DNA from: Desulfosporosinus acididurans
Lineage (GTDB): Bacteria; Bacillota; Desulfitobacteriia; Desulfitobacteriales; Desulfitobacteriaceae
Direction: 5' to 3'
NCBI RefSeq assembly: GCF_001029285.1
Contig: NZ_LDZY01000013.1
Location: 1-64,000, forward strand
Length of the DNA stretch: 64,000 bases
Shown here: in pieces, positions 1 through 64,000 of the stretch
How the letters are laid out: each line of letters opens with the position of its first letter
How positions within the stretch are numbered: position 1 is the stretch's first letter
Notes under the pieces: model-generated
What the model was told of the DNA's origin: nothing
Seen by the model: the letters and a program-made list of their open reading frames with translations, nothing else
Database searches by the model: none
Position numbers and translations under genes: made by a program

Positions 1-1
1 T

Positions 2-682
2 GTTGATTTAGAAAACCTTTATGCTAAAAAGAATAATCTCACACCTCTCGAAAGCGTTGAGGTTTTCCTTTCGGAGCAACAACGTCTTCGGACGGAAAAG
101 CAAAATCTAATTCGCAGAAGAAGAGCAAATCTACCGGCCGAAAAAACCCTGGAAACCTTCGACTTCGGATTCCAACGCAGCGTATCCAAGGAACAGATGC
201 TAAGGTTGTCCGATATGACTTGGGTTGAGCAAGCGTTTAACATTTGTTTCCTGGGACCACCTGGTATTGGGAAAACGCATCTGGCCTTGTCCTTAGCGGT
301 ACAGGCTTTAAACCTAGGTTATGCCGTAGCTTTTACGACCTTGGATGAACTCATAATTACACTAAAAACCTCGCAAATCTCGACCGCCAGTAAGAGACGA
401 ATAAAAATACTCAACTCGGCATCACTGGTTATTATTGATGAAGTTGGCTTCATGCCACTTTCTACAATAGAAGCCAATTTGTTCTTCGGTTTCGTGTCTT
501 CAATGTCCGAGAAAACATCACTCATCATTACCTCAAACAAAGGATTCGATGAATGGGCTGACTTTTTAGGGGATGCCACCATTACAACTGCGATTTTAGA
601 CCGACTTATACACCACTGCGAGATTTTAAACATGACGGGAAACAGCTACAGACTCCAACATAGGAAGACTATTACACAGTAA
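2..682 (+). CDS. istB: IstB-like ATP-binding protein of an IS21-family element (5' partial)
   Basis: Helper ATPase of IS21-family transposition, which assists the IstA transposase in target capture. The reading frame is open from base 2, so the start lies before the window. The protein has a Walker A motif GPPGIGKT and a Walker B-like stretch ending [10 protein letters not shown], followed by the TSNKGFDEW segment usual in IstB. The upstream part ([18 protein letters not shown], then [18 protein letters not shown]) matches the N-terminal region of IstB, so only a short N-terminal piece is missing. No terminal inverted repeat could be identified after the stop, and istA would lie outside the window. 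It marks a mobile element at the left edge. Confidence 0.88.
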
Positions 683-802
683 CAAAATGTTGTATGGTTT
701 GTGGCGAAAAGTTGCTGGTTTTACTTGACTGCTTACATTTGTGGAGAGTTAGAGTAAAATACTATCCTTTTTATGGAAAGACCGAATAGAGGTGAGGCCG
801 AA

Positions 803-1726
803 ATGGGAAAAATGAAGGTTTTAATCTTTGGAGGAACGGGTTTTGTTGGAAGAAACCTAACTGTGGAATTACATGCGAATGGGTACCAGGTCTACGTAGT
901 AACAAGGAATCCTTCCGAATCCACAAATACCTTAGAACATGGGGTTAAGGTCATTAAATGGGACAATCATTCCCCTCTAACTTCTATGAATCAGTTACCT
1001 GAAATTGACGTAGTAATTAACTTAGCGGGCGAGTCAATTGGCAATCGCCGATGGTCTAAGTCAATTAAGCAGGAAATACTAGAGAGTAGGATTAGAACTA
1101 CTGAAGCCATTGTAACAGCCATAAATAATCGTGCCATTCAACCAAAACTTTTAATCAATGCTTCAGCCATTGGTTATTATGGAGACCGTCAGGATGAAGA
1201 GATAACTGAGTCTGAAAAAGCAGGCGAAGACTTTCTAGCTCACGTTTGCCGAGTTTGGGAAAACGAGGCCAACAAGGTTCAAAGTGATTTAACTAGAGTA
1301 GTAACTCTACGGATAGGTGTAGTCATTGGAAAAGAGGGTGCTCTTAGCAGAATGGCAATGCCTTTTAAGTTTTTCTTGGGTGGTTCGTTGGGAGAAGGAA
1401 ATCAATGGATTTCTTGGATACACATTCAGGATTTAACAAGTATGATAAGGTTTATTATCGAACATCAAGAGCTAACAGGTCCTGTAAACGCAACAACGCC
1501 ATACCCTATGCGAATGAAAGAGTTCTGCGAGACTTTAGGTGAGGTTTTAAAGAGACCGTCTTGGTTGCCGATGCCTGAGTTTTTATTGAGAATAGTATTA
1601 GGACAAATGGCGGATATGTTATTACACGGACAACGGGTTATTCCGAAGAAACTTCTTAACACTGGCTTTGAATTCAAGTTTCCGAAGTTAAGGTCTGCAC
1701 TAGAGAATGCTATGGGGAATAAATGA
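803..1726 (+). CDS. TIGR01777-family NAD(P)-dependent epimerase/sugar-nucleotide dehydratase-like protein
   Basis: Extended short-chain dehydrogenase of the YfcH/TIGR01777 family; the physiological substrate of this family is unknown. The N-terminus carries the Rossmann motif FGGTGFVG, with NLAGESIGNRRW and SAIGYYGDR (catalytic Tyr region) further on. The C-terminal part (PYPMRMKEFCETLGEVLKRP) is the DUF1731 domain typical of the family. I chose the ATG at 803 because GGTGAGG lies just before it; an in-frame ATG at 773 has no good ribosome site. Length of about 307 residues is normal. It stands alone between mobile relics. Confidence 0.85.
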   Translation: MGKMKVLIFGGTGFVGRNLTVELHANGYQVYVVTRNPSESTNTLEHGVKVIKWDNHSPLTSMNQLPEIDVVINLAGESIGNRRWSKSIKQEILESRIRTTEAIVTAINNRAIQPKLLINASAIGYYGDRQDEEITESEKAGEDFLAHVCRVWENEANKVQSDLTRVVTLRIGVVIGKEGALSRMAMPFKFFLGGSLGEGNQWISWIHIQDLTSMIRFIIEHQELTGPVNATTPYPMRMKEFCETLGEVLKRPSWLPMPEFLLRIVLGQMADMLLHGQRVIPKKLLNTGFEFKFPKLRSALENAMGNK

Positions 1727-1742
1727 ACATGTCACATCATTC
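1726..1742. repeat. 17-bp dispersed direct repeat, copy 1
   Basis: The 17-mer AACATGTCACATCATTC directly after the epimerase gene recurs exactly at 3572-3588. The flanks differ. It may be a remnant end of a mobile element, but no transposase is attached. Confidence 0.5.
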
Positions 1743-1890
1743 GTCGGGGTCATCGTGTACTGAGGATTTATCATTGGTCAGGCCATAAGAGTTCAAGCTT
1801 GAAGAACCTTTAACCTATATCTGAGCATTTTTGCGAAGGTAATACAGGGTTTTAAGTTTATCGCTGTAATTTCGGATGGAGGGAGTGTCA

Positions 1891-2115
1891 ATGATGGGTG
1901 GGAATCCAATAACATTTGATTATACTCTCGTTTTGCATTTGCTTTTGAGTCTTGGGTTATTTGCATTCGTTGTTGCGTTTGTTGTTTATTTTATGGTTAG
2001 TACTTTGCGGTTTTTCAAACGTAAAACCCAAAATGATAAAGAACTGCTAGTTAAGCTGGACGAACTAATCAAGTTGCAAACGCATCAATCTGAAAAACCT
2101 TCTGCTAAGTTGTAA
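1891..2115 (+). CDS. Small single-pass membrane protein, unknown function
   Basis: A protein of about 74 residues with one strong hydrophobic helix (YTLVLHLLLSLGLFAF and on, about residues 10-36), then a basic stretch FFKRKTQ and a short amphipathic tail that may form a coiled coil (ELLVKLDELIKLQ). A GGAGGG ribosome site supports the ATG at 1891, so the upstream in-frame ATG at 1876 is probably not used. The layout resembles DUF4083-type Bacillus proteins, but that is only a resemblance. I cannot assign a function. Confidence 0.6.
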   Translation: MMGGNPITFDYTLVLHLLLSLGLFAFVVAFVVYFMVSTLRFFKRKTQNDKELLVKLDELIKLQTHQSEKPSAKL

Positions 2116-2129
2116 GGGGTGTGATAGGT

Positions 2130-2277
2130 GGACTGACTTGCTTGACCCACTTGTCAAAGGCAGAGGCGCCTAAATCATATTCCCGGATTATTTCTGCCCC
2201 GGGTTTACCATTAAGATAAGCTGAACCCTTTGATTTTTAAATTCGTCAGTAAATACTCTGCGTTCTCGCTTGGTCAT
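2130..2277 (-). pseudogene. IS3-family OrfA transposase relic (frameshifted, truncated)
   Basis: Read on the minus strand, the sequence starts ATG with a good AGGAG site (2281-2290) and encodes MTKRERRVFTDEFKNQRVQL. It then loses frame by what looks like a single T deletion and continues as NGKPGAEIIREYDLGASAFD, then KWVKQ. This is the N-terminal helix-turn-helix region of the IS3-group OrfA family. The match stops near 2130, so OrfA is truncated and OrfB is absent. It is a dead insertion-sequence relic. Confidence 0.85.
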
Positions 2278-2288
2278 AGCAATCTCCT

Positions 2289-2590
2289 CAACTTTCATTA
2301 GTGTTTTAAAGTGCTCATCTATGGACGGGGTGAACAATGGCAATCGACAGGCTTACTGGTTTCGGAGCCTTTGGATTTATTAAATTCTATTTTAAATCCA
2401 GACTTTTCCGACGCACATGTAATTGGAAAGGGATACTCCATATGAATCTTGGCCTATTGGGTTTATTTTGAACAGGAGATTGAAGTGTGGAAAGAATACC
2501 CAGAGGACTGATTGTAGACCATGTTGAACTTGTCGCGGGCAACCCAGAATAGTTTGAGTAGCGAAGTTCTTATACGAAGGAGGGGGCATT
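2289..2590. other. Gene-poor stretch with protein-like debris
   Basis: No intact gene is seen. One frame between about 2385 and 2515 reads LNPDFSDAHVIGKGYSI, a stop, then VYFEQEIEVWKEYPED and another stop. This looks like a decayed coding sequence of unknown family. A 44-codon ORF in another frame (ATG at 2338) has no clear ribosome site and is not called. Confidence 0.3.
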
Positions 2591-2803
2591 TTGATAAAAT
2601 CAATAATCATTGGTCTAGGGATATTTATATTGGGCTTCCCCATAGTGAGTCTTAGTTCAAGCCTATTTAATAGTGGCAATGCGGAATACTCATATTTTTA
2701 TGCAATGATTTTTTCAATACTGTATCTTTCTTCAATTGTAGGGTTTTCCACATCGGTGATACTTAGTGAGTTAAGAGCCCTAAAACCTTTCGATAAATAT
2801 TAG
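2591..2803 (+). CDS. Small two-helix membrane protein, unknown function
   Basis: A 70-residue protein starting at TTG 2591, 4-5 bases after a strong GGAGGGGG ribosome site. It has two hydrophobic segments (IIIGLGIFILGFPIVSLS and FSILYLSSIVGFSTSVIL) separated by a short polar loop. I do not recognise a family. It belongs to a run of small orphan envelope genes between 1.9 and 5.7 kb. Confidence 0.55.
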   Translation: MIKSIIIGLGIFILGFPIVSLSSSLFNSGNAEYSYFYAMIFSILYLSSIVGFSTSVILSELRALKPFDKY

Positions 2804-2895
2804 GCTGGTTTCCCTAATTTCGGTTATTCTTTTACCCACAAATACAAATGTCCTCCCTCTTATTTTGCAAATATTTGACCATTTGGGGGTTCAAT

Positions 2896-3483
2896 ATGGG
2901 TGCGATGACTTCTTTTGTTAAAGATAAAAGCTGGATTATAAGAATAATCGTCACATGCCTCATTTTATTTATTAGTTGGTTTGGCCAATGGGGATTTACA
3001 AGCATCAAAGCGGCTGATGCTATTGAAATTCAAAAACTAATTTTAGATTCCGTCAAAATGGGGCAAACAGCAATTATCCTTCCAGAACCTTACCGTTTAA
3101 ATCCTAAAATCCGTATTCCAGACGAAGTTATTAGAAAAACGAACGAGGATATTGAAGGAAAGCTTTCTAGGTTCTACATCCCCAATTCGCAAATATTAAA
3201 GAAAATGGTTGGCCAATCAGAATCTTTATTAGATGCTCAGGAAACAGGTAACTATAGATTTTTAGACGGCGGGATTTCTAAATATAGAAATATCAAGATA
3301 AGTGGACATGGCAACATTGCTACTGTCAGTGCTGATATTTGGGTTTGGGACAAAGTATTAATTAACAACGTCATTGCCCACCCCGAAATTGGATTGCATT
3401 ATCAGTTTTCTGTGGTTCGAATAGGGGAAACGTGGGCAATTAGTGACGATAGCTCAGATGTCATACCTGGCGAAGGGGCATAG
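2896..3483 (+). CDS. Membrane-anchored or secreted orphan protein
   Basis: A protein of about 195 residues. The start is taken at ATG 2896 (MGAMTSFVKDK), preceded by a GGGGG site; an upstream frame extension to 2848 lacks a ribosome site. It has one N-terminal hydrophobic helix (WIIRIIVTCLILFISWFG), then a polar domain predicted to lie outside the membrane. The helix may be an uncleaved anchor or a signal peptide. No known domain is recognised. A beta-rich tail (GNIATVSADIWVWDKV, then HYQFSVVRIGETWAISD) suggests a compact NTF2- or lipocalin-like fold, but this is a guess. Confidence 0.6.
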   Translation: MGAMTSFVKDKSWIIRIIVTCLILFISWFGQWGFTSIKAADAIEIQKLILDSVKMGQTAIILPEPYRLNPKIRIPDEVIRKTNEDIEGKLSRFYIPNSQILKKMVGQSESLLDAQETGNYRFLDGGISKYRNIKISGHGNIATVSADIWVWDKVLINNVIAHPEIGLHYQFSVVRIGETWAISDDSSDVIPGEGA

Positions 3484-3571
3484 ATTCATTTACCGAATTG
3501 AATTTGATGGAAAATAGAATTGCTGAAGTGTAGGTAGGGGAGGTTCATCCAAGAACTATCATACTTGAGCA

Positions 3572-3588
3572 AACATGTCACATCATTC
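3572..3588. repeat. 17-bp dispersed direct repeat, copy 2
   Basis: Exact second copy of the 17-mer found at 1726-1742, about 1.85 kb away and in the same orientation. Confidence 0.5.
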
Positions 3589-3639
3589 TTATGTTGCGAC
3601 GAATTCGTAGGATATTGTGTATTAAGAGGAAGGGAATCT

Positions 3640-3741
3640 ATGAAGAAACTAATGGTTGTCATTGCTATAATTGTCCTGGCCCTAGCTGTTGTTCTTCTTC
3701 GTGGTATTGGAACTTATCCAAAAGAAGCGAAAGCCCCTTAG
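3640..3741 (+). CDS. 33-residue hydrophobic peptide (small ORF)
   Basis: ATG at 3640 follows AAGAGGAAGGGA at good spacing and encodes MKKLMVVIAIIVLALAVVLL followed by RGIGTYPKEAKAP. This is one transmembrane helix with a basic N-terminus and a short polar tail, typical of a real small membrane peptide. A longer ORF in another frame across 3591-3956 has no such features and runs through an inverted repeat, so I prefer this small gene. Function unknown. Confidence 0.5.
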   Translation: MKKLMVVIAIIVLALAVVLLRGIGTYPKEAKAP

Positions 3742-3753
3742 TCCAACATCGTG

Positions 3754-3808
3754 TTGATTGTCAAGGGAACGCTTCGCCGAGCGGGAGACGCTCTCCCTTG
3801 ACAATCAA
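3754..3808. repeat. 15-bp perfect inverted repeat (hairpin element)
   Basis: TTGATTGTCAAGGGA (3754-3768) is repeated in reverse complement at 3794-3808. The 25-bp spacer has its own partial symmetry (ACGCT..AGCG). It lies just after the 33-residue small ORF and has no T tract, so it looks more like a small palindromic repeat or MITE-like element than a terminator. Confidence 0.6.
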
Positions 3809-4171
3809 GCCTCGATTGACTGCGTTAACATTCATCGCGGTCATCGGAAGCATCACGCGAAAGTTCTTATCCGTTTCCATACTCTCAACGTTAAATTTTA
3901 CTGTTGGGCTAGCATTAATATATTTTGCTTTTAGGATGTTTTTCAAGAAGACATGATAAGATTTTACTTCTAAAGGAGTGGGGAGAAATTGGTTCCATTA
4001 CCTCTGATGGTCTTCATCTCAGTCTTGCAGGATGGTCAGTTAGTCTCATAGTAATGGTTATATTGTCGTAGATATATTCGCAATTCTTGCTTATACTCAG
4101 ACGAATTAGGTTGAAAAAAATAGAAGTACTCCCCAGTGTTTGCTTATCGATTTTTATTGGGGGAATTGAAG

Positions 4172-4705
4172 TTGAAAAAAATATATATTTTTTTCATGTG
4201 TATAATGTTATTATCAATTACTGGTTGCTCATATAAAAAAGAAATAGTTAATCTGAATTATACTTTTAAAGGAGAAAATGAATTTTGGTCTGCTGAATTT
4301 CAAGTAAAAGGGACAGGAATATCTAGACAAAATTTATTTGGTCAAATTAATTTTGATAGTAATTTGACCAAAACATTAATAGTAACTTATAAAAAAGATA
4401 TATCTCAATTATCTTCAGTTAAATATCTTGAAATATCATATTATGAAGAAGATAATCCTCTATTGAAAGGTAAAATGCTCGTAGAAGATTATAATAATGG
4501 TTCTCATGCACGGAAAACATATACTTTAAGCTCACATACTACAGGCTCGGCAGTTGAGACCGGAAATTCTATGATAATAGTAACAATAAATATTGATAAC
4601 AAAATACAAACGTTTAAATTGAAAAATGAACAATATGGTAAGGGAAATAGTGTTAAGGCCGACAGAATAGTAGACCCATCCATTGCAGTACTACTCAGTA
4701 GTTAA
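4172..4705 (+). CDS. Orphan lipoprotein
   Basis: The TTG start at 4172 follows GGGGGA and gives a Lys-rich N-terminus, a hydrophobic stretch and a lipobox ending SITGC, so the mature protein should be lipid-anchored at Cys about residue 20. The rest (about 158 residues) is beta-rich and polar, with no recognised domain. The gene is clearly more AT-rich than its neighbours and uses many AAA/ATA codons, which suggests separate acquisition. The frame is open upstream to a GTG at 4136, but that would bury the signal. Confidence 0.7.
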   Translation: MKKIYIFFMCIMLLSITGCSYKKEIVNLNYTFKGENEFWSAEFQVKGTGISRQNLFGQINFDSNLTKTLIVTYKKDISQLSSVKYLEISYYEEDNPLLKGKMLVEDYNNGSHARKTYTLSSHTTGSAVETGNSMIIVTINIDNKIQTFKLKNEQYGKGNSVKADRIVDPSIAVLLSS

Positions 4706-4915
4706 ATTCGTCCGCTCTAATCAGTGTTGGACGGACACTTATAGAACCAGGCGGAATTGTCGCTCACTAGATAAATTTCAACCTGTTTAGGAGGCTTTTT
4801 CAATTTTAACAATAGTATGTTATTTCGCCATGATTCGCAGTTAATATGGGATATAGTTGTTATGTCTAAAGTTGCTCTCGACAAAGATCTCTTGCTCCTG
4901 AAGGAGATGCTGCTA

Positions 4916-5389
4916 ATGAAAGAGGATTCCATGGTGAATACAAGGCATCTAAGAAGATTAAGATTTATTGAAGCCGTTATATTAAATATTCCCTTTATCT
5001 TAGTGTTGTTTCTTTATTGTGTAATGCCAATCAATTTGGGGTTTTCGCAACGAATCACTACTAGTTTGGTTCTGGCTTTGGTTTTGTGGTCCATTAAATT
5101 TGGCAAATCGTTAAATAATCTTTACTATTGCAGCATATTGCCATTTATGAAACCTCTATGGGAATACGAACAACAGAAATTGATTTCTGACAAAGGGATT
5201 AAACGAAGAAGGAAACAAAAATACGGTAATGCTTTAATAATTATTGGATTGATAATTATAATAATTTTCCCACTTCCAATGCCCCGACAGTTCAATTGGT
5301 ACTCATTCAGTGGTAGCTTAATTGGTTATAATATCGGAATGATGTTGAGAGTATTTACAGAAGAGTTTGATACTGTGAGCATGCCTTGA
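4916..5389 (+). CDS. Multi-pass membrane orphan protein
   Basis: A 157-residue protein. The ATG at 4916 follows AAGGAG with good spacing, and I prefer it to earlier in-frame starts at 4817 and 4862. It has hydrophobic segments around VILNIPFILVLFLYCVM, ITTSLVLALVLWSI and ALIIIGLIIIIIFPLP, so three or four membrane spans. A basic loop (KGIKRRRKQKYG) lies before the last span. Family unknown. Its stop overlaps the TTG start of the next gene, so the two are probably translated together. Confidence 0.6.
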   Translation: MKEDSMVNTRHLRRLRFIEAVILNIPFILVLFLYCVMPINLGFSQRITTSLVLALVLWSIKFGKSLNNLYYCSILPFMKPLWEYEQQKLISDKGIKRRRKQKYGNALIIIGLIIIIIFPLPMPRQFNWYSFSGSLIGYNIGMMLRVFTEEFDTVSMP

Positions 5390-5715
5390 AAAAGAAGCTC
5401 ATTGTTGTGGTCACTACCATGATTGCTGGCTGCAGTATTTTCATAGGGTATGTTATATCCCACGCTCATACCACACCACAGATGGCAATTAGAACATATT
5501 TGTTTCTGTCAGAACACCCAATTAGTGCCTTGACCACAGGAATTGTTGAGAATCGGTTTCAGACTGAATTAGATAGAAATAGTCTGGAACTGCAAAACGC
5601 GAAAATTTATTCGTTGACGAGACCGCCTCTCGATGTATCAGGAAACCATTTAATTAACGTTAAAGTAATCAAAAAAGGTGCGAGTTATTATGCACAATCT
5701 TACGGCGAAGCCTAA
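5386..5715 (+). CDS. Small exported orphan protein
   Basis: A 109-residue protein starting at TTG 5386 inside the overlap TTGA with the preceding stop, which indicates translational coupling. The N-terminus is a signal or anchor (MKKKLIVVVTTMIAGCSIFI). The Cys at residue 16 follows IAG, so a lipoprotein is possible although the h-region continues past it. The remainder has no known domain. It probably acts with the upstream membrane protein, but the role is unknown. Confidence 0.55.
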   Translation: MKKKLIVVVTTMIAGCSIFIGYVISHAHTTPQMAIRTYLFLSEHPISALTTGIVENRFQTELDRNSLELQNAKIYSLTRPPLDVSGNHLINVKVIKKGASYYAQSYGEA

Positions 5716-5908
5716 TTTCCTTTTACTTGAGTGACAGTTTATCAGCAGAGATGATTCATATTGCGAGAAATTAACTGAATATTAACACATATAAGTAAGC
5801 TATTATCCTGCTTTCTGCTTTGTAGAACAAAATTTCAGTTATTCAAAAATATGAGCCATAATTTGGATAAGACTTGAAATCAAATAGAATAGTTTTGGAG
5901 TGTTTATT

Positions 5909-6733
5909 GTGAGCATTAATTACAAACGGATAGAACGTCCTCGTCAGCGTTCAAGTATTCGGCTGTTTTGGGGCAAGTTGGTTTTTACCTTTCGACGTTA
6001 TGTACATTGGTATTTGAGCAGAACCACTAAATTTGCGTATAAATGCTCACCCTCCCCGCTTCAATACATTATTGCAAAACATCAAACGCCCCTTTATCGT
6101 CAGCTTCGGGATGTAGACATGTGGCTACAGGAGAATAAAGTTGTCAATCTTAAATTGGCAACCACCAAACTACACGGTTTAATTCTTAAGCCTGGCGAGA
6201 CTTTTTCGTTGTGGCGACTTGTGGGTAAACCAACCAAGCGAAAAGGTTATAAAGAAGGAATGGTACTTTCGAACGGTACATTTCAAGCTGGGATCGGAGG
6301 AGGACTTTGCCAGTTATCTAACCTAATATATTGGATGACTTTGCATACTTCGCTAACAGTGACAGAGCGATGGCGACACACACACGATGTATTTCCCGAT
6401 GTCAACCGTACCCAGCCTTTTGCAAGCGGTGCAACCATTGTTTACAATTATGTTGACTTGCAGGTCAGAAACAATACTTTAGATGATTACCAATTGCTTG
6501 TGTGGCTGGATAAGACACATTTGCATGGAGAATGGCGTAGTAAGCGAACTTGTGAGAAAAGGTACGAAGTTTATGAAAGCCACCACCAAATTAATCAAGA
6601 GTGGTGGGGAGGGTATACCAGGAATAATATAATACGCCGTAAGGTTTATGACGGTAAAGAGAACCTAATAAACGATGAGTTTATAACAGAGAACCGTGCC
6701 ATCATGATGTATGAGCCGATGCTCCAAGAATGA
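5909..6733 (+). CDS. VanW family protein
   Basis: Member of the VanW family, first seen in glycopeptide-resistance clusters but with no established biochemical role. Characteristic stretches are GLILKPGETFSLWRLVGKPT, KGYKEGMVLSNGTF and GIGGGLCQLSNLIYWMTL. About 274 residues, normal for the short, soluble form with no signal peptide. GTG 5909 is preferred over GTG 5900 because GGAG sits 8 bases before it. No vanHAX-type genes lie nearby, so resistance is not implied. Confidence 0.85.
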   Translation: MSINYKRIERPRQRSSIRLFWGKLVFTFRRYVHWYLSRTTKFAYKCSPSPLQYIIAKHQTPLYRQLRDVDMWLQENKVVNLKLATTKLHGLILKPGETFSLWRLVGKPTKRKGYKEGMVLSNGTFQAGIGGGLCQLSNLIYWMTLHTSLTVTERWRHTHDVFPDVNRTQPFASGATIVYNYVDLQVRNNTLDDYQLLVWLDKTHLHGEWRSKRTCEKRYEVYESHHQINQEWWGGYTRNNIIRRKVYDGKENLINDEFITENRAIMMYEPMLQE

Positions 6734-6871
6734 ATGATACCGTCTTCCGGTATGCTGCTGATTATAATTGTTTGTTAATGTCCTTATGGCTAATGGATAT
6801 ACTTATAGAGGAACTAAATCTAATTAAGAAAGCTCTCATTCTTTATCTTTATATTATTTATCGATGCAATG

Positions 6872-6926
6872 ATGCCTTCATTCTGTTATTTATTCAAAAA
6901 CAGGTGAAGGCTTATCTTTATTTTGG
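6872..6926 (+). terminator. Probable terminator after the VanW gene
   Basis: Hairpin with arms GCCTTCAttCTGTT and AACAGgTGAAGGC, followed by a T-rich stretch. It separates the VanW gene from the ABC importer operon. Confidence 0.5.
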
Positions 6927-6992
6927 AATCACTCACAGCTTTCTATCTTTCCCAATACACTATTAAAGAATCTAAGATTGGGGGGAGTGACA

Positions 6993-7757
6993 TTGAATGC
7001 CGTTGAGGTACATAACATCAGTATGAAATATCAATCCCTGAACGGGGAAATTGCGGCTCTTACAAACATCGGATTTTCTGTTCAGGATGGGGAATTTGTG
7101 AGCATTGTCGGCCCCAGCGGGTGTGGAAAATCAACACTCTTATCGATTATATCCGGCTTGCTCTCTCCGAGCTCAGGGACAGTGTGGCTGAGTGGAGAAA
7201 AGGTCACGGGGACCTCAAAAAAAATCGGTTATATGCTGCAAAAGGATCATCTTTTCAATTGGCGAACCATATGGCAAAATGTCATGCTTGGCTTGGAAAT
7301 TCGCAAGGCTGTGACCCAGGAGGCCAAAGAGCGAGCTCGGATTCTTCTTAAAACCTACGGGCTCTATGAATTTAAAAATAGATACCCCGATCAGCTTTCC
7401 GGCGGGATGAGACAGCGGGCGGCGCTGATCAGAACTCTCGTAACAGATCCGCAGATTCTGCTATTAGATGAAGCTTTTTCAGCCCTAGATTACCAAACTC
7501 GTCTTGCCGTCAATGATGATATCTATTCTATTATCAAAAAGGAAAATAGAACCGCTATTCTGGTTACCCATGATATTTCGGAAAGTATCAGCATGGCCGA
7601 TCGGATTATAGTTCTCTCAAAAAGACCTGGAATGGTTAAGAACATCCATGAGATTAAGTTAAGCTGCAGTAACCGAACTCCATTAACTTGCCGGGAAGCC
7701 CCTGAATTTCGGCATTATTTTCAGGAGATATGGAAGGAGCTGGATGTTCATGTTTGA
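6993..7757 (+). CDS. ABC transporter ATP-binding protein (nitrate/sulfonate/taurine type)
   Basis: ATPase of an importer of the SsuB/TauB/NrtD class. The Walker A is GPSGCGKST, the Q-loop region reads YMLQKDHLFNWRTIWQNV, the signature is LSGGMRQR, Walker B is ILLLDEAFSAL and the H-loop is LVTHDISES. About 254 residues, normal. The TTG at 6993 follows GGGGGAG. The permease gene overlaps its end and a lipoprotein binding protein follows, giving a complete ATPase-permease-binding protein operon. No TPP riboswitch is visible upstream, so the cargo is left open. Confidence 0.9.
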   Translation: MNAVEVHNISMKYQSLNGEIAALTNIGFSVQDGEFVSIVGPSGCGKSTLLSIISGLLSPSSGTVWLSGEKVTGTSKKIGYMLQKDHLFNWRTIWQNVMLGLEIRKAVTQEAKERARILLKTYGLYEFKNRYPDQLSGGMRQRAALIRTLVTDPQILLLDEAFSALDYQTRLAVNDDIYSIIKKENRTAILVTHDISESISMADRIIVLSKRPGMVKNIHEIKLSCSNRTPLTCREAPEFRHYFQEIWKELDVHV

Positions 7758-8601
7758 AGATGAAGAGGAAAACATACCTGCCATTTCCCAAGCCCTGAAC
7801 ATTTCTTTGGAACGTCAGGAATACTTACGTAAGGAGAGGTTAGGTAAAATCTCTGTTCGCATGACTCAGATTCTCCTTCTAGTTTTAGGTCTTGTCCTGT
7901 GGGAAATCATGGCGGATGCTAAAATTATTGATCCTTTTATCACTAGCCAACCTTCAAGGATTGTAAAAACAATTGTCCAGTTATATAAGGAGGGGGTGCT
8001 TTTTTATCATATCGGAATTACCTGTCTGGAAACTATAGTTGGTTTTACTTTAGGCACACTCCTGGGAACATTTCTAGCTGTTATTCTATGGTGGTCAAAA
8101 TTCATATCCAAAGTAGCTGAACCGTATCTGGTTATCCTCAACAGTTTACCTAAGATTGCTCTTGGTCCGGTGTTCCTCGTCTGGATTGGAGCGGGCCCGG
8201 CATCCATTATTGTCATGACTCTGGCGATTTCCCTTATTGTTACAATTTTAGAGGTTCTAAACGGTTTTTGGGGGATTGATCAGGAAAAGATCAAACTGGT
8301 TCAAACCTTTGGCGGGAACAAATTTCAAGTTCTGACAAAAGTAGTGCTCCCCGCTTCCTTCCCCACCATAATTAATGCTTTAAAGATTAATGTCGGGTTG
8401 TCATGGGTCGGGGTGATAGTGGGAGAGTTCCTGGTTTCCAAAGCTGGATTAGGTTACCTTATCATTTACGGCGGACAGGTTTTTAAGTTAGACCTGGTAA
8501 TGACCAGTGTAATAATTCTGGGAGTAGCTGCAGCTATCATGTATCAGGGGGTGGTTTATCTTGAAAGACTGCTTGTAAAAAATAATGATCTCAACTATTA
8601 G
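7750..8601 (+). CDS. ABC transporter permease (SsuC/TauC type)
   Basis: Inner-membrane permease of the same importer. It has about six hydrophobic segments and the binding-protein-dependent transport loop around KIALGPVFLVWIGAGPASII with the EAA-like region ALKINVGLSWVGVIVGEFLV. The ATG at 7750 is preferred over 7744 because AAGGAG lies 8 bases before it. It overlaps the ATPase gene by 8 bases, which suggests coupled translation. About 283 residues. Confidence 0.9.
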   Translation: MFEDEEENIPAISQALNISLERQEYLRKERLGKISVRMTQILLLVLGLVLWEIMADAKIIDPFITSQPSRIVKTIVQLYKEGVLFYHIGITCLETIVGFTLGTLLGTFLAVILWWSKFISKVAEPYLVILNSLPKIALGPVFLVWIGAGPASIIVMTLAISLIVTILEVLNGFWGIDQEKIKLVQTFGGNKFQVLTKVVLPASFPTIINALKINVGLSWVGVIVGEFLVSKAGLGYLIIYGGQVFKLDLVMTSVIILGVAAAIMYQGVVYLERLLVKNNDLNY

Positions 8602-8636
8602 TACATAAGTTTCTTTATAAAAAGGGAGGAGCCAAT

Positions 8637-9638
8637 ATGAAACGATTAATTATAGTTTTTAGTGTATTGCTTTTAGGACTTTCTACTGTGATCTCCGGCT
8701 GTGGCACTCAAACCGGGCTTACAAAGGTCAAACTGTCTGAGGTGACTCATTCTGTTTTCTATGCTCCCCAATATGTTGCTATAACTCAGGGCTTTTTTAA
8801 GGAAGAAGGGTTGGATGTCGAACTGTCAAACGGTCAGGGAGCGGATAAGGTTATGACAGGGGTTCTATCTGGGGAAGAGGACATCGGTTTTGCCGGACCT
8901 GAGGCCAGCGTGTATGTCTATAACGAAGGCAAAGAAGATAATAGTATTGTATTTGCTCAACTTACCAATGGAGATGGGACGTTCCTGATGGGCAGACAGC
9001 CCGATCCCGGTTTCAAATGGAGTGATCTGAAAGGGAAAACCATTATCGGCGGACGCAAGGGCGGAATGCCGGCCATTGTTCTTCAGTACGTTTTGGGTAA
9101 AACCGGTCTTACCCCGGGTCAAAATGTTACAATTGATACAACGATACAATTTGCGGCAACGGCTGGGGCCTTTCTGGGAGGCAAAGGAGATTATGTAATT
9201 ATTTTCGAGCCCACAGCATCTGCAATGGAGAAAGAAGGCAAAGCCTATATTGTAGCTTCTTTAGGTAAGGAGAGCGGCGAAGTTCCGTATACAGCCTATT
9301 TTTCCAGGAAGAGTTATATTGAGAAAAACCCGAATACTATCCAAAAATTCACAAACGCCATTTATAAGGGGCAAGTCTGGGTTGAAAAACATTCTCCTGA
9401 AGAGATCGCCAAGGCTATCAAGCCCCAATTCCCGGATGAGAATGAGGAGATTTTGACCAGTTCTATTAAACGATATAAAGAACAGAACACGTATAAGACA
9501 AATCCTGTTCTTCAGGAAAAGGATTTTTACCTCCTTCAGCAGATCATCAAGGATGCGGGAGAGCTTAAGCAGATTGCTCCTTATGAAAAAGTGGTCAATA
9601 CAAAATTTGCCGAGACAGCAATCAAGAATATCAAATGA
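8637..9638 (+). CDS. ABC transporter substrate-binding lipoprotein, NMT1/THI5-like
   Basis: Extracellular binding protein of the importer. The N-terminus is a lipoprotein signal ending VISGC. The mature protein begins with VKLSEVTHSVFYAPQYVAITQG and GFFKEEGLDVEL, the hallmark of the NMT1/THI5 and SsuA group, and contains EPTASAMEKEGKAY. The family binds alkylsulfonates, nitrate, thiamine pyrimidines or aromatic acids, and I cannot tell which from sequence. GGGAGGAG precedes the ATG. Confidence 0.88.
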   Translation: MKRLIIVFSVLLLGLSTVISGCGTQTGLTKVKLSEVTHSVFYAPQYVAITQGFFKEEGLDVELSNGQGADKVMTGVLSGEEDIGFAGPEASVYVYNEGKEDNSIVFAQLTNGDGTFLMGRQPDPGFKWSDLKGKTIIGGRKGGMPAIVLQYVLGKTGLTPGQNVTIDTTIQFAATAGAFLGGKGDYVIIFEPTASAMEKEGKAYIVASLGKESGEVPYTAYFSRKSYIEKNPNTIQKFTNAIYKGQVWVEKHSPEEIAKAIKPQFPDENEEILTSSIKRYKEQNTYKTNPVLQEKDFYLLQQIIKDAGELKQIAPYEKVVNTKFAETAIKNIK

Positions 9639-9721
9639 GTTCTTTCCAGCAGGTATAAATTAATTTCTTGAAACTATAATTATCATTATGATTCGGATTT
9701 ATTTCAGAACGAATATTTGAA

Positions 9722-9759
9722 TATAAATGGTTCAGCCTTAATTGGCTGAGCCATTTATA
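9722..9759. terminator. Long hairpin, probable transcription terminator
   Basis: A 16-bp stem (TATAAATGGTTCAGCC against GGCTGAGCCATTTATA, one G-T pair) with a 6-base loop, at the end of the importer operon. There is no long T tract, so efficiency is uncertain. Confidence 0.55.
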
Positions 9760-10025
9760 AGATATCTGTTATTTTCGAGAGGTTGATACGCTTTTCCTTG
9801 TCACCCTGCAACATACGCATAGCTAAGATTAAGCAGAAACAACCGTTATAATTGATCGTTATCTGAATTAGTGATAGGGGCTAGCTATTAAATCCCTGCT
9901 TCATATTGAAATAAATGCAAGTTCGTGTTAGACTGATAACATAATTAGTAATATTTTGTCGATTTACTAATATTTTCTGGTTTGTGAATTATTTAATTAA
10001 TTCCGATTCTACAAAAAGGTGGTAG
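9760..10025. other. Upstream region of the chemoreceptor gene
   Basis: No gene is seen. The sequence is AT-rich close to 10,000 and ends in AAAGGTGG, the ribosome site of the next gene. No clear operator could be recognised. Confidence 0.4.
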
Positions 10026-11651
10026 ATGAATATAGCTAGAGACGTAAAAGTTAGTCTAATGCAAAAAAAACAAGGCTTAGCGACTATTGAACACATTGCT
10101 AAGGAAATTGAAGGTATTTTAAACCAATATGACGATTGGAAAAGTGCTGTCAAGCCGCTAAGAGAAGCGATCGATCGAAACCTTGGCGACAACGAATTTC
10201 TTAGTCTATTTGATTTAGATGGATTGGCTCTGGTTCACTCAAATCGTTTGAGAGAGGGTATTTACTTTAACAACGAGACGGAACTTCGGGGAGCGCGATG
10301 TACAGAACCGATTACTCAGATTTATCATCGCAACACTGGCGAAGTCCTGTTTGAAGTTGCCAGTCCAATCTTTGTTAAAGGCAAACATGCCTATGCTGTT
10401 CGCTTGGACATGCCTCTCAATAAGGGGCAACTCACGAAACAAGTGTATAGCGGCATGATTCCCACACTTTTTCTTGCAATTGCCTGGATAATTTACAGCT
10501 CCTTTTCACCAGCAGCCATTATTTCTTCTCTAATTGCTTTAGGGATTCACGCTTTTTACAGCTTTTGGTTTAAAAACAAACTGGCAACTGCTCTTCAAGA
10601 AACATTCAAGGTAACAAAATCCATTGCCAAAGGAAATTTGAAATCCAGAGCTGAAGCTCATTCGGATGATGAATTAGGAAACTTATCATACGAGGTAAAC
10701 AAAGTTTCCATCGGAATGACATCTATAATTACAGATCTCGCTTCTATTACCGAGAAAGCTCAGGCAATGAGTCACACTCAAGCAACTCACGTTAACGCGT
10801 TAGTTGAAAATCAAGAAACGTTTGCTGCCACATTAGAAGAGTTTAGCGCAGGAGCTGCTGAACAAATTCAGAGTATAAAGAAGTCTCAAGATGAAGTCGA
10901 TGAAATTGAAGCTGCCGCCCAAAGTATCTTGGAAAGCACTCAGAAGGTTCTATCTCTAACGACGTCTGCCAAAGCTACAAGCCAACAAGGAACCTTAGCT
11001 GTTAAAGAAGCTGTTCAGGAGATGGAAGCCATTTATCAAGTCACTGAGCAAGCTAATGAATCGATCTTGAGTTTAGCGGATCAGGCGCAAAAGATTGGGG
11101 ATATTATCTCAGTAATTAATGGGATCACGGATCAGACAAATCTATTAGCTCTTAATGCTGCCATCGAAGCAGCCAGAGCTGGGGAACATGGTCGAGGTTT
11201 TGCCGTTGTCGCTGAGGAAGTCAGAAAACTCGCGGATAGTTCGGCACAGTCTTCGCAACAGATCATGCAGCTTATTTCCAATGTTCAGAAAATGGTCAAC
11301 ACAACGGTGACGAATATTAATCAAGGAATGGAGGTCGTGAATCACGGCAAAACTGTGATTGAACAAGCAGGAGATGCGATCAACTCACTTGATGAAGTGA
11401 TTAACTCCACCTCTATAAAGGTGGAAGAAAATCTTTCAAATGCCGATCATTTATTAAATCGAAGTCAACTGTTAGCAGAAGCCCAGAGATTAGCTACTTC
11501 AATCGCCTCTCAATTTGCTGAGGGAGCAACTCAATCAGCGACTTCAGCTGAGCAGCAGATGATTTCAACGCAAGAACTAGTTGCAATTGCTGCAGAATTG
11601 GCCAAAACCTCTGAACATTTATATCAAGTAATTCAAAGGTTTGAAATTTAA
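10026..11651 (+). CDS. Methyl-accepting chemotaxis protein with an atypical membrane layout
   Basis: Chemoreceptor signalling to CheA/CheW. The C-terminal half has the highly conserved hairpin tip ([20 protein letters not shown] and on to [16 protein letters not shown]), and heptad-rich methylation helices flank it. Residues 1-140 form a sensor region ([15 protein letters not shown], then FEVASPIFV) resembling Cache/PAS modules, but no transmembrane helix precedes it. A two-helix hydrophobic hairpin follows (about residues 143-183), then a HAMP-like linker. The sensor would therefore face the cytoplasm. 541 residues. Confidence 0.9.
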
Positions 11652-12109
11652 AGTCTAGTAGACGCTTCCTTCATATTATAAATTTACCGTTTAGGTTTCG
11701 AAATGTCCACCCTAACAAGACGATGCTATTGCCATCAAGGATGCAGAGAGAGAAGACAGACATCAAATTTGTAATTCCTCTCCCTATATGATCGAGTTTA
11801 AAGATTATGGACTCTCGTTTTATTCACTAGTTGGGCAAAATGAACTGTAGACAAATGGCCCATTAGCATTATATGGATACAATACAGTTGATTCTATACA
11901 TTTAAGTTCAAACTAACGTAAAGAGACGACGGCTGACCATTATCCTTAAAGATAAGTTGGTTAGACCGTCTTTTTTGTTACAGGATTGCAATTAATGGTA
12001 TGTGTCCTTTAATTTTTAAAGATAAATTATGATTTGTACCGAACTCTACGGAGCGTTGATTTAAAAAATCATAGTTATTGATTACAATTGATACATGGAG
12101 GTAGTCGTT
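11652..12109. other. Intergenic region with a possible decayed ORF
   Basis: No intact gene. A stop-bounded 45-codon frame (about 11722-11850, reading DAIAIKDAEREDRHQICN and so on) has no start codon and may be debris. A terminator-like hairpin follows at 11923-11976. Confidence 0.35.
11923..11976 (+). terminator. Terminator-like hairpin with T tract
   Basis: Arms around GACGACGGCTGACCA and TGGTTAGACCGTC form an imperfect stem followed by TTTTTT. Confidence 0.55.
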
Positions 12110-12694
12110 ATGCAAAACGTTAAGGTCGGCAGCATCATTCGAACACTGCGAATAGAAAAAGGAATGAGCCAAAAGCAGCTCGCAGACAAAATGAATATCA
12201 GTGACAAAACAATTTCTAAATGGGAACGCGGCCTTGGTTGCCCGGATATTTCACTGCTTGCAGAGCTGTCCGACCTGCTTGAGGTTGACATTGGAACGTT
12301 ATTAAGTGGTGATTTGGTTGCGAATAATTTCGTTGGAGGCAATATGAAAAAATCAAAGTATTATATCTGCACTGTGTGTAACAATATTTCGCTCTGTACA
12401 GGTAATGCTGAGATATCTTGCTGTGGCAGGAAATTGGAAGAACAAATCATGCAAAAGGCTGATGAAAGTAACAAGCTTTCTATCGAGGTAATTGAAGATA
12501 ACTGGTTTATTACAAGTAATCACCCAATGAAAAAAGAGCATTACATTTCGTTTGTTGCCTTTGCAACAGGTGACCGTGTGCAAATTATCAAACAATATCC
12601 TGAATGGGATATGCAGCTGCGAGTTCCCAAACAGGAGCACGGAATGCTTATTTGGTATTGTATACAGCATGGATTATTTTATCAGTTGGTCTAA
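12110..12694 (+). CDS. HTH (XRE) regulator fused to a desulfoferrodoxin-like domain
   Basis: Residues 1-60 form an XRE/Cro HTH (IIRTLRIEKGMSQKQLADKM, then ISDKTISKWERG). Residues about 85-110 match desulforedoxin: KYYICTVCNNISL, then SCCGRKL, giving the CxxC...CC set for an FeCys4 centre. Residues about 140-193 match the superoxide reductase centre: NHPMKKEHYISF supplies two His, and WYCIQHGLF supplies the Cys and last His ligands. The Glu-Lys-His motif that supplies another His in true enzymes is replaced by SNKLS, so sensing is more likely than catalysis. ATG 12110 follows GGAGG. The flavoprotein gene after it starts 13 bases downstream. Confidence 0.82.
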   Translation: MQNVKVGSIIRTLRIEKGMSQKQLADKMNISDKTISKWERGLGCPDISLLAELSDLLEVDIGTLLSGDLVANNFVGGNMKKSKYYICTVCNNISLCTGNAEISCCGRKLEEQIMQKADESNKLSIEVIEDNWFITSNHPMKKEHYISFVAFATGDRVQIIKQYPEWDMQLRVPKQEHGMLIWYCIQHGLFYQLV

Positions 12695-12707
12695 AGGAGA
12701 TTTGAGC

Positions 12708-13379
12708 ATGAAAGTAATTGTTTTTAACGGCAGCCCTGCAGCGGCAGGAAGTAATACAAATGTAATTGCCGAAGCTTTTTTAAACGGCGCAAGACGGGCA
12801 GGTGCTGAAACCGAAACTATATTTTTGATAAAGAAAAATATAGGGCATTGCCAAGGTTGTTTTTCGTGCTGGTTTAAAACTCCAGGAAAATGTGTTTTGC
12901 AAGATGATATGCAGGGACTGCTTGACTTATATAACTCTGCCGATCTTGTATGCTTTGCTACACCTATCTACACATGGAATATGACAGCTGCCCTTAAGAA
13001 TTTTGTTGACCGCTTAGCGCCTTTAAAATGCCCTGTAATTGTAAGTAACCATGATAATTTTGATTTAGCTGACTCTGTCGCTAAAAATCAGCGGTTTATG
13101 GTCATCTCAAACTGCGGTTTTCCGGGCAACAATAATTTTGAAACAATGAAGGTTGTATTTGCATCTTGTAATCCTGTTTTAGAGATTTATAGAAACTGCG
13201 GCAAGCTGCTGAAAAGTAAGGATGAGAAAATTAGAAGTGTTGTAGACGATTATTTGAATTATGTCGAACAAGCAGGCTATGAAATGGTGAAGTACAATAA
13301 CGTCACGTCAGATACAAAAGCAGGACTTCAAAAAGAGCTGATGTCTATACCGGAATATGTGAAATATCTTGGAATGTAA
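12708..13379 (+). CDS. Iron-sulfur flavoprotein (NADPH-dependent FMN reductase fold)
   Basis: Flavodoxin-like fold. NGSPAAAGSNTN forms the FMN phosphate loop, and CQGCFSCWFKTPGKC is a C-x2-C-x2-C-x7-C motif typical of Isf-type iron-sulfur flavoproteins that bind a [4Fe-4S] cluster. ATPIYTWNMTAALKNFVDR is the second flavin-binding segment. The start is ATG 12708 after AAAGGAG; the frame is open further upstream but overlaps the regulator. It sits directly behind the HTH-desulfoferrodoxin gene and is probably its partner in a redox response. 223 residues. Confidence 0.85.
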   Translation: MKVIVFNGSPAAAGSNTNVIAEAFLNGARRAGAETETIFLIKKNIGHCQGCFSCWFKTPGKCVLQDDMQGLLDLYNSADLVCFATPIYTWNMTAALKNFVDRLAPLKCPVIVSNHDNFDLADSVAKNQRFMVISNCGFPGNNNFETMKVVFASCNPVLEIYRNCGKLLKSKDEKIRSVVDDYLNYVEQAGYEMVKYNNVTSDTKAGLQKELMSIPEYVKYLGM

Positions 13380-13397
13380 TATTGAATATTGAGTTAA

Positions 13398-13436
13398 CAA
13401 AAAACGCCAGATTATGATCATCTGGCGTTTTTTGTT
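13398..13436 (+). terminator. Intrinsic terminator
   Basis: Stem AAAAACGCCAGA / TCTGGCGTTTTT followed by more T residues, closing the regulator-flavoprotein operon. Confidence 0.85.
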
Positions 13437-13597
13437 TTTTTGAATAGGTGTATTTTTTCTAATAGTTGTAGGTGCCCTTGAAAATTAGATTTGGAATTAT
13501 ATAATTAAATCATAATGCGGTAATATAATTCTTAAATTATATATAAGTTATATTTGTCGCTTCAAACTTTAACTAAACCTTCAGGGGGGGAGCCAAA

Positions 13598-13891
13598 TTG
13601 AATTACCAATTGTTAAAGAGTGCTGCCCAAGAGGTTAGAGATGAGTATCTGAGAGGAGAACTAGGAGAAGAAAAATGTGAGATATTAGACAAATATCAAT
13701 TGAAAAGCAACGCTAACCTTTACTGGGAACGGCGTCATGAGCACCATCCTGTTCAACAATATTTCAGTCATAAGTTTGCCAAAAAAGCCTCTCCATTGGG
13801 AATGATCTTTCACATTTATAAGCTTTGCTATGCTAAAGTAAAGTATTTTGACAAAAACTGGAATGAGTTTGCTCCATGTAGTGTGATGTAA
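13598..13891 (+). CDS. Hypothetical protein, 97 residues
   Basis: Begins at TTG 13598 after a GGGGGGG ribosome site. Soluble, charged and aromatic-rich (NLYWERRHEHHPVQQYFSHK), with no signal peptide or membrane helix. It ends 66 bases before the gltX start but shows no relation to it. Family not recognised. Confidence 0.5.
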   Translation: MNYQLLKSAAQEVRDEYLRGELGEEKCEILDKYQLKSNANLYWERRHEHHPVQQYFSHKFAKKASPLGMIFHIYKLCYAKVKYFDKNWNEFAPCSVM

Positions 13892-13957
13892 TTAGACATT
13901 ACATTTTGCAATACCAATGGCTTTTTTTGAGCTAAATAATGCTTAGGAGAGTAGTAT

Positions 13958-15430
13958 ATGGAAAAGATCAGAGTCAGATTTGCTCCGAGCCCTACAGGTT
14001 ATTTGCACATCGGGGGAGCAAGAACAGCATTATTCAACTGGTTGTTTGCTAAAAAGCATAACGGTCAATTGATACTTCGTATTGAGGACACAGACACAGA
14101 ACGACTCAAGGAAGACTCTGTAAGTCAAATTTTAAGTAGTCTCAGATGGTTAGGGATTGACTGGGATGAGGGGCCAGAAAAGGGTGGCGATTTTGGCCCT
14201 TACTTTCAATCCCAACGGCAAGAGTATTACACTAAAGCAGCCCAAAGGTTAATCCAAGAAAATAAAGCCTACCATTGTTTTTGCAGCGCAGAAGAATTAG
14301 AAGAAGAACGACAAAAGCAACGAAAAGAGGGGATGCCTTTTCGTTATCAGGGAAAGTGTCGAAACTTATCCCCTGAAGAAGTTCAAGATAGATTGAAGCA
14401 GGGGATTCCTTCTGTAATAAGGATGAAAGTTCCGAACTCAGGTCAAGTTGTTGTTGAAGATCTTATTAGAGGAACTGTAAGTTTCAATGCTAAACAATTC
14501 GATGACTTTATTATTGCTAAGTCGGATGGAACACCTGCCTATAATTTTGCCTGTGTTGTTGATGATCATGCCATGCAAATTAGCCATGTGATCCGAGCGG
14601 AGGAACATTTATCCAACACCCCAAAGCAGTGTTTAATCTATCAGGCATTAGGTTACGAGATACCATTATTCGCTCACCTATCGATGATTTTAGCTCCTGA
14701 CCGCAGCAAATTGAGCAAAAGACATGGTGCAACCGCTGTTGGTGAATTTCAAGAAATGGGTTGTTTACCGGAAGCTTTAGTCAATTATCTGACACTGCTT
14801 GGATGGTCTCCGGTAGAGCTGGAAAGTGAACTAATTTCTCCTGCTCAAACTATTTCTGCTTTTTCTCTAGAAAAGGTTTCTAAAAACGCTGCCGTATATG
14901 ACGTTCAGAAACTAATTTGGCTTAATGGGCAATATATGACCACCTGTGATTTGGATAGGCTAACTCTACAAGCCATACCATTTTTTATTCGGGCTGGTCT
15001 AATCAATAACATAGATGCTGAAGATAATCGAGACTATATTCGTGACGTTGTCAACACGGTTAGAGAAAGAGTAAGGACTATAGGAGAATTGACCGAAGGA
15101 AGTCGTTACTATTTTCAAGACGTTGTTTCCTATGATGAGAAAGGCCGCGAAAAGTATTTTGTAAAACAAGAAGGCGTTGCGGCTTTGCTCACTAAGGGCA
15201 GAAATTGTTTGAATACCGTAGAACAATTTGATGTAGAAAACGTTGAAAGTGCTTATCGGCAATTAATGAGCGAACTTGAGATTAAAGGTGGTATTATTAT
15301 TCATCCCACTAGATTAGCATTAACGGGGCAAACCGTCAGCCCAGGCATATTTGATGTTATGGCTTTATTGGGGAAAAAGAAATGCTTAGAACGTTTAGAT
15401 AAGGCTATTGAATATATTCGCAAAATCTAG
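13958..15430 (+). CDS. gltX: Glutamyl-tRNA synthetase
   Basis: Class I aminoacyl-tRNA synthetase that charges tRNA-Glu (and in most Gram-positives also tRNA-Gln, later amidated). The HIGH motif appears as FAPSPTGYLHIGGARTALFN and the KMSKS motif as RSKLSKRHG. FLRIEDTD-like LRIEDTDTER is conserved. 490 residues, full length. AGGAG precedes the ATG. The usual cysS/cysE neighbours are absent, so it may be a second or relocated copy; tRNA-Gln and tRNA-Glu genes lie 3.4 kb downstream. Confidence 0.97.
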   Translation: MEKIRVRFAPSPTGYLHIGGARTALFNWLFAKKHNGQLILRIEDTDTERLKEDSVSQILSSLRWLGIDWDEGPEKGGDFGPYFQSQRQEYYTKAAQRLIQENKAYHCFCSAEELEEERQKQRKEGMPFRYQGKCRNLSPEEVQDRLKQGIPSVIRMKVPNSGQVVVEDLIRGTVSFNAKQFDDFIIAKSDGTPAYNFACVVDDHAMQISHVIRAEEHLSNTPKQCLIYQALGYEIPLFAHLSMILAPDRSKLSKRHGATAVGEFQEMGCLPEALVNYLTLLGWSPVELESELISPAQTISAFSLEKVSKNAAVYDVQKLIWLNGQYMTTCDLDRLTLQAIPFFIRAGLINNIDAEDNRDYIRDVVNTVRERVRTIGELTEGSRYYFQDVVSYDEKGREKYFVKQEGVAALLTKGRNCLNTVEQFDVENVESAYRQLMSELEIKGGIIIHPTRLALTGQTVSPGIFDVMALLGKKKCLERLDKAIEYIRKI

Positions 15431-15473
15431 ATATGCGCATTTGCCCGTGAAAATACAATATATATTTATTTCA

Positions 15474-16580
15474 TTATCGACTAGCTATGGTGCGAACGGC
15501 ATCGATAGCGGACTCTGTCTCTTCTTGCGTGTTGAAATGCGAGAAAGAAAACCGAACGGAGCCGGGTAGTTTAAGTCCATCATGCATCAATGGCGCACAA
15601 TGTGCCCCCGCTCGCACTGCAATGCCGTATTTCTCAAAAAGCAGACCGGCGACTTGAGCGGCATCATACCCTTCGATATTGAGAGAGACTATGGGTGTGC
15701 GGAGAGGCGCAGCCAAATCGCCGTAGAGTGTAACGCCTGGAGTATCTGCCAGTGAATGAGCAAAGAGGCGGGCCAGCCGATCCGCCTGGCTATGTATTGT
15801 GGATAGCCCGGTGGCCTGTATATATTGAACGCCAGCCAATAGTCCTGCGATCCCATGTGCATTTTGCGTACCAGCTTCCAGCGCATCGGGCAATTCCCGA
15901 GGATGTTTGAAGTCGAAAGAATGATGGCCGCTTCCTCCAACATACAGAGATTCGGGCATGTAATTGGGTCCTAAGCAAAGCCCGCCGGTACCTTGCGGTC
16001 CGAAGAGGGATTTATGACCTGTAAAGCAAAGCGCTGATATGTTTTTCATATCAATAGGCAAAAGTCCAGCGCTTTGTGAAGCGTCTACAATAAAGTGCAC
16101 GCCTCGTGCTGCACATAATTCCCCAACAGACTGTATATCGAATACGTTGCCTGTGACATTGGAAGCATGTGTAAGTACTACGGCTTCGGTGTCTGGCCGG
16201 ATGGCAGAGGAAATAGCTTCCGTCGAAATGCATCCTAGGTTGTCACAAGGAACAATGGTATAATTGTCCTGCCTGTATATGGGCCGCAGTACTGAATTGT
16301 GCTCTGCAGCGGTTGTAACGATATGTCCCTTGATGCCGGAAATGGCGATGTTTAAGGCGACAGTGGCATTGGGGGTGAATACAACGCGCATTGGATCGTC
16401 AGGAAGCCCAAAGAGTGAAGCCAAGGCTATCCGTGCTTCCATCAACATACGCAGGGCGTCAAGCGCTGGCCTATGTGCCCCGCGTGAAGCGTTGCCAAAC
16501 GTATCCATGGCATGCAAAACGGCCTCCTTGACGCAATCAGGTTTTTTTAGAGTTGTAGCAGCGTTGTCCAGATAAATCAT
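15474..16580 (-). CDS. Class V aminotransferase, cysteine desulfurase family (TIGR01977-like)
   Basis: PLP enzyme predicted to release sulfur or selenium from cysteine or selenocysteine. It begins MIYLDNAATTLKKPDCVKEA; the PLP lysine lies in CFTGHKSLFGPQGTGG; the reactive Cys is probably in RAGAHCAPLMH. The C-terminus GSVRFSFSHFNTQEETE fits the subfamily found with selD, yedF and DUF3343 in selenium-using Firmicutes. ATG 16580 follows GGAGAAAAAA; the in-frame TTG at 16592 overlaps that site. It is divergent from selD with about 75 bp between. Confidence 0.88.
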   Translation of the reverse strand: MIYLDNAATTLKKPDCVKEAVLHAMDTFGNASRGAHRPALDALRMLMEARIALASLFGLPDDPMRVVFTPNATVALNIAISGIKGHIVTTAAEHNSVLRPIYRQDNYTIVPCDNLGCISTEAISSAIRPDTEAVVLTHASNVTGNVFDIQSVGELCAARGVHFIVDASQSAGLLPIDMKNISALCFTGHKSLFGPQGTGGLCLGPNYMPESLYVGGSGHHSFDFKHPRELPDALEAGTQNAHGIAGLLAGVQYIQATGLSTIHSQADRLARLFAHSLADTPGVTLYGDLAAPLRTPIVSLNIEGYDAAQVAGLLFEKYGIAVRAGAHCAPLMHDGLKLPGSVRFSFSHFNTQEETESAIDAVRTIASR

Positions 16581-16656
16581 TTTTTTCTCCAATCTGTAAG
16601 CAGTGATTATTTTATCTTAGTATAATGCAAATACCTATGATAAGGAAGGGATTTCC

Positions 16657-17679
16657 ATGATGAGTTTATTGTCAAACTGTACGTCCGGCGGCTGCGGTGC
16701 CAAGATTGGCCCGGGCGAATTATCCAAGGTCTTGTCCGGTATGCCTGTATTTGGCGATCCTAGGCTCTTGGTCGGTTTTGATGCCTCAGATGATGCCGCT
16801 GTTTATCAAATTGATCAAGACACTGCTATTGTTTCTACTGTGGATTTTTTCTCGCCGATGGTTGATGATGCCCGCTCGTTTGGCCGAATCGCAGCTGCTA
16901 ATGCTTTAAGTGACGTATATTCCATGGGGGGTACACCACTTTTCGCCCTGAATCTCGTTTGTTATCCTGAGAGAATGGAATTAGACGCTTTGGGTGAAAT
17001 ATTATTAGGCGGCGCGGAAAAGATCCAAGAGGCGGGAGCAGTACTTTGCGGAGGTCATTCTATCTATGATAAAGAGCCGAAATATGGATTGGCGGTCACT
17101 GGACGTCTCGATCCGCAACGAATCTGGCGTAATAATACACCAGCTCCGGGGGATCAGTTGATCCTTACAAAACCACTCGGTATTGGTATCGTCATGGCTG
17201 CGCTGCGTGGAGAAATGGCAGATGAACAAGCTGTTCAGGCAGCGATTTCTTCCATGCAGCGGCTCAACAAATATGCTGCGGAGAAAATGCACAGTTTTCC
17301 GATCAGTGCCTGCACTGATATCACTGGTTTCGGACTGTTAGCCCATGCAAGAGAAATGGCGGGGGAAGGTACATCGCTGGTATTATATAGTTCGGAGCTG
17401 CCGTATATCCCTCAAGCTTATAAGTATGCCGGAGATTATCTGATAACTGCGGCTGCACAGCGCAATCGGAATCACATGCAGGGTTTTGTAGATCTTGGCG
17501 ATACACCCTTTGCCTTGCAGGAATTGATGTTTGATCCGCAAACCTCTGGAGGACTGTTTCTCAGTGCCCCGAAATCCTGTGCCCAAGAGTTGTTAAGTGC
17601 CATTCAGGAAGTGGAACCACTGGCTAGAATCGTAGGAGAAGTGCTCCTGCCGCAAAATTCACCGATTTTAGTACGTTAA
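16657..17679 (+). CDS. selD: Selenide, water dikinase (selenophosphate synthase)
   Basis: Makes selenophosphate, the selenium donor, from selenide and ATP. The N-terminus reads SNCTSGGCGAKIGPGELSKV, in which Cys and Lys of GCGAK match the catalytic pair; this is the Cys form, not a selenoprotein. GFDASDDAAVY and STVDFFSPMVDD carry the metal-binding acidic residues. 340 residues, full length. It is followed by yedF and DUF3343. selA, selB and selC are not in the window, so the product could serve Sec-tRNA (see the UGA peroxiredoxin) or another selenium use. Confidence 0.95.
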   Translation: MMSLLSNCTSGGCGAKIGPGELSKVLSGMPVFGDPRLLVGFDASDDAAVYQIDQDTAIVSTVDFFSPMVDDARSFGRIAAANALSDVYSMGGTPLFALNLVCYPERMELDALGEILLGGAEKIQEAGAVLCGGHSIYDKEPKYGLAVTGRLDPQRIWRNNTPAPGDQLILTKPLGIGIVMAALRGEMADEQAVQAAISSMQRLNKYAAEKMHSFPISACTDITGFGLLAHAREMAGEGTSLVLYSSELPYIPQAYKYAGDYLITAAAQRNRNHMQGFVDLGDTPFALQELMFDPQTSGGLFLSAPKSCAQELLSAIQEVEPLARIVGEVLLPQNSPILVR

Positions 17680-17691
17680 GGAGGAATAGTC

Positions 17692-18285
17692 ATGAATAAC
17701 ATTGATTGCATTGGACAGGTCTGCCCTATCCCGGTCATTCGGGCCAAAAAAGCGCTGGAGGGCTTGGGGGAAGCCGGCGGCGTAGTAGCCGTTTTAGTAG
17801 ATAACGACATTGCCCGTCAAAATCTTCAAAAGATGGCAACGGGTTTGGGTTATCAAAGCGAGTATGAGCAGAAAGAAGACGGTAATATCGAAGTTACTAT
17901 CGTTGCAGGAGAAGGCTGCACTGTGGAAAGCTGCGCGACAGACGGAGATTCAGGGCTCGTCGTTGCCATTGGCAGGAATACCATGGGGGAAGGCAGCCAG
18001 GAGCTGGGCCAAATACTGATCAAAGGTTTTATCTTTGCTCTCAGGGAGCTTGTGCCGCCGCCCACACATGTTCTGTTTTTCAATTCGGGGTCATACCTTA
18101 CCAGCAGTGATTCAAACTGCTTAGAGGACTTGCGCGCTCTGGAAGCAGCGGGAACGGTTATCCTGACCTGCGGAACTTGCACTAATTATTTCGAGATCAC
18201 GGAGAAGTTAGGGGTCGGCGAGATCACCAACATGTACGGCATCGTCACAGCTATGGCTGGGGCGAAGCGGCTTATTAATCTTTAG
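17692..18285 (+). CDS. yedF: Selenium metabolism protein YedF
   Basis: Two-domain protein. Residues 1-75 are TusA-like with the CPIP motif (DCIGQVCPIPVIRAKKAL). Residues about 95-197 are DsrE-like, with a Cys pair in VILTCGTCTNYF. Members of this family occur next to selD and are thought to handle reactive sulfur or selenium, though the exact reaction is not proven. It starts 12 bases after the selD stop with AAGGAGG, so it is in the same operon. Confidence 0.92.
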   Translation: MNNIDCIGQVCPIPVIRAKKALEGLGEAGGVVAVLVDNDIARQNLQKMATGLGYQSEYEQKEDGNIEVTIVAGEGCTVESCATDGDSGLVVAIGRNTMGEGSQELGQILIKGFIFALRELVPPPTHVLFFNSGSYLTSSDSNCLEDLRALEAAGTVILTCGTCTNYFEITEKLGVGEITNMYGIVTAMAGAKRLINL

Positions 18286-18295
18286 GAGGGTATCT

Positions 18296-18547
18296 GTGTC
18301 TTATATTCTAACGTTTGCCAACACACATGCGGCTATTTTTGCTGAAAAGGCGTTTTTACAGGCTGGGTACTCGGTAGGGGTAATGCCATTGCCATCCGGC
18401 ATCAAAGCTGGATGCGGCATTGCGCTTCGGGTAGATGATTATATTGCGTCAAGCGAATTTTTGAAAAAGAATAACATAATTGTAGCAGCTGTCTATCAAA
18501 CATCGGCAAATGCACATGAGACTGTGTACAGCGAGGTAGTGCTGTAG
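18296..18547 (+). CDS. DUF3343 protein (putative Se/S carrier-like)
   Basis: An 83-residue protein beginning at GTG 18296 after AGGAGGG, 10 bases behind yedF. It has the DUF3343 pattern: ILTFANTHAAIFAEKAF, then PLPSGIKAGCGIALRV with the conserved single Cys. Proteins of this family accompany yedF and the class V desulfurase and are proposed to carry sulfur or selenium. A paralogue of equal length lies at 19293-19544. Confidence 0.85.
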   Translation: MSYILTFANTHAAIFAEKAFLQAGYSVGVMPLPSGIKAGCGIALRVDDYIASSEFLKKNNIIVAAVYQTSANAHETVYSEVVL

Positions 18548-18566
18548 ATATGTTTTAGGCGAGACA

Positions 18567-18690
18567 AGTGAACTCGTTCAACTAAAGCCGAACAACGGGG
18601 CTTCGGTGACGAAAGTGTTCTGTGGACAGTTTCGCCGAAAGCGCTTAGCCAATAACAAATGCTATCGGGCTGAAGAATGGGCCCGGACAT
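18567..18690 (-). repeat. IS200/IS605-like short element, copy F (left end lost)
   Basis: Read on the minus strand it ends in the family's right-end hairpin (GTTCGGCTTTAGTTGAAC) plus GAGTTCACT. Inside, it shares about 30 nearly identical bases with copy D (GATAGCATTTGTTATTGGCT and the following AAGCGCTTTC). The left-end hairpin is missing. It lies directly behind the selD operon. Confidence 0.7.
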
Positions 18691-18710
18691 TAAAAAATTT
18701 CAAAAAGGAC

Positions 18711-18740
18711 TAGACATATTAGTTGTAAATGGATTATAAT
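18711..18740 (+). promoter_or_regulatory. Promoter of the tRNA cluster
   Basis: TAGACA (-35) and TATAAT (-10) with an 18-bp spacer, about 80 bases before tRNA-Gln. Confidence 0.6.
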
Positions 18741-18820
18741 AAAGTCCGTGACATAATCCAATTCAAATGATTATGCATAACGTAATGATGATGTCTGTTG
18801 GATTTAAAGGCATCTAGTAT

Positions 18821-18894
18821 TCCGGGATTGTGTAGTGGTAGCACGTGTGACTCTGAATCACATAGCCTAGGTTCGAATCCTAGTCCCGGAGCCA
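18821..18894 (+). tRNA. tRNA-Gln (anticodon CTG)
   Basis: Acceptor arms TCCGGGA / TCCCGGA, anticodon stem TGTGA / TCACA with loop CTCTGAA, T-arm with GGTTCGAATCC, discriminator G, and an encoded CCA. It reads CAG. First of three tRNAs in a row. Confidence 0.95.
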
Positions 18895-18900
18895 AATTAC

Positions 18901-18976
18901 GGCCCCATAGTCAAGAGGCCTAAGACGCTGCCCTCTCAAGGCGGAAACACGGGTTCGAATCCCGTTGGGGCTACCA
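18901..18976 (+). tRNA. tRNA-Glu (anticodon CTC)
   Basis: Acceptor GGCCCCA / TGGGGCT (one G-U pair), anticodon loop CTCTCAA, T-loop GGTTCGAATCC, and an encoded CCA. It reads GAG. Confidence 0.95.
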
Positions 18977-18982
18977 ATTTAC

Positions 18983-19058
18983 GCGCCACTAGCTCAGCTG
19001 GTAGAGCATCCGACTCTTAATCGGCAGGTCCGCGGTTCGATCCCGCGGTGGCGCACCA
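18983..19058 (+). tRNA. tRNA-Lys (anticodon CTT)
   Basis: Acceptor GCGCCAC / GTGGCGC, D-arm AGCTCAGCTGGTAGAGC, anticodon loop CTCTTAA, T-loop GGTTCGATCCC, and an encoded CCA. It reads AAG. Confidence 0.95.
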
Positions 19059-19070
19059 GAGGAATGTATT

Positions 19071-19098
19071 ATCCCGCAAGTAATTGCGGGATTTTTTG
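19071..19098 (+). terminator. Intrinsic terminator of the tRNA cluster
   Basis: ATCCCGCAA / TTGCGGGAT stem followed by TTTTTT. Confidence 0.88.
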
Positions 19099-19109
19099 CG
19101 TCACAAATA

Positions 19110-19290
19110 TTACAAAGTATTTAAACTTCGCCGGATACAATCGATGACTTTGAAAACTTCCTTTTCTATGTCGAAATGGCTAAAGCCGAAACGTACGGTT
19201 CCGTGTGGAAAAGTATCCAAAACCCTATGTGTTTTCCCTTCAAATACTTTATTGACGTCAGAGCAGCAGATACTTCGCGATCAGACCAGC
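19110..19290 (-). pseudogene. C-terminal remnant of a second class V aminotransferase/cysteine desulfurase
   Basis: On the minus strand, 19229 to 19110 reads HRVLDTFPHGTVRFGFSHFD, then IEKEVFKVIDCIRRSL and a stop. This is the C-terminal end of the same family as the gene at 15474-16580 (compare GSVRFSFSHFNTQEE). The upstream 60 bases are degenerate with stops. It lies just behind the second DUF3343 gene on the same strand, so a former DUF3343-desulfurase unit has decayed here. Confidence 0.78.
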
Positions 19291-19292
19291 TG

Positions 19293-19544
19293 TTAGTGAC
19301 TTTTGGCGTACTTTAAAATATACTGATTGCTTTTAATATTGTATAGTTGTTTAATATCCTGGATTAACAACATACTCAAATCTCCTTTATAGTAAAACTC
19401 CACTCCTACTGCGCAACTTGTGCTAATATTTCTGGGTACTGGCTTAACTTCTGCCACTATGTTATTGTTACGCAAAAACCTATTAAATCTTATTGCCCCA
19501 GAAGTGGTGAAAAATATTGCAAAATATAGTTCGCTTGATTCCAT
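19293..19544 (-). CDS. Second DUF3343 protein
   Basis: 83 residues from the ATG at 19544, which follows AAGGAGAC. The DUF3343 pattern is clear: YFAIFFTTSGAIRFNRFLR, then VKPVPRNISTSCAVGVEFYY with the conserved Cys. It is as long as the copy at 18296-18547 but diverged and more AT-rich. Its usual desulfurase partner is only a remnant, so this copy may be active or in early decay. Confidence 0.75.
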   Translation of the reverse strand: MESSELYFAIFFTTSGAIRFNRFLRNNNIVAEVKPVPRNISTSCAVGVEFYYKGDLSMLLIQDIKQLYNIKSNQYILKYAKSH

Positions 19545-19963
19545 TTTGAGAAGTCTCCTTCTAGCAAAGTCTTTAAGTGCGTTATAAATATTGAAACGTG
19601 AACTCATTAGGAAATGATTATTACACTATATAAATATGTAGATCTTTTCGGACTGGAACCATATTAAAAATAATATTACTGTTCTAATTTCAAAAATGAT
19701 AAACAACAAACTGAATTATACAGGCAGAAACTATTGGACAGAGTAAGAGGTATGGAAATGGAAAATAAAAAAACAACAACAGGAAGAATTATTATAGCAG
19801 TTGGGAAAAACTCTGATTAGCGTTGTTGGAATTTTCATAATAAATATTCGAGAAAGACTAGCTTATAAAGTTTTGAAAGGCTATAATAAGTTCTATAAGT
19901 TAAATCAAATGACAATACATAATGATTATGTTATGATTGATTATGAATGAGGAGTGAGACATT
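19545..19963. other. AT-rich stretch upstream of the formate dehydrogenase gene
   Basis: No confident gene. An open frame from TTG 19801 to TGA 19950 encodes 49 residues with a short hydrophobic part (LGKTLISVVGIFIINIRERL). A peptide in another frame (MEMENKKTTTGRIIIAV, from about 19752) would join it by a one-base shift, suggesting a frameshifted small membrane-protein gene. The TGA lies next to the ribosome site of the dehydrogenase gene. Confidence 0.35.
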
Positions 19964-22645
19964 TTGGAGTGGTTTACTTTAACCATTGATGGACGAGAAG
20001 TCAGTGTCCCAAAAGGAACGACTGTGCTTGAAGCCTGTCGGATGCATGATATCTCAATTCCGACCTTGTGTCATGACCCGGAACTCACCTCTGCTGGTGC
20101 TTGTCGTTTGTGTATCGTCCAAATTGAAGGGATGCGTAATCTTCCCCCATCTTGTGTGACTCAGGTTGCCCAAGGCATGGCCGTTCAAACTCAAAATTCC
20201 AAAGTTCGGGCAGCCCGCAAAACAATTCTGGAACTGTTAGTAGCGAATCATCCGTTAGATTGTATGACATGCCAGAGGATGGGAAACTGCTCCTTAGCCC
20301 AATATGCTTATGAATATGGTGTCACCGGAACGCTTTATCAAGGCGAGCGTCGTAATCTTTCTGTGGACGAAGGGAATCCCTTCATTTTAAGAGACCCCAA
20401 TAAATGCATCTTGTGCGGTAAATGCATTCGGGCGTGTGATGAGATCCAAGGACGGAGCGTTTTGGATTTCTCTTTCCGTGGTTTTGATACCCAAGTTGGT
20501 CCGGCGTTTAATCTTCCCTATCACGAATCCGATTGCGTCTTCTGTGGTTCCTGCGTCTCTGTCTGTCCGGTCGGAGCGTTAACCGAAAAGAAGATGGCCG
20601 GCAAGGGGCGTCCCTGGGATGTTACGAAAGTTCAAACCACTTGCCCATTTTGTGGGACAGGCTGCAACTTCGATCTTAATGTGAAAGACGGTAAAGTCAT
20701 TGGTGTAACCTCAAACCCCAATGCCCCGGTTAATGGTAAAGCCTTATGTGTCAAAGGGCGGTTCGGGATGGATATGATTTACAGCCAAAACCGTTTAACA
20801 ACACCTTTAATACGAAAAGAGGGGGTATTAGTTCCTGCAGAATGGGATGAGGCCTTAGATTTAGTAGCGAAAAAGTTTCGGGAAATTAAAGACAATTATG
20901 GAGCGAACGCCCTTGCTGCTTTAAGTTCAGCTCATTGCACGAACGAAGAAAATTACCTCATGCAAAAGTTCATGCGTGCGGTTATCGGGACTAACAATAT
21001 CGATCACTGCGCCAGAGTCTGTCACGCCCCTACCGTAGCTGGTCTGGCGGTTTCGTTTGGTTCAGGAGCCTCAACGAATTCCTTTAACGAAATTCCGGAT
21101 GCCAAAGTCATGTTTGTTATTGGGGCAAACCCTACAGAAGCTCATCCTGTCGTTGGAACAAAGATGAAACAAGCCTTAGCTAAAGGGGCAAAGCTTATTG
21201 TCGCCGATCCTCGTAAAATAGAACTGGCAGAGGGTTCGGATCTATGGCTTAGACTTCGCCCTGGGACGGATGTTGCTCTCATTAATGGTATCATGAACAT
21301 TATTCTAGCTAATGGTTGGGAAGATCGTTCGTTCATTGAAAAACGTACGGAGGGGTTTGAAAAATTCCGCGAGAACCTTGAAAATTACCCGCCGGAAATA
21401 GTGAGTCAGCTCACTGGAGTTCCCGTGGAACAGCTTATAGAGGCTGCCAGAATCTATGCGACTGCTGAACGGGCCATGATTTTCTACACTTTAGGGATTA
21501 CCGAACACACAACGGGCACGGATAACGTGATGAGTTTGGCAAACCTTGCTATGCTAACGGGCAATGTGGGGAAGACGTATTCTGGCGTTAATCCCTTGCG
21601 CGGGCAAAATAATGTTCAAGGTTCTTGCGACATGGGTGCATTGCCTGGCGACTATCCAGGGTACCAGAAGGTTGTGAATCCAGAGGTGCAAAAGAAATTT
21701 GAAGAAGCATGGGGCGTAGCGCTAAGCCCAAATGTTGGACTCATGCTTCCTGATATGTTTCCGGCAGCCATTAACAAGGATTTACATGCTATGTATATTA
21801 TGGGCGAAGATCCGGTGGTTACCGATGCCGATGCCAATCATGTACGCAGGGGACTAGAATCCCTCGATTTCCTCGTAGTACAAGACATCTTTATGTCGGA
21901 GACCGCTAAAATGGCGGATGTTGTTCTGCCAGGAGCTAGTTTTGCAGAAAAGACCGGAACATTTACTAATGCCGAACGACGAATTCAAATGGTTAATCAA
22001 GCTATTCAGCCTATTAGTAATGCTAAAACTGATGGAGAAATCCTTTGTGAACTCGCCAACCGCATGGGATATCCGTTTTCCTATAATTCTTCAGCAGAAA
22101 TTATGCGGGAAGTGGCAAGGCTTACGCCTTTGTATGGAGGGGTTACACATGAGCGTCTTGGGACGCAAGGCCTGCAGTGGCCGGTACCAACCCTTGAACA
22201 TCCCGGGAGCAAGGTCTTACACCAAGAAACATTCTCGCGCGGTAAAGGAATCTTTATGGCAATTTCCTATCAGGAGGCTAACGAATTGCCTGATGAACAG
22301 TACCCGTTCCTACTCAGCACAGGCCGTAAACTTTCTCATTATAATGTTTTCACACAGAACTCAGAAGCACTCGACAGCTATTCTCCGGAAGAATTAGCAG
22401 AGATTAATCCGTTGGATGCTGAAAGGCTGGGTGTTGAAGATGGGGAACGAGTAAAAGTGACTTCCCGACGAGGGGAACTAGAAACAAAGATTCAAATAAC
22501 GGATCGTGTTCCATCTGGTATAGTCTTTATGACGTTTCATTATATGGAGACGCCTACTAATGTCTTAACCAATGGAGCTTCTGATAAAGTTTCCAAAACC
22601 TACGAATATAAGACCTGTGGCGTAAATCTTACAAAGATTGGTTAA
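19964..22645 (+). CDS. fdhA: Formate dehydrogenase, molybdopterin alpha subunit with ferredoxin-type N-terminus
   Basis: Oxidises formate to CO2 (or the reverse) at a bis-MGD Mo/W centre. Residues 1-80 form a [2Fe-2S] domain (PTLCHDPELTSAGACRLCIV). A NuoG-like Cys-rich segment follows (NHPLDCMTCQRMGNCSLAQY), then two [4Fe-4S] motifs (CILCGKCIRACDEIQG and CVFCGSCVSVCPVGAL). The catalytic domain begins CPFCGTGCNFDL, and the active-site residue is Cys near 352 in DHCARVCHAPTVAG, so this is the non-selenium form. 893 residues. TTG start after GAGGAGTGAG. NuoE/F-like partners are not adjacent. Confidence 0.93.
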   Translation: MEWFTLTIDGREVSVPKGTTVLEACRMHDISIPTLCHDPELTSAGACRLCIVQIEGMRNLPPSCVTQVAQGMAVQTQNSKVRAARKTILELLVANHPLDCMTCQRMGNCSLAQYAYEYGVTGTLYQGERRNLSVDEGNPFILRDPNKCILCGKCIRACDEIQGRSVLDFSFRGFDTQVGPAFNLPYHESDCVFCGSCVSVCPVGALTEKKMAGKGRPWDVTKVQTTCPFCGTGCNFDLNVKDGKVIGVTSNPNAPVNGKALCVKGRFGMDMIYSQNRLTTPLIRKEGVLVPAEWDEALDLVAKKFREIKDNYGANALAALSSAHCTNEENYLMQKFMRAVIGTNNIDHCARVCHAPTVAGLAVSFGSGASTNSFNEIPDAKVMFVIGANPTEAHPVVGTKMKQALAKGAKLIVADPRKIELAEGSDLWLRLRPGTDVALINGIMNIILANGWEDRSFIEKRTEGFEKFRENLENYPPEIVSQLTGVPVEQLIEAARIYATAERAMIFYTLGITEHTTGTDNVMSLANLAMLTGNVGKTYSGVNPLRGQNNVQGSCDMGALPGDYPGYQKVVNPEVQKKFEEAWGVALSPNVGLMLPDMFPAAINKDLHAMYIMGEDPVVTDADANHVRRGLESLDFLVVQDIFMSETAKMADVVLPGASFAEKTGTFTNAERRIQMVNQAIQPISNAKTDGEILCELANRMGYPFSYNSSAEIMREVARLTPLYGGVTHERLGTQGLQWPVPTLEHPGSKVLHQETFSRGKGIFMAISYQEANELPDEQYPFLLSTGRKLSHYNVFTQNSEALDSYSPEELAEINPLDAERLGVEDGERVKVTSRRGELETKIQITDRVPSGIVFMTFHYMETPTNVLTNGASDKVSKTYEYKTCGVNLTKIG

Positions 22646-22692
22646 ATCAAAAGTGTAAAATTTGAATATAGTTTAAAAAGGAGTGACGCTAG

Positions 22693-23034
22693 ATGGTTAA
22701 AATAACTGAACTTGCGGCCCAAAAAGTTAAAGAAATTCTAAAAGCTCAAAACCAAGAAAATTCATCTCTCCGTCTTTATCTTGCGGGGATGGGTTGCAGC
22801 GGTCCTAATTTCGGCATGGCTCTGGATGATTCGAAAACAGATGAGGATATTCTGGACGAAGAATACGGTGTTTCAATACTCATAGAGAAGAAACTCTCTA
22901 ATTATCTAGAAGGAGCCGTCATAGACTATATGGAGACGGAAACCGGCGGAGGCTTTGAAATACGTCCGGCAAAACCTTTTAATGGCGGAGGATGTGACAG
23001 CGGTTGCTGCGGAGGATGCGGCGGCAGTTGTTAA
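22693..23034 (+). CDS. HesB/IscA-like protein with Cys-rich tail
   Basis: 113 residues, A-type iron-sulfur carrier fold (KITELAAQKVKEILKAQN, then LRLYLAGMGCSGPNFGMALD). The usual C-terminal CGC motif is replaced by a Gly/Cys-rich tail, GGGCDSGCCGGCGGSC, that could bind metal or a cluster. Clostridial relatives are sometimes selenoproteins; here the internal position is Cys (GMGCSGP). It lies 47 bases behind the formate dehydrogenase gene and could help its cluster assembly. Confidence 0.82.
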   Translation: MVKITELAAQKVKEILKAQNQENSSLRLYLAGMGCSGPNFGMALDDSKTDEDILDEEYGVSILIEKKLSNYLEGAVIDYMETETGGGFEIRPAKPFNGGGCDSGCCGGCGGSC

Positions 23035-23041
23035 TACTGAA

Positions 23042-23079
23042 ATTGCGCTACCAGCTCAGCTGGTAGCGCAATGTTTTTT
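23042..23079 (+). terminator. Perfect-palindrome terminator
   Basis: A 15-bp perfect stem around a single central base (ATTGCGCTACCAGCT / AGCTGGTAGCGCAAT), followed by GTTTTTT. The core AGCTCAGCTGGTAG equals part of the tRNA-Lys D-arm. Confidence 0.85.
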
Positions 23080-23095
23080 AGATGAGGAAAGATAA

Positions 23096-25465
23096 TTAGC
23101 TCAATATGTTAATTTCGTTCATGTACGATGCTGCAGATGTTTGGGCCGAATTGGATATTGTGATTACATCATAGTCGTAAGCATCCCAATCTGTTGGAGC
23201 AGTGCCAACGGTGTAGGTAAGAACCGCTTTGCCGCTGGAGTCGAGGGTTACAGCAACAGGCGTAGTGCTGATATTCTTTCCACTCGCAGCAAGCGTTCCT
23301 TTTTTATCAATAACACCAGGTGCAAATGTTACATAAGCTGTGCCGCTGGCTTTGACAGGGTTGCCTGAAGCATCAGTAGCTGTGATAATCAGGTTGTAAG
23401 TTTTTCCAGACTGAGCGTTCTTAATGGTCTGATTAACAAGTGTTTTGAATTCTGGAGAAGTAATTGTTTCAGGTGTGCTAATTGACAAGGAGTTAGTTCC
23501 AGCGTTATCGTCACTTTTAATCGTAATATTCATTGCCGCGGGGCTGCTTTTAACTTTACCAGCGGTTGTGGCGGTGTTGGAATTGGTATTCAAACCACCA
23601 AGTTGGTCTGGTGCCTCGCTTGATTGGAACAAGATTTGGTCTGATTTATACTGGACAATCTTCGCATTAAGAGCTTTTGCCAAGTTATCAATTGGCAGAT
23701 AAATGAAGCCAGTCCCATTTACGATTGGGGAGCCTAATTTCACAGGCTTTGTGTCAACCGTTACAGTGTCTCCATTGGACGGGATATTGACCAGATGGTT
23801 TCCATACATGAACCATACATTATTGCCACTTTGGTGCGGCTGAACATCCAGGCTCTGTTCAAGATCCCCAAGAGTCATGTAGAGCAGTCCGTTTTGTTTA
23901 AATGGTGCAATTTGTGCTGCCGGCTCGCCCGAATTTGGATTAAGGAACACAGGGGGGTTAGAATAGCCTTGGCTAAAGTCAAACATATCATTTAGAGAAC
24001 CTGCTTCAGCATCAAATGACCCGCCGCCAATGCGCCCGAGGTTCCAGTTATCCTCAACGAAACGGAGCACAGAGGATTGGTCGACAGTTGTATTAATGAC
24101 GGCGTTGTGCTTAGCATAGGGTGAAATTACAACCATCGGAAATCTTGGCCCATATCCTAAACGATCTTTTTCGCCATTTAAGGGAGCTTTAGTCCCTGCG
24201 TTATTTCCTTCTAACGCATCTACAGCCGGATCGTTCGATTGATTCACAATGGGAGGCATAACGTGATCATACCAGCCATCGGAGTCATCATAGCAGACAA
24301 AAATGGCGGTACTTTTCCAGCTTGGTAAAGATTCTAATTTATTGACGGTCTGAACAAGGAAGGTTTGTTCGTCAAGGGGATCCGAGTATTCGGGGTGTCC
24401 GTCTTGATAAGCAGGCGCCTTCAGGAAAGAGTAGTTTGGCAGGTTTCCGGCATCTGCTGCTGCCCAGAAATCAGTCATATCATATTGATGATTGGCCTGA
24501 TCATCTTGACCGATCGTGGTCGCAAAGGATGGCTTCTGGTGTTTGGTATTCGAAGTTGCTCCATAATATTGAAATGGTTCGTGGTGGGGGATATAGTCCG
24601 TCACTTCGTCTCCGTGAATGTTCTTATGCTGGGCTGCGGGGTTGTCGTATCCGCCAAAGAAACATCCCCAGGTGAGCCCTTTGGCATTCAATAAATCACC
24701 GACGTTTTTACCAGCCATGGAAATGGTTTTACCCTTGGAAGCATAATCGTAATACGGGTCTGAATCACCAATAACTGTGCCATTGCTGGTAACTGACTTC
24801 GGATAGTCTTTGGGTTGCAATTCCTTTCCGCCATTTGCCTGGTTGTTGCTATACACCGTGGCTCCCCCCGTCTCACCCGAAACAACATTGAGAGCTCCCG
24901 GGGTGGAAGGACCTAAGTCTGAGCCAAAGTAGCTGTCGTTCAAGGCAAAGTGCTGGGCATAATTCCAAAATGCGGTTACAGTATTTCCGCCAAAATAATC
25001 CATAACCGTTGGATCACCGTGCCCGTCATTTTCCACAAACTTGTCCATTAATCCGCCGTCAAATGACTTTTGTTCCGAAGTATAACCGTGATCCATATCT
25101 TTGGTCCAGGCCTGAGATCGGTCTAAACGTTGAGGATTCGCGCTGTTGGGGTTATTGGTCAATAAAGCAGCAGTCAGTCCATTAACAGTGGGAGTGCCTG
25201 GTGTTGCATAGAATGGAGGCTCGCCGTTTGGATTTTGTGCAACTGGGTATGTACCGAAATAATGGTCAAAGGACTCATTTTCATTGAAAATAACGACGAC
25301 GTGTTGGATCGGAGTATTTGCTTTTGCACCACTGATTACTTGTGTATTGTTCGGTGTCGAGGTTACATCTGCTAGTGCGGGCGGCACAGTGCCTGCTGTT
25401 ACTAGTGTGCCGATTAGGGCGGTACTTGCGAGAACAGTAAAGGCTCTTTTAATTATAACTTTCAT
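23096..25465 (-). CDS. Secreted phospholipase C / acid phosphatase family phosphoesterase
   Basis: Signal peptide (AFTVLASTALIGTLVTAG, cut near ALADVTS), then a phosphoesterase domain: HVVVIFNENESFDHYFGTYP, NDSYFGSDLGPSTPGALNV, FVCYDDSDGWYDHVMPP and RFPMVVISPYAKHN are hallmarks of the PLC/AcpA family. After about residue 510 comes a copper-amine-oxidase-N-like module (GFIYLPIDNLAKALNAKIVQ) and then an Ig-like or cadherin-like tail. 789 residues, longer than the bare enzyme because of the added wall- or surface-binding domains. PHO-box-like hexamers lie upstream, so phosphate starvation probably controls it. Confidence 0.88.
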   Translation of the reverse strand: MKVIIKRAFTVLASTALIGTLVTAGTVPPALADVTSTPNNTQVISGAKANTPIQHVVVIFNENESFDHYFGTYPVAQNPNGEPPFYATPGTPTVNGLTAALLTNNPNSANPQRLDRSQAWTKDMDHGYTSEQKSFDGGLMDKFVENDGHGDPTVMDYFGGNTVTAFWNYAQHFALNDSYFGSDLGPSTPGALNVVSGETGGATVYSNNQANGGKELQPKDYPKSVTSNGTVIGDSDPYYDYASKGKTISMAGKNVGDLLNAKGLTWGCFFGGYDNPAAQHKNIHGDEVTDYIPHHEPFQYYGATSNTKHQKPSFATTIGQDDQANHQYDMTDFWAAADAGNLPNYSFLKAPAYQDGHPEYSDPLDEQTFLVQTVNKLESLPSWKSTAIFVCYDDSDGWYDHVMPPIVNQSNDPAVDALEGNNAGTKAPLNGEKDRLGYGPRFPMVVISPYAKHNAVINTTVDQSSVLRFVEDNWNLGRIGGGSFDAEAGSLNDMFDFSQGYSNPPVFLNPNSGEPAAQIAPFKQNGLLYMTLGDLEQSLDVQPHQSGNNVWFMYGNHLVNIPSNGDTVTVDTKPVKLGSPIVNGTGFIYLPIDNLAKALNAKIVQYKSDQILFQSSEAPDQLGGLNTNSNTATTAGKVKSSPAAMNITIKSDDNAGTNSLSISTPETITSPEFKTLVNQTIKNAQSGKTYNLIITATDASGNPVKASGTAYVTFAPGVIDKKGTLAASGKNISTTPVAVTLDSSGKAVLTYTVGTAPTDWDAYDYDVITISNSAQTSAASYMNEINILS

Positions 25466-25550
25466 TAAATTGCGATCCCTCCTAAAATTAATGGTATTTT
25501 TTAATCAAAATATATCCTACTACATATTTGTAAAGGGACTCGGAAAATAA

Positions 25551-25588
25551 TGTTAAAATTCATTAACACAATGTAATAAATTTGTAAA
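25551..25588 (-). promoter_or_regulatory. Candidate PhoP (PHO-box) array for the phosphoesterase gene
   Basis: On the minus strand four hexamers close to the TT(A/T/C)A(C/T)A consensus occur at a near-helical period: TTTACA (25583-25588), ATTACA (25572-25577), TTAATG (25561-25566) and TTAACA (25551-25556), with spacings of 11, 11 and 10. An AT-rich -10-like region lies around 25513-25520 and the ribosome site AGGAGG precedes the gene. Confidence 0.55.
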
Positions 25589-25663
25589 ATACTCATTACA
25601 GATATTCAAGCTAGGCTGCTTTAATTTCCTAGACGATTGGGGAAGAGTGTCGCGTTATTAACA

Positions 25664-25715
25664 AAATCAAAGAGAGGAAAACCATTAAGTTGGTTTTCCT
25701 CTCTTTGATTTTTGA
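25664..25715. terminator. Long bidirectional terminator
   Basis: A 21-bp perfect stem (AAATCAAAGAGAGGAAAACC with A, and its complement) around a 6-base loop, with A/T tracts on both sides. Confidence 0.85.
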
Positions 25716-25770
25716 GGTTCTTATATTTATCATATGATTGGAAATAATCGAAACTTTAACGGTACCGAGT

Positions 25771-25954
25771 TTATCCAGTTTTTAAGACCCTCACTTCATG
25801 TGAGTGGGGGTGGGGCCTTCGTAAACTTCAGGTGGGGTAGAGCCCTCCTTCGCCGCTAAGTATTCCTATTGGGAAAGGCGGCTCGTCAATAATGTCCATT
25901 GGACATTATTGTATCTGAAGCCCTGATGTTCAGCTTTAGCTGAACGAGTTCACT
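25771..25954 (+). repeat. IS200/IS605-like short element, copy A (longest)
   Basis: Starts TTATCCAG with TAAGACCCTCACTT, followed by the left hairpin, the middle box GTAAACTTCAGGTGGGGTAG, and a perfect inner inverted repeat (CAATAATGTCCA either side of T, 25887-25911). It ends with GTTCAGCTTTAGCTGAAC and GAGTTCACT. It contains no ORF. Its last bases form the stop codon of the minus-strand flavoprotein gene. Confidence 0.75.
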
Positions 25955-26507
25955 CAATGTAAATTGCTTTTCCTGCTTCATAAGCCTTTACTAAAAGTTC
26001 TTTATTATTAGCTGCAGTACTGGGGTCGTTGCCGCCTGTAAGTAAAATAGTATTAACTACATTTAAGCCAAACATTTTAAGCATGGATTCATTGGTTTGA
26101 AAGGATGTTTGAAAAGCTTGTGCGTTTGGATTTCCTTGAGAATATACCATAATCAAGTTTTTAACAGCGTACCTGGGCTTGTGGTTTTCATCAAACAAGC
26201 CGCAGAGTCTATCCCATAACAATTTCATTTGTGCTGAGACATGCCAAAGATATACGGGTGACCCGAAAACCACAACATCGGCATCGATAATATAGTTAAA
26301 CATGTTCTGAAAATCGTCTTGCATGACACAGTGTCCAGTTTTGCGACAAGCAAGACAGCCTTGACAGGGTTTAATGTTCATATCATATAGGTTAAAAATA
26401 TTTGTTTCGGCACCAGCATCCTGTGCTCCCCTAATAACCTCTTTAACAAGAGTGACCGTATTGCCATTTTTTCTTGGACTCCCCATAAAAGCAACCACTT
26501 TTTTCAT
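25950..26507 (-). CDS. Iron-sulfur flavoprotein / NADPH-dependent FMN reductase family
   Basis: 185 residues with MGSPRKNGNTVTL for FMN phosphate, CQGCLACRKTGHC (C-x2-C-x2-C-x5-C, a cluster motif) and FGSPVYLWHVSAQMKLLWDR. It is related to the gene at 12708-13379 but not a close copy. The stop codon TGA lies in the right end of repeat copy A, so the C-terminus may have been set by that insertion. It stands alone, with its own AT-rich upstream region. Confidence 0.87.
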   Translation of the reverse strand: MKKVVAFMGSPRKNGNTVTLVKEVIRGAQDAGAETNIFNLYDMNIKPCQGCLACRKTGHCVMQDDFQNMFNYIIDADVVVFGSPVYLWHVSAQMKLLWDRLCGLFDENHKPRYAVKNLIMVYSQGNPNAQAFQTSFQTNESMLKMFGLNVVNTILLTGGNDPSTAANNKELLVKAYEAGKAIYIE

Positions 26508-26775
26508 GCTCTAATTCCTCCATAATATAAAATTTAAGGTCATTATAGCACAAAAATAATCCGGTCTGTAATTGTTCTGTGTCGGGATTTCAGGCAACAA
26601 ATGGTTTAATTTGACTGTTTTTGTATTAATCCACGTAACGAGCGATTCCACTGGAATTGCGACACTTAAGTATATCATATCTGGTTAGACAGTATGAAAG
26701 AGGCTATATGGCTAATACTATCAAAGTTTGGTATTAAGTGGAACTCATTTTACATAAACAAAGGGAGTGAGTTTA

Positions 26776-27606
26776 TTGTCTACGGGTTTGAGTGTCGTGG
26801 TTTTCGCTTTCTCCTTGTTTGCTGGCTTTTTAGGATCATTACTTGGTTTAGGAGGCGGAATCATTATTATTCCTGCCTTAACGTTGGCCTTGGGCGTCCG
26901 GATTCATGAAGCCATCGGAGCCAGTATTGTTTCGGTCATTGCTACCTCAAGTGGTGCTGCGATTGCCTACGTCAGGGATAAAATAACCAATATCCGCATT
27001 GGTATGTTCCTGGAGACAGCGACAACGTTGGGAGCTATTACCGGAGCGTTTATTGCAGGTCTGATTAGTACCAGACTTTTATCCATTATTTTTGGTCTGT
27101 TATTACTCTATTCTGCATTCACTATGTTCAAAAAGCGATACTCTGATTTGCCAACGAACGTCAAGACTCATCCCTTAGCTGAACGTCTTCATCTCAATAG
27201 CGAATATTATGATAATGCTCTTCATCAAAATGTTAAGTATCAGGTAACTGGAATTTATCCCGGATATGCTGTAATGTACGGAGCCGGAGTCATCTCTGGA
27301 CTGTTAGGAATTGGCAGCGGTGTTTTTAAAGTATTAGGAATGGACGTTTTTATGAAACTTCCAATGAAAGTATCTACAGCAACCAGCAATTTTATGATTG
27401 GGGTAACCGCGGCAGCCAGCGCAGGTGTTTATTTTTCCCGCGGAGATATTGATCCTCTAGTTGCGGGACCCGTCGCTCTGGGGGTTTTACTAGGCGCCAG
27501 GATAGGAACAAAAGTAATGGAACGCTTAAAAAGTAAAACCTTGCGCTTCATCTTCATCCCAGTCTTAATTTATATTGCTCTGGAAATGCTCTGGAAAGCT
27601 AGGTGA
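26776..27606 (+). CDS. TauE/SafE family sulfite/organosulfonate exporter-like permease
   Basis: About eight membrane spans. The N-terminal repeat has FAGFLGSLLGLGGGIIIIPA and the second repeat GAGVISGLLGIGSGVFKVLG, both typical of TauE/SafE. About 276 residues. TTG 26776 lies 8 bases after AAGGGAG; GTG 26767 is the alternative. It overlaps or abuts the DUF1634 gene, a common pairing. The substrate is probably a sulfur oxyanion or organic acid. Confidence 0.9.
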   Translation: MSTGLSVVVFAFSLFAGFLGSLLGLGGGIIIIPALTLALGVRIHEAIGASIVSVIATSSGAAIAYVRDKITNIRIGMFLETATTLGAITGAFIAGLISTRLLSIIFGLLLLYSAFTMFKKRYSDLPTNVKTHPLAERLHLNSEYYDNALHQNVKYQVTGIYPGYAVMYGAGVISGLLGIGSGVFKVLGMDVFMKLPMKVSTATSNFMIGVTAAASAGVYFSRGDIDPLVAGPVALGVLLGARIGTKVMERLKSKTLRFIFIPVLIYIALEMLWKAR

Positions 27607-27611
27607 TAATT

Positions 27612-27983
27612 ATGAGTAAGAAAAATGCGGCTAAAGATTTATTTGATGCTGAGTTATTCATTAGCTCCAGTCTGCGTACAGGGGTTTATTTGTCAGCAAT
27701 GGTAGTAGTAATTGGTTTATTATTGTATTTTGCAATTGGTCAATCCGGCTATCAAAGCGGTGAATTTCCCACAACCATCGGTATGGTACTTGCAGGGATC
27801 TTACGTTTTAAACCTGCATCGATAATTAGCCTTGGGCTGTTACTTTTAATCGCCACCCCTGTTTTTCGTGTTGCAGCCTCGGTTTTGATGTTTGTTTTAG
27901 AAAAAGATTACGTATACACAATCATTACGTTGTTTGTATTATGTATTCTTATTATTAGCTTTTTTTTAGGAAAAGCTTTATAG
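27612..27983 (+). CDS. DUF1634 membrane protein
   Basis: 123 residues with three hydrophobic segments (TGVYLSAMVVVIGLLLYFAI, SIISLGLLLLIATPVFRVAA and the C-terminal helix). This arrangement directly behind a TauE/SafE permease is typical of DUF1634, which is thought to assist that transporter. ATG 27612 follows AGGTGA; an in-frame GTG at 27603 overlaps the permease stop. Confidence 0.85.
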   Translation: MSKKNAAKDLFDAELFISSSLRTGVYLSAMVVVIGLLLYFAIGQSGYQSGEFPTTIGMVLAGILRFKPASIISLGLLLLIATPVFRVAASVLMFVLEKDYVYTIITLFVLCILIISFFLGKAL

Positions 27984-28061
27984 ATTGCTAGATGACCATT
28001 GTTGGATTAGTAAAGCATCATGCTTTGGAATGGTAGTTATTTGAAAGGAGTAAATCACTCA

Positions 28062-29591
28062 ATGGCAATGACAGAACCTAAAAATGAACCTCTTCCCCCG
28101 ATTTCCACCAAACTAGAAGATAATATAAACTACTTGAATGAGTTGTTGGGAGTAGGGCAAGGTCCGGGACATAGCTGGGATATTATGGCGAAATCATTTA
28201 ACTTCTCTAAGCTTAATATGATGTCATATGTTTTAAATGGGTATTTTCTAACGATGAATGTTGTGCTTATTCTTGATGATCTGGAGAAGCGTATTCAAAC
28301 GTTTGTGACAGAAAACGAATCTTACACGCTTCACGATCTCATGAATTATCTGAATACCAATGTTGCCTTCGTCCAGGTGCAGCCTGTAACGAAGATGGAA
28401 GATGTTGTAAGGTTTATTCTTTCAGGTCCCATGGTTACTTTCGTCGATGGATATGATGCTGCACTGCTCATTGATACACGTATTTATCCGATGCGCAGTA
28501 TCCAGGAGCCGGAAATTGAACGTGTTGTCCGGGGTCCCAGGGACGGGTTTACGGAAACCATGTTAATGAATACGGCGCTAATCCGGCGTCGGCTGCGGGA
28601 GCCAAGTTTACGGGCAGAACTGATGCAGGTCGGGCTTCGCTCAAAAACGGATGTCAGCTTAATGTATTTAGAGGATGTGGCCAATCCAGATACGGTAAAG
28701 ACCATACGTGAACGCTTAGAATCTATTCAAACCGATATTGTGGCGATGGCTGAACAGTCCGTTACTGAGCTGATTGGCAATGTTAAATGGAATCCTTATC
28801 CGATTGTGCGTTATACCGAAAGGCCGGATGTGGCGGCGACCGCTCTTGTCGAAGGGCATGTAGTGATTGTTGTAGATACCAGTCCGGAGGTGATTATTGC
28901 ACCCATTACCTTCTTTCAATTGCTGCAACACCCTGAGGAATATCATCAATACCCAAGCGTTGGCACATACAGACGTTGGACAATGCTGATTGCCGCTTTT
29001 ATTACCATCTTCCTTCCAGGGTTGTTCCTTCTGGTTAATTTTCATTCTGAATTGGTGCCCAAGCAACTAGCTTTTTTCAAGGCCGATAGGACCGATCCAC
29101 TGCCACTTTGGCTTGAATTAATTGTGGCTGAGGTGGCGATAGATATTCTTAGACTTGCGGTTATGACTTCTCCCTTAACCTTAGCATCTATGGTTAGTAT
29201 CATGGCGGCAATCATCTTTGGCCAATTTGTGTCACAAATACACCTGTTGCAACCTGAAGTCTTAGTGTATATGGCGTTTGTGATGGTTGCCCAATTTTCT
29301 CTAACCTCGTATGATCTGGCATCAGCTAATCAGCTATCCCGTTTGTTTATTCTCGTATGTACCCAGCTTGGGTTTGCCTTCCATTTGCGGGCTGTGGGAT
29401 TCGGCGTTGCTGTATTTATATGGTTAGTATATGTGATGACCCGCAAGTCGTTTGGTATCCCATATTTTTGGCCTTTGATGCCGTTTAAATGGAAAAATGG
29501 TATGGATAATGTGCTTTTACGTAAACCATTTACAACGATACATGGTCGACCGGGCGTACTTCGCCCTAAAATACAAAAGCGTGACGGTTGA
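28062..29591 (+). CDS. GerA-family spore germination protein
   Basis: GerABKA/SpoVAF family. An N-terminal soluble region (LEDNINYLNELLGVGQ, then SYVLNGYFLTMNVVLILDDL) is followed by a conserved middle part (GPRDGFTETMLMNTALIRRR) and about five membrane helices near the C-terminus. The protein ends in a basic tail with PYFWPLMPFKWK. About 509 residues. No gerB or gerC partner follows, which is more like SpoVAF or an orphan GerA. It shows the organism forms spores. Confidence 0.9.
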   Translation: MAMTEPKNEPLPPISTKLEDNINYLNELLGVGQGPGHSWDIMAKSFNFSKLNMMSYVLNGYFLTMNVVLILDDLEKRIQTFVTENESYTLHDLMNYLNTNVAFVQVQPVTKMEDVVRFILSGPMVTFVDGYDAALLIDTRIYPMRSIQEPEIERVVRGPRDGFTETMLMNTALIRRRLREPSLRAELMQVGLRSKTDVSLMYLEDVANPDTVKTIRERLESIQTDIVAMAEQSVTELIGNVKWNPYPIVRYTERPDVAATALVEGHVVIVVDTSPEVIIAPITFFQLLQHPEEYHQYPSVGTYRRWTMLIAAFITIFLPGLFLLVNFHSELVPKQLAFFKADRTDPLPLWLELIVAEVAIDILRLAVMTSPLTLASMVSIMAAIIFGQFVSQIHLLQPEVLVYMAFVMVAQFSLTSYDLASANQLSRLFILVCTQLGFAFHLRAVGFGVAVFIWLVYVMTRKSFGIPYFWPLMPFKWKNGMDNVLLRKPFTTIHGRPGVLRPKIQKRDG

Positions 29592-30011
29592 CAATAGAGA
29601 CACTATGGAAATCAAAAGAATCCAATCGGAAATAACGCAGTTGTTGATGTGAAAAGCAATATGGGCCGTTGCCAAATGCATAAACGATCCTTATTAAACA
29701 AAATCCTGCATAAATAGTGGTTTAAATCCTCTACATATGCAGGATTTTTATTTATAAAAACGGATGGATATTCATTATGCAACGGCACCTTTTAAGCTTT
29801 TAAATAAAGGAATTTTCGGCGAAAATATTTTGTACTGCTTTAAGCAGGAAATAGTGAAAAATAGTGGAATTAGGAAAAAAAGAATGATCAAGGATAGCCG
29901 CAAATAATGCACCTTAATTATTTAACATGGTTTAATTTATTTTAGATGATTAACTGCATATTCTGTATTAATGTTGTTTTTACTAAATAACCTTAGGAAG
30001 TGATTGTAATT
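29592..30011. other. Intergenic region with a terminator, otherwise empty
   Basis: Apart from a hairpin at 29701-29751 (AAATCCTGCATA / TATGCAGGATTT, T-rich tail) that ends the germination gene, nothing gene-like is seen. The second half is AT-rich and probably holds the promoter of the flotillin operon. Confidence 0.5.
29701..29751 (+). terminator. Terminator after the germination gene
   Basis: 12-bp stem AAATCCTGCATA / TATGCAGGATTT with a long (23-base) loop and a TTTTA tail. Confidence 0.7.
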
Positions 30012-30629
30012 ATGGTATTTGGTTCTAGTGTAAATTTTCTAGAGGGTATTTACATAATTTGTTTAGCTGTGGGTTTTATCCTCAGCGTCTTAAGCTTAGG
30101 TTTTGGAGGACACGGCGGGCATATGGGTCATGTTGGTCATGTTGGTCATGCCCCGCACACTACTGTCCATGCGACAAATAATAGCAGCATTGCTAATGAA
30201 AGTACGTCAGTTTATACCGTGCCAATTTTAAATATCCAGGCTATATTTGCTTTTTTGCTTGGTTTTGGGGCAGGCGGTCTTATAGGTTTTCAAGTCTTTA
30301 ATATAGTTTTACTCACTCTTCCTCCTGCTTTAGTTGGGGGTATAGCATTTTGGTGGGTAGTTCGAGCAGTAATAACAGTAATGCTAAGGAATCAGACTGC
30401 TTTTTTAGACACAAAGGATACCGATGCAGTGGGGGTAACTGGTTTGGTTATATCTAATATTTCCCAAAATTCAATGGGTGAGGTTTTGTATCCTTTACAG
30501 GGTACGGATAGAATTATCCGGGCAAAGGCATTAAATGGAGGTCAAATTAATAAAGGCGTAAGTGTGGTAATAGTAAAAGTAGAAAGGGGAGTGGCTTACG
30601 TATCTTCTGCCGACTCATTTGGCAAGTAA
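30012..30629 (+). CDS. NfeD-like/OB-fold membrane partner of flotillin, His-rich
   Basis: About 205 residues. An N-terminal helix is followed by a His/Gly cluster (GGHGGHMGHVGHVGHAPH), then two or three more helices (IQAIFAFLLGFGAGGLIGFQ) and a C-terminal beta-rich domain (VGVTGLVISNISQNSMGEVL, then RIIRAKALNGGQINKG) that fits the NfeD/YuaF OB fold. It lies directly before flotillin, as yuaF does before yuaG in Bacillus. The His cluster is unusual and could bind metal. ATG 30012 is chosen over GTG 30000. Confidence 0.75.
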   Translation: MVFGSSVNFLEGIYIICLAVGFILSVLSLGFGGHGGHMGHVGHVGHAPHTTVHATNNSSIANESTSVYTVPILNIQAIFAFLLGFGAGGLIGFQVFNIVLLTLPPALVGGIAFWWVVRAVITVMLRNQTAFLDTKDTDAVGVTGLVISNISQNSMGEVLYPLQGTDRIIRAKALNGGQINKGVSVVIVKVERGVAYVSSADSFGK

Positions 30630-30655
30630 AAAAGATTTAGAAAGGGGTAAATAAG

Positions 30656-32161
30656 ATGATATTTTCGAGTATAATAATCGTTATTGCCGTGGCGGTTGTG
30701 GGTTTGTTAGCTATCTTAAGTATTCTTGCCCGTATGTTTCAGAAAGCAGGTCCAGATGAAGCATTAATTGTCTATGGTATGGGTGGTTCTAATGTTATTA
30801 CGGGAGGCGGTCGTGTCGTCTGGCCACTTGTGCAAACCTGCAAGCGCATATCTTTAGCCTTGATGTCCTTTGACATTGCTCCGGCCAATGATTTATACAC
30901 GACTCAGGGAGTGGCGGTAACTATTGAAGCGGTGTCTCAAATTAAGATTATTGACACCTCAGATGCTATTAAGACAGCGGCAGTTCAGTTTTTGTCCAAA
31001 AGTGATGAAGCTCAGGAGATTATGATTAAACAGGTCATGGAGGGTCACCTTCGCAGTATAATCGGCCAGTTAACCGTCGAACAGATTGTTAAGGAACCGG
31101 ATATGGTTCAAACAAAGATGCTTGAGACCTGTCAGGGCGAGTTATCAAAGATGGGACTGGAAGTTCGCTCATTTACAATTAAGAGTGTCAAAGATCGAAA
31201 TCAGTACATTGAAAACATGGGTAAACCAGAGATTGCTCGTGTACTTAAGGAGGCCGAGATAGCTAAGGCTACAGCTTTTAAAGAAAGTGAAATCCAGAAA
31301 GCAGCAGCCGAGAGGGACGCTGCCATTGCCAGAGCTGAGGCACAGCAAAAGACTGTAGAAGCTCAGACTCAATCTGAAACGCAACAAGCGGAGAATATGA
31401 AAAATCTGAATTTGAAGAAGGCTCAATATGATGCTGAAGTGCAAAAGGCACAGGCTGATAAGGAAAACGCTTACAAGCTGCGCGATGCTGAACTGCAACA
31501 GGAATTGACCAAGAAGCAGTGGACTGTTAAACAGATTGAACGTCAGGGCGAATCTGCCGTCGCTGAAGCCGAAATTGGTCGTAAACAAAAAGAATTGGAA
31601 GCTGATGTGATTAAACCTGCGGAAGCCGAAGCTCAGGCTGTGAAAATTAAGCAACAAGCTCAGGCCGAGGCGAATGCTCAGGTTACTGTGATTGAGAATA
31701 AAGCTAAAGCTGAAGCCACCGCTCTTAACATCAAGATGGAAAGCGAAGCAAAGGCTGAAGCCACCAAATCTGTTGGTACTGCCGAAGCAGATATTATTCG
31801 TTCCAAGGGTCTTGCCGAAGCTGAGGCTATTCAGGCAAAAGCCGAAGCCTTTGCTAATTACTCACAAGCGGCCATCTTAGATAAATTATTAGCCGGCTTG
31901 CCTGACCTTGCTAAAGCTGTCACGGCACCTCTTGAAAACATCGATAAGATTACGGTTGTATCTACCGGTGGGGACAATTCTGGGATGCAGAAAGTCACCC
32001 GCGATGTCACGAATATGATTGCTCAAGTTCCTGATCTCGTGGAAACTTTAACCGGCATAGATATCAAAGATGTTATTTCCAATCTGGGCGATATGAAGAA
32101 AAACATTGGTACTGCTTCAGTAAATGCTTATGATGAAGATAAAGTTGATGGAAATGTTTAA
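30656..32161 (+). CDS. floT: Flotillin-family (SPFH) protein
   Basis: Membrane-microdomain scaffold. N-terminal helix (SIIIVIAVAVVGLLAILSIL), SPFH/PHB domain (about residues 35-200, with GGGRVVWPLVQTCKRISLAL), then a long Ala/Glu/Lys coiled coil (KEAEIAKATAFKESEIQKAA onward) and a C-terminal oligomerisation segment. 501 residues, usual for FloT/YuaG. It starts 26 bases after the NfeD-like gene and is followed by pspA, so the three probably form one membrane-stress operon. Confidence 0.93.
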   Translation: MIFSSIIIVIAVAVVGLLAILSILARMFQKAGPDEALIVYGMGGSNVITGGGRVVWPLVQTCKRISLALMSFDIAPANDLYTTQGVAVTIEAVSQIKIIDTSDAIKTAAVQFLSKSDEAQEIMIKQVMEGHLRSIIGQLTVEQIVKEPDMVQTKMLETCQGELSKMGLEVRSFTIKSVKDRNQYIENMGKPEIARVLKEAEIAKATAFKESEIQKAAAERDAAIARAEAQQKTVEAQTQSETQQAENMKNLNLKKAQYDAEVQKAQADKENAYKLRDAELQQELTKKQWTVKQIERQGESAVAEAEIGRKQKELEADVIKPAEAEAQAVKIKQQAQAEANAQVTVIENKAKAEATALNIKMESEAKAEATKSVGTAEADIIRSKGLAEAEAIQAKAEAFANYSQAAILDKLLAGLPDLAKAVTAPLENIDKITVVSTGGDNSGMQKVTRDVTNMIAQVPDLVETLTGIDIKDVISNLGDMKKNIGTASVNAYDEDKVDGNV

Positions 32162-32208
32162 GCCATAACTATATGGGTTAGTTACTATATGAAAGGAGAT
32201 TGGCGTCT

Positions 32209-32895
32209 ATGGGGTTGTTTAGTAAGGTAAAAGATCTGCTACAAGCCAATACTATGGATCTTATATCAAAGGCTGAAGATCCGGAAAAAATGTTAAATCT
32301 TTACGTAGAACGAGCAACGGAGGAAGTTCGCAATTTTCAAATTCAAGTCAACCGTGCTTTAGCGGATAAAATTCTACTTGAGGAACGCATTGAAGGCTTG
32401 AATAAGGAAATTAAAGTACGCGGCGAACAGGCTGAACTTGCTGTACAGCAGGGAAAGGATGATTTGGCTAGGAATGCCTTAACGTATAAAAAACAAGCTG
32501 AGATCAGCAAGAGTGATTATGAGTCTCAACTTCTAGAGCAGACCAAATCAGTAAAAGATCTTCGGGATAATCTCCGTGTACTTTCGGAGAAACTGGAAAA
32601 GGCTAAGCTGGAACGTAATGATTTGGTTATGCGTCAACGGCGGGCGGAAACAATGAAAAAGGCGAATGAGGCTGTATCCGGACTTTCCTCCCATGACCCG
32701 TTAGGAGATTTTGAGCGAATGAAAGATCGGGTTGAACGTATGGAGGCAGAAGCCAAGGCATCTGGAACAATGGTGCACACCAGTACAATTGAAAGGCAAT
32801 TTGCAGAGCTAGAAGCGAGTAAGGTCAATTCTCAAATTGAGGATGAGTTAGTAAAACTTAAACAAGAAAATAAAATCGAATTAAATAAGAATTAG
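32209..32895 (+). CDS. pspA: PspA/IM30 family phage-shock protein
   Basis: 228 residues, almost wholly helical. It begins MGLFSKVKDLLQANTMDLIS with the EDPEKMLNLYVE segment that marks PspA, then a long coiled coil (ERIEGLNKEIKVRGEQAELA). The family forms ESCRT-III-like rods that protect damaged membranes. ATG 32209 lies 11 bases after AAAGGAG. The link to flotillin fits joint envelope repair. No pspF or lia-type two-component genes are seen nearby. Confidence 0.93.
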   Translation: MGLFSKVKDLLQANTMDLISKAEDPEKMLNLYVERATEEVRNFQIQVNRALADKILLEERIEGLNKEIKVRGEQAELAVQQGKDDLARNALTYKKQAEISKSDYESQLLEQTKSVKDLRDNLRVLSEKLEKAKLERNDLVMRQRRAETMKKANEAVSGLSSHDPLGDFERMKDRVERMEAEAKASGTMVHTSTIERQFAELEASKVNSQIEDELVKLKQENKIELNKN

Positions 32896-32942
32896 GGTAA
32901 CTCCATTAAATATGCTACAGTAAAGAGAGGCTTAGAGTAAAA

Positions 32943-32984
32943 AGTCTGTTTCCTGGATTTTAGGAGACAGTTTTTTTTTTTGCA
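32943..32984 (+). terminator. Intrinsic terminator of the flotillin-pspA operon
   Basis: Imperfect stem CTGTTTCCT / AGGAGACAG followed by 11 T residues. Confidence 0.8.
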
Positions 32985-33125
32985 TTTTTCAGCTATAGAA
33001 TATATCTTATTCATGATATCATGGATCAAGATGTTTGGGTTAGATTAGAGTTGACTTCTTCTGATCTGACGTATCGGTAGAAGTTATGATTTAAGATTAT
33101 ATTTAAAGGGGATGGGTAATAAAAA

Positions 33126-33770
33126 ATGAGTATCGATAGTATTATTTTTGATTTAGATGGCACTCTCTGGAATTCAATAGCAGGAATTTGTGAAGCATGG
33201 AAAACAGTATTAGCAAACTATCCAAACATTACAACGGTAATAACTCCTGAAGATATGGAGAGATGCATGGGGCTTCCAATGGATGAAATACGCAAAAGGT
33301 TATTTCCGGATCTAGATGAGAAGTTTCAAATCAAATTATTAGAAGAATTCTGTGAAACCGAACAAGTTTTTTTAGGTGAACATGGGGGGATTTTATTCCC
33401 TAAACTAGAAGAAACACTTAAAGAGTTATCAAAAAAGTACAAGTTATTCATAGTTAGTAATTGTCAGGATGGCTACATACAATGCTTCTTTAAGGCACAT
33501 AACTTAAGTGAGTATTTCGATGATTTTGAGTGTTGGGGGGCAACAGGATTATCAAAAGGAGAAAATAATAAACTTATAATGAAAAGAAATAAGCTGAAAA
33601 AGCCAATTTATGTAGGTGATACTAATGGTGATGCCGAGTCAGCAAAAGTAGCAGGAATTCCTTTTGTATATGCAAGTTACGGTTTTGGGAATGTTGAAGA
33701 ATATGATTATGCTATTGATAGCTTTGAAGAATTATTAACTTTATCCAATCATAAGACTATCACTTCGTAA
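33126..33770 (+). CDS. HAD-superfamily hydrolase (phosphoglycolate-phosphatase-like)
   Basis: 214 residues with HAD motif I FDLDGTLWNS, motif II FIVSNCQDGY, motif III Lys in SKGENNKLIMKR and motif IV VGDTNGDAESAKVAG. A helical cap lies between motifs I and II, as in phosphoglycolate phosphatases. The last nine residues (LSNHKTITS) and the stop are encoded by the left end of repeat copy B, so the original C-terminus has been replaced. Confidence 0.87.
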   Translation: MSIDSIIFDLDGTLWNSIAGICEAWKTVLANYPNITTVITPEDMERCMGLPMDEIRKRLFPDLDEKFQIKLLEEFCETEQVFLGEHGGILFPKLEETLKELSKKYKLFIVSNCQDGYIQCFFKAHNLSEYFDDFECWGATGLSKGENNKLIMKRNKLKKPIYVGDTNGDAESAKVAGIPFVYASYGFGNVEEYDYAIDSFEELLTLSNHKTITS

Positions 33771-33830
33771 GTGGGAGTGGATCTCCCCCACCGAAGTCTC
33801 GTTGTTCAGCTCTAGCTGAACAAGTTCACT
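33741..33830 (+). repeat. IS200/IS605-like short element, copy B
   Basis: Left end TTATCCAATCATAAGAC, hairpin CACTTCGTAAGTG, right-end hairpin GTTCAGCTCTAGCTGAAC, final AAGTTCACT. It is 90 bp long. The left end overlaps the 3' end of the HAD gene and provides its last codons. Confidence 0.78.
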
Positions 33831-33869
33831 CTGATTTTGCAATATAGAAGTTGGTTCTACTTAACCCAC

Positions 33870-33914
33870 ATGCCGGTTGAGGCGGAGAGTCGCCATGACC
33901 GGTATTTTTGTTTT
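33870..33914 (+). terminator. Terminator with nested stem
   Basis: Outer arms ATGCCGGT / ACCGGTAT and inner arms GGCG / CGCC, followed by TTTTTGTTTT. It separates the HAD gene from the metal island. Confidence 0.78.
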
Positions 33915-34106
33915 GGATTAAAAAGATGTAAGCTTCCTAGTGACCAAATATAAATGAATATAACTGTAAATAAACTAATAAAAACTAACAAAAACATATA
34001 TAAATGAACTGGACAAAGACTTAAATAACGTATAAATTTAATACATAGCAAACTAACACTACAAGATCAAACATAACTCATCCAGAGAAATGGGGAGAAG
34101 GTTGTT
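33915..34106. promoter_or_regulatory. AT-rich leader of the metal-acquisition island
   Basis: No gene. The sequence has repeated ATAAATGAA and AACTAA-type words (for example 33948-33956 and 33997-34005). A similar A-rich tract with ATAAACAAACATAAACAAA lies before the binding-protein gene at 37897-37930. These may be regulator sites, but no clear palindrome is seen. Confidence 0.3.
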
Positions 34107-34799
34107 ATGAAGCTGATAACAGTTGCCGGTCCGCCATCTTCAGGCAAAACATCTGTCATACTTAAGCTGATCGAATGTATGAACTGTGATAAAGGCAGCA
34201 TCGGTGTTGTGAAATTTGACTGCCTGACTTCTTTTGATAATCTCAGCTATGAAGAGGCCGGAATTCCCGTGCAAACCGGATTTTCCGGGAAAATATGCCC
34301 AGACCATTATTTTGTGAGCAATATTGAGGACGCAGTACAATGGGGAGTTCACTCCGGTTTTGAGATGCTCATCACGGAGAGCGCCGGCCTTTGTAACCGC
34401 TGTTCCCCCTATATCCGGGGAATTTTGGCAGTTTGCGTGATAGACAATCTGTCTGGAGTCAATACTCCCCGCAAAATAGGACCCATGCTCAAATTTGCGG
34501 ATATTGTGGTTGTGACTAAAGGGGATATTGTTTCTCAGGCTGAACGGGAAGTATTTGCTTTTAATATAAGGCAAGTGAATTCAGCGGCCAAGGTGATAGT
34601 TGTCAATGGGATAACCGGGCAAGGAGCCTTCATTCTGGCGAAATATTTGCGGCAGGCCGTGGAGATCCAGAGCCTGACAGATACAAAACTGCGCTTTACA
34701 ACACCTGCTGCCGTTTGCTCTTACTGTACCGGGGAAACTAAAATAGGAGCGCCTTATCAGATGGGAATGATGAAGAAAATGGAGTTTAAGAACCTATGA
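34107..34799 (+). CDS. HypB/CobW-like SIMIBI GTPase with Cys motifs
   Basis: 230 residues. P-loop AGPPSSGKTSVILK, switch-like GVVKFDCLTSFDNL, a CxxC in ITESAGLCNRCSPYIRG, and VVVTKGDIVSQAE as the guanine-specificity stretch. A second CxxC lies near the end (AVCSYCTGETKIGAP). Relatives (HypB, UreG, CobW) deliver metals such as Ni, Co or Zn to enzymes. It overlaps the next gene by ATGA. The two CxxC motifs could bind the transported metal. Cargo unknown. Confidence 0.8.
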   Translation: MKLITVAGPPSSGKTSVILKLIECMNCDKGSIGVVKFDCLTSFDNLSYEEAGIPVQTGFSGKICPDHYFVSNIEDAVQWGVHSGFEMLITESAGLCNRCSPYIRGILAVCVIDNLSGVNTPRKIGPMLKFADIVVVTKGDIVSQAEREVFAFNIRQVNSAAKVIVVNGITGQGAFILAKYLRQAVEIQSLTDTKLRFTTPAAVCSYCTGETKIGAPYQMGMMKKMEFKNL

Positions 34800-35827
34800 C
34801 ATTCAATGATTTTATGATGATCTTGGACAGCAAACCACTGGATGAGGTTTTGAAGGAATATCCCATTGGCTGGGATTTCTTGGCCAATTTTCGCCTAAAC
34901 AATTTAGCAAAAGAACTCCCTTTCTCCCAGGCCCTGCTGAAGGTGGACGACGAAGCTCTTGCCGAATTCGGTTTAGATCGGTTCGAAGCTTTAAAGACCT
35001 TTGGAGTGTTTCTTGAGCAATTCACCCCCAAGGAGAATCTTCTGGAAGAGGTTAAGTCGATTACGATTAGTGGTGGTTGGGATAAATCCAGGACGCCGGA
35101 AAATATCAGCCTGACCATTTCCGCCGGGGAAATCATCAGCATTGTCGGGCCGACAGGCTCAGGGAAAAGCCGCCTTCTCAATGACATTGAGTGCTTGGCT
35201 CAGGGAGACACTCTCACTGGCAGGAGAATCCTGGTCAATGGGGCCGAGCTGGACGAACTTCAGCGCTTCGAGATGGAAGGGAAATTGGTTGCCCAGCTTT
35301 CCCAGAATATGAATTTTGTCATGGACCTGACGGTTCGTGAATTTCTGGAGATGCATGCCAGATGCCGGCTTACTCCCAATATTGGCGAAGTGGTGGCCAT
35401 CTGTTTTCAACGTGCCAATCAGCTGGCCGGGGAGAAATTCTCTGAAGACACGCTAGTAACTCAGCTCAGTGGTGGGCAGTCTCGGGCTCTGATGATCGCA
35501 GACACCGCATATATGAGCGACTCTCCTATCATCTTGATTGATGAAATCGAAAATGCCGGGATCAACCGGCGTCAGGCTATTGGGCTGCTGGCTAAAAGAG
35601 AAAAGATTATATTTGTTTCCACTCATGATCCTCTTTTGGCACTGAGTGCCCATAAGCGGATCATTATTAAAAACGGAGGGATTGCCAAAGTCATCGGCAT
35701 TTCCGAGGAAGAAAAGAAAAGTCTGGGGATGATTGAAAATCTCGATAATACTATGCAAAGGTTGCGTACTGCCTTGCGGGCCGGGGAATTAATTCATATG
35801 AAGGATTTGAACGGGCCGAGTTTTTAA
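34796..35827 (+). CDS. Stand-alone ABC ATPase with N-terminal helical domain
   Basis: 343 residues. Residues 1-80 (SKPLDEVLKEYPIGWDFLAN and on) are helical and resemble DUF1858/ScdA-N-type modules, a tentative match. The ATPase follows: Walker A IVGPTGSGKSRLL, signature LSGGQSRALMIAD, Walker B IILIDEIENAG, and VSTHDPLLAL as H-loop. No dedicated permease lies beside it, so it may be a soluble machine working with the GTPase it overlaps rather than a transporter subunit. Confidence 0.82.
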   Translation: MTFNDFMMILDSKPLDEVLKEYPIGWDFLANFRLNNLAKELPFSQALLKVDDEALAEFGLDRFEALKTFGVFLEQFTPKENLLEEVKSITISGGWDKSRTPENISLTISAGEIISIVGPTGSGKSRLLNDIECLAQGDTLTGRRILVNGAELDELQRFEMEGKLVAQLSQNMNFVMDLTVREFLEMHARCRLTPNIGEVVAICFQRANQLAGEKFSEDTLVTQLSGGQSRALMIADTAYMSDSPIILIDEIENAGINRRQAIGLLAKREKIIFVSTHDPLLALSAHKRIIIKNGGIAKVIGISEEEKKSLGMIENLDNTMQRLRTALRAGELIHMKDLNGPSF

Positions 35828-35878
35828 CTTTTCAATATCAGTAATAAGGTTTACAGATACTATCAAGGGAGGACTAAA

Positions 35879-36658
35879 ATGTGGGAATTATATGATGCTT
35901 TAATAGAAGGGATACCCGAAGATTATTTGATTGACGAGCTGGTATGCGGTTACCACTATTCCTATGTCCGCAGCGGAGAGGGTTCTGGGGTGGCTGCGGG
36001 GCGGTTTTATGATCAGCGGATGCCCATGTTCAGTAAAAACCTCTTGGGTGCACCTCTGCGCGAAGTGGCAGCTTGTGTAAAATCATGGAACTTAATAGAG
36101 GCGGCCCTAGGTGCCGCGGCCCTGAACGCTTACTACAACAATCCTCAAGTGGCCAGAGACAATGGGGTGGAGTTCTCCGATGCCCAGCGCGTGGAAGACC
36201 GGCGCTATGATCCATTTATCATGTCCCAAAATGTTGTGAAAGGGAAAAGGGTTGTGGTAGTCGGACATTTTCCTTACCTGGAGAATCTGCTGGAACCAGT
36301 CTGTGACTTTTCTATTATTGAATGGGACCCCTTAGAAGGAGACTACCCTATGCCGGCCTGTGAGTATCTGCTTCCTGAAGCAGATTACGCCTACCTTACC
36401 TGTACAGCCCTAGTGGATAAAACCCTGCCCCGGCTTTTAGCATTGACCGAAAACGCTGTCCGAGTCAGCTTAGTGGGACCTGCTACCCCTTTGGCCCCAG
36501 TGCTTTTTGATTACGGGGTTGATGAATTGTCCGGATTTCTCATTAAAGACAATCAGCGGGCGTTCCGGGTTGCCGCCGGAGCAGAACAGGTCAAGATCTT
36601 CGCCACAGGGCAAAAAGTCGCGTTTAAGGCAGAAAGACGGCGGAATCATGAATTTTGA
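35879..36658 (+). CDS. DUF364 (putative heavy-metal chelation) protein
   Basis: 259 residues. An N-terminal DUF4213-like part (VCGYHYSYVRSGEGSGVAAG) precedes a Rossmann-like DUF364 part (VVKGKRVVVVGHFPYLENLL, then ADYAYLTCTALVDKTLPRLL). This family is often encoded with metal or siderophore ABC systems; its reaction is not known. GGGAGG precedes the ATG. Its end overlaps the methyltransferase start by 11 bases. Confidence 0.82.
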   Translation: MWELYDALIEGIPEDYLIDELVCGYHYSYVRSGEGSGVAAGRFYDQRMPMFSKNLLGAPLREVAACVKSWNLIEAALGAAALNAYYNNPQVARDNGVEFSDAQRVEDRRYDPFIMSQNVVKGKRVVVVGHFPYLENLLEPVCDFSIIEWDPLEGDYPMPACEYLLPEADYAYLTCTALVDKTLPRLLALTENAVRVSLVGPATPLAPVLFDYGVDELSGFLIKDNQRAFRVAAGAEQVKIFATGQKVAFKAERRRNHEF

Positions 36659-37346
36659 ATGGAATCCCCAAACCATCCGCTGGTATGAAGAGGCCAACAA
36701 TTATTCCGGGTTTTTCGGAAATTTGGCGGGGCTGATTGCTCCCAGGCTGCAAGGCTATTCCAGCCTCTGCGATATCGGCTGTGGGTTAGGCCTGCTTGAT
36801 CTGGAGCTCAGCCAGAGCATCAACAGGATCACTTGTATCGATATTAACCGTAATGCCTTGGCAGCCTTACAGAAAAATATGGAGACCAGAAACATTACCA
36901 ACATTACCCCCCGGCTCCTGGATTGCCGGAATCTTGAGGGAGAGTGGGATGTCATCTGCGTTTGTTTTTTTGGCAGCAAAGAAATTGAAGAATTCCTCTC
37001 TCACTGCCGAAAGCTGATTGCCGTAGTGGGGAAACAGCAACAGACAGAGCTGTACCCAGAGAAATACCGGGAATTTCGCAAGAATACCGCTGAAAATCTG
37101 GAGTTGGTTCTCAAGGAGCAAGGGAGGGATTACCTTCTTACGGAAGCTGCCTTTGAGTTCGGTCAGCCCTTTCGTTCTCGGGCCGATGCTGATAGTTTTA
37201 TTCGAACCCATTGCCCGGCCATCATTTCGGAGGAGTTACACAGCTTTCTAAGCGAGTCTCTCCGAGTGACCGGGGATCCTCAGTTCCCCTTAATCATCCC
37301 TCGCTTGAAATCCTTTGGGGTATTCGAGATTAAAGGCGGGTTGTAA
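36648..37346 (+). CDS. SAM-dependent methyltransferase
   Basis: Class I methyltransferase of 232 residues. Motif I is LCDIGCGLGLLDLEL, the acidic residue binding the SAM ribose is in CIDINRNAL, and DVICVCFFGSKE follows. The start is ATG 36648, within the end of the DUF364 gene; a longer frame to 36507 lies inside that gene. Its substrate is unknown. In this setting it could modify a metal-binding ligand or cofactor. Confidence 0.82.
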   Translation: MNFEWNPQTIRWYEEANNYSGFFGNLAGLIAPRLQGYSSLCDIGCGLGLLDLELSQSINRITCIDINRNALAALQKNMETRNITNITPRLLDCRNLEGEWDVICVCFFGSKEIEEFLSHCRKLIAVVGKQQQTELYPEKYREFRKNTAENLELVLKEQGRDYLLTEAAFEFGQPFRSRADADSFIRTHCPAIISEELHSFLSESLRVTGDPQFPLIIPRLKSFGVFEIKGGL

Positions 37347-37349
37347 GCA

Positions 37350-37874
37350 ATGCATATCTTTCTAACCGGCGATATCCAAATAGGCAAAAGTACAGTCATT
37401 AACAAAACTCTGAATTTATTAAAGATAACTCCTCAGGGCTTTCGGACTTACTTTGGACCTGACCGGGCTATGGAGGACAGGCTGCTTTATCTGAATTCCG
37501 CGGCGTTGCCCCAGGTCTGCTGTGAAGAAAAGGCTATTGTACGTTTTGGGGCAGGGCGGCCGCCGGAGGTTTTGAGCGAAAGGTTCGATGGCTATGGAGC
37601 CCAGCTGATTCGTTCGGTCAGGGCTGATTCGGATTCAGCCCTGATTTTAATGGACGAATGTGGCAGCCTGGAGAGCGGGGCTCTGGTATTTCAGCAGGAG
37701 ATTTTAGCTGCCCTCGCAGGCACCAAGCCTATACTCGGGGTCATCAAACTGGCCAGCACCGGCTGGACGGACCAAATCAGAGAGCACGCCAAGGTGACCC
37801 TGCTTACGGTAACCCGTGAAAACAGAGACCGACTGCCGCAGCTACTGGCTGATTTACTCAGCGATGTTCTTTAA
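37350..37874 (+). CDS. Nucleoside-triphosphatase, THEP1-like
   Basis: 174 residues. P-loop FLTGDIQIGKSTVINK, then GFRTYFGP, the Walker B-like ALILMDECGSLESG, and FQQEILAALAGTKPILGVIK, matching the NTPase_1/THEP1 family of small nucleotide hydrolases. It starts 4 bases after the methyltransferase stop, so it is in the same operon. The role of this family is poorly defined. Confidence 0.8.
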   Translation: MHIFLTGDIQIGKSTVINKTLNLLKITPQGFRTYFGPDRAMEDRLLYLNSAALPQVCCEEKAIVRFGAGRPPEVLSERFDGYGAQLIRSVRADSDSALILMDECGSLESGALVFQQEILAALAGTKPILGVIKLASTGWTDQIREHAKVTLLTVTRENRDRLPQLLADLLSDVL

Positions 37875-37947
37875 TTTTTAGATCGGGATTATGTAAAATA
37901 AATATAAACAAACATAAACAAAAAAATATAGATTGAGGAGAGTCGAA

Positions 37948-39051
37948 ATGAAAAGTAAACGGTTTAAATTTATCGCCTGGGCTATATGTGCTGTTATTCT
38001 GACCTTTTCTATCGCAGGTTGTTCAACTACTTCCGCCACACAGCCGGCCTCGCAGTCACCTTCAGCCGCAGCGTCGGATAAGCGGGAAATAACCGACATG
38101 CTGGGCAATAAAGTTAAGATCCCGGCTAAGGTCAACAAAGTATTCTGCACAAGCCCGATCGGGACCTACATTGTCTATACCTTAGCCCCGAATAAGCTGC
38201 TGGGCTGGAACTCCAAGATGTCGGAGGACGAGCTTAAATACATAAGCCCTAAATACAAAAACCTTCAAGTTCTGGGCGGAAATATGGGCGGTCAAAACAC
38301 GTTCAATACGGAAGCAATCACCGCCCTTTCTCCCGACATCATTTTGGACTTTGCTTACAATGGTCAAACCAGCGACATGGTAACTGAGCTGGGCAAGCAA
38401 ACCGGAATCCCTGTTGTAATAATGGACGGTGCCTTGAAATCGACCGCTGCTTCTTACCGCTTGCTGGGGAAAATACTTGGCGTGGAAGATAGAGGAAACA
38501 TGTTGGCCGATTATGTTCAGAAATCTCTCGATCGAACTGCCGCTATGGTCGCCAAAGTCCCTGCCGACGAAAAGGTCAAAATTTATTATGCTGAAAGCGC
38601 GGATGGCCTCAAAACGGATGGCAACGATTCAATGCATACTGAGGTTATTAATTTCGTAAACGCAACCAATGTTGTCACTATGGATACATCATCGTCAGGC
38701 AAAGGTGCTTCCGTTTCCATGGAGCAGGTCTTGAAATGGAACCCCGATGTTATTCTGGCCAACTCTCGGATGGGCGGGAGTAACTTCCTTAAAACTATCT
38801 ATAGCGACAAAACCTGGGCCGGCGTTAAAGCTGTTCAGAACAAGAGAATTTACGTACCCGCTTCATTGCCTTTCGGTTGGTTTGACCGTCCTCCCTGCAT
38901 TGCGAGAGTTATGGGCGTAGAATGGCTGGCAGCTAAATTGTATCCGGAGTATGTCAAAGTGGATTTGAAGAGTGATGTTAAAAATTTCTACAAGACCTTC
39001 TACGGTGTAGAGATCACAGATGCTCAAGCAGAATCGCTAATTAATAGTTAA
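37948..39051 (+). CDS. FecB/BtuF-like ABC substrate-binding lipoprotein
   Basis: Metal-chelate binding protein. Lipoprotein signal ending SIAGC, a Ser/Ala/Pro linker, then REITDMLGNKVKIPAKVNKV, the usual start of the periplasmic-binding fold of this class. Other marks are NTEAITALSPDIIL, GDNS-like NDSMHTEVINFV and QVLKWNPDVILANS. ATG 37948 follows GAGGAGAG. The stop touches the permease start (TAAATG). It should bind an iron, corrinoid or other metal complex outside the cell. Confidence 0.9.
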   Translation: MKSKRFKFIAWAICAVILTFSIAGCSTTSATQPASQSPSAAASDKREITDMLGNKVKIPAKVNKVFCTSPIGTYIVYTLAPNKLLGWNSKMSEDELKYISPKYKNLQVLGGNMGGQNTFNTEAITALSPDIILDFAYNGQTSDMVTELGKQTGIPVVIMDGALKSTAASYRLLGKILGVEDRGNMLADYVQKSLDRTAAMVAKVPADEKVKIYYAESADGLKTDGNDSMHTEVINFVNATNVVTMDTSSSGKGASVSMEQVLKWNPDVILANSRMGGSNFLKTIYSDKTWAGVKAVQNKRIYVPASLPFGWFDRPPCIARVMGVEWLAAKLYPEYVKVDLKSDVKNFYKTFYGVEITDAQAESLINS

Positions 39052-40110
39052 ATGGGCAGTATGAAAAAATTAGAGAGTAAAATAAAAACTTCTCGACAGC
39101 GCCCGTTAATTTCGGTGATGGCGGCTTTGGCCCTTTTACCCCTTGCCGCCTTTTTAGTATCCCTTAGCTTTGGAAGATACGGTATTCCGCTGCCGCAGCT
39201 TATGCAGATTCTTTTCGGTAAATTGTGCGGACTGACTCCGACCTGGCCGGATACGTTGGAGAAGGTTTTATTCAACGTTCGGATTCCCCGCATCCTGTGT
39301 GCCATGATGGTAGGGGCGGCTTTGGCAGGCTCCGGCGCTGCTTATCAGGGAGTTTTTAAGAACCCTATGGTTTCCCCGGATATCCTGGGAGCATCGGCCG
39401 GAGCGGGCTTCGGAGCAGCTTTCGCCATCCTGAATAATTACAATGTTATAGGCATTGAACTAACCGCTTTTCTCTTCGGAATAGCGGCCGTCGCTTTAAC
39501 TTATTTTCTAGGGCAGGCTATAGGACGAAATATGAATACCGTACTTATTCTTGTGCTTACGGGTATGGTTGTGCAAAGTCTTTTCAGCGCTTTTACTTCA
39601 GTAATAAAGTATGAGGCTGACCCGAACAATAAACTGCCCGAAATCACGTTCTGGCTAATGGGCGGACTTACATCGTCGACGCAGAAACAGGTTTGGATGA
39701 TGGCTTTCCCTTTTCTTGCCGGATTAGTGATACTTTTTCTATTGCGCTGGAAAATAAACATTCTCTCTTTCGGTGATGAGGAAGCCAAGGCCCTGGGAAT
39801 AGATACTCTGAAAATCCGGGTTATTTTAATAATGGCCTCAACTCTACTTACTTCAGCATCAATAGCCATCTCAGGTATGATAGGCTGGGTGGGCTTGATC
39901 ATCCCTCACCTAGCGCGTCTTATCGTCGGGCCGAACTATAAGGTTTTACTGCCCGCTTCCGTCTTGATGGGAGCGGCATTTCTTCTGCTTGTTGACGATG
40001 TGGCCCGGACGGTGCTCGTAACTGAAATACCCTTGAGCATCTTAACGGCGATTATCGGTGCCCCGTTTTTTATCTATTTATTGCTTAAAGGAAGGAGCTC
40101 TTGGGAATGA
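39052..40110 (+). CDS. FecCD-family ABC permease
   Basis: 352 residues with about ten membrane spans and the FecCD signatures RIPRILCAMMVGAALAGSGA, NPMVSPDILGASAGAGFGAA and GMIGWVGLIIPHLARLIVGP. It forms the channel with the binding lipoprotein before it and the ATPase after it; its end overlaps the ATPase start. An alternative start is ATG 39061. Confidence 0.95.
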   Translation: MGSMKKLESKIKTSRQRPLISVMAALALLPLAAFLVSLSFGRYGIPLPQLMQILFGKLCGLTPTWPDTLEKVLFNVRIPRILCAMMVGAALAGSGAAYQGVFKNPMVSPDILGASAGAGFGAAFAILNNYNVIGIELTAFLFGIAAVALTYFLGQAIGRNMNTVLILVLTGMVVQSLFSAFTSVIKYEADPNNKLPEITFWLMGGLTSSTQKQVWMMAFPFLAGLVILFLLRWKINILSFGDEEAKALGIDTLKIRVILIMASTLLTSASIAISGMIGWVGLIIPHLARLIVGPNYKVLLPASVLMGAAFLLLVDDVARTVLVTEIPLSILTAIIGAPFFIYLLLKGRSSWE

Positions 40111-40880
40111 AGCTGGAGGTATGTTCCGCTGTTTGCGGATACGGCAAGAGAGATGTGATAAAGGGAATTTCTTTCAGCGTTTCATCCAAGGAAATTTTTT
40201 GCCTGCTCGGCCCTAATGGGGTGGGCAAGACCACATTGTTTAAGACAGTGCTCGGTTTTTTGAAGCTGCGGGGAGGCTCAATTAAAGTGGACGGAGAAGA
40301 TATCAGCCAATGGTCAAGGAAAAAATATGCTCAGGTCATAGGTTATGTCCCCCAAACCCATACTCCTCCCTTTCCTTTCGCTGTTTCAGATGTAGTTATT
40401 ATGGGACGGACGGCTCACCTGGGTTCTTTCTCAACTCCTGCCCTGACGGATAGAACCATTGTTAGGAATGTAATGGAAGAGTTGGGTATAATGCATCTTA
40501 AAGACAGGATATATACAGAGATAAGCGGAGGTGAGCGGCAGATGGTCTTAATAGCCAGGGCACTTGCCCAGCAGCCCCAGTTTCTTGTTATGGACGAACC
40601 AACTTCTAATCTTGATTTTGGCAACCAAATGCTGGTGCTTCGTCAGATAAGAAAGCTGAGCTCTAGGGGAATAGGAGTCATAATGACGTCTCATTTTCCA
40701 GATCACGCCTTTTTATGCTCCTCAAAGGTAGCCCTGCTCCGTAAAGAAGGTTTTGAGATAGGCAGGCCCGACGAAATAGTGACGGAAGAAAATCTTCAGG
40801 AAGTATATGGCGTAAGTGTAAAAATAACCAGCATACCGGTGCCCGGCGGTTTAGTCAAGGCCTGCGTTCCGCTGATTTAA
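40107..40880 (+). CDS. FecE/BtuD-like ABC ATPase
   Basis: Walker A LLGPNGVGKTTLFK, Q-loop GYVPQTHTPPFPF, signature ISGGERQMVLIARAL, Walker B FLVMDEPTSNLDF, H-loop MTSHFPDHAF. 257 residues from ATG 40107, which has GGAAGGAG at better spacing than the TTG at 40101. Last gene of the metal island. Its stop lies at the edge of a gamma-glutamyltransferase relic. Confidence 0.94.
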   Translation: MKLEVCSAVCGYGKRDVIKGISFSVSSKEIFCLLGPNGVGKTTLFKTVLGFLKLRGGSIKVDGEDISQWSRKKYAQVIGYVPQTHTPPFPFAVSDVVIMGRTAHLGSFSTPALTDRTIVRNVMEELGIMHLKDRIYTEISGGERQMVLIARALAQQPQFLVMDEPTSNLDFGNQMLVLRQIRKLSSRGIGVIMTSHFPDHAFLCSSKVALLRKEGFEIGRPDEIVTEENLQEVYGVSVKITSIPVPGGLVKACVPLI

Positions 40881-40882
40881 GG

Positions 40883-41138
40883 AACCCAAAGCCCATTTAA
40901 TATCGTGCCCCCTCCGAGCAAGGTCTTGAGCAATATGCTCAGGCAATTGATGCTCAATTTCTACTGTTTTTCCTTCAATCCACTGCCAGCGCGGAGCATC
41001 TAAAGCCGCTTGGGGGTTTAAAGCAAAATCCAGGCAATTCATGATAACCTGCACATGGCCTTGCGGTTGCATAAAGGCTCCCATCACTCCGAAAGGTCCT
41101 ACTGCCTCTGATATTCTATTGCTAAGAGAGGAGGTCAT
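40883..41138 (-). pseudogene. Gamma-glutamyltransferase fragment (truncated at both ends)
   Basis: The minus-strand frame contains GPFGVMGAFMQPQGHVQVIM, NPQAALDAPRWQWIEGKTVE and IAQDLARRGHDIKWALG, the C-terminal small-subunit region of gamma-glutamyltranspeptidase. Neither the catalytic Thr region nor the rest of the protein is present, and the last residues run into the FecE gene on the other strand. It is a dead fragment marking a recombination or deletion point. Confidence 0.85.
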
Positions 41139-41141
41139 TAA

Positions 41142-41215
41142 GTGGATTCGTTAAAAACGAGAATGACGCATTAACTTATATTGAGGAGAATCTTACCAAT
41201 GATATCGAAAATCAA
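41142..41215 (+). pseudogene. AraC-family regulator N-terminal fragment (frameshifted)
   Basis: After a strong GAGAGGAGG site, GTG 41142 encodes MDSLKTRM, then a frameshift, then ALTYIEENLTNDIEN. This is the typical N-terminus of AraC regulators of the MDWLxRMNxALxYIEENL type. The HTH and the rest are missing. Confidence 0.65.
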
Positions 41216-41272
41216 TCGATCGGAAATCCGCCTCTTTGCCGAAATCAGCTGGTGACCGCTCTTGTATCGTGT

Positions 41273-41318
41273 TACTACAAATGCCGTCCACTCTGTGTAG
41301 TGAACGGCATTTGTAGTA
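41273..41318. terminator. Long hairpin between AraC relic and membrane gene
   Basis: Perfect 15-bp arms TACTACAAATGCCGT / ACGGCATTTGTAGTA with extra inner pairing (CACT / AGTG). It has no T tract, so it is either a weak bidirectional terminator or a palindromic repeat. Confidence 0.5.
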
Positions 41319-41338
41319 TAATTGGGAGTCTATTTCAC

Positions 41339-41725
41339 TTATTGGGCCTTTACTACCATGAACATCCGTCGAATTCTCCATCCCAAGTACCCTAATGCTG
41401 TCCCACAAAGCAATCCGAACAAGGACGGTAAAATGATTAGAGGGATGAGAATTAGAACCTGAGTTACCGAATGAATATTTTGGTTATCAAACCATAAATA
41501 TGCGTAAGACACGAAAAAACCGAAGACAGCTCCCATCCTATATGAATCGTTTTTGCTCGTCCCAAGCCAGGCGGTTACCAAAAGGACTAAGACACCCCAT
41601 GGTACTGCATTTACCAATGCTTTTCCTTGGGCAATGCTGAGTCGACTAAAAATAAACCCGGTAACTAAGGCAAGAAGTATCGTAAACCAATATCGAGTCG
41701 GTGGTTTAGTATAAGTGTGTTTCAT
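41339..41725 (-). CDS. Four-helix membrane protein, unknown function
   Basis: 128 residues from ATG 41725 (MKHTYTKPPTRYWF) after AGGGGG. Four hydrophobic segments, for example WFTILLALVTGFIFSRL, WGVLVLLVTAWL and VLILIPLIILPSLFGLLCG. The frame upstream to 41773 is inside repeat copy C and is not used. It is on the same strand as the PadR unit but separated from it by copy C, which may have been inserted between them. Confidence 0.6.
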   Translation of the reverse strand: MKHTYTKPPTRYWFTILLALVTGFIFSRLSIAQGKALVNAVPWGVLVLLVTAWLGTSKNDSYRMGAVFGFFVSYAYLWFDNQNIHSVTQVLILIPLIILPSLFGLLCGTALGYLGWRIRRMFMVVKAQ

Positions 41726-41739
41726 TATATACCCCCTAA

Positions 41740-41774
41740 CGTAAACTTCAGGTGGGACAGAGCCCGAGTTCACT
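41740..41774 (+). repeat. IS200/IS605-like short element, copy C (deleted form)
   Basis: Carries the middle box GTAAACTTCAGGTGGGACAG seen in copy A, fused directly to the right end GAGTTCACT; both hairpins are missing. Its last bases provide the TGA stop of the minus-strand gene 41770-42639. Confidence 0.7.
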
Positions 41775-42639
41775 CTTGTATAAACTGTTCAAATTGTACG
41801 ACTGTACCACGTTTAAATCCAATTACAGCAAAGATTGTACCAAGTGACATTATAATAATGCCTGTAATGAACATCGTGCTGCTCACATCTTGTGTGATAA
41901 ATAATTGGGGTGCGTTAGCAGTAATCCTGGTGATTAAGATGGTTGATAGAACTAGTGATGCTAACATGCCAAACAAGATTATTATTTCGGGGATATATAC
42001 GAATTTCAGTTCGGATAATTGAAATTCAGTTCTTGCTATTACAAATGAAACTGCGACGATTCCCACAACTAAAAGGAGAGCCGAAAGTAAAAGGTATCCA
42101 ATCAAAATGTTATAAATATGAGCTTGCGGGTGCCAAATTGCAAGGATTACCGTTATAATTGCGAATAAGAGCAGGCATGAAACAGCTACCCTAAATGAGC
42201 TTAACACATTTTGTTTTCTATCCCTGTATGCTCTTCTAACCGAAATATAGAAAATAGGTAAACCGCCTATCAGAAATGCTAAAAAAGAGATAAATCCAAC
42301 AATAAAAATTGCGTTATGCATGACTCCAAATTCAGGATGAATTGTATTTATCATTTGAAAATCCGGAATTGGGTCGTTAAGACGTTGAAGTAAACTCCAT
42401 CCGATTCCATATAACATAAAAGAACAAAAAATCATCACAATTCCTGACCGCACACGATCTAACATAAATGAAATCTCCTCCGTAAAACCATTGTAATGAA
42501 AATTAGCATCTAAAGCCCCTAATAGTAAGTCAAAGACTGTAGATGGTGTAATTTTGTGATCTTCTAGAACTGTCAGCATTTCATCTTCGTAACGTTCACG
42601 CCAAACACGGGGATAGAGTTTTAATAACCATCGCATCAA
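41770..42639 (-). CDS. PadR-linked multi-pass membrane protein
   Basis: 289 residues. The N-terminus (LKLYPRVWRERYEDEMLTVL and on to TVFDLLLGALDA) is the soluble helical module often found in membrane proteins beside PadR regulators. About seven membrane helices follow, such as GIVMIFCSFMLYGIGW and IYNILIGYLLLSALLLVVGI. Its start overlaps the padR stop by ATGA. Its stop TGA lies in repeat copy C, so the last residues (EQFIQE) may not be original. Function unknown. Confidence 0.75.
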   Translation of the reverse strand: MMRWLLKLYPRVWRERYEDEMLTVLEDHKITPSTVFDLLLGALDANFHYNGFTEEISFMLDRVRSGIVMIFCSFMLYGIGWSLLQRLNDPIPDFQMINTIHPEFGVMHNAIFIVGFISFLAFLIGGLPIFYISVRRAYRDRKQNVLSSFRVAVSCLLLFAIITVILAIWHPQAHIYNILIGYLLLSALLLVVGIVAVSFVIARTEFQLSELKFVYIPEIIILFGMLASLVLSTILITRITANAPQLFITQDVSSTMFITGIIIMSLGTIFAVIGFKRGTVVQFEQFIQE

Positions 42640-42956
42640 AATCCCTCCAGTGTTGCTAATCGTTTTTTTCCAACCATGGAAACTTGTTCTAAGGTTGCAA
42701 CTTGCTCCCTAAGAGCTATTATCCCTTCACTAGTGAGGCGATAAGGGCGACGCCTTTCCTCAGTAACCAGAGCTTCAATCCATCCCTGTTTCTCTAGCCG
42801 CGAAATCGCACCATAGAGTGTACCGGGCTCTAGCTGAGTACCACAAAATAACTTAATATCTTCCATCATAGCGTATCCATGTTTCGGTCCATTTGCTAGA
42901 CTTGAAAGGATAAGAAACGACGCATCCGAAAAACGTCCTAATTCATTACTTCTCAT
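42636..42956 (-). CDS. PadR-family transcriptional regulator
   Basis: 106 residues, winged helix: ASFLILSSLANGPKHGYAMM, LEPGTLYGAISRLEKQGWIE and EERRRPYRLTSEGIIALREQ are the classic PadR stretches. ATG 42956 follows GAGGGGGAA. Two matching half-palindromes lie in its own promoter region, so it probably represses itself and the membrane protein downstream. Confidence 0.92.
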   Translation of the reverse strand: MRSNELGRFSDASFLILSSLANGPKHGYAMMEDIKLFCGTQLEPGTLYGAISRLEKQGWIEALVTEERRRPYRLTSEGIIALREQVATLEQVSMVGKKRLATLEGF

Positions 42957-42984
42957 AAACAATTCCCCCTCTTTATTAAGCAAA

Positions 42985-43046
42985 ACTTACTAAGCCATAC
43001 TTACTAAGTACAACTGAATAATAGCGTATTCTTTAACTACTGTCAA
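42985..43046 (-). promoter_or_regulatory. padR promoter with twin operator
   Basis: On the minus strand, TTGACA (43041-43046) and TATTAT (43018-43023) are 17 bp apart. Just downstream lie two copies of ACTTA-C-TAAG(T/C) in plus-strand reading, at 42999-43009 and 42985-42995, 14 bp apart start to start. Their position over the transcription start fits repression by PadR. Confidence 0.65.
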
Positions 43047-43049
43047 TAT

Positions 43050-43175
43050 TTATCAGATCGTAAGACATCCACTTTTACAAATGGGGCTGGTTCTCATACC
43101 TGGGTAGAGTCCATCTTTCAGCGCGATAGCATTTGTTATTGGCTAAGCGCTTTCAGCGTTAGCTGAACAATTCTT
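43050..43175 (+). repeat. IS200/IS605-like short element, copy D
   Basis: Left end TTATCAGATCGTAAGAC, followed by TGGGTAGAG, then the block GATAGCATTTGTTATTGGCT with AAGCGCTTTC shared with copy F, and the right-end hairpin TTCAGCGTTAGCTGAA. The final GAGTTCACT has decayed to AATTCTTTG. It begins about 3 bases beyond the -35 of padR. Confidence 0.7.
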
Positions 43176-43295
43176 TGTATTGTTCATAATAATATGAAGG
43201 TAATCGATTGAAGCATAGAGAATCTCTAAAAATTGGTATGTCATCGAGTATGTATCAACTTCATACAGATATTCTGAGGAATGGAGGACTGAAAG

Positions 43296-44246
43296 ATGGA
43301 GAAATACCCTTTACCCGAGGATGATAAGTTTAAGACGTGGCAGAAACGACTTAAAGCAACATGGTTCATAGGGCTCGTTCTAATCATTTTTACCAGCCTT
43401 GGAATTAGTCTTGTATGGAATAGAGCAGGAAGTGCGGTTTATAAAGATATCCTCTCAGTAACAGATGTTAAACACACCGTCATGCAATCCGGTTTGTCAT
43501 TAACTTCAAATTTAATGGTGAACCCAGCTGATTACAAAATGGGTCAAGTTGAACCCCAAATTTATGAAATCAAGAATTTTGATGGAATGCTATTTATCTA
43601 TAAGTTTACTTCTATTGGGGAGAGGGATACAATCTATGATCAATGGCAAGACACTAATGAGAAAAAAAGTAATGGTTCAAACTTAAATATGTTTTCGCCA
43701 AAATGGCAATATAATCTAGCTTACGCCGCCAAAAATACAATCATAGTTGTTTGTTTGAGTCAGTTTCCCGGCGAAGAGTATGCGCAGAAAATTTCACCGA
43801 GACTAAGGAACTTAGGTAAGGCAATTTTTTATAATTTAAATGAAGGACAACAAATAGTGTATCAAGGAGAAGGAAATAATTGGCGAGGAAAAGTCATCGT
43901 AAATTATTACAATCACTTTTGGACAGATGATAAAGGGGTTCTCCGAGATGATTGCTGGAATCATAGGCAACCCGTAATGGAGTTTAAAGGGGACCCTGGT
44001 AATATTCAGGGAGATTTTAGTTATGAATTTAAGTCTGCCATTGATGAATTTGGGGGAACAGATTCTAAGGGGTTTGATGCAAGCCGATTCACTGGAAATG
44101 ATAGTGCTGCGAACTATGGTTGTGTAATACTTGGTTTTGGAGGGATAGGTGGGAGCGGGGCGATGCCTCCAAAAGATAATGTTTATACGCTTACAGTTAA
44201 ATGGAATAACAAGCAGGAGACTTTCGATTTAAAGGCTTCCGAGTAA
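43296..44246 (+). CDS. Membrane-anchored orphan protein
   Basis: 316 residues with one N-terminal helix (FIGLVLIIFTSLGISLVW), then a large domain predicted to be outside the cell. The domain has a region like FDGMLFIYKFTSIGERDTIY and a C-terminal Gly-rich part (GCVILGFGGIGGSGAMPPKD). No family recognised. ATG 43296 follows GGAATGGAGG. The gene is bracketed by repeat copies D and E. Confidence 0.65.
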   Translation: MEKYPLPEDDKFKTWQKRLKATWFIGLVLIIFTSLGISLVWNRAGSAVYKDILSVTDVKHTVMQSGLSLTSNLMVNPADYKMGQVEPQIYEIKNFDGMLFIYKFTSIGERDTIYDQWQDTNEKKSNGSNLNMFSPKWQYNLAYAAKNTIIVVCLSQFPGEEYAQKISPRLRNLGKAIFYNLNEGQQIVYQGEGNNWRGKVIVNYYNHFWTDDKGVLRDDCWNHRQPVMEFKGDPGNIQGDFSYEFKSAIDEFGGTDSKGFDASRFTGNDSAANYGCVILGFGGIGGSGAMPPKDNVYTLTVKWNNKQETFDLKASE

Positions 44247-44257
44247 GACAATATATG

Positions 44258-44339
44258 TTATCCAATCGTAAGACTCCCACTTTAAGCGGGAGTGGTTCCC
44301 ATACCTTGCTTGTTTAGCTTTAGCGTGAACGAGTTCACT
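44258..44339 (+). repeat. IS200/IS605-like short element, copy E (compact)
   Basis: Left end TTATCCAATCGTAAGACT, hairpin CCCACTTTAAGCGGGAGTGG, right-end hairpin around TTTAGCTTTAGCGTGAAC, final GAGTTCACT. 82 bp, the clearest minimal copy. Confidence 0.8.
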
Positions 44340-44425
44340 TACCTTGTTGATTGACTATTTTGTTGAACTTGATTCAAAGCTTTTGAGAACACCATTAAGA
44401 TAATGTACATACTGATCCTTTACGC

Positions 44426-44463
44426 AAAGAAACCCCCATCACGAATGATGAGGGTTTCTTTGG
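44426..44463 (+). terminator. Intrinsic terminator
   Basis: AAAGAAACCCCCATCA / TGATGAGGGTTTCTTT (one mismatch), with a CGAA tetraloop. Confidence 0.8.
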
Positions 44464-44585
44464 CAGTCTCATAAAAGACTAGTATAAAAACGGTGTCGCA
44501 TAATTATTTTGATATTTGAGCGCAAAAAGCAGAATACTATAAAATGATGTCGAAATATTAAAATTTAGGCTAGGAGGTAAAGTGA

Positions 44586-46511
44586 ATGGAAAAGAGAGGT
44601 TTGGATCATTCGGCTTACGGTGGAGTCAATGGAGAAGATTACATCCCATACATACCTGCCAGCGAAGCCATGCCTGAGATCACAGTAGTTTCGTTAGTCA
44701 TGGGGGTTTTATTTGCCGCACTATTTGCTGCCGCCAATACATATCTCGGACTTAAGGTAGGCATGACAATTGCCGCTGGGATTCCATCGGCGGTCCTGGC
44801 TACAGGAATACTTAAAGGACTTTTCAAACACAACAATGTCTTAGAAGCTAACATGATTCAATCCATTGCCGCTATGGGTGAAGCTTTGGCAGGCGGGATA
44901 ATTTTTACTTTACCGGCTATTATTATTTGGGGGTTAGAGTTAAAATTATCAACGATCATAGTCGCTACATTGCTCGGGGGATTGATAGGTATTTTCTTCG
45001 TCGTTCCCTTGCGTAAATATCTGACGGTTGAAGAACACGGGAAACTTATTTTTCCTGAAAGTATGGCAGCTGCCGAAATCCTGGCTACCGGCAGTTCCGG
45101 CGGCACTGGATTTAAGACGGTACTTACAGGTTTGTTGTATGGCGGCGGTTATAAACTGTTATCCGGTGGTTTTGCACTCTGGATGGAGGAACCGGAATGG
45201 ACAATCAAACCCTTGCAGAGTACTGTCTTTGGTGTCGATACATTGGCATCGCTTGCCGGAGTCGGTTTTATCATCGGTATCGAAGCTGCTCTATACATGT
45301 TTGCTGGTGCACTGGTGGCCTGGTTCGGGTTAATCCCTTTAATTAAATACGTAGGTGCAGGGCTTACTACACCATTGTTCCCTTCCACGACCTTAATCTC
45401 GAAAATGAGTGCTTCAGCGATCTGGAGCAGTTATATCAGATATGTGGGGGCAGGAGCTGTGGCAGCAGGTGGATTTATCAGTTTAGGCAGATCATTGCCC
45501 ACGATTGGCCGCTCATTCAAATCAGCGATGGGGGGACTGGGTAAAGGAACTGTCAGTGATAAACGTACAGATATAGATGCGCCGATAATTTGGGTTATTG
45601 GGGCGGCAGTCTTTGTATTCCTTCTTGCTTGGTTATTGCCTATGATTTCTATCGGACCGATTGGGTCTCTTCTGGTTGTTATTTTTGCTTTCTTCTTTGC
45701 CGTGGTTTCTGCGCGGATGTGCGGAATCGTCGGTGCTTCCAATAATCCGGTTTCCGGAATGACCATCGCTTCCTTGCTTTTTATCACGGCTGTGTTAAAA
45801 GCTACAGGGTTAACTGGTCAGCAGGGGATGGTCGCTGCTATCCTGGCAGGTTCTATTGTCTGTATAGCCATTGCAGTATCCGGTGATGCGGCCCAAGCCC
45901 TAAAGACTACCCATATCATTGGGGGGACGCCGAAACGAGTGGAATTCAGCATGTATGCCGGTGTAGCATTCGCCTCTGTTTTTTCCGGTTTGGTTTTGCT
46001 CATGCTAAATCATACCTACGGGATTGGTTCCGATGCTGTTGCTGCACCTCAGGCGACCTTGATGTCCATGGTTGTTAAAGGTGTTATGACAGGTCAAATA
46101 CCCTGGATTCTTGTTATTATCGGTGTTACGTTCGGTGTGATGTGTGCCTTAATGAGATTGCCGGTTTTACCAGTGGCACTTGGTCTCTATTTGCCGATTC
46201 ATCTCAGTGCTGGTATCTTAGTAGGAGGTTTGATCAGAGTTTTTGTTGATCGGAAGTTCCGTAATAATAGTGATCAATTAAAGGAAAAGGTGGAAAAAGG
46301 AATCCTGCTGGCCTCCGGGCTTGTTGCCGGGGATGCGATTATGGGCATCGTGATTGCGGTATTTGCTACGTTGAGTATTAATATCGGCTTTGGAGCTAAT
46401 ATTTTACCGGGAATTACCGGAAGCCCCTATACGGCAATGCTTCTTTATATTCTGTTAGCTGTCTGGATGTACCGGGTTACTGTCAAGAAAGATACGAAAC
46501 AGAATGGGTGA
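44586..46511 (+). CDS. OPT-family oligopeptide transporter
   Basis: 641 residues, about 15 membrane helices. The N-terminus EDYIPYIPASEAMPEITVVS with LFAAANTYLGLKVGMTIAAG is typical of bacterial OPT proteins, as are NNPVSGMTIASLLFITAVLK and PVALGLYLPIHLSAGILVGG. It imports small peptides or metal-peptide complexes with protons. AGGAGG precedes the ATG. The PqqD-like gene overlaps its end and a PepV peptidase follows, so the unit takes up and cleaves peptides. Confidence 0.93.
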   Translation: MEKRGLDHSAYGGVNGEDYIPYIPASEAMPEITVVSLVMGVLFAALFAAANTYLGLKVGMTIAAGIPSAVLATGILKGLFKHNNVLEANMIQSIAAMGEALAGGIIFTLPAIIIWGLELKLSTIIVATLLGGLIGIFFVVPLRKYLTVEEHGKLIFPESMAAAEILATGSSGGTGFKTVLTGLLYGGGYKLLSGGFALWMEEPEWTIKPLQSTVFGVDTLASLAGVGFIIGIEAALYMFAGALVAWFGLIPLIKYVGAGLTTPLFPSTTLISKMSASAIWSSYIRYVGAGAVAAGGFISLGRSLPTIGRSFKSAMGGLGKGTVSDKRTDIDAPIIWVIGAAVFVFLLAWLLPMISIGPIGSLLVVIFAFFFAVVSARMCGIVGASNNPVSGMTIASLLFITAVLKATGLTGQQGMVAAILAGSIVCIAIAVSGDAAQALKTTHIIGGTPKRVEFSMYAGVAFASVFSGLVLLMLNHTYGIGSDAVAAPQATLMSMVVKGVMTGQIPWILVIIGVTFGVMCALMRLPVLPVALGLYLPIHLSAGILVGGLIRVFVDRKFRNNSDQLKEKVEKGILLASGLVAGDAIMGIVIAVFATLSINIGFGANILPGITGSPYTAMLLYILLAVWMYRVTVKKDTKQNG

Positions 46512-46521
46512 GACTATATCT

Positions 46522-46887
46522 ATGATTAAGAAGAAAAAAAGAGAAGATAATTATCTATGTTACATCCCATGGAAACAACACCAGGAATGGGAATCAAGAA
46601 ATGGAAAAGTGTTTCTCTTCTTTGAACATGATAAACTGATTGAGAAGTTTGCCCGCTGGTTAGTGAAAAAGCCGTATGTTAGTGATGTTGAATTGGATGA
46701 AATAGGCTCACGGGTTTGGTCCTATATTGATGGCAAGTGTACGGTGTTCGAGATCGGACAAAAACTGCAAAAACTCTTTGGGACTGAGTTTGATCCCAAG
46801 TATCAAAGACTAATTTCCTATTTGAACTATCTTAACAAAAAAGGCTGGATCTTCTTTAGAAGAGGTTCGCAGCTACAGGGGGATTAA
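46522..46887 (+). CDS. PqqD-like protein
   Basis: About 121 residues. ELDEIGSRVWSYIDGKCTVF and GQKLQKLFGTEFDPKYQRLI match PqqD-type peptide-recognition folds, which present precursor peptides to modifying enzymes. No radical SAM enzyme or precursor is nearby; instead it lies between an OPT importer and the PepV dipeptidase, and may bind peptides for them. The start at 46522 is preferred; ATG 46504 overlaps the OPT stop. Confidence 0.72.
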   Translation: MIKKKKREDNYLCYIPWKQHQEWESRNGKVFLFFEHDKLIEKFARWLVKKPYVSDVELDEIGSRVWSYIDGKCTVFEIGQKLQKLFGTEFDPKYQRLISYLNYLNKKGWIFFRRGSQLQGD

Positions 46888-46889
46888 AG

Positions 46890-48281
46890 ATGGAACTAAA
46901 CCAACAAATAGAACAAGATAAAAATGATCTGGTCCAATCTGTTCAGGAACTTGTTCGAATCAGAAGTATCCAAGGTGAGGCACAGGAAGGTAAGCCCTTC
47001 GGTGCTGACGTAGACGAAGCCCTTAATAAGGCGCTGGCAATGGCTGAGAAAATGGGATTCAGAACCGTCAATTTGGATGGCTATATCGGTTATGCCGAGT
47101 ACGGAGAAGGTGAAGATTATGTAGGTATCCTCGGGCATCTTGATGTGGTGCCTGAAGGCGATGGCTGGCTTTATCCTCCTTATGCCGCGGAGATTCATGA
47201 CGGGAAAATTTATGGTCGAGGAACTATGGATGATAAAGCGCCAATTATTGCTGCTCTTTATGGCCTTAAAGCTATCAAGGATCTCCAGCTTCCGCTGAAG
47301 CATAAGGTTCGAGTAATATTTGGCACGAATGAAGAAAGCGGTTGTCAGGAAATGGAGTATTATCTCGCCAGGGAAAAAGCACCGGTCTCCGGTTTTACCC
47401 CTGATGCTGAATATCCAATTATCTATGCCGAAAAAGGGATTACTTTTTTTGACTTGGTGAGAAAGCTGGAGGCAAACCACGAGGGTGACGTTGTAATCAA
47501 GACTATTAAAGGCGGACAACGAGCGAATATGGTGCCTGATTACTGTGAGGCACAGATTGTGACGAAGGATTCAGCAAAACTTATTAAAACCATTGAAGAA
47601 TTTGCAGGCAGTACTGGTTATGCTGTTTTTGCAGAACCACAAGATAGGGGAGTAGTTATTAAGTCGAAGGGTGTTTCAGCTCATGGCAGCCTGCCACATC
47701 TTGGTAAGAACGCCATCATGCAAATGATGCAATTGTTAGAGCAATTGCGACTTGGTGACAATGACACAACCAGATTTATTGCCTTCTTAAATAAGTATGT
47801 TGGGATGGAGACGGACGGAAAATCATTTGGGGTTGACCTTGAGGACAAGGAGTCCGGGAAGCTGTCTTTCAATGTTGGGATTATTTCTTTAGAGGATAAC
47901 GAAGTACGTTTGGGGTTGAATTTACGTTATCCGGTGACCTTTTGCTTAGAGGATATGATGGATTTAATCTATAAACGCCTTGAGGGGACAGGAATCCAGG
48001 TTGAACTTAATCTGCATCAACAGCCTTTGTATTTTTCAGTTGATCATCCCTTAATTAAATCTTTGCAAAAAGTTTATACGGAACAGACCGGCATGGAGGC
48101 CACGTTATTAGCCATTGGCGGCGGTACTTATGCTAAAGAAATGCCTAATATTGTCGCCTTTGGGCCAATAATGCCTGGTGAGGAGGATCTCGACCATCAA
48201 GCTAATGAATATATTAAGATAGAACATTTAGTGCTTAATGCCAAGATCTACGCTCACGCAATTTATGAGTTAGCTAAGTAA
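46890..48281 (+). CDS. pepV: M20 dipeptidase PepV
   Basis: Zinc dipeptidase. FGADVDEALNKALAMAEKMG, then the metal ligands in LGHLDVVPEGDGW and GRGTMDDKAP, and the catalytic/metal Glu pair in FGTNEESGCQEMEYYL. HGSLPHLGKNAIMQMMQLLE is in the lid domain. 463 residues, usual PepV length. It starts 2 bases after the PqqD-like stop, so the three genes form an operon for peptide use. Confidence 0.93.
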   Translation: MELNQQIEQDKNDLVQSVQELVRIRSIQGEAQEGKPFGADVDEALNKALAMAEKMGFRTVNLDGYIGYAEYGEGEDYVGILGHLDVVPEGDGWLYPPYAAEIHDGKIYGRGTMDDKAPIIAALYGLKAIKDLQLPLKHKVRVIFGTNEESGCQEMEYYLAREKAPVSGFTPDAEYPIIYAEKGITFFDLVRKLEANHEGDVVIKTIKGGQRANMVPDYCEAQIVTKDSAKLIKTIEEFAGSTGYAVFAEPQDRGVVIKSKGVSAHGSLPHLGKNAIMQMMQLLEQLRLGDNDTTRFIAFLNKYVGMETDGKSFGVDLEDKESGKLSFNVGIISLEDNEVRLGLNLRYPVTFCLEDMMDLIYKRLEGTGIQVELNLHQQPLYFSVDHPLIKSLQKVYTEQTGMEATLLAIGGGTYAKEMPNIVAFGPIMPGEEDLDHQANEYIKIEHLVLNAKIYAHAIYELAK

Positions 48282-48320
48282 CGAAAGCTATAAAGTAAGA
48301 ACTATATTTACAAAACAAAT

Positions 48321-48361
48321 AAATCCCGGTTTAACTTAAGGAAAAGTTGACCGGGATTTGC
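48321..48361 (+). terminator. Terminator of the peptide-use operon
   Basis: AAATCCCGGTTTAACTT / AAGTTGACCGGGATTT stem (one mismatch) with a short loop. Confidence 0.75.
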
Positions 48362-48427
48362 TATGCTTATTTACCCGAATTTCTAAAATTGCGAGGGAAT
48401 TTATTTTAAAGCTCATAGGGAATGTTC

Positions 48428-48475
48428 TTGACCGAATCGGTTTAGAGAGGTATACTTGCGTCAACCGATTCGGTC
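48428..48475 (+). promoter_or_regulatory. TetR-type operator pair over the promoter of the tetR gene
   Basis: TTGACC (48428-48433) and TATACT (48451-48456) are 17 bp apart. Two palindromes, GACCGAATCGGTT (48430-48442) and AACCGATTCGGTC (48463-48475), are also inverted repeats of each other. One covers the -35, the other the start of the transcript. This fits self-repression by the following TetR protein. Confidence 0.8.
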
Positions 48476-48497
48476 GAAAAACTTCGGAGGTGAGATT

Positions 48498-49121
48498 TTG
48501 GAGAAATTTTTAAGTTTATCTCAAGAGAAACGAAATGTCATCATTGATGCAGCTCTTAGAATGTTTGGCGCTAATGGCTATAAAAAAGCCTCTGTTAGTG
48601 ATATTGCTGCTGCAGCTGGTATTTCCAAGGCTATGGTATTTCATTACTTTGGCACCAAAAAAGCTTTATATCTCTATCTGATCAATTTGTGCGGCTCTAT
48701 CATGATGAATGAAGTTAATGAAAAGTTTGATAACAGCATTACTGATTTTTTTGACAGAATTAAAATGTCATCACAAATTGAAGTTTCCGTTATGAAAAAG
48801 CACGCTGCGATACCCTCTTTTTTAGCGAGTATGTACTTTGAAAATGATGAAGAAGTAAAAGACGATATAAAAGCTATTTTAGATGGCGGAGACGATTTCA
48901 GAAATAAAATAGCCTTTGCAGGTGTGGATACTTCTAAGTTTAAAGACGAGATTGATCTTAAACTTGTAATGAAAATGCTTTCCTGGATAGCTGATGGGTA
49001 TACAAAACAACTATCCAATCAATCAGAGTTTGATTTTGATACTATGTTGAATGAATTAAATGAATGCTTAGATATGCTTAAAAACAACTTCTATAAAGAG
49101 GAATTCGTGCGAATTGAGTAA
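48498..49121 (+). CDS. TetR-family transcriptional regulator
   Basis: 207 residues. N-terminal HTH: RNVIIDAALRMFGANGYKKA, then SVSDIAAAAGISKAMVFHYF, the standard TetR pattern. The ligand-binding part is helical and variable. TTG 48498 follows GGAGGTGAG; the frame upstream to 48456 would run through the operator. The rifampicin phosphotransferase homologue begins 68 bases later, so it may be the regulated gene. Confidence 0.92.
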   Translation: MEKFLSLSQEKRNVIIDAALRMFGANGYKKASVSDIAAAAGISKAMVFHYFGTKKALYLYLINLCGSIMMNEVNEKFDNSITDFFDRIKMSSQIEVSVMKKHAAIPSFLASMYFENDEEVKDDIKAILDGGDDFRNKIAFAGVDTSKFKDEIDLKLVMKMLSWIADGYTKQLSNQSEFDFDTMLNELNECLDMLKNNFYKEEFVRIE

Positions 49122-49189
49122 GTTAAAATTGTCTGGTGGTCAGTTTTCGGATAGTTATTTCTAAAAGTAGTAAATGGGAGGGAATAGCT

Positions 49190-51886
49190 ATGAATTCATG
49201 TTTATTAGGCTTTGAGGATATTGATAAAACACAGATTGCGATAGTTGGAGGCAAAGGGGCAAATCTGGGAGAACTGTCTAGAATTGAAGGAGTTCGGGTT
49301 CCAGAGGGTTTTTGTCTTACAACGGAAGCCTATAGAAGAATCGTGGAGGATAATACGGAGTTTATCAGCCTGGTTGAAGAATTATCTCTTCTTAAAGCGG
49401 AGGATTGGGGAAAGGTAAGCGAAATCAGTGGGAAAATCCGCAATTTAATCGAAGGAATAATAATTCCCCAGGATATAGACGAAGAGATTATGGATTACCT
49501 TAAAAGGTTGGGGGAAAAGAATGCTTATGCCGTTCGGTCAAGTGCGACTGCCGAAGATTTACCGCTGGCTTCTTTTGCGGGACAGCAGGATACCTATTTA
49601 AATATCATAGGAAAAGATGCTATTCTTCGCCACGTCAGTAAGTGCTGGGCCTCACTTTTTACGGACAGAGCGGTGATTTACCGCCTGCAAAACCACTTTG
49701 ACCATTGCAAGGTCTATCTTTCTGTCGTTATTCAAAAGATGGTTTTTCCACAGGCTTCAGGGGTCATGTTTACGGCAGATCCTGTAACCGCTAATCGAAA
49801 AATCACCTCCATTGACGCCAGTTTCGGTCTAGGTGAAGCACTAGTGTCAGGACTTGTGAATGCTGATATTTATAAAGTCAAAGAAGGCGTGATTATTGAT
49901 AAGAAGATTTCAAGCAAGAAATTAGCCATCTATGGGTTAAAACAGGGGGGAACTGAAAAGAAAGAAATTGATATTGCCCGACAGAATACGCCAACCCTGA
50001 CAGAAGGGCAGATATTACAGCTGGAACAAATGGGCAGGAAAATCGAAAAGCATTTTGGCCGTCCGCAGGATATCGAGTGGTGCATTAGTTGGGGGCATTC
50101 CTCAGACCCAGGAGCCAATCCCTCGAATGAGGTGTGCCCCCTTTCCTCTGAAGATAAGATCTATATTGTCCAAAGCCGCCCGATAACAACATTGTATCCT
50201 GTACCGGAAGTAAATACTGATAAGAACCATGTCTTCTTTTCTTTCGGTCACCGACAGATGATGACTGAGGCCATGTCTCCCTTAAGCATAACGTTCTTTC
50301 AGGTATTATTTAAACAGATGACTGGCTCACCAATGTATGAAGCCGGCGGAAGAATATATGTCGATGTCTCTAACGAAATGAGATCACCGCTTATGAGAAA
50401 GTCTTTTGTTAAAGGGCTATCGGCCATCGATGTGCTTATGCAAAAAGCCTTTTACAATTTAATTAAACGAGAAGATTTCATGAAACATCTTGCTAAAAGT
50501 AAGAAGCCAATGGTTGGAGGCAAAGTGATTGCTAGCTGGCTTCTTAAGACGATAGAATGCTATAGAAAAAATGATCCTGCTATAGTTGAAGGTTTTATGG
50601 TCCGTAATAGGGCAGCCTTAATGGACTTGGAACGGCAGGCTCAGATGATTTCCGGAAAGGAACTTTTTGATTTCGTTGATCAGAGCATGGTTCAATTAAA
50701 GGATATAATCTTTGACACTTATGGAGTTGTTTTTGCCGGAGCCTATGCAACGAACTGGCTAAATAAGCATATGGAGAAATGGTTAGGAGAAAAGAATGCC
50801 GCAGATACTCTTGCCCAATCTGTAGCCAATAATGTTACCTCAGAAATGGGACTTGAACTTTTGGATGTCTCCGATGTCGTTAGAAAGTACCCGGAGGTCA
50901 TGAGCTATTTGGAAAACCCGAGTGATGAAACCTTATTAGAGGATCTAGCGAATTTAGAGGGAGGGCCTGAGGTTTGTGAGGCCATAAGAGGGTATCTGGA
51001 AAAATATGGCATGCGCTGCTCTGCGGAAATAGATATTAGCAGAACTCGCTGGAATGAGAAACCTTCTATATTGGCTTCTCTGATCCTTGGCAATATTAAA
51101 GTTTATCCGCCGAATGAGCATATTGCCAAATTCGAGCAAGGCTTGAAGGAAGCTAAGCAGAAAGAGCAGGATCTTATTGGCAGGCTTCAGCAGCTGCCAG
51201 GTGGCAGCTGGAAAGCTAAAAGGACCAAGAAAGCAATCAGCGTTCTTCGCAATTATGCCGGATATCGTGAGTTCAATAAATATGTCCTAGTTTGGTATGA
51301 ATGGATTGTGAAGCAAGTTCTTATGAAAGAGGCGGAAGCTTTAGTTCGGCGGGGGCGTCTGGAAGAAATTGAGGATATATATTATCTTAGATTTGAGGAA
51401 CTGAAACAAGTCATAGAAACGAACGAAATCGATTATCAAATGATCAAGAATAGAAAAGAAGACTATGAGATTTACAAGAAGCTTACCCCTCCACGTGTCA
51501 TTACCTCTGACGGAGAAGTTATTTCCGGTGAATATGATACAAGTAATATCCCAGAAGGTGCTTTGGCTGGGGTGCCTGTTTCAGCGGGAATTATTGAGGG
51601 AAGGGCAAGAGTAATACTCAGAATAGAGGATGCCCAAATCGAGGAAGGGGATATTCTAGTTACTACTTTCACCGATCCCAGCTGGACGCCGGTATTTGTA
51701 TCAATCAAAGGATTGGTTACGGAGGTTGGAGGGATGATGACTCATGGAGCAGTCGTTGCCAGGGAGTATGGTCTTCCGGCAGTGGTAAGTGTCGAAAATG
51801 CAACTACGCTGATAAAGGACGGACAGAAGATCCGAGTAAATGGTAGTGAAGGATATGTGGAAATACTTTCGGAGAAAGAACACTAG
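49190..51886 (+). CDS. rph: Rifampicin phosphotransferase homologue (PEP synthase family)
   Basis: 898 residues. N-terminal ATP-grasp (QIAIVGGKGANLGELSRIEG, then AVRSSATAEDLPLASFAGQQ and VMFTADPVT); the domain ends VQSRPITTLYPVPE. The middle (NHVFFSFGHRQMMTEAMSPL, AGGRIYVDVSNEM) matches the antibiotic-binding domain of Rph. The C-terminal swivelling His domain has GGMMTHGAVVAREYGLPAVV near residue 850. Known Rph enzymes inactivate rifamycins by phosphate transfer from ATP. Whether this one accepts rifampicin is untested. ATG 49190 follows GGGAGG. Confidence 0.85.
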   Translation: MNSCLLGFEDIDKTQIAIVGGKGANLGELSRIEGVRVPEGFCLTTEAYRRIVEDNTEFISLVEELSLLKAEDWGKVSEISGKIRNLIEGIIIPQDIDEEIMDYLKRLGEKNAYAVRSSATAEDLPLASFAGQQDTYLNIIGKDAILRHVSKCWASLFTDRAVIYRLQNHFDHCKVYLSVVIQKMVFPQASGVMFTADPVTANRKITSIDASFGLGEALVSGLVNADIYKVKEGVIIDKKISSKKLAIYGLKQGGTEKKEIDIARQNTPTLTEGQILQLEQMGRKIEKHFGRPQDIEWCISWGHSSDPGANPSNEVCPLSSEDKIYIVQSRPITTLYPVPEVNTDKNHVFFSFGHRQMMTEAMSPLSITFFQVLFKQMTGSPMYEAGGRIYVDVSNEMRSPLMRKSFVKGLSAIDVLMQKAFYNLIKREDFMKHLAKSKKPMVGGKVIASWLLKTIECYRKNDPAIVEGFMVRNRAALMDLERQAQMISGKELFDFVDQSMVQLKDIIFDTYGVVFAGAYATNWLNKHMEKWLGEKNAADTLAQSVANNVTSEMGLELLDVSDVVRKYPEVMSYLENPSDETLLEDLANLEGGPEVCEAIRGYLEKYGMRCSAEIDISRTRWNEKPSILASLILGNIKVYPPNEHIAKFEQGLKEAKQKEQDLIGRLQQLPGGSWKAKRTKKAISVLRNYAGYREFNKYVLVWYEWIVKQVLMKEAEALVRRGRLEEIEDIYYLRFEELKQVIETNEIDYQMIKNRKEDYEIYKKLTPPRVITSDGEVISGEYDTSNIPEGALAGVPVSAGIIEGRARVILRIEDAQIEEGDILVTTFTDPSWTPVFVSIKGLVTEVGGMMTHGAVVAREYGLPAVVSVENATTLIKDGQKIRVNGSEGYVEILSEKEH

Positions 51887-51949
51887 AGTGGTATTCCTTG
51901 CAATTTTAGAGAGCTATAGCAGAGGGAAATAATTTCTTGGCAAATGGCC

Positions 51950-51996
51950 AAAGGCGTTCTCGCTTCAGTTTAGTGGAGTGAGAACGCCTTTATTTA
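51950..51996 (+). terminator. Intrinsic terminator after rph
   Basis: AAGGCGTTCTC / GAGAACGCCTT stem with a T-rich tail. Confidence 0.8.
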
Positions 51997-52066
51997 ATGG
52001 CAGAGCTCATTGAGCCATTGCGCCATTTGTATACTATAAGGAAAAATGACTTGCAATTAAAGCGAA

Positions 52067-52477
52067 TTAATCTTTTTGTTCTATTTCGGTAACACATTCG
52101 CATTTAATCTTTTCAACGAGGGATTGCAGGGCGTCAACGACATGTGGTCTGATGTCACCGCCAATCAGCACATACATTATGTCGTCGCCAAGTTCTAGCT
52201 GCCCTTCGTTAAGCCAAACCCTGACATGGAAGATGCCGTCCATCTTATAGGTTTCGGAAATCGCTGCATCAACCTTTGCTGCATCATAACTAAAGATCAT
52301 TCCCGTCACCACTGAACCATCGTCAATTCCATGGCGTACCTTGGCTTTGGGAGTTTGGCGCACAACCCCATTATGAACTAAAAACATTCCTTCCTGTGAA
52401 GACGCTCGATCAGCTTTTGCCTCTTTTAGCCATTCATCAATTGATGGCGAGAGCTTTTTAATTTTTCCTTTAATCAT
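52067..52477 (-). CDS. MoaE-like protein
   Basis: 136 residues. The pattern EGMFLVHNGVVRQTPKAKVR, then MIFSYDAAKVDAAISETYKM, HVRVWLNEGQLELGDDIMYV and GGDIRPHVVDALQSLVEKIK follows the MoaE fold (large subunit of molybdopterin synthase). The usual WKKE-type stretch with catalytic Lys is absent; the sequence there is KIKCECVTEIE. It may be a MoaE paralogue with another role. No other moa genes are adjacent. Confidence 0.6.
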   Translation of the reverse strand: MIKGKIKKLSPSIDEWLKEAKADRASSQEGMFLVHNGVVRQTPKAKVRHGIDDGSVVTGMIFSYDAAKVDAAISETYKMDGIFHVRVWLNEGQLELGDDIMYVLIGGDIRPHVVDALQSLVEKIKCECVTEIEQKD

Positions 52478-52638
52478 AATTTAAAAACCTCTAATTTTTC
52501 AGAAGATTAATACCAATACATGCTATCAAAAATAGAGCAAAGTTTCAATCTATAGGATTCAAAACTTTCAGATCTAATGTCAAAGTCATACCTTTTTGCG
52601 TAATGTAATTTTAGTAAAATGATTAGGGAGGCACTATA

Positions 52639-53199
52639 ATGATTAAACCGACAATGCTTGCCCCCGATTTCTCAGCCGATGCCTATTTCCTAGGTAACAG
52701 AACTACAGTTACATTAAGCAGTTATAGAAACGATTGGGTTGTTTTGTTCTTTTATGCCAGCGATTTTACCTTTGTTTGACCAACAGAGTTGGGAGCCGTG
52801 GCTGCCCATCACCACTTCTTTGAGCAATTAGGAGTTAAGGTGCTCGCAATTAGTACTGATAGTGTATTTTCTCATAAAGTATTTGCTGAAGTTTCTCCAT
52901 CTGCCAGAACTATACAGTATCCATTACTCTCCGATAGAACCCACCGCATCTCTCTTGAGTATGGAGTTCTGAGAGAAGAATTAGGATTTACATTTAGAGC
53001 AACATTTATTATAGCTCCTGGTGGGGAAGTTAAATATTCCTGTCTGTATCCCCCTGAAGTTGGGCGTAATGTTTTAGAAATAATCCGAGTAATTCAGGGA
53101 CTTCAGTATGAAGAAGCAACTGGATTAGGTGTTCAGGCCGGCTGGCGTCCAGGACAACAAGGGCTTCGAAAGGATTTTAATTTGGTGGGTAAAATATAA
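52639..53199 (+). CDS. Selenocysteine-containing peroxiredoxin (in-frame UGA)
   Basis: AhpC/TSA-family peroxiredoxin. From ATG 52639 (after GGGAGG) the frame reads MIKPTMLAPDFSADAYFLGN, then FYASDFTFV, a TGA at 52777-52779, then PTELGAVAAHHHFFEQLG. The TGA falls exactly where the peroxidatic Cys of the FVCPTE motif is expected, so it should encode Sec. A candidate SECIS hairpin follows. The frame continues to TAA at 53197 with normal family features. The C-terminal resolving Cys is missing (GVQAGWRPGQQ), so it is probably a 1-Sec type. 186 residues. Confidence 0.88.
52790..52808 (+). promoter_or_regulatory. Candidate bacterial SECIS element
   Basis: Just behind the UGA, TGGG-AGC / GCT-(G)-CCCA forms a stem with loop CGTG. 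The loop begins 18 bases after the UGA and has G in its first two positions, as expected of bacterial SECIS hairpins. Confidence 0.6.
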
Positions 53200-53251
53200 C
53201 ATTATCCATCCAGCAGCTTTAAACTGGCCTTGTTTTACTTTTCAAATGCTT

Positions 53252-53317
53252 AAAAAACAAAGGAGAGCAATATCATTCTACTTTAAGAAAGTAGTTTGCA
53301 AAGCTCCCTTTGTTTTT
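53252..53317. terminator. Branched bidirectional terminator
   Basis: Outer arms AAAAACAAAGGAGAGC / GCTCCCTTTGTTTTT, with a second inner hairpin CTACTTT-AAG-AAAGTAG. It serves the peroxiredoxin and the convergent yjfB gene. Confidence 0.7.
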
Positions 53318-53346
53318 GCCAGTTCTATTTTGGCCTTGACAATTTC

Positions 53347-53544
53347 TTATGCTTGAATGTCAATCTTAGCCCCCAAATTTGGTTGAACGGACAATTCCAT
53401 AGATTTAGTTGCCTCACTTAACATAGAAACAAGGGAATTACCATTAGTAGCTGCAACACCCATAGCCATTTTCATGACTGATACCCCTACTTGTTGCTGC
53501 AAATTGCTTTGACTCAACATTGATGACATTGCTGCAATATCCAA
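53347..53544 (-). CDS. yjfB: YjfB-family putative motility protein
   Basis: 65 residues from a TTG at 53544 after AGGAGGAG. MDIAAMSSMLSQSNLQQQVG followed by VSVMKMAMGVAATNGNSL is the YjfB pattern (small proteins often under the motility sigma factor). The biochemical role is unknown. No flagellar genes lie in the window, but the chemoreceptor at 10 kb fits a motile organism. Confidence 0.82.
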   Translation of the reverse strand: MDIAAMSSMLSQSNLQQQVGVSVMKMAMGVAATNGNSLVSMLSEATKSMELSVQPNLGAKIDIQA

Positions 53545-53743
53545 TGTATCTCCTCCTTTGTTTTAGATATCGACAGAAATTTAATATAACTTTAGAAGTG
53601 CAGCAACAATTCACACATGCAATTAGAACTAAATTGTTGGATATTTTTATGAATGAGGGTTTTTTCAAAAAAGGGTTCTGTTTTCTACGTTTATATTGAA
53701 TTATAATGAAGTGAATACCAAAATTTAGAAAGAGGGGAATATC

Positions 53744-53937
53744 ATGGTAAGAGGAGAAAAGGTGATTGCCTTAGCTGTAACGTTCTAGATCAAGCCCAGG
53801 CAGCTAATTATTTGCAGGTTACAGAAGATCGCTTGTTAGAGGTAGTTGATGCTATCCCACATGTTCGGATAGGCGGACAAAATATATTTAGCAAGAAAGC
53901 TCTGTCAGAATGGGTTGAGAAATCAAACTTTAAATAG
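53744..53937 (+). pseudogene. Small HTH/excisionase-like gene with a frameshift
   Basis: After AGAGGGG, ATG 53744 gives MVRGEKVIALAVTF and a stop. One base out of frame the sequence continues LDQAQAANYLQVTEDRLLEV, then VRIGGQNIFSKKALSEWVEK and a stop at 53937, an excisionase-type DNA-binding domain. The second frame has no start of its own. A single inserted base near 53783 would explain it; a programmed shift is less likely. Confidence 0.6.
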
Positions 53938-54200
53938 AATAGCAATAGAATCAGGCACTTTAATTCCTGGTCTTATCTCATCAATTATCCTTCCATTTCT
54001 TCTTTGGTTTTCAAATAATCAAAGATATGTTACTTTAAGAGAGAAGGGAAAGGAAACAATTAATTGTAAAAGTGATAAGGAGGAATTTACAATTAAAAAG
54101 TAGAAATTTACATAGTGAAATGAAACCGGAGAAGGAGACTAGGGCAAAGCAATACGAAGAGTATTAATCTATTTGTATAAATAAATAAGGGTGATTGTAA

Positions 54201-54893
54201 ATGAACGAAGCACTATTTGACCATGTCGCGGCCCATTATGATTCCTGGTATGATACTGAGCTAGGATCACTCTCTGACCAAACTGAACGTAATCTGGCCC
54301 AGTCGATGTTTAAGGCGCCTGGCCCGAAGGTTCTGGAGATTGGCTGTGGCACTGGACAATATACGAGTTGGCTTGTGCAAGAGGGTTATGAGGTTACTGC
54401 TGTCGATATTTCCGGTGAAATGATGGCTTTGGCCCAAAAGAAAATAGCGCTGCTTGAGGGAAGCACTTCAAAAGCTGATTGTGTTCACTGGTGGCATGCT
54501 GATATTACAAAAATTCTTGATCAACTTGAAACCTACGATGGGATTTTCTCTATGACTGCTTTTGAATTCGTACCTGAACCGGAAAACGTCTTAAAAAAAC
54601 TTTTTAGTCAATTAAACCCCGGGGGCTGTTTAATGATCGGAGTTATCGCCGGTATGAGTGCCTGGAGTGAATACTATGCTGAGGCTGCTCGTAAAAAACC
54701 AACGTCTGTCTTCAAGCGTGCAGCTCTTTATACCCAAGAGGAAATACGTTCCTGGCAGATCGGTGTATCCGCCGAAATCGGAGAATGTCTATTCTTCCCG
54801 CCGAATGTTCAAACTAAATCTGAGGCCCTTTCTCTTGAGGCCAAAAGGGAAGGAAATCCTGGATTTGTGGTGGCAAAGTGGGTAAAACGCTAA
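54201..54893 (+). CDS. SAM-dependent methyltransferase (UbiE/Methyltransf_11 type)
   Basis: 230 residues: FDHVAAHYDSWYDTELGSLS, motif I KVLEIGCGTGQYTSWL, AVDISGEMMALAQKK, then a motif around YDGIFSMTAFEFVPEPENVL. It is a soluble small-molecule methyltransferase with no clear substrate. ATG 54201; the ribosome site GGGTGAT is moderate. Transcribed alone. Confidence 0.88.
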   Translation: MNEALFDHVAAHYDSWYDTELGSLSDQTERNLAQSMFKAPGPKVLEIGCGTGQYTSWLVQEGYEVTAVDISGEMMALAQKKIALLEGSTSKADCVHWWHADITKILDQLETYDGIFSMTAFEFVPEPENVLKKLFSQLNPGGCLMIGVIAGMSAWSEYYAEAARKKPTSVFKRAALYTQEEIRSWQIGVSAEIGECLFFPPNVQTKSEALSLEAKREGNPGFVVAKWVKR

Positions 54894-54983
54894 GAAATGC
54901 AGAACAGTCCAGTAAGCACTGGGCTGTTTGTTATTTTGAAAAAATGTACTAATAAGAAAATAAAGACAGAAGGAAATAACATT

Positions 54984-55787
54984 ATGGAAGAAGCAAAGCT
55001 CTTTGAGTTGCTGCAGAATAATCCTAACGCTATAGCCTATATCAATAATCCTACAGATGAGATGAAGCTTTTGGCTGTTAAAAGGAATGGACTTACTTTA
55101 GAATACATAGACAATCCCACTAGAGAGATGCAAGAATTGGCAATAGTTAGTAATCCGCGGGCGATTCAATTTATAAATAACCCTACAGAAGATATGATGA
55201 TTAAAGCTATCGATGCTGGCTGGGTTAACTTAGAGTATATTAAAAACCCAACCGATAAACTTATAAAATCAGCGTTAAATCAAGCTGGATGGGCTATTAA
55301 ATATGTCCATAATCCAAGTGAGGAATTGCAGCTATTAGCTGTTAGGAAAAATTACGATGCCATAAAGTTTATTAAAGAACCTTATGAAAGTGTACAAGAG
55401 GCAGCTGTTAAAATAAGTTATGATGCCTTACGATATATTAATTCACCGACACACAAAGTAGAGCGTATAGCAATTAAGGATAATGAAAAAGCTATTACAT
55501 TTGTAAATGATTTGGATAAAAATAAACTGCTTGAGTTTTTAAAAGTAAATATCTTAGTGATTAAATATGTTGCCATAGAAATTGGTAGTGATGAAATAGA
55601 ACAAGTGTTAAAAGAAGCATTAGCAAATGAAGATGTTGACGAGAAATATGTTAGGGATTATTTGAATTGCAGTACCTTAGATAAAAATAGCGCTATTTTG
55701 CCTATGGACAAGCTCATGTTTATTTATAAATATGGAAGCAAAAAGGCGAAAAAAATAACTGTAGATGAAAAATTGAAGCTGATATAG
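54984..55787 (+). CDS. Protein of tandem 22-residue repeats (DUF4116-like)
   Basis: 267 residues made of at least eight 22-residue units, each like YINNPTDEMKLLAVKRNGLTLE (shown without its last two here: YINNPTDEMKLLAVKRNG). Successive units start YIDNP, FINNP, YIKNP, YVHNP, FIKEP, YINSP and FVNDL. This is a helical solenoid likely to bind another protein. ATG 54984 is preceded by GAAGGA. It lies 12 bases before the MoxR ATPase gene, so it probably acts with it. Confidence 0.75.
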   Translation: MEEAKLFELLQNNPNAIAYINNPTDEMKLLAVKRNGLTLEYIDNPTREMQELAIVSNPRAIQFINNPTEDMMIKAIDAGWVNLEYIKNPTDKLIKSALNQAGWAIKYVHNPSEELQLLAVRKNYDAIKFIKEPYESVQEAAVKISYDALRYINSPTHKVERIAIKDNEKAITFVNDLDKNKLLEFLKVNILVIKYVAIEIGSDEIEQVLKEALANEDVDEKYVRDYLNCSTLDKNSAILPMDKLMFIYKYGSKKAKKITVDEKLKLI

Positions 55788-55799
55788 GTGGGAGACATA

Positions 55800-56918
55800 A
55801 TGAATTTTTCAGACACGCTAAAAAGTGTTAACTTAGTATTATCTATTGGGGAAGTGCCTCTAATAGTTGGCGAAAGCGGAATAGGAAAAACAGCGTTAGC
55901 CAAGCAAATTGCGAAAGAAAATAATTGGAGTTTAATTGTTATTAATGGCAATCTTCTTAAAGAAGGTGAAATAGGTGGTCTTCCCACTGTTGAATCTTAT
56001 ACAGGTTTCAAAGATGATCATGAAAAGAAAACTACTGTATATGCTGTCCACCATAAGCTAAGGGAAATTGATGAAGAAATATCTCAAAGGAAAACTGTTC
56101 TTTTATTTATCGATGAGATAAATCGTTGTGAACATACTGTGCAGCAGGAACTTATGAATTTAATTTTAAATCGAGAAATTAATGGCTATGAGTTACCTGA
56201 AGGCGTAAAAATATTGGCTGCCATGAATCCTTCAAGTAAATATGGTTCGGATTTTGATTATCAAGTTGTGGATATGGATGCGGCTCAAGAAAATAGATTT
56301 GTCTGGTTGTATATGGAACCTGACTACAACCAATGGATCGATTGGGCATTAGAAGCTGGAATTGAGCAAAAGGTTATAGAGTTTATTTCAACCTTCCCTG
56401 ATTATCTGCATAAGGTAAACGAAGATGATATACGGGCAACTCCGAGAAGTTATGAAAGAATTTCAGGTATTTTTAAAATTTACAAGGAGGGTAAAGATTC
56501 AATACCCAGATCTGTGTTTTTAAATGTCATAAGAGGGAATGTAGGGAGGTTAATTGCTGAAGAGTTTGTGACCTTCATTGAATCGGATTATAGTTCATTG
56601 ATATCTTTTAAGGATGTTTTTTCAGGAGATTCTCTTTCTGAAATAATTAGCGAAAAAATTAAAAAGGAAAGTCATATAAGACTTTACCTGTCTGCTAAGA
56701 ATATACTTAAAACCTTAGAATCTAATATAGAAAGTTATGATTTTGATTCAACTTATTATATTGGAAGACTTATTGAATTTTTAAAAGCTTATCCAGTTGA
56801 TTTAATGATTGGAATTATGAAAGAAATTAAAAATAGCTATAAGGAAGTTTATAAATATGCCATAGATAATGAAGAGTTTGTTAATTTATATTTCGAATCT
56901 TATAATTTAATTAGGTGA
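55800..56918 (+). CDS. MoxR-type AAA+ ATPase
   Basis: 372 residues. Walker A IVGESGIGKTALAKQIAKEN, Walker B VLLFIDEINRCEHTVQQELM, sensor region LAAMNPSSKYG, arginine-finger region DAAQENRFVWLYMEP. MoxR ATPases work as chaperones, usually with a VWA protein; here that partner is the next gene, with overlapping stop and start. ATG 55800 follows GGTGGGAG. Codon use is AT-rich through this gene pair. Confidence 0.88.
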   Translation: MNFSDTLKSVNLVLSIGEVPLIVGESGIGKTALAKQIAKENNWSLIVINGNLLKEGEIGGLPTVESYTGFKDDHEKKTTVYAVHHKLREIDEEISQRKTVLLFIDEINRCEHTVQQELMNLILNREINGYELPEGVKILAAMNPSSKYGSDFDYQVVDMDAAQENRFVWLYMEPDYNQWIDWALEAGIEQKVIEFISTFPDYLHKVNEDDIRATPRSYERISGIFKIYKEGKDSIPRSVFLNVIRGNVGRLIAEEFVTFIESDYSSLISFKDVFSGDSLSEIISEKIKKESHIRLYLSAKNILKTLESNIESYDFDSTYYIGRLIEFLKAYPVDLMIGIMKEIKNSYKEVYKYAIDNEEFVNLYFESYNLIR

Positions 56919-56923
56919 TAACT

Positions 56924-58342
56924 GTGGGAACTTATTTTGATAATCAAGTTAACGAGCTGCATGAAAAAGCTGAAGAAATCGTCGCTGTATATTTAAACGC
57001 TAAACGTTTAGATAATAAGGTTCAAATCGATATTCCGAAAGATTTTCGAGAGAAATTTTTTAGGCTTGTCGATAATGTCAATTTAAGTCTTATGGAAAAC
57101 AAAGACAACTTTTATGGATATTTTTTACTGCAAATGTCTAGAGAGATAAGATTCGATATAAGTAGTTCTACTGCTCTCAATTTTAGGGGAGCAAACTATG
57201 TCATATCTTTTAATCCTTTACTATTTTTAAATCTTAATCTAAAACAAATGGAAAGTACTATTAAACATGAAATACTTCATATAATATCGCTTCATTTAAT
57301 AAGGGCAAAGAAACTTAAAGCTGGTTATAGTAAATTGGCGATTAATATGGCAATGAATATAGTGGTAAATACATTTTTAGACAATTTGCCGCCATATGCT
57401 CTTACTTTAGAATGGGTAAATTTAAATTATTCCTTAGAACTCTTACCCTTTAAACCTTTTGAGTATTATGCGGAAAAGCTTCAAGCTGCGATAGACCTCT
57501 TAGAAGCAGATGAGGATGACGATGACGATGAGTCTGCGGATGAAAGCAATCAAGATGATAAAATCGAAACAGACTATAATCCGGAAAAGGCCCATGATGT
57601 ATGGGAAGAATCCAGTGATATCGATGAAAGAATGCTTAAAGAATTTACTGAGAAGATCATTAATGATTCTCTAAAAGGTAACCTGCCAAATTACTTGGCA
57701 GGCATGATATCATTACTTAGAAATAGTAAAGGTGAATTGCCTTGGAATTTATATCTCAAGAGGTTAATGGGAACTGTTGAAAGTAATAAAAAGAAGACTA
57801 TAACCAGAAGAAATAGAAGACAGCCTTATAGACTGGATTTAAGAGGTGAACTCAGAAGTCATAAAGCAAAAATTATTGTTGCCCTAGACATAAGCGGAAG
57901 TATTAGTGATGGAGAATTTTGTCAAGCAATTAAAGAAGTACTCGATATAGTGAAAAATTATAACCAAGAAATAACCATTATCGAATGTGATAATGAAATA
58001 AGACGTGTTTATAATGTCAAATCTATTAAGGATGTAAGAGATAGGATTAATATCAGAGGAGGTACAAAATTTAGCCCAGTTTTTGAATATGCTAATCAGA
58101 ATAAGGCTAATTTGTTAGTTTATTTTACGGATGGCAAAGGTGAAGATAAGCTTCTCGCAAAACCTAGGGGGTATAAAACGTTATGGGTTATTTCCGGAAG
58201 AGGAGATAAGCTTTCCTTAAAAGAAGCTTATGGACCTGTCAAAAAACTTAAAACTATTGAAGAAAAAGATGACTCACTAAATATGAGTGATGTTAAAAGA
58301 GACGGGTTTTCAATGAACGACCAAGAAGAAATACATATCTAA
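56924..58342 (+). CDS. DUF2201 protein: metallopeptidase-like plus VWA-like domains
   Basis: About 472 residues. The N-terminal half has HEILHIISLH, an HExxH zinc motif (residues near 115). A very acidic linker follows (EADEDDDDDESADESNQDD). The C-terminal half is VWA-like with the MIDAS motif VALDISGSISDGEF and YFTDGKGEDK. This pairing with a MoxR ATPase is a known arrangement of putative chaperone or conflict-related systems. GTG 56924 follows AGGTGA; GTG 56915 is an alternative that overlaps the MoxR stop. Confidence 0.87.
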   Translation: MGTYFDNQVNELHEKAEEIVAVYLNAKRLDNKVQIDIPKDFREKFFRLVDNVNLSLMENKDNFYGYFLLQMSREIRFDISSSTALNFRGANYVISFNPLLFLNLNLKQMESTIKHEILHIISLHLIRAKKLKAGYSKLAINMAMNIVVNTFLDNLPPYALTLEWVNLNYSLELLPFKPFEYYAEKLQAAIDLLEADEDDDDDESADESNQDDKIETDYNPEKAHDVWEESSDIDERMLKEFTEKIINDSLKGNLPNYLAGMISLLRNSKGELPWNLYLKRLMGTVESNKKKTITRRNRRQPYRLDLRGELRSHKAKIIVALDISGSISDGEFCQAIKEVLDIVKNYNQEITIIECDNEIRRVYNVKSIKDVRDRINIRGGTKFSPVFEYANQNKANLLVYFTDGKGEDKLLAKPRGYKTLWVISGRGDKLSLKEAYGPVKKLKTIEEKDDSLNMSDVKRDGFSMNDQEEIHI

Positions 58343-58382
58343 ACCAGCTATCCGTTAGATTGAAAGGGGTTCCGTAACAAAT

Positions 58383-59315
58383 ATGGCTATCAAAATCAAT
58401 AGTAAGAATAAGAAGATCCTTTTAGTATTAATCACACTTTCCCTTCTTTTAACAGGATGTGGAAATGCAGAAAAAGTATCTACTGCGACTGTAAGTGATG
58501 CATCAGCGAAATCTTCGGCAGCGAAGAAATCTTCACCGACAACTGTAACCAATGATTCGGTTGATTATAATCAGTATGTTAAAAAGGTATGGAAGCTGAA
58601 AAATAATAGCGATATGTCATTCGTGATTTCAAAAATTGAAAACAGTAAGGCGATAGGCAAATTAAGTGTCCTCAACTATACAACTGCAGATAAAAATTTA
58701 CAAAGTTTCGAGGCTGATTTTGAGGGGGAAATTAATAAAGATACTGCTGTCTGCCAGTATAATGATTCCAAGGGTAATAAGGGATCCTTGAAATTAGTCT
58801 TTAAATCCAATCAGGAAATTGAAGGAACTATAACTATAGCAGATAAAGCAAAGGCAACAGTTCAACCGTCACTTGGAACTTTTTATTTTGCCCCGGAAAC
58901 TATTAAAGATATAAAGGGGTTTAGCCCGATTGAAAAACAATCGTTTATGGTCAACCTAAATTCTTGGGGTAACATCAAATTTGTTTCAGGAAAACTTACG
59001 GGCGGCAGTCACGTACCTGTGGAATTCTATTTAACGGATAAAGATGGAGACATCCTCTATGATTTCGCTGCTACACTCCCCTATAGAGTCGATGTCAAAG
59101 CCGTTTCTTTTGAGGATGTAAACAAAGATGGGTTAAAAGATATAATCATTATTGTTAACGATGAAGATGATTCAAGTAATTGTTTGGCAACAGTCTATTT
59201 TCAAAAGGCAGATGGTTCCTTCGCTAATGATATGAAATTGGATCAAGAAATAAATGAATCAAAAAATAACAAAGACGTTAAAACAGTACGGACCTTTTTA
59301 GCCTCGAAATTTTAA
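58383..59315 (+). CDS. Lipoprotein with a C-terminal calcium-loop-like repeat
   Basis: 310 residues. Signal peptide with lipobox LLLTGC, then a Ser/Ala/Thr linker (TATVSDASAKSSAAKKSSPT). The C-terminal part has FEDVNKDGLKDIIIIVND, a dockerin/FG-GAP-like DxNxDGxxD loop. It starts 40 bases after the DUF2201 gene in the same direction and may belong to that unit as the surface component, although the spacing allows a separate transcript. AAGGGG ribosome site. Confidence 0.75.
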   Translation: MAIKINSKNKKILLVLITLSLLLTGCGNAEKVSTATVSDASAKSSAAKKSSPTTVTNDSVDYNQYVKKVWKLKNNSDMSFVISKIENSKAIGKLSVLNYTTADKNLQSFEADFEGEINKDTAVCQYNDSKGNKGSLKLVFKSNQEIEGTITIADKAKATVQPSLGTFYFAPETIKDIKGFSPIEKQSFMVNLNSWGNIKFVSGKLTGGSHVPVEFYLTDKDGDILYDFAATLPYRVDVKAVSFEDVNKDGLKDIIIIVNDEDDSSNCLATVYFQKADGSFANDMKLDQEINESKNNKDVKTVRTFLASKF

Positions 59316-59322
59316 TGGTTTA

Positions 59323-59366
59323 ACGCCCTCACTTACAAGAAGGGGGAGTCTTAAAAACTGGATAAA
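59323..59366 (-). repeat. IS200/IS605-like short element, copy G (left end only)
   Basis: On the minus strand, TTTATCCAGTTTTTAAGAC is shared with copy A, followed by a hairpin-forming CTCCCCCTTCTTGTAAGTGA. The right end is missing. Confidence 0.6.
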
Positions 59367-59370
59367 TGTG

Positions 59371-59417
59371 AAAATGCTGATTCCCTTCCATTATGAACGG
59401 GGAATCAGCATTTTCTT
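59371..59417. terminator. Terminator between convergent lipoprotein gene and panB
   Basis: AAAATGCTGATTCCC / GGGAATCAGCATTTT with T tracts on both strands. Confidence 0.85.
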
Positions 59418-59510
59418 AAAGTTGATGATTAAAAATCGTAAAATTCTTACATTTTGATGGCCATATGACGTCATCCTTGTCTCGTAATAGGGAAAAACAG
59501 ACAGCGTTTA

Positions 59511-60344
59511 TTACCTGCCGCCATAAAGTGTTTTTAATTGCTCGTCGTTCATCGTAAAACTATGTTGATCATCGGGGAAAAGTTCACTTCGTACTTCTTT
59601 AACGTATGTCTGTATGCCGTCAACAATTTGTTTGTTTATAGCCGCATAGGGTTTAACAAACTTGGAAACGCGTTCCACACCATAGGTGAGGACGTCATGG
59701 TAGACAAGGACTTGTCCGTCTGTATGCACTCCCGCACCAATCCCGATAGTAGGAATCGTTACAGATGATGAAATTTCCTCGGCGAGCTGTTTGGGAACGC
59801 ATTCGAGGACAATCGCAAATGCTCCTGCTTCCTGACATCGTTTTGCATCCTCGAGTAGTTTTCTGGCGCTTTCAACGTCTTTTCCTTGTACTTTAAATCC
59901 GCCCAGGACTCCTACTGATTGCGGAGTAAGTCCCAGATGAGCAACAACTGGAATACCGGCTTTAACAAGTGCTTCGATGTGTAAAAGTACTCCATCAGCG
60001 CCTTCCACTTTTACCGCCTGGGCACCGGTTTCCTGGATAAGCCTTGCTCCGTTTAAGAGTGTATCCCTAACAGATAGATGATAGCTCATAAAGGGCATGT
60101 CCACGACAAGAAACGTGTTACTAGCACCGCGTTTTGCTGCCTTTGCATGATGAATCATGTCCTCCATGGTCACATAAATTGTTGAATCATAACCAAGAAC
60201 AACATTGCCAAGGGAATCACCAACGAGAATCATGTCCACATCTGCCAGCTCAGCTTGTTTAGCGGATGGATAATCATAAGCCGTCAGCATGACAATTTTC
60301 TTTCTTTGCCGTTTCATTTCCAAGAAGTCTGTTGTTGATTTCAT
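59511..60344 (-). CDS. panB: 3-methyl-2-oxobutanoate hydroxymethyltransferase (PanB)
   Basis: First step of pantothenate synthesis: adds a hydroxymethyl group from methylene-THF to ketoisovalerate. [60 protein letters not shown] and VPTIGIGAG-like [20 protein letters not shown] carry the metal- and substrate-binding residues. 277 residues, full length. GGAGG precedes the ATG. panC/panD would have to lie elsewhere, as the next gene is on the other strand. Probably controlled by the leader RNA upstream. Confidence 0.97.
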
Positions 60345-60390
60345 AATTCTTCCTCCTTTTTTCAGGAGAGGCGAGAAAACAAGTTAATTA

Positions 60391-60422
60391 AAAAAAGTTC
60401 CTAAGCCAGAAGGAACTTTTTT
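60391..60422 (-). terminator. Terminator in the panB leader (probable attenuator)
   Basis: On the minus strand, AAAAAAGTTCCT / AGGAACTTTTTT with loop TCTGGCTT and a T run, about 47 bases before the panB start and after a structured RNA. It suits control by premature termination. Confidence 0.7.
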
Positions 60423-60437
60423 ACATAACAGTTTTAT

Positions 60438-60474
60438 CCCTCTGTCCTTGCCTGTAGCAGGTCTAGGCAGAACC
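60438..60474 (-). ncRNA. pan-motif-like leader RNA of panB
   Basis: On the minus strand the leader folds as TCTG-[CCTAGA]-CCTG-CTA-CAGG-[CAAGGA]-CAGA: two short helices around an internal loop containing A and G residues. Position (directly before panB, followed by a terminator) and shape agree with the pan RNA motif known from Firmicutes. I identified it by eye, without a covariance search. Confidence 0.5.
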
Positions 60475-60857
60475 ATTTAAATTGTCAAAGTTCCATAGGT
60501 GCAGTTCAAATGATACCGCCCAAAATGAGTATATCAGGTTATATTTCTCTTGACTATGGTTGTTTGGTTATTTTTGAGGTTTTCCAACGCATTCTCTTTA
60601 ATCCTGGTATATAATAAGGCTTATATTTAATCAGAAAAGAGATTCATCCATGTCAAGGGCAGCTAATAATTTCAATGTATTAATACATCGAAATTAATTT
60701 TATGTTACTATAGATCATAGTGTTGCTAAATTGATCTGTTCAAGAGCAGAAAATAATGTAAGCGAGTGAACTATAAAGTATAATAGTTAAGTGCTTGTTA
60801 ATCAAATCAAGATAGATGTATTGCCAAAACTCGCTGTTGAACTGCCTCGATAGGATC

Positions 60858-60891
60858 TAAGATAACAAACATAGTAAGATAACAAACATAG
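60858..60891. repeat. Tandem 17-bp duplication before pyc
   Basis: TAAGATAACAAACATAG occurs twice without a gap, ending two bases before the GGAGG ribosome site. Confidence 0.85.
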
Positions 60892-60907
60892 ATGGAGGAA
60901 AACAGTC

Positions 60908-63900
60908 ATGGGTAATTTTAAAAGAGTGATGGTCGCCAATCGAGGTGAAATTGCCATTAGGGTATTTAGAGCCTGTAATGAACTGGGAATAAGAACTGTA
61001 GCAATATACTCCAACGAAGATAAATATTCTCTCTTCAGAAGCAAGGCTGATGAAGCTTATCTTATCGGCGAAGGCAGAAGCCCTGTTGATGCTTATTTGA
61101 ATATTGAGGAGATCATCAGTTTGGCAATTAAGAAGGGTGTGGATGCTATTCATCCAGGATACGGCTTCTTGTCGGAAAACCCTGAATTTGCTAAACGATG
61201 TGAGCAGGAAGGTATTGAGTTCATTGGACCAACTGCGGAGATGATGGAGCAGTTGGGGGACAAGATTACGTCAAAGATTGTTGCCAAGAACGTCGGTGTT
61301 CCGATCATTCCTGGTTATGAGAGAGACATTAAAACTGTGAATGAGGCAGGAGTTCATACAGCAGAATGTGGTTACCCCTTGATGCTTAAGGCAGCTGCCG
61401 GAGGCGGCGGAAGGGGAATGCGTATTGTCAGAAATGAGAGCGAGTTGGAGTCTGCTTTCTTAAGTGCCAAAAGTGAAGCTAAAAAAGCCTTTGGTATTGA
61501 TCATATCTTTATGGAAAAATTCATCGAGAAACCGAAGCATGTTGAGGTGCAGGTCCTTGGCGATAAGTACGGTAACATAGTTCACATGTTTGAACGTGAT
61601 TGTTCAATCCAGAGAAGGCATCAGAAGGTCGTGGAATTTACGCCGGCTTTTTCTATCCCTCAGGAAATCCGAAACAATATTTACCGGGATGCCCTGAAGA
61701 TTGCTCGGGCCGTAAATTATAGGAGCGCGGGAACCTTGGAATTCCTGGTCGATAATCAGGGGAATTATTATTTCATTGAAATGAATCCGCGGATTCAGGT
61801 TGAACATACGGTTACGGAGATGGTGACAGGGATAGACATTGTTCAAGCCCAAATTAAGATCGCCCAAGGATATGCTTTGAATTCTCCTGAGATCGGGATA
61901 AACTCCCAGGAGGACATTAAACTCAATGGGTATTCCATTCAATGCCGAATCACAACCGAAGACCCTGCCAATAATTTCGCTCCCGATACAGGGAAGATTG
62001 AATCATACAGGACTGGTTCGGGATTTGGGATCAGGCTGGATGGCGGCAACGGATTTACAGGGGCTGAAATCAGCCCTTATTATGACAGCCTCCTCGTTAA
62101 GAATATCTCTTGGTCCAGGAGCTTCCAGGATGCCATTAAAAAATCCATTCGTTCAATTACTGAAACTCAGATTACAGGCGTGAAGACGAATATCGGTTTT
62201 CTGATTAACGTCCTCAACCATCCGCAGTTTATGCAGGGTGAGTGCCATACTGGTTTCATCGAGGAAAATCCTGACCTGATCTCGTTCACGCATAAGACTG
62301 ATGACGAAAGCCGGCTTTTGAAATTTCTTGGCAATGTCGTTGTTAATGAGACGATGGGGATAAAACTGCAATACGATGTCCCTAAGGTACCGCAGATTCA
62401 TGATGTTAGTCCGAACGATCTGAGCGGGACCAGACAGATCCTTGATACTCAAGGCGCTGAGGGACTTGTTAACTGGGTAAACGCCCAAAAGAAGGTGCTG
62501 CTTACCGACACGACCATGAGGGATGCACATCAATCGCTGATGGCGACAAGAGTTAGAACGAAAGATATGATCAAGATCGCCAAGGCAACTTCTGTTTTGG
62601 GCAAGGATTTATTTTCTCTGGAAATGTGGGGAGGCGCAACGTTTGATGTGGCCTACAGGTTCCTGAAGGAATCTCCCTGGGAAAGGCTGGAGCAACTGAG
62701 AAAAAGAATTCCAAACGTTCTGTTCCAGATGCTCATAAGAGGTGCGAATGGGGTAGGCTATAAGAATTATCCGGACAATGTCATCAGAGAATTTATTAAA
62801 GAGTCAGCGCTTGCGGGCATAGATGTTTTTAGGATCTTCGACTCTCTAAATGAGTTGAGAGGCATGGAGATTTCCATTGATGAAGTATTAAAGAACGGGA
62901 AAATTGCCGAAGCCTGCATTTGTTACACGGGAGATATCCTTAATAGCCGGAAAGAAAAATATAACTTGGATTATTATATTAAGCTGGCGAAAGAGATCGA
63001 AAAAACCGGTGCCCATATTCTCTGCATCAAAGACATGTCAGCTCTTCTGAAGCCCCATGCGGCCCATAAGTTGGTCAGCGCCTTGAAAAGTGAGATCGGA
63101 ATGCCTATCCATCTTCATACCCATGATACTACGGGTAACGGGGTAGCTACGGTTCTTATGGCTGTGGAAGCAGGTGTAGATATTGTCGATACTGCCTTTA
63201 ACAGCATGTCAGGTTTGACGAGTCAACCAGCCATGAATTCTATTGCTGCGGCACTTAAAAATACGGAAAGAGACCCTGGGATTGACCTGCAAGGAATTCA
63301 AAAAGTATCTGATTACTGGGAAGCAGTGCGGCCGGTATACGGCAAGTTTGAGTCGGGTTTGAGGTCTGGATCGGCCGAGATCTACAAATATGAGATTCCT
63401 GGAGGCCAGTACTCTAACCTTAAGCCTCAAGTTGAAAGCTTCGGACTTGGTCATAAGTTCAATGAGATTAAAGAAATGTATAAAAAAGTGAACGGGATGT
63501 TGGGGGATATTGTAAAAGTCACTCCTTCATCTAAAGTTGTTGGGGACTTCGCCATATTTATGGTTCAAAATCTCCTCACCCCAGAGAATATTTATGAAAA
63601 AGCCAAGAATATGACATTTCCTGATTCCGTCGTAGCCTATTTCAAAGGTATGATAGGCCAGCCTATGGGGGGATTCCCTGAAAAACTTCAGGAGCTGGTC
63701 TTAAAGGGAGAACGACCGATAACAGAACGTCCCGGTGAACTCCTTCCGGCTGAGGATTTTGACGAGATCTTTAAATATTTAAGAGATAAATATGGTTTTG
63801 AACCAACGAAGAAAGATATTCTGAGCTATGCTTTATATCCGGAAGTGTTTGAAGGATTCTTGAAAGTTATGGCTGAATATGGAGATTTGAGCAGGCTTGG

Positions 63901-64000
63901 AAGTGATGTCTTTTTCCATGGTCTTAGTGAAGGGGAAATTATCGAGGCTGAGGTTGCTGAAGGAAGAAGCTTGATGATTAAGCTTCGTTCCCTTGAGAAA
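60908..64000 (+). CDS. pyc: Pyruvate carboxylase (3' partial)
   Basis: Carboxylates pyruvate to oxaloacetate. Biotin carboxylase domain (about residues 1-450): KRVMVANRGEIAIRVFRACN, GYGFLSENPEF, KAAAGGGGRGMRIV and FIEMNPRIQVEHTVTE. Carboxyltransferase domain (about 530-800): LLTDTTMRDAHQSLMATRVR, EMWGGATFDVAYRFLKESPW and PIHLHTHDTTGNGVAT, with its metal ligands. The conserved central region follows. The frame is open to the window edge after about 1031 codons, so the C-terminal biotin-carrier part (roughly 115 residues) lies outside. GGAGG precedes the ATG. Confidence 0.97.
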   Translation, partial: MGNFKRVMVANRGEIAIRVFRACNELGIRTVAIYSNEDKYSLFRSKADEAYLIGEGRSPVDAYLNIEEIISLAIKKGVDAIHPGYGFLSENPEFAKRCEQEGIEFIGPTAEMMEQLGDKITSKIVAKNVGVPIIPGYERDIKTVNEAGVHTAECGYPLMLKAAAGGGGRGMRIVRNESELESAFLSAKSEAKKAFGIDHIFMEKFIEKPKHVEVQVLGDKYGNIVHMFERDCSIQRRHQKVVEFTPAFSIPQEIRNNIYRDALKIARAVNYRSAGTLEFLVDNQGNYYFIEMNPRIQVEHTVTEMVTGIDIVQAQIKIAQGYALNSPEIGINSQEDIKLNGYSIQCRITTEDPANNFAPDTGKIESYRTGSGFGIRLDGGNGFTGAEISPYYDSLLVKNISWSRSFQDAIKKSIRSITETQITGVKTNIGFLINVLNHPQFMQGECHTGFIEENPDLISFTHKTDDESRLLKFLGNVVVNETMGIKLQYDVPKVPQIHDVSPNDLSGTRQILDTQGAEGLVNWVNAQKKVLLTDTTMRDAHQSLMATRVRTKDMIKIAKATSVLGKDLFSLEMWGGATFDVAYRFLKESPWERLEQLRKRIPNVLFQMLIRGANGVGYKNYPDNVIREFIKESALAGIDVFRIFDSLNELRGMEISIDEVLKNGKIAEACICYTGDILNSRKEKYNLDYYIKLAKEIEKTGAHILCIKDMSALLKPHAAHKLVSALKSEIGMPIHLHTHDTTGNGVATVLMAVEAGVDIVDTAFNSMSGLTSQPAMNSIAAALKNTERDPGIDLQGIQKVSDYWEAVRPVYGKFESGLRSGSAEIYKYEIPGGQYSNLKPQVESFGLGHKFNEIKEMYKKVNGMLGDIVKVTPSSKVVGDFAIFMVQNLLTPENIYEKAKNMTFPDSVVAYFKGMIGQPMGGFPEKLQELVLKGERPITERPGELLPAEDFDEIFKYLRDKYGFEPTKKDILSYALYPEVFEGFLKVMAEYGDLSRLGSDVFFHGLSEGEIIEAEVAEGRSLMIKLRSLEK

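Follow-up and report, generated by a model that had tools for sequence, protein, structure and literature searches.

A predicted one-selenocysteine peroxiredoxin of Desulfosporosinus acididurans and its apparently Sec-only branch of the peroxiredoxins

Results

A peroxiredoxin frame interrupted by a single UGA

The DNA analysed here (the window) is a stretch of 64,000 nucleotides from Desulfosporosinus acididurans (contig NZ_LDZY01000013.1, positions 1 to 64,000), the relevant features of which are collected in Table 1. Read from the window sequence, the frame of the peroxiredoxin gene is interrupted only by the UGA at codon 47, which lies in the context DFTFV-UGA-PTE and aligns with the peroxidatic Cys of solved AhpC/Prx1 enzymes. 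The initial annotation had described one frame with a lone TGA in place of the Cys of FTFVCPTE; read-through translation and the alignment of codon 47 confirmed both points. Upstream of ATG 52639, the frame is closed by a stop within a few codons.

For this gene, a standard ORF listing gives only the frame from TTG 52789 to 53199 (136 aa), and no ribosome-binding site is evident before that TTG in the window sequence. The existence of this shorter ORF, together with the ordinary meaning of UGA as a stop, is what speaks for a pseudogene or truncated gene, in which the UGA would be a true stop and the remnant would decay or yield just the 136-aa product. Such a product would be without Thr44 and residue 47, and its translation would have to start with no evident Shine–Dalgarno sequence.

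Table 1. Features of the window that bear on the peroxiredoxin gene and on selenium metabolism
Feature	Position	Strand	Remarks
selD, selenophosphate synthetase, Cys form	16657..17679	+	TIGR00476 372.6 bits, cut-off 125
yedF, selenium-metabolism protein	17692..18285	+	TIGR03527 211.5 bits, cut-off 110
Shine–Dalgarno sequence AGGGAGG	52625..52631	+	Ahead of ATG 52639; read from sequence, then scored; strong
Predicted Sec-containing peroxiredoxin gene	52639..53199	+	Read-through translation of 186 aa with Sec47; stop TAA 53197-53199
Thr44 codon, active-site Thr of TxxU	52768..52770	+	Invariant in 85 clade members, 11 PrxU, and 18 comparison homologues
UGA predicted to be read as selenocysteine, in frame, peroxidatic position 47	52777..52779	+	Aligned with Cys of Cys-peroxiredoxins
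Putative bacterial SECIS hairpin GGGAGC-CGUG-GCUGCCC	52791..52807	+	Covariation; apical GU at 52798-52799
Arg120 codon, active-site Arg	52996..52998	+	Invariant in 85 clade members, 11 PrxU, and 18 comparison homologues
Val165 codon, AhpC/Prx1 resolving-Cys site	53131..53133	+	Cys absent from all 85 clade members and all 11 PrxU; present in 10 of 18 comparison homologues

Selenium machinery of the genome

The genome (4.64 Mb in 47 contigs, 100% complete) contains selA (565.6 bits), selB (379.6 bits), and, at a distance of about 1 kb from selB, a tRNA-Sec gene (selC) whose anticodon is TCA. A lack of selB or selC had been named beforehand as evidence against a selenoprotein; both are present. 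The selD and yedF genes, which had been said to fit a selenoprotein in the same window, were likewise recovered, both above their profile cut-offs. Among the three formate dehydrogenase alpha genes of the genome, two carry one in-frame UGA each (G000:C6:62969-64999 and G000:C10:195019-197013), and the third, at 19964-22645 of the window, has none. Judging from the two formate dehydrogenase genes predicted to be read through UGA, the Sec machinery is in use in this genome.

Several further loci were noted. Back to back with selD lies a cysteine desulfurase-family gene (15474-16592, minus strand), which scores just under the TIGR01977 cut-off and is a possible selenium donor. The Rfam gathering score for tRNA-Sec was barely passed by two more loci (G000:C3:298757-298842 and G000:C1:70482-70566), which are probably long-arm Ser or Leu tRNAs. 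An apparent panB (59511-60344, minus strand) is immediately preceded by an Rfam pan motif (60438-60522, minus strand, 57.5 bits), as in ordinary regulation.

Protein type and subfamily

The read-through protein matched Pfam AhpC-TSA at 119.4 bits (cut-off 26), and its predicted structure (pLDDT 90.6) was closest among solved folds to Salmonella AhpC, with a TM score of 0.93. The active-site Thr and Arg are in place, and the resolving Cys, claimed to be absent in the initial annotation, is indeed replaced by Val165. No other conserved Cys was found in the aligned domain among 85 clade members. Position 40, the Pro of the PxxxTxxC motif, is Ala in the window protein; across 82 members, it is mostly Ala, Ser, or Gly, and Pro in only 4.

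In the tree, the clade of the window protein (support 99/93) stands apart from the PrxU clade (100/99); each is its own supported clade, and a joint Sec clade of the two was neither supported nor rejected (p-AU 0.34). Alignment to PrxU-type selenoproteins had been suggested as a check, and by the NCBIfam model NF040737 the protein is not of this type: it scores 170.8 bits against a cut-off of 270, and nine members of its clade (the window protein and eight diverse relatives) score 140–191 bits, whereas a PrxU-clade member scores 325. The PrxU members examined have likewise lost the C-terminal resolving Cys, and this loss does not set the window gene apart.

A different protein, L142 (G120:C14:9870-10767), is a Prx6-like peroxiredoxin from a genome that has selB; its peroxidatic residue, too, is encoded by UGA (DFTPV-U-TTEF). 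By its sequence, it is a separate Sec-peroxiredoxin inside a Cys group, and the Cys label that it bears in the tree is an error.

Conservation of the UGA and selection on the frame

In a set of 150 related genomes, the gene was found in 18 from the same order, at 64–98% identity and each time with exactly one TGA. When the search was widened to 84,980 species, 413 relatives came up, of which the best 80 were retained. All of these best 80 of 413 have the UGA, in full-length frames and with no Cys at that position; 77 of the calls were made by motif search and 3 (L082, L110, and L121) by reading of the sequence. Their hosts include Desulfosporosinus, Peptococcaceae, Pelotomaculum, Sporomusa, Clostridium, Moorella, Thermohalobacter, Alicyclobacillus, and many Bacillaceae. 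The sets examined yielded no Cys form of the gene above ~45% identity, and no relatives were found on viral contigs. One copy (L120) is Bacillota-like, although its record bears the name Lutibacter sp. B2 (Bacteroidota); the record is probably misnamed or mixed.

Compared with the nearest relative (L019), the region 3′ of the UGA shows 20 synonymous and 0 nonsynonymous differences (dN 0, dS 0.233). Compared with L020, the same region gives dN 0.064 and dS 0.93, for a dN/dS of ~0.07. Purifying selection is strong on both sides of the UGA. A stop-truncated pseudogene among the relatives, the other finding that had been named as contrary, was not seen: the UGA-containing frame is intact and conserved. 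For a decaying remnant behind a true stop, neither this selection, upstream and downstream, nor the recurrence of the same UGA with no other stop in the 18 close relatives and the best 80 of 413 wider ones would be expected.

A covarying hairpin downstream of the UGA

The hairpin begins 11 nt past the UGA, at a fixed distance, and has a stem of six pairs and a loop of the form N-GU-N′. The loop-closing pair is formed by the third positions of two 4-fold degenerate codons, those of Ala53 and Val54. N and N′ are complementary in 82 of 83 distinct sequences (as C-G, A-U, or G-C), against 29 expected by shuffling, and the third positions of codons 52 and 55 form Watson–Crick pairs in 73 of 83, against 51 expected. 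In 48 sequences, the covariation score was 0.360, compared with 0.108 (S.D. 0.017) after shuffling and at most 0.123 when the partner was slid. As a caveat, only four changes of the loop-closing pair are needed on the tree. Synonymous change is also rarer around the hairpin, where the mean top-codon frequency is 0.80 versus 0.58. The codons GCC53 and GTG54 are fixed throughout the close group of the window gene (19 rows, with the window gene entered twice).

The window hairpin itself is among the weaker ones. With Gly52 (GGA) in place of Ala, one stem pair gives way to a bulged G or a G-G mismatch. The folding energy of a 44-nt stretch was unremarkable (z = 0.06), and equally good folding was seen in 13% of synonymous recodings, so folding energy was uninformative as evidence for a SECIS. 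No match for the element was found in Rfam. The proposal of a hairpin at a SECIS-compatible distance is thus upheld by comparative covariation, not by folding energy, and it is the strong covariation at degenerate codon positions that identifies the hairpin as a probable SECIS. In its distance and GU loop, it presumably resembles the SECIS of Escherichia coli fdhF.

Another candidate, a small local hairpin right after the UGA (CCAAC-AGA-GUUGG), is not kept in relatives and was rejected. In three PrxU-clade sequences (L042, L043, and L047), the hairpin appears to be shifted a few nt downstream (e.g. AUAGCC-GUG-GGCUAU in L043), so the position of the SECIS may move.

Co-occurrence with selB

Among the loci listed, the genomes with a single-TGA match, counted for the window clade and PrxU pooled, have selB in 30 of 30 cases, against 112 of 151 in the background (hypergeometric probability 4e-5). 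For a sample of 36 genomes from the Rossellomorea family, selB was present in 19 of 19 gene carriers and the gene in 0 of 6 genomes lacking selB (p 0.006). Both probabilities are too small, because the species are related and not independent. In addition, all 16 chosen gene-bearing genomes of other families have selB.

This tie to selB, and the conserved and covarying hairpin, add to the selection and recurrence of the UGA described above in making a pseudogene highly improbable; the comparisons indicate that the gene is a selenoprotein gene, not a pseudogene. Read-through with another residue (Trp, or Cys via near-cognate decoding), without SECIS-directed insertion of Sec, would likewise keep the downstream frame conserved. 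It is nonetheless very unlikely, given a complete Sec pathway that formate dehydrogenase genes use too, a covarying hairpin at a fixed distance, the co-occurrence with selB, and a position that is the catalytic Cys in homologues.

Cysteines and resolution of the oxidized selenium

Of 81 clade members, 60 have a Cys a short way ahead of the AP-F motif (rows L064-L127), in most cases as part of an N-terminal extension and mainly outside the lineage of the window gene. It is present in 31 of 31 Bacillaceae of the clade, mostly as FCA or similar. For these counts, a simple score of the ribosome site decided which start was used; in the predicted structure of one Bacillaceae protein (L097), residues 1–8 are of low confidence. 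From its distribution, this Cys might be a relocated resolving Cys in the relatives, as a candidate only; to our knowledge, a resolving Cys on an N-terminal extension is a position known in no described peroxiredoxin. It is impossible in the window gene, because the stop just 5′ of ATG 52639 closes the frame.

Oxidized Sec could be resolved within the molecule, by Cys135 in the window species or by the N-terminal Cys in relatives. Cys135 is present in the window protein, but only 13 of the 85 clade members share it, and the N-terminal Cys, for all its frequency elsewhere, has no extension to sit on in the window gene. Intramolecular resolution is therefore considered unlikely, and reduction by an outside thiol is preferred. 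No conserved neighbor gene or reductant partner was found across 41 loci.

Discussion

The best explanation of the comparative evidence is that the gene encodes a one-selenocysteine peroxiredoxin with SelB/SECIS-directed Sec47 and reduction by an outside thiol, to which we give a probability of roughly 0.88. Ribosomes would initiate at ATG 52639, and the hairpin would recruit the SelB–GTP–Sec-tRNA complex at the UGA, so that Sec47 is inserted, for which the comparative evidence is strong, and translation would run on to the TAA at 53197. Based on the conserved active site and knowledge of the family, Sec47, with Thr44 and Arg120, would reduce H2O2 or organic hydroperoxides and itself become a selenenic acid. 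Because there is no C-terminal resolving Cys and no other conserved Cys, the oxidized selenium would most likely be reduced directly by an outside thiol, for example thioredoxin or a small thiol. The likely role is peroxide defence in an anaerobic sulfate reducer.

The clade of the window protein is, on the sequences compared, apparently a widespread Sec-only branch of peroxiredoxins. How it arose can be sketched only tentatively: the subfamily may have given up both the near-universal Pro of the active site and the C-terminal resolving Cys, with resolution taken over by the N-terminal-extension Cys among Bacillaceae and in several further lineages, and this Cys then lost in most Desulfosporosinus/Peptococcaceae, leaving selenium alone. 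We regard this history as possible but rather doubtful. The natural absence of both the resolving Cys and the active-site Pro poses directly the question of what selenium makes dispensable in peroxide reduction. The gene adds a well-supported selenoenzyme to sulfate-reducing Desulfosporosinus, and its clade a selenium-dependent peroxidase branch spread across Bacillota, Bacillaceae included. Current annotation models do not fully cover this branch, and its members may be cut short in annotation because they fall below the NCBI model cut-off.

Sec peroxiredoxins are themselves already known. The survey family "Peroxiredoxin (Prx)", with which the window protein shares the TxxU active site, comprised 12 genes in 2006 (PMC1794560) and 91 genes from 78 organisms in 2016 (PMC5029168); as searched, the texts of the two surveys make no subfamily split of Prx and do not name Desulfosporosinus. 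A 2026 review gives the motif PxxxTxxU (PMC13188914), which is mostly broken by the window clade. No description of this subfamily was found in the open-access papers searched.

Of the described systems, PrxU of Eubacterium acidaminophilum (the NF040737 family) shares with the window protein the UGA at the peroxidatic position, the AhpC/Prx1 fold group, a GU-loop hairpin at a similar distance, and the lack of a C-terminal resolving Cys (11 members examined). The two differ in that they are 40–49% identical, form separate clades, and are told apart by the NF040737 score; PrxU has Pro at position 40 (YPGDFTFVU in 11 of 11), where the window protein has Ala. With AhpC, the typical 2-Cys peroxiredoxin of the Prx1 group (TIGR03137), the window protein shares the fold, Thr44, and Arg120, but it has predicted Sec for Cys, Val165 for the resolving Cys, and Ala40 for Pro, and it scores 159 bits in this model against a cut-off of 272. 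Prx6-type 1-Cys peroxiredoxins likewise have a single catalytic redox residue and lack an AhpC-type resolving Cys at the C-terminus, but a fully supported branch lies between the Prx6-like group and the window clade. What is new relative to these systems is the set of subfamily features of the window clade.
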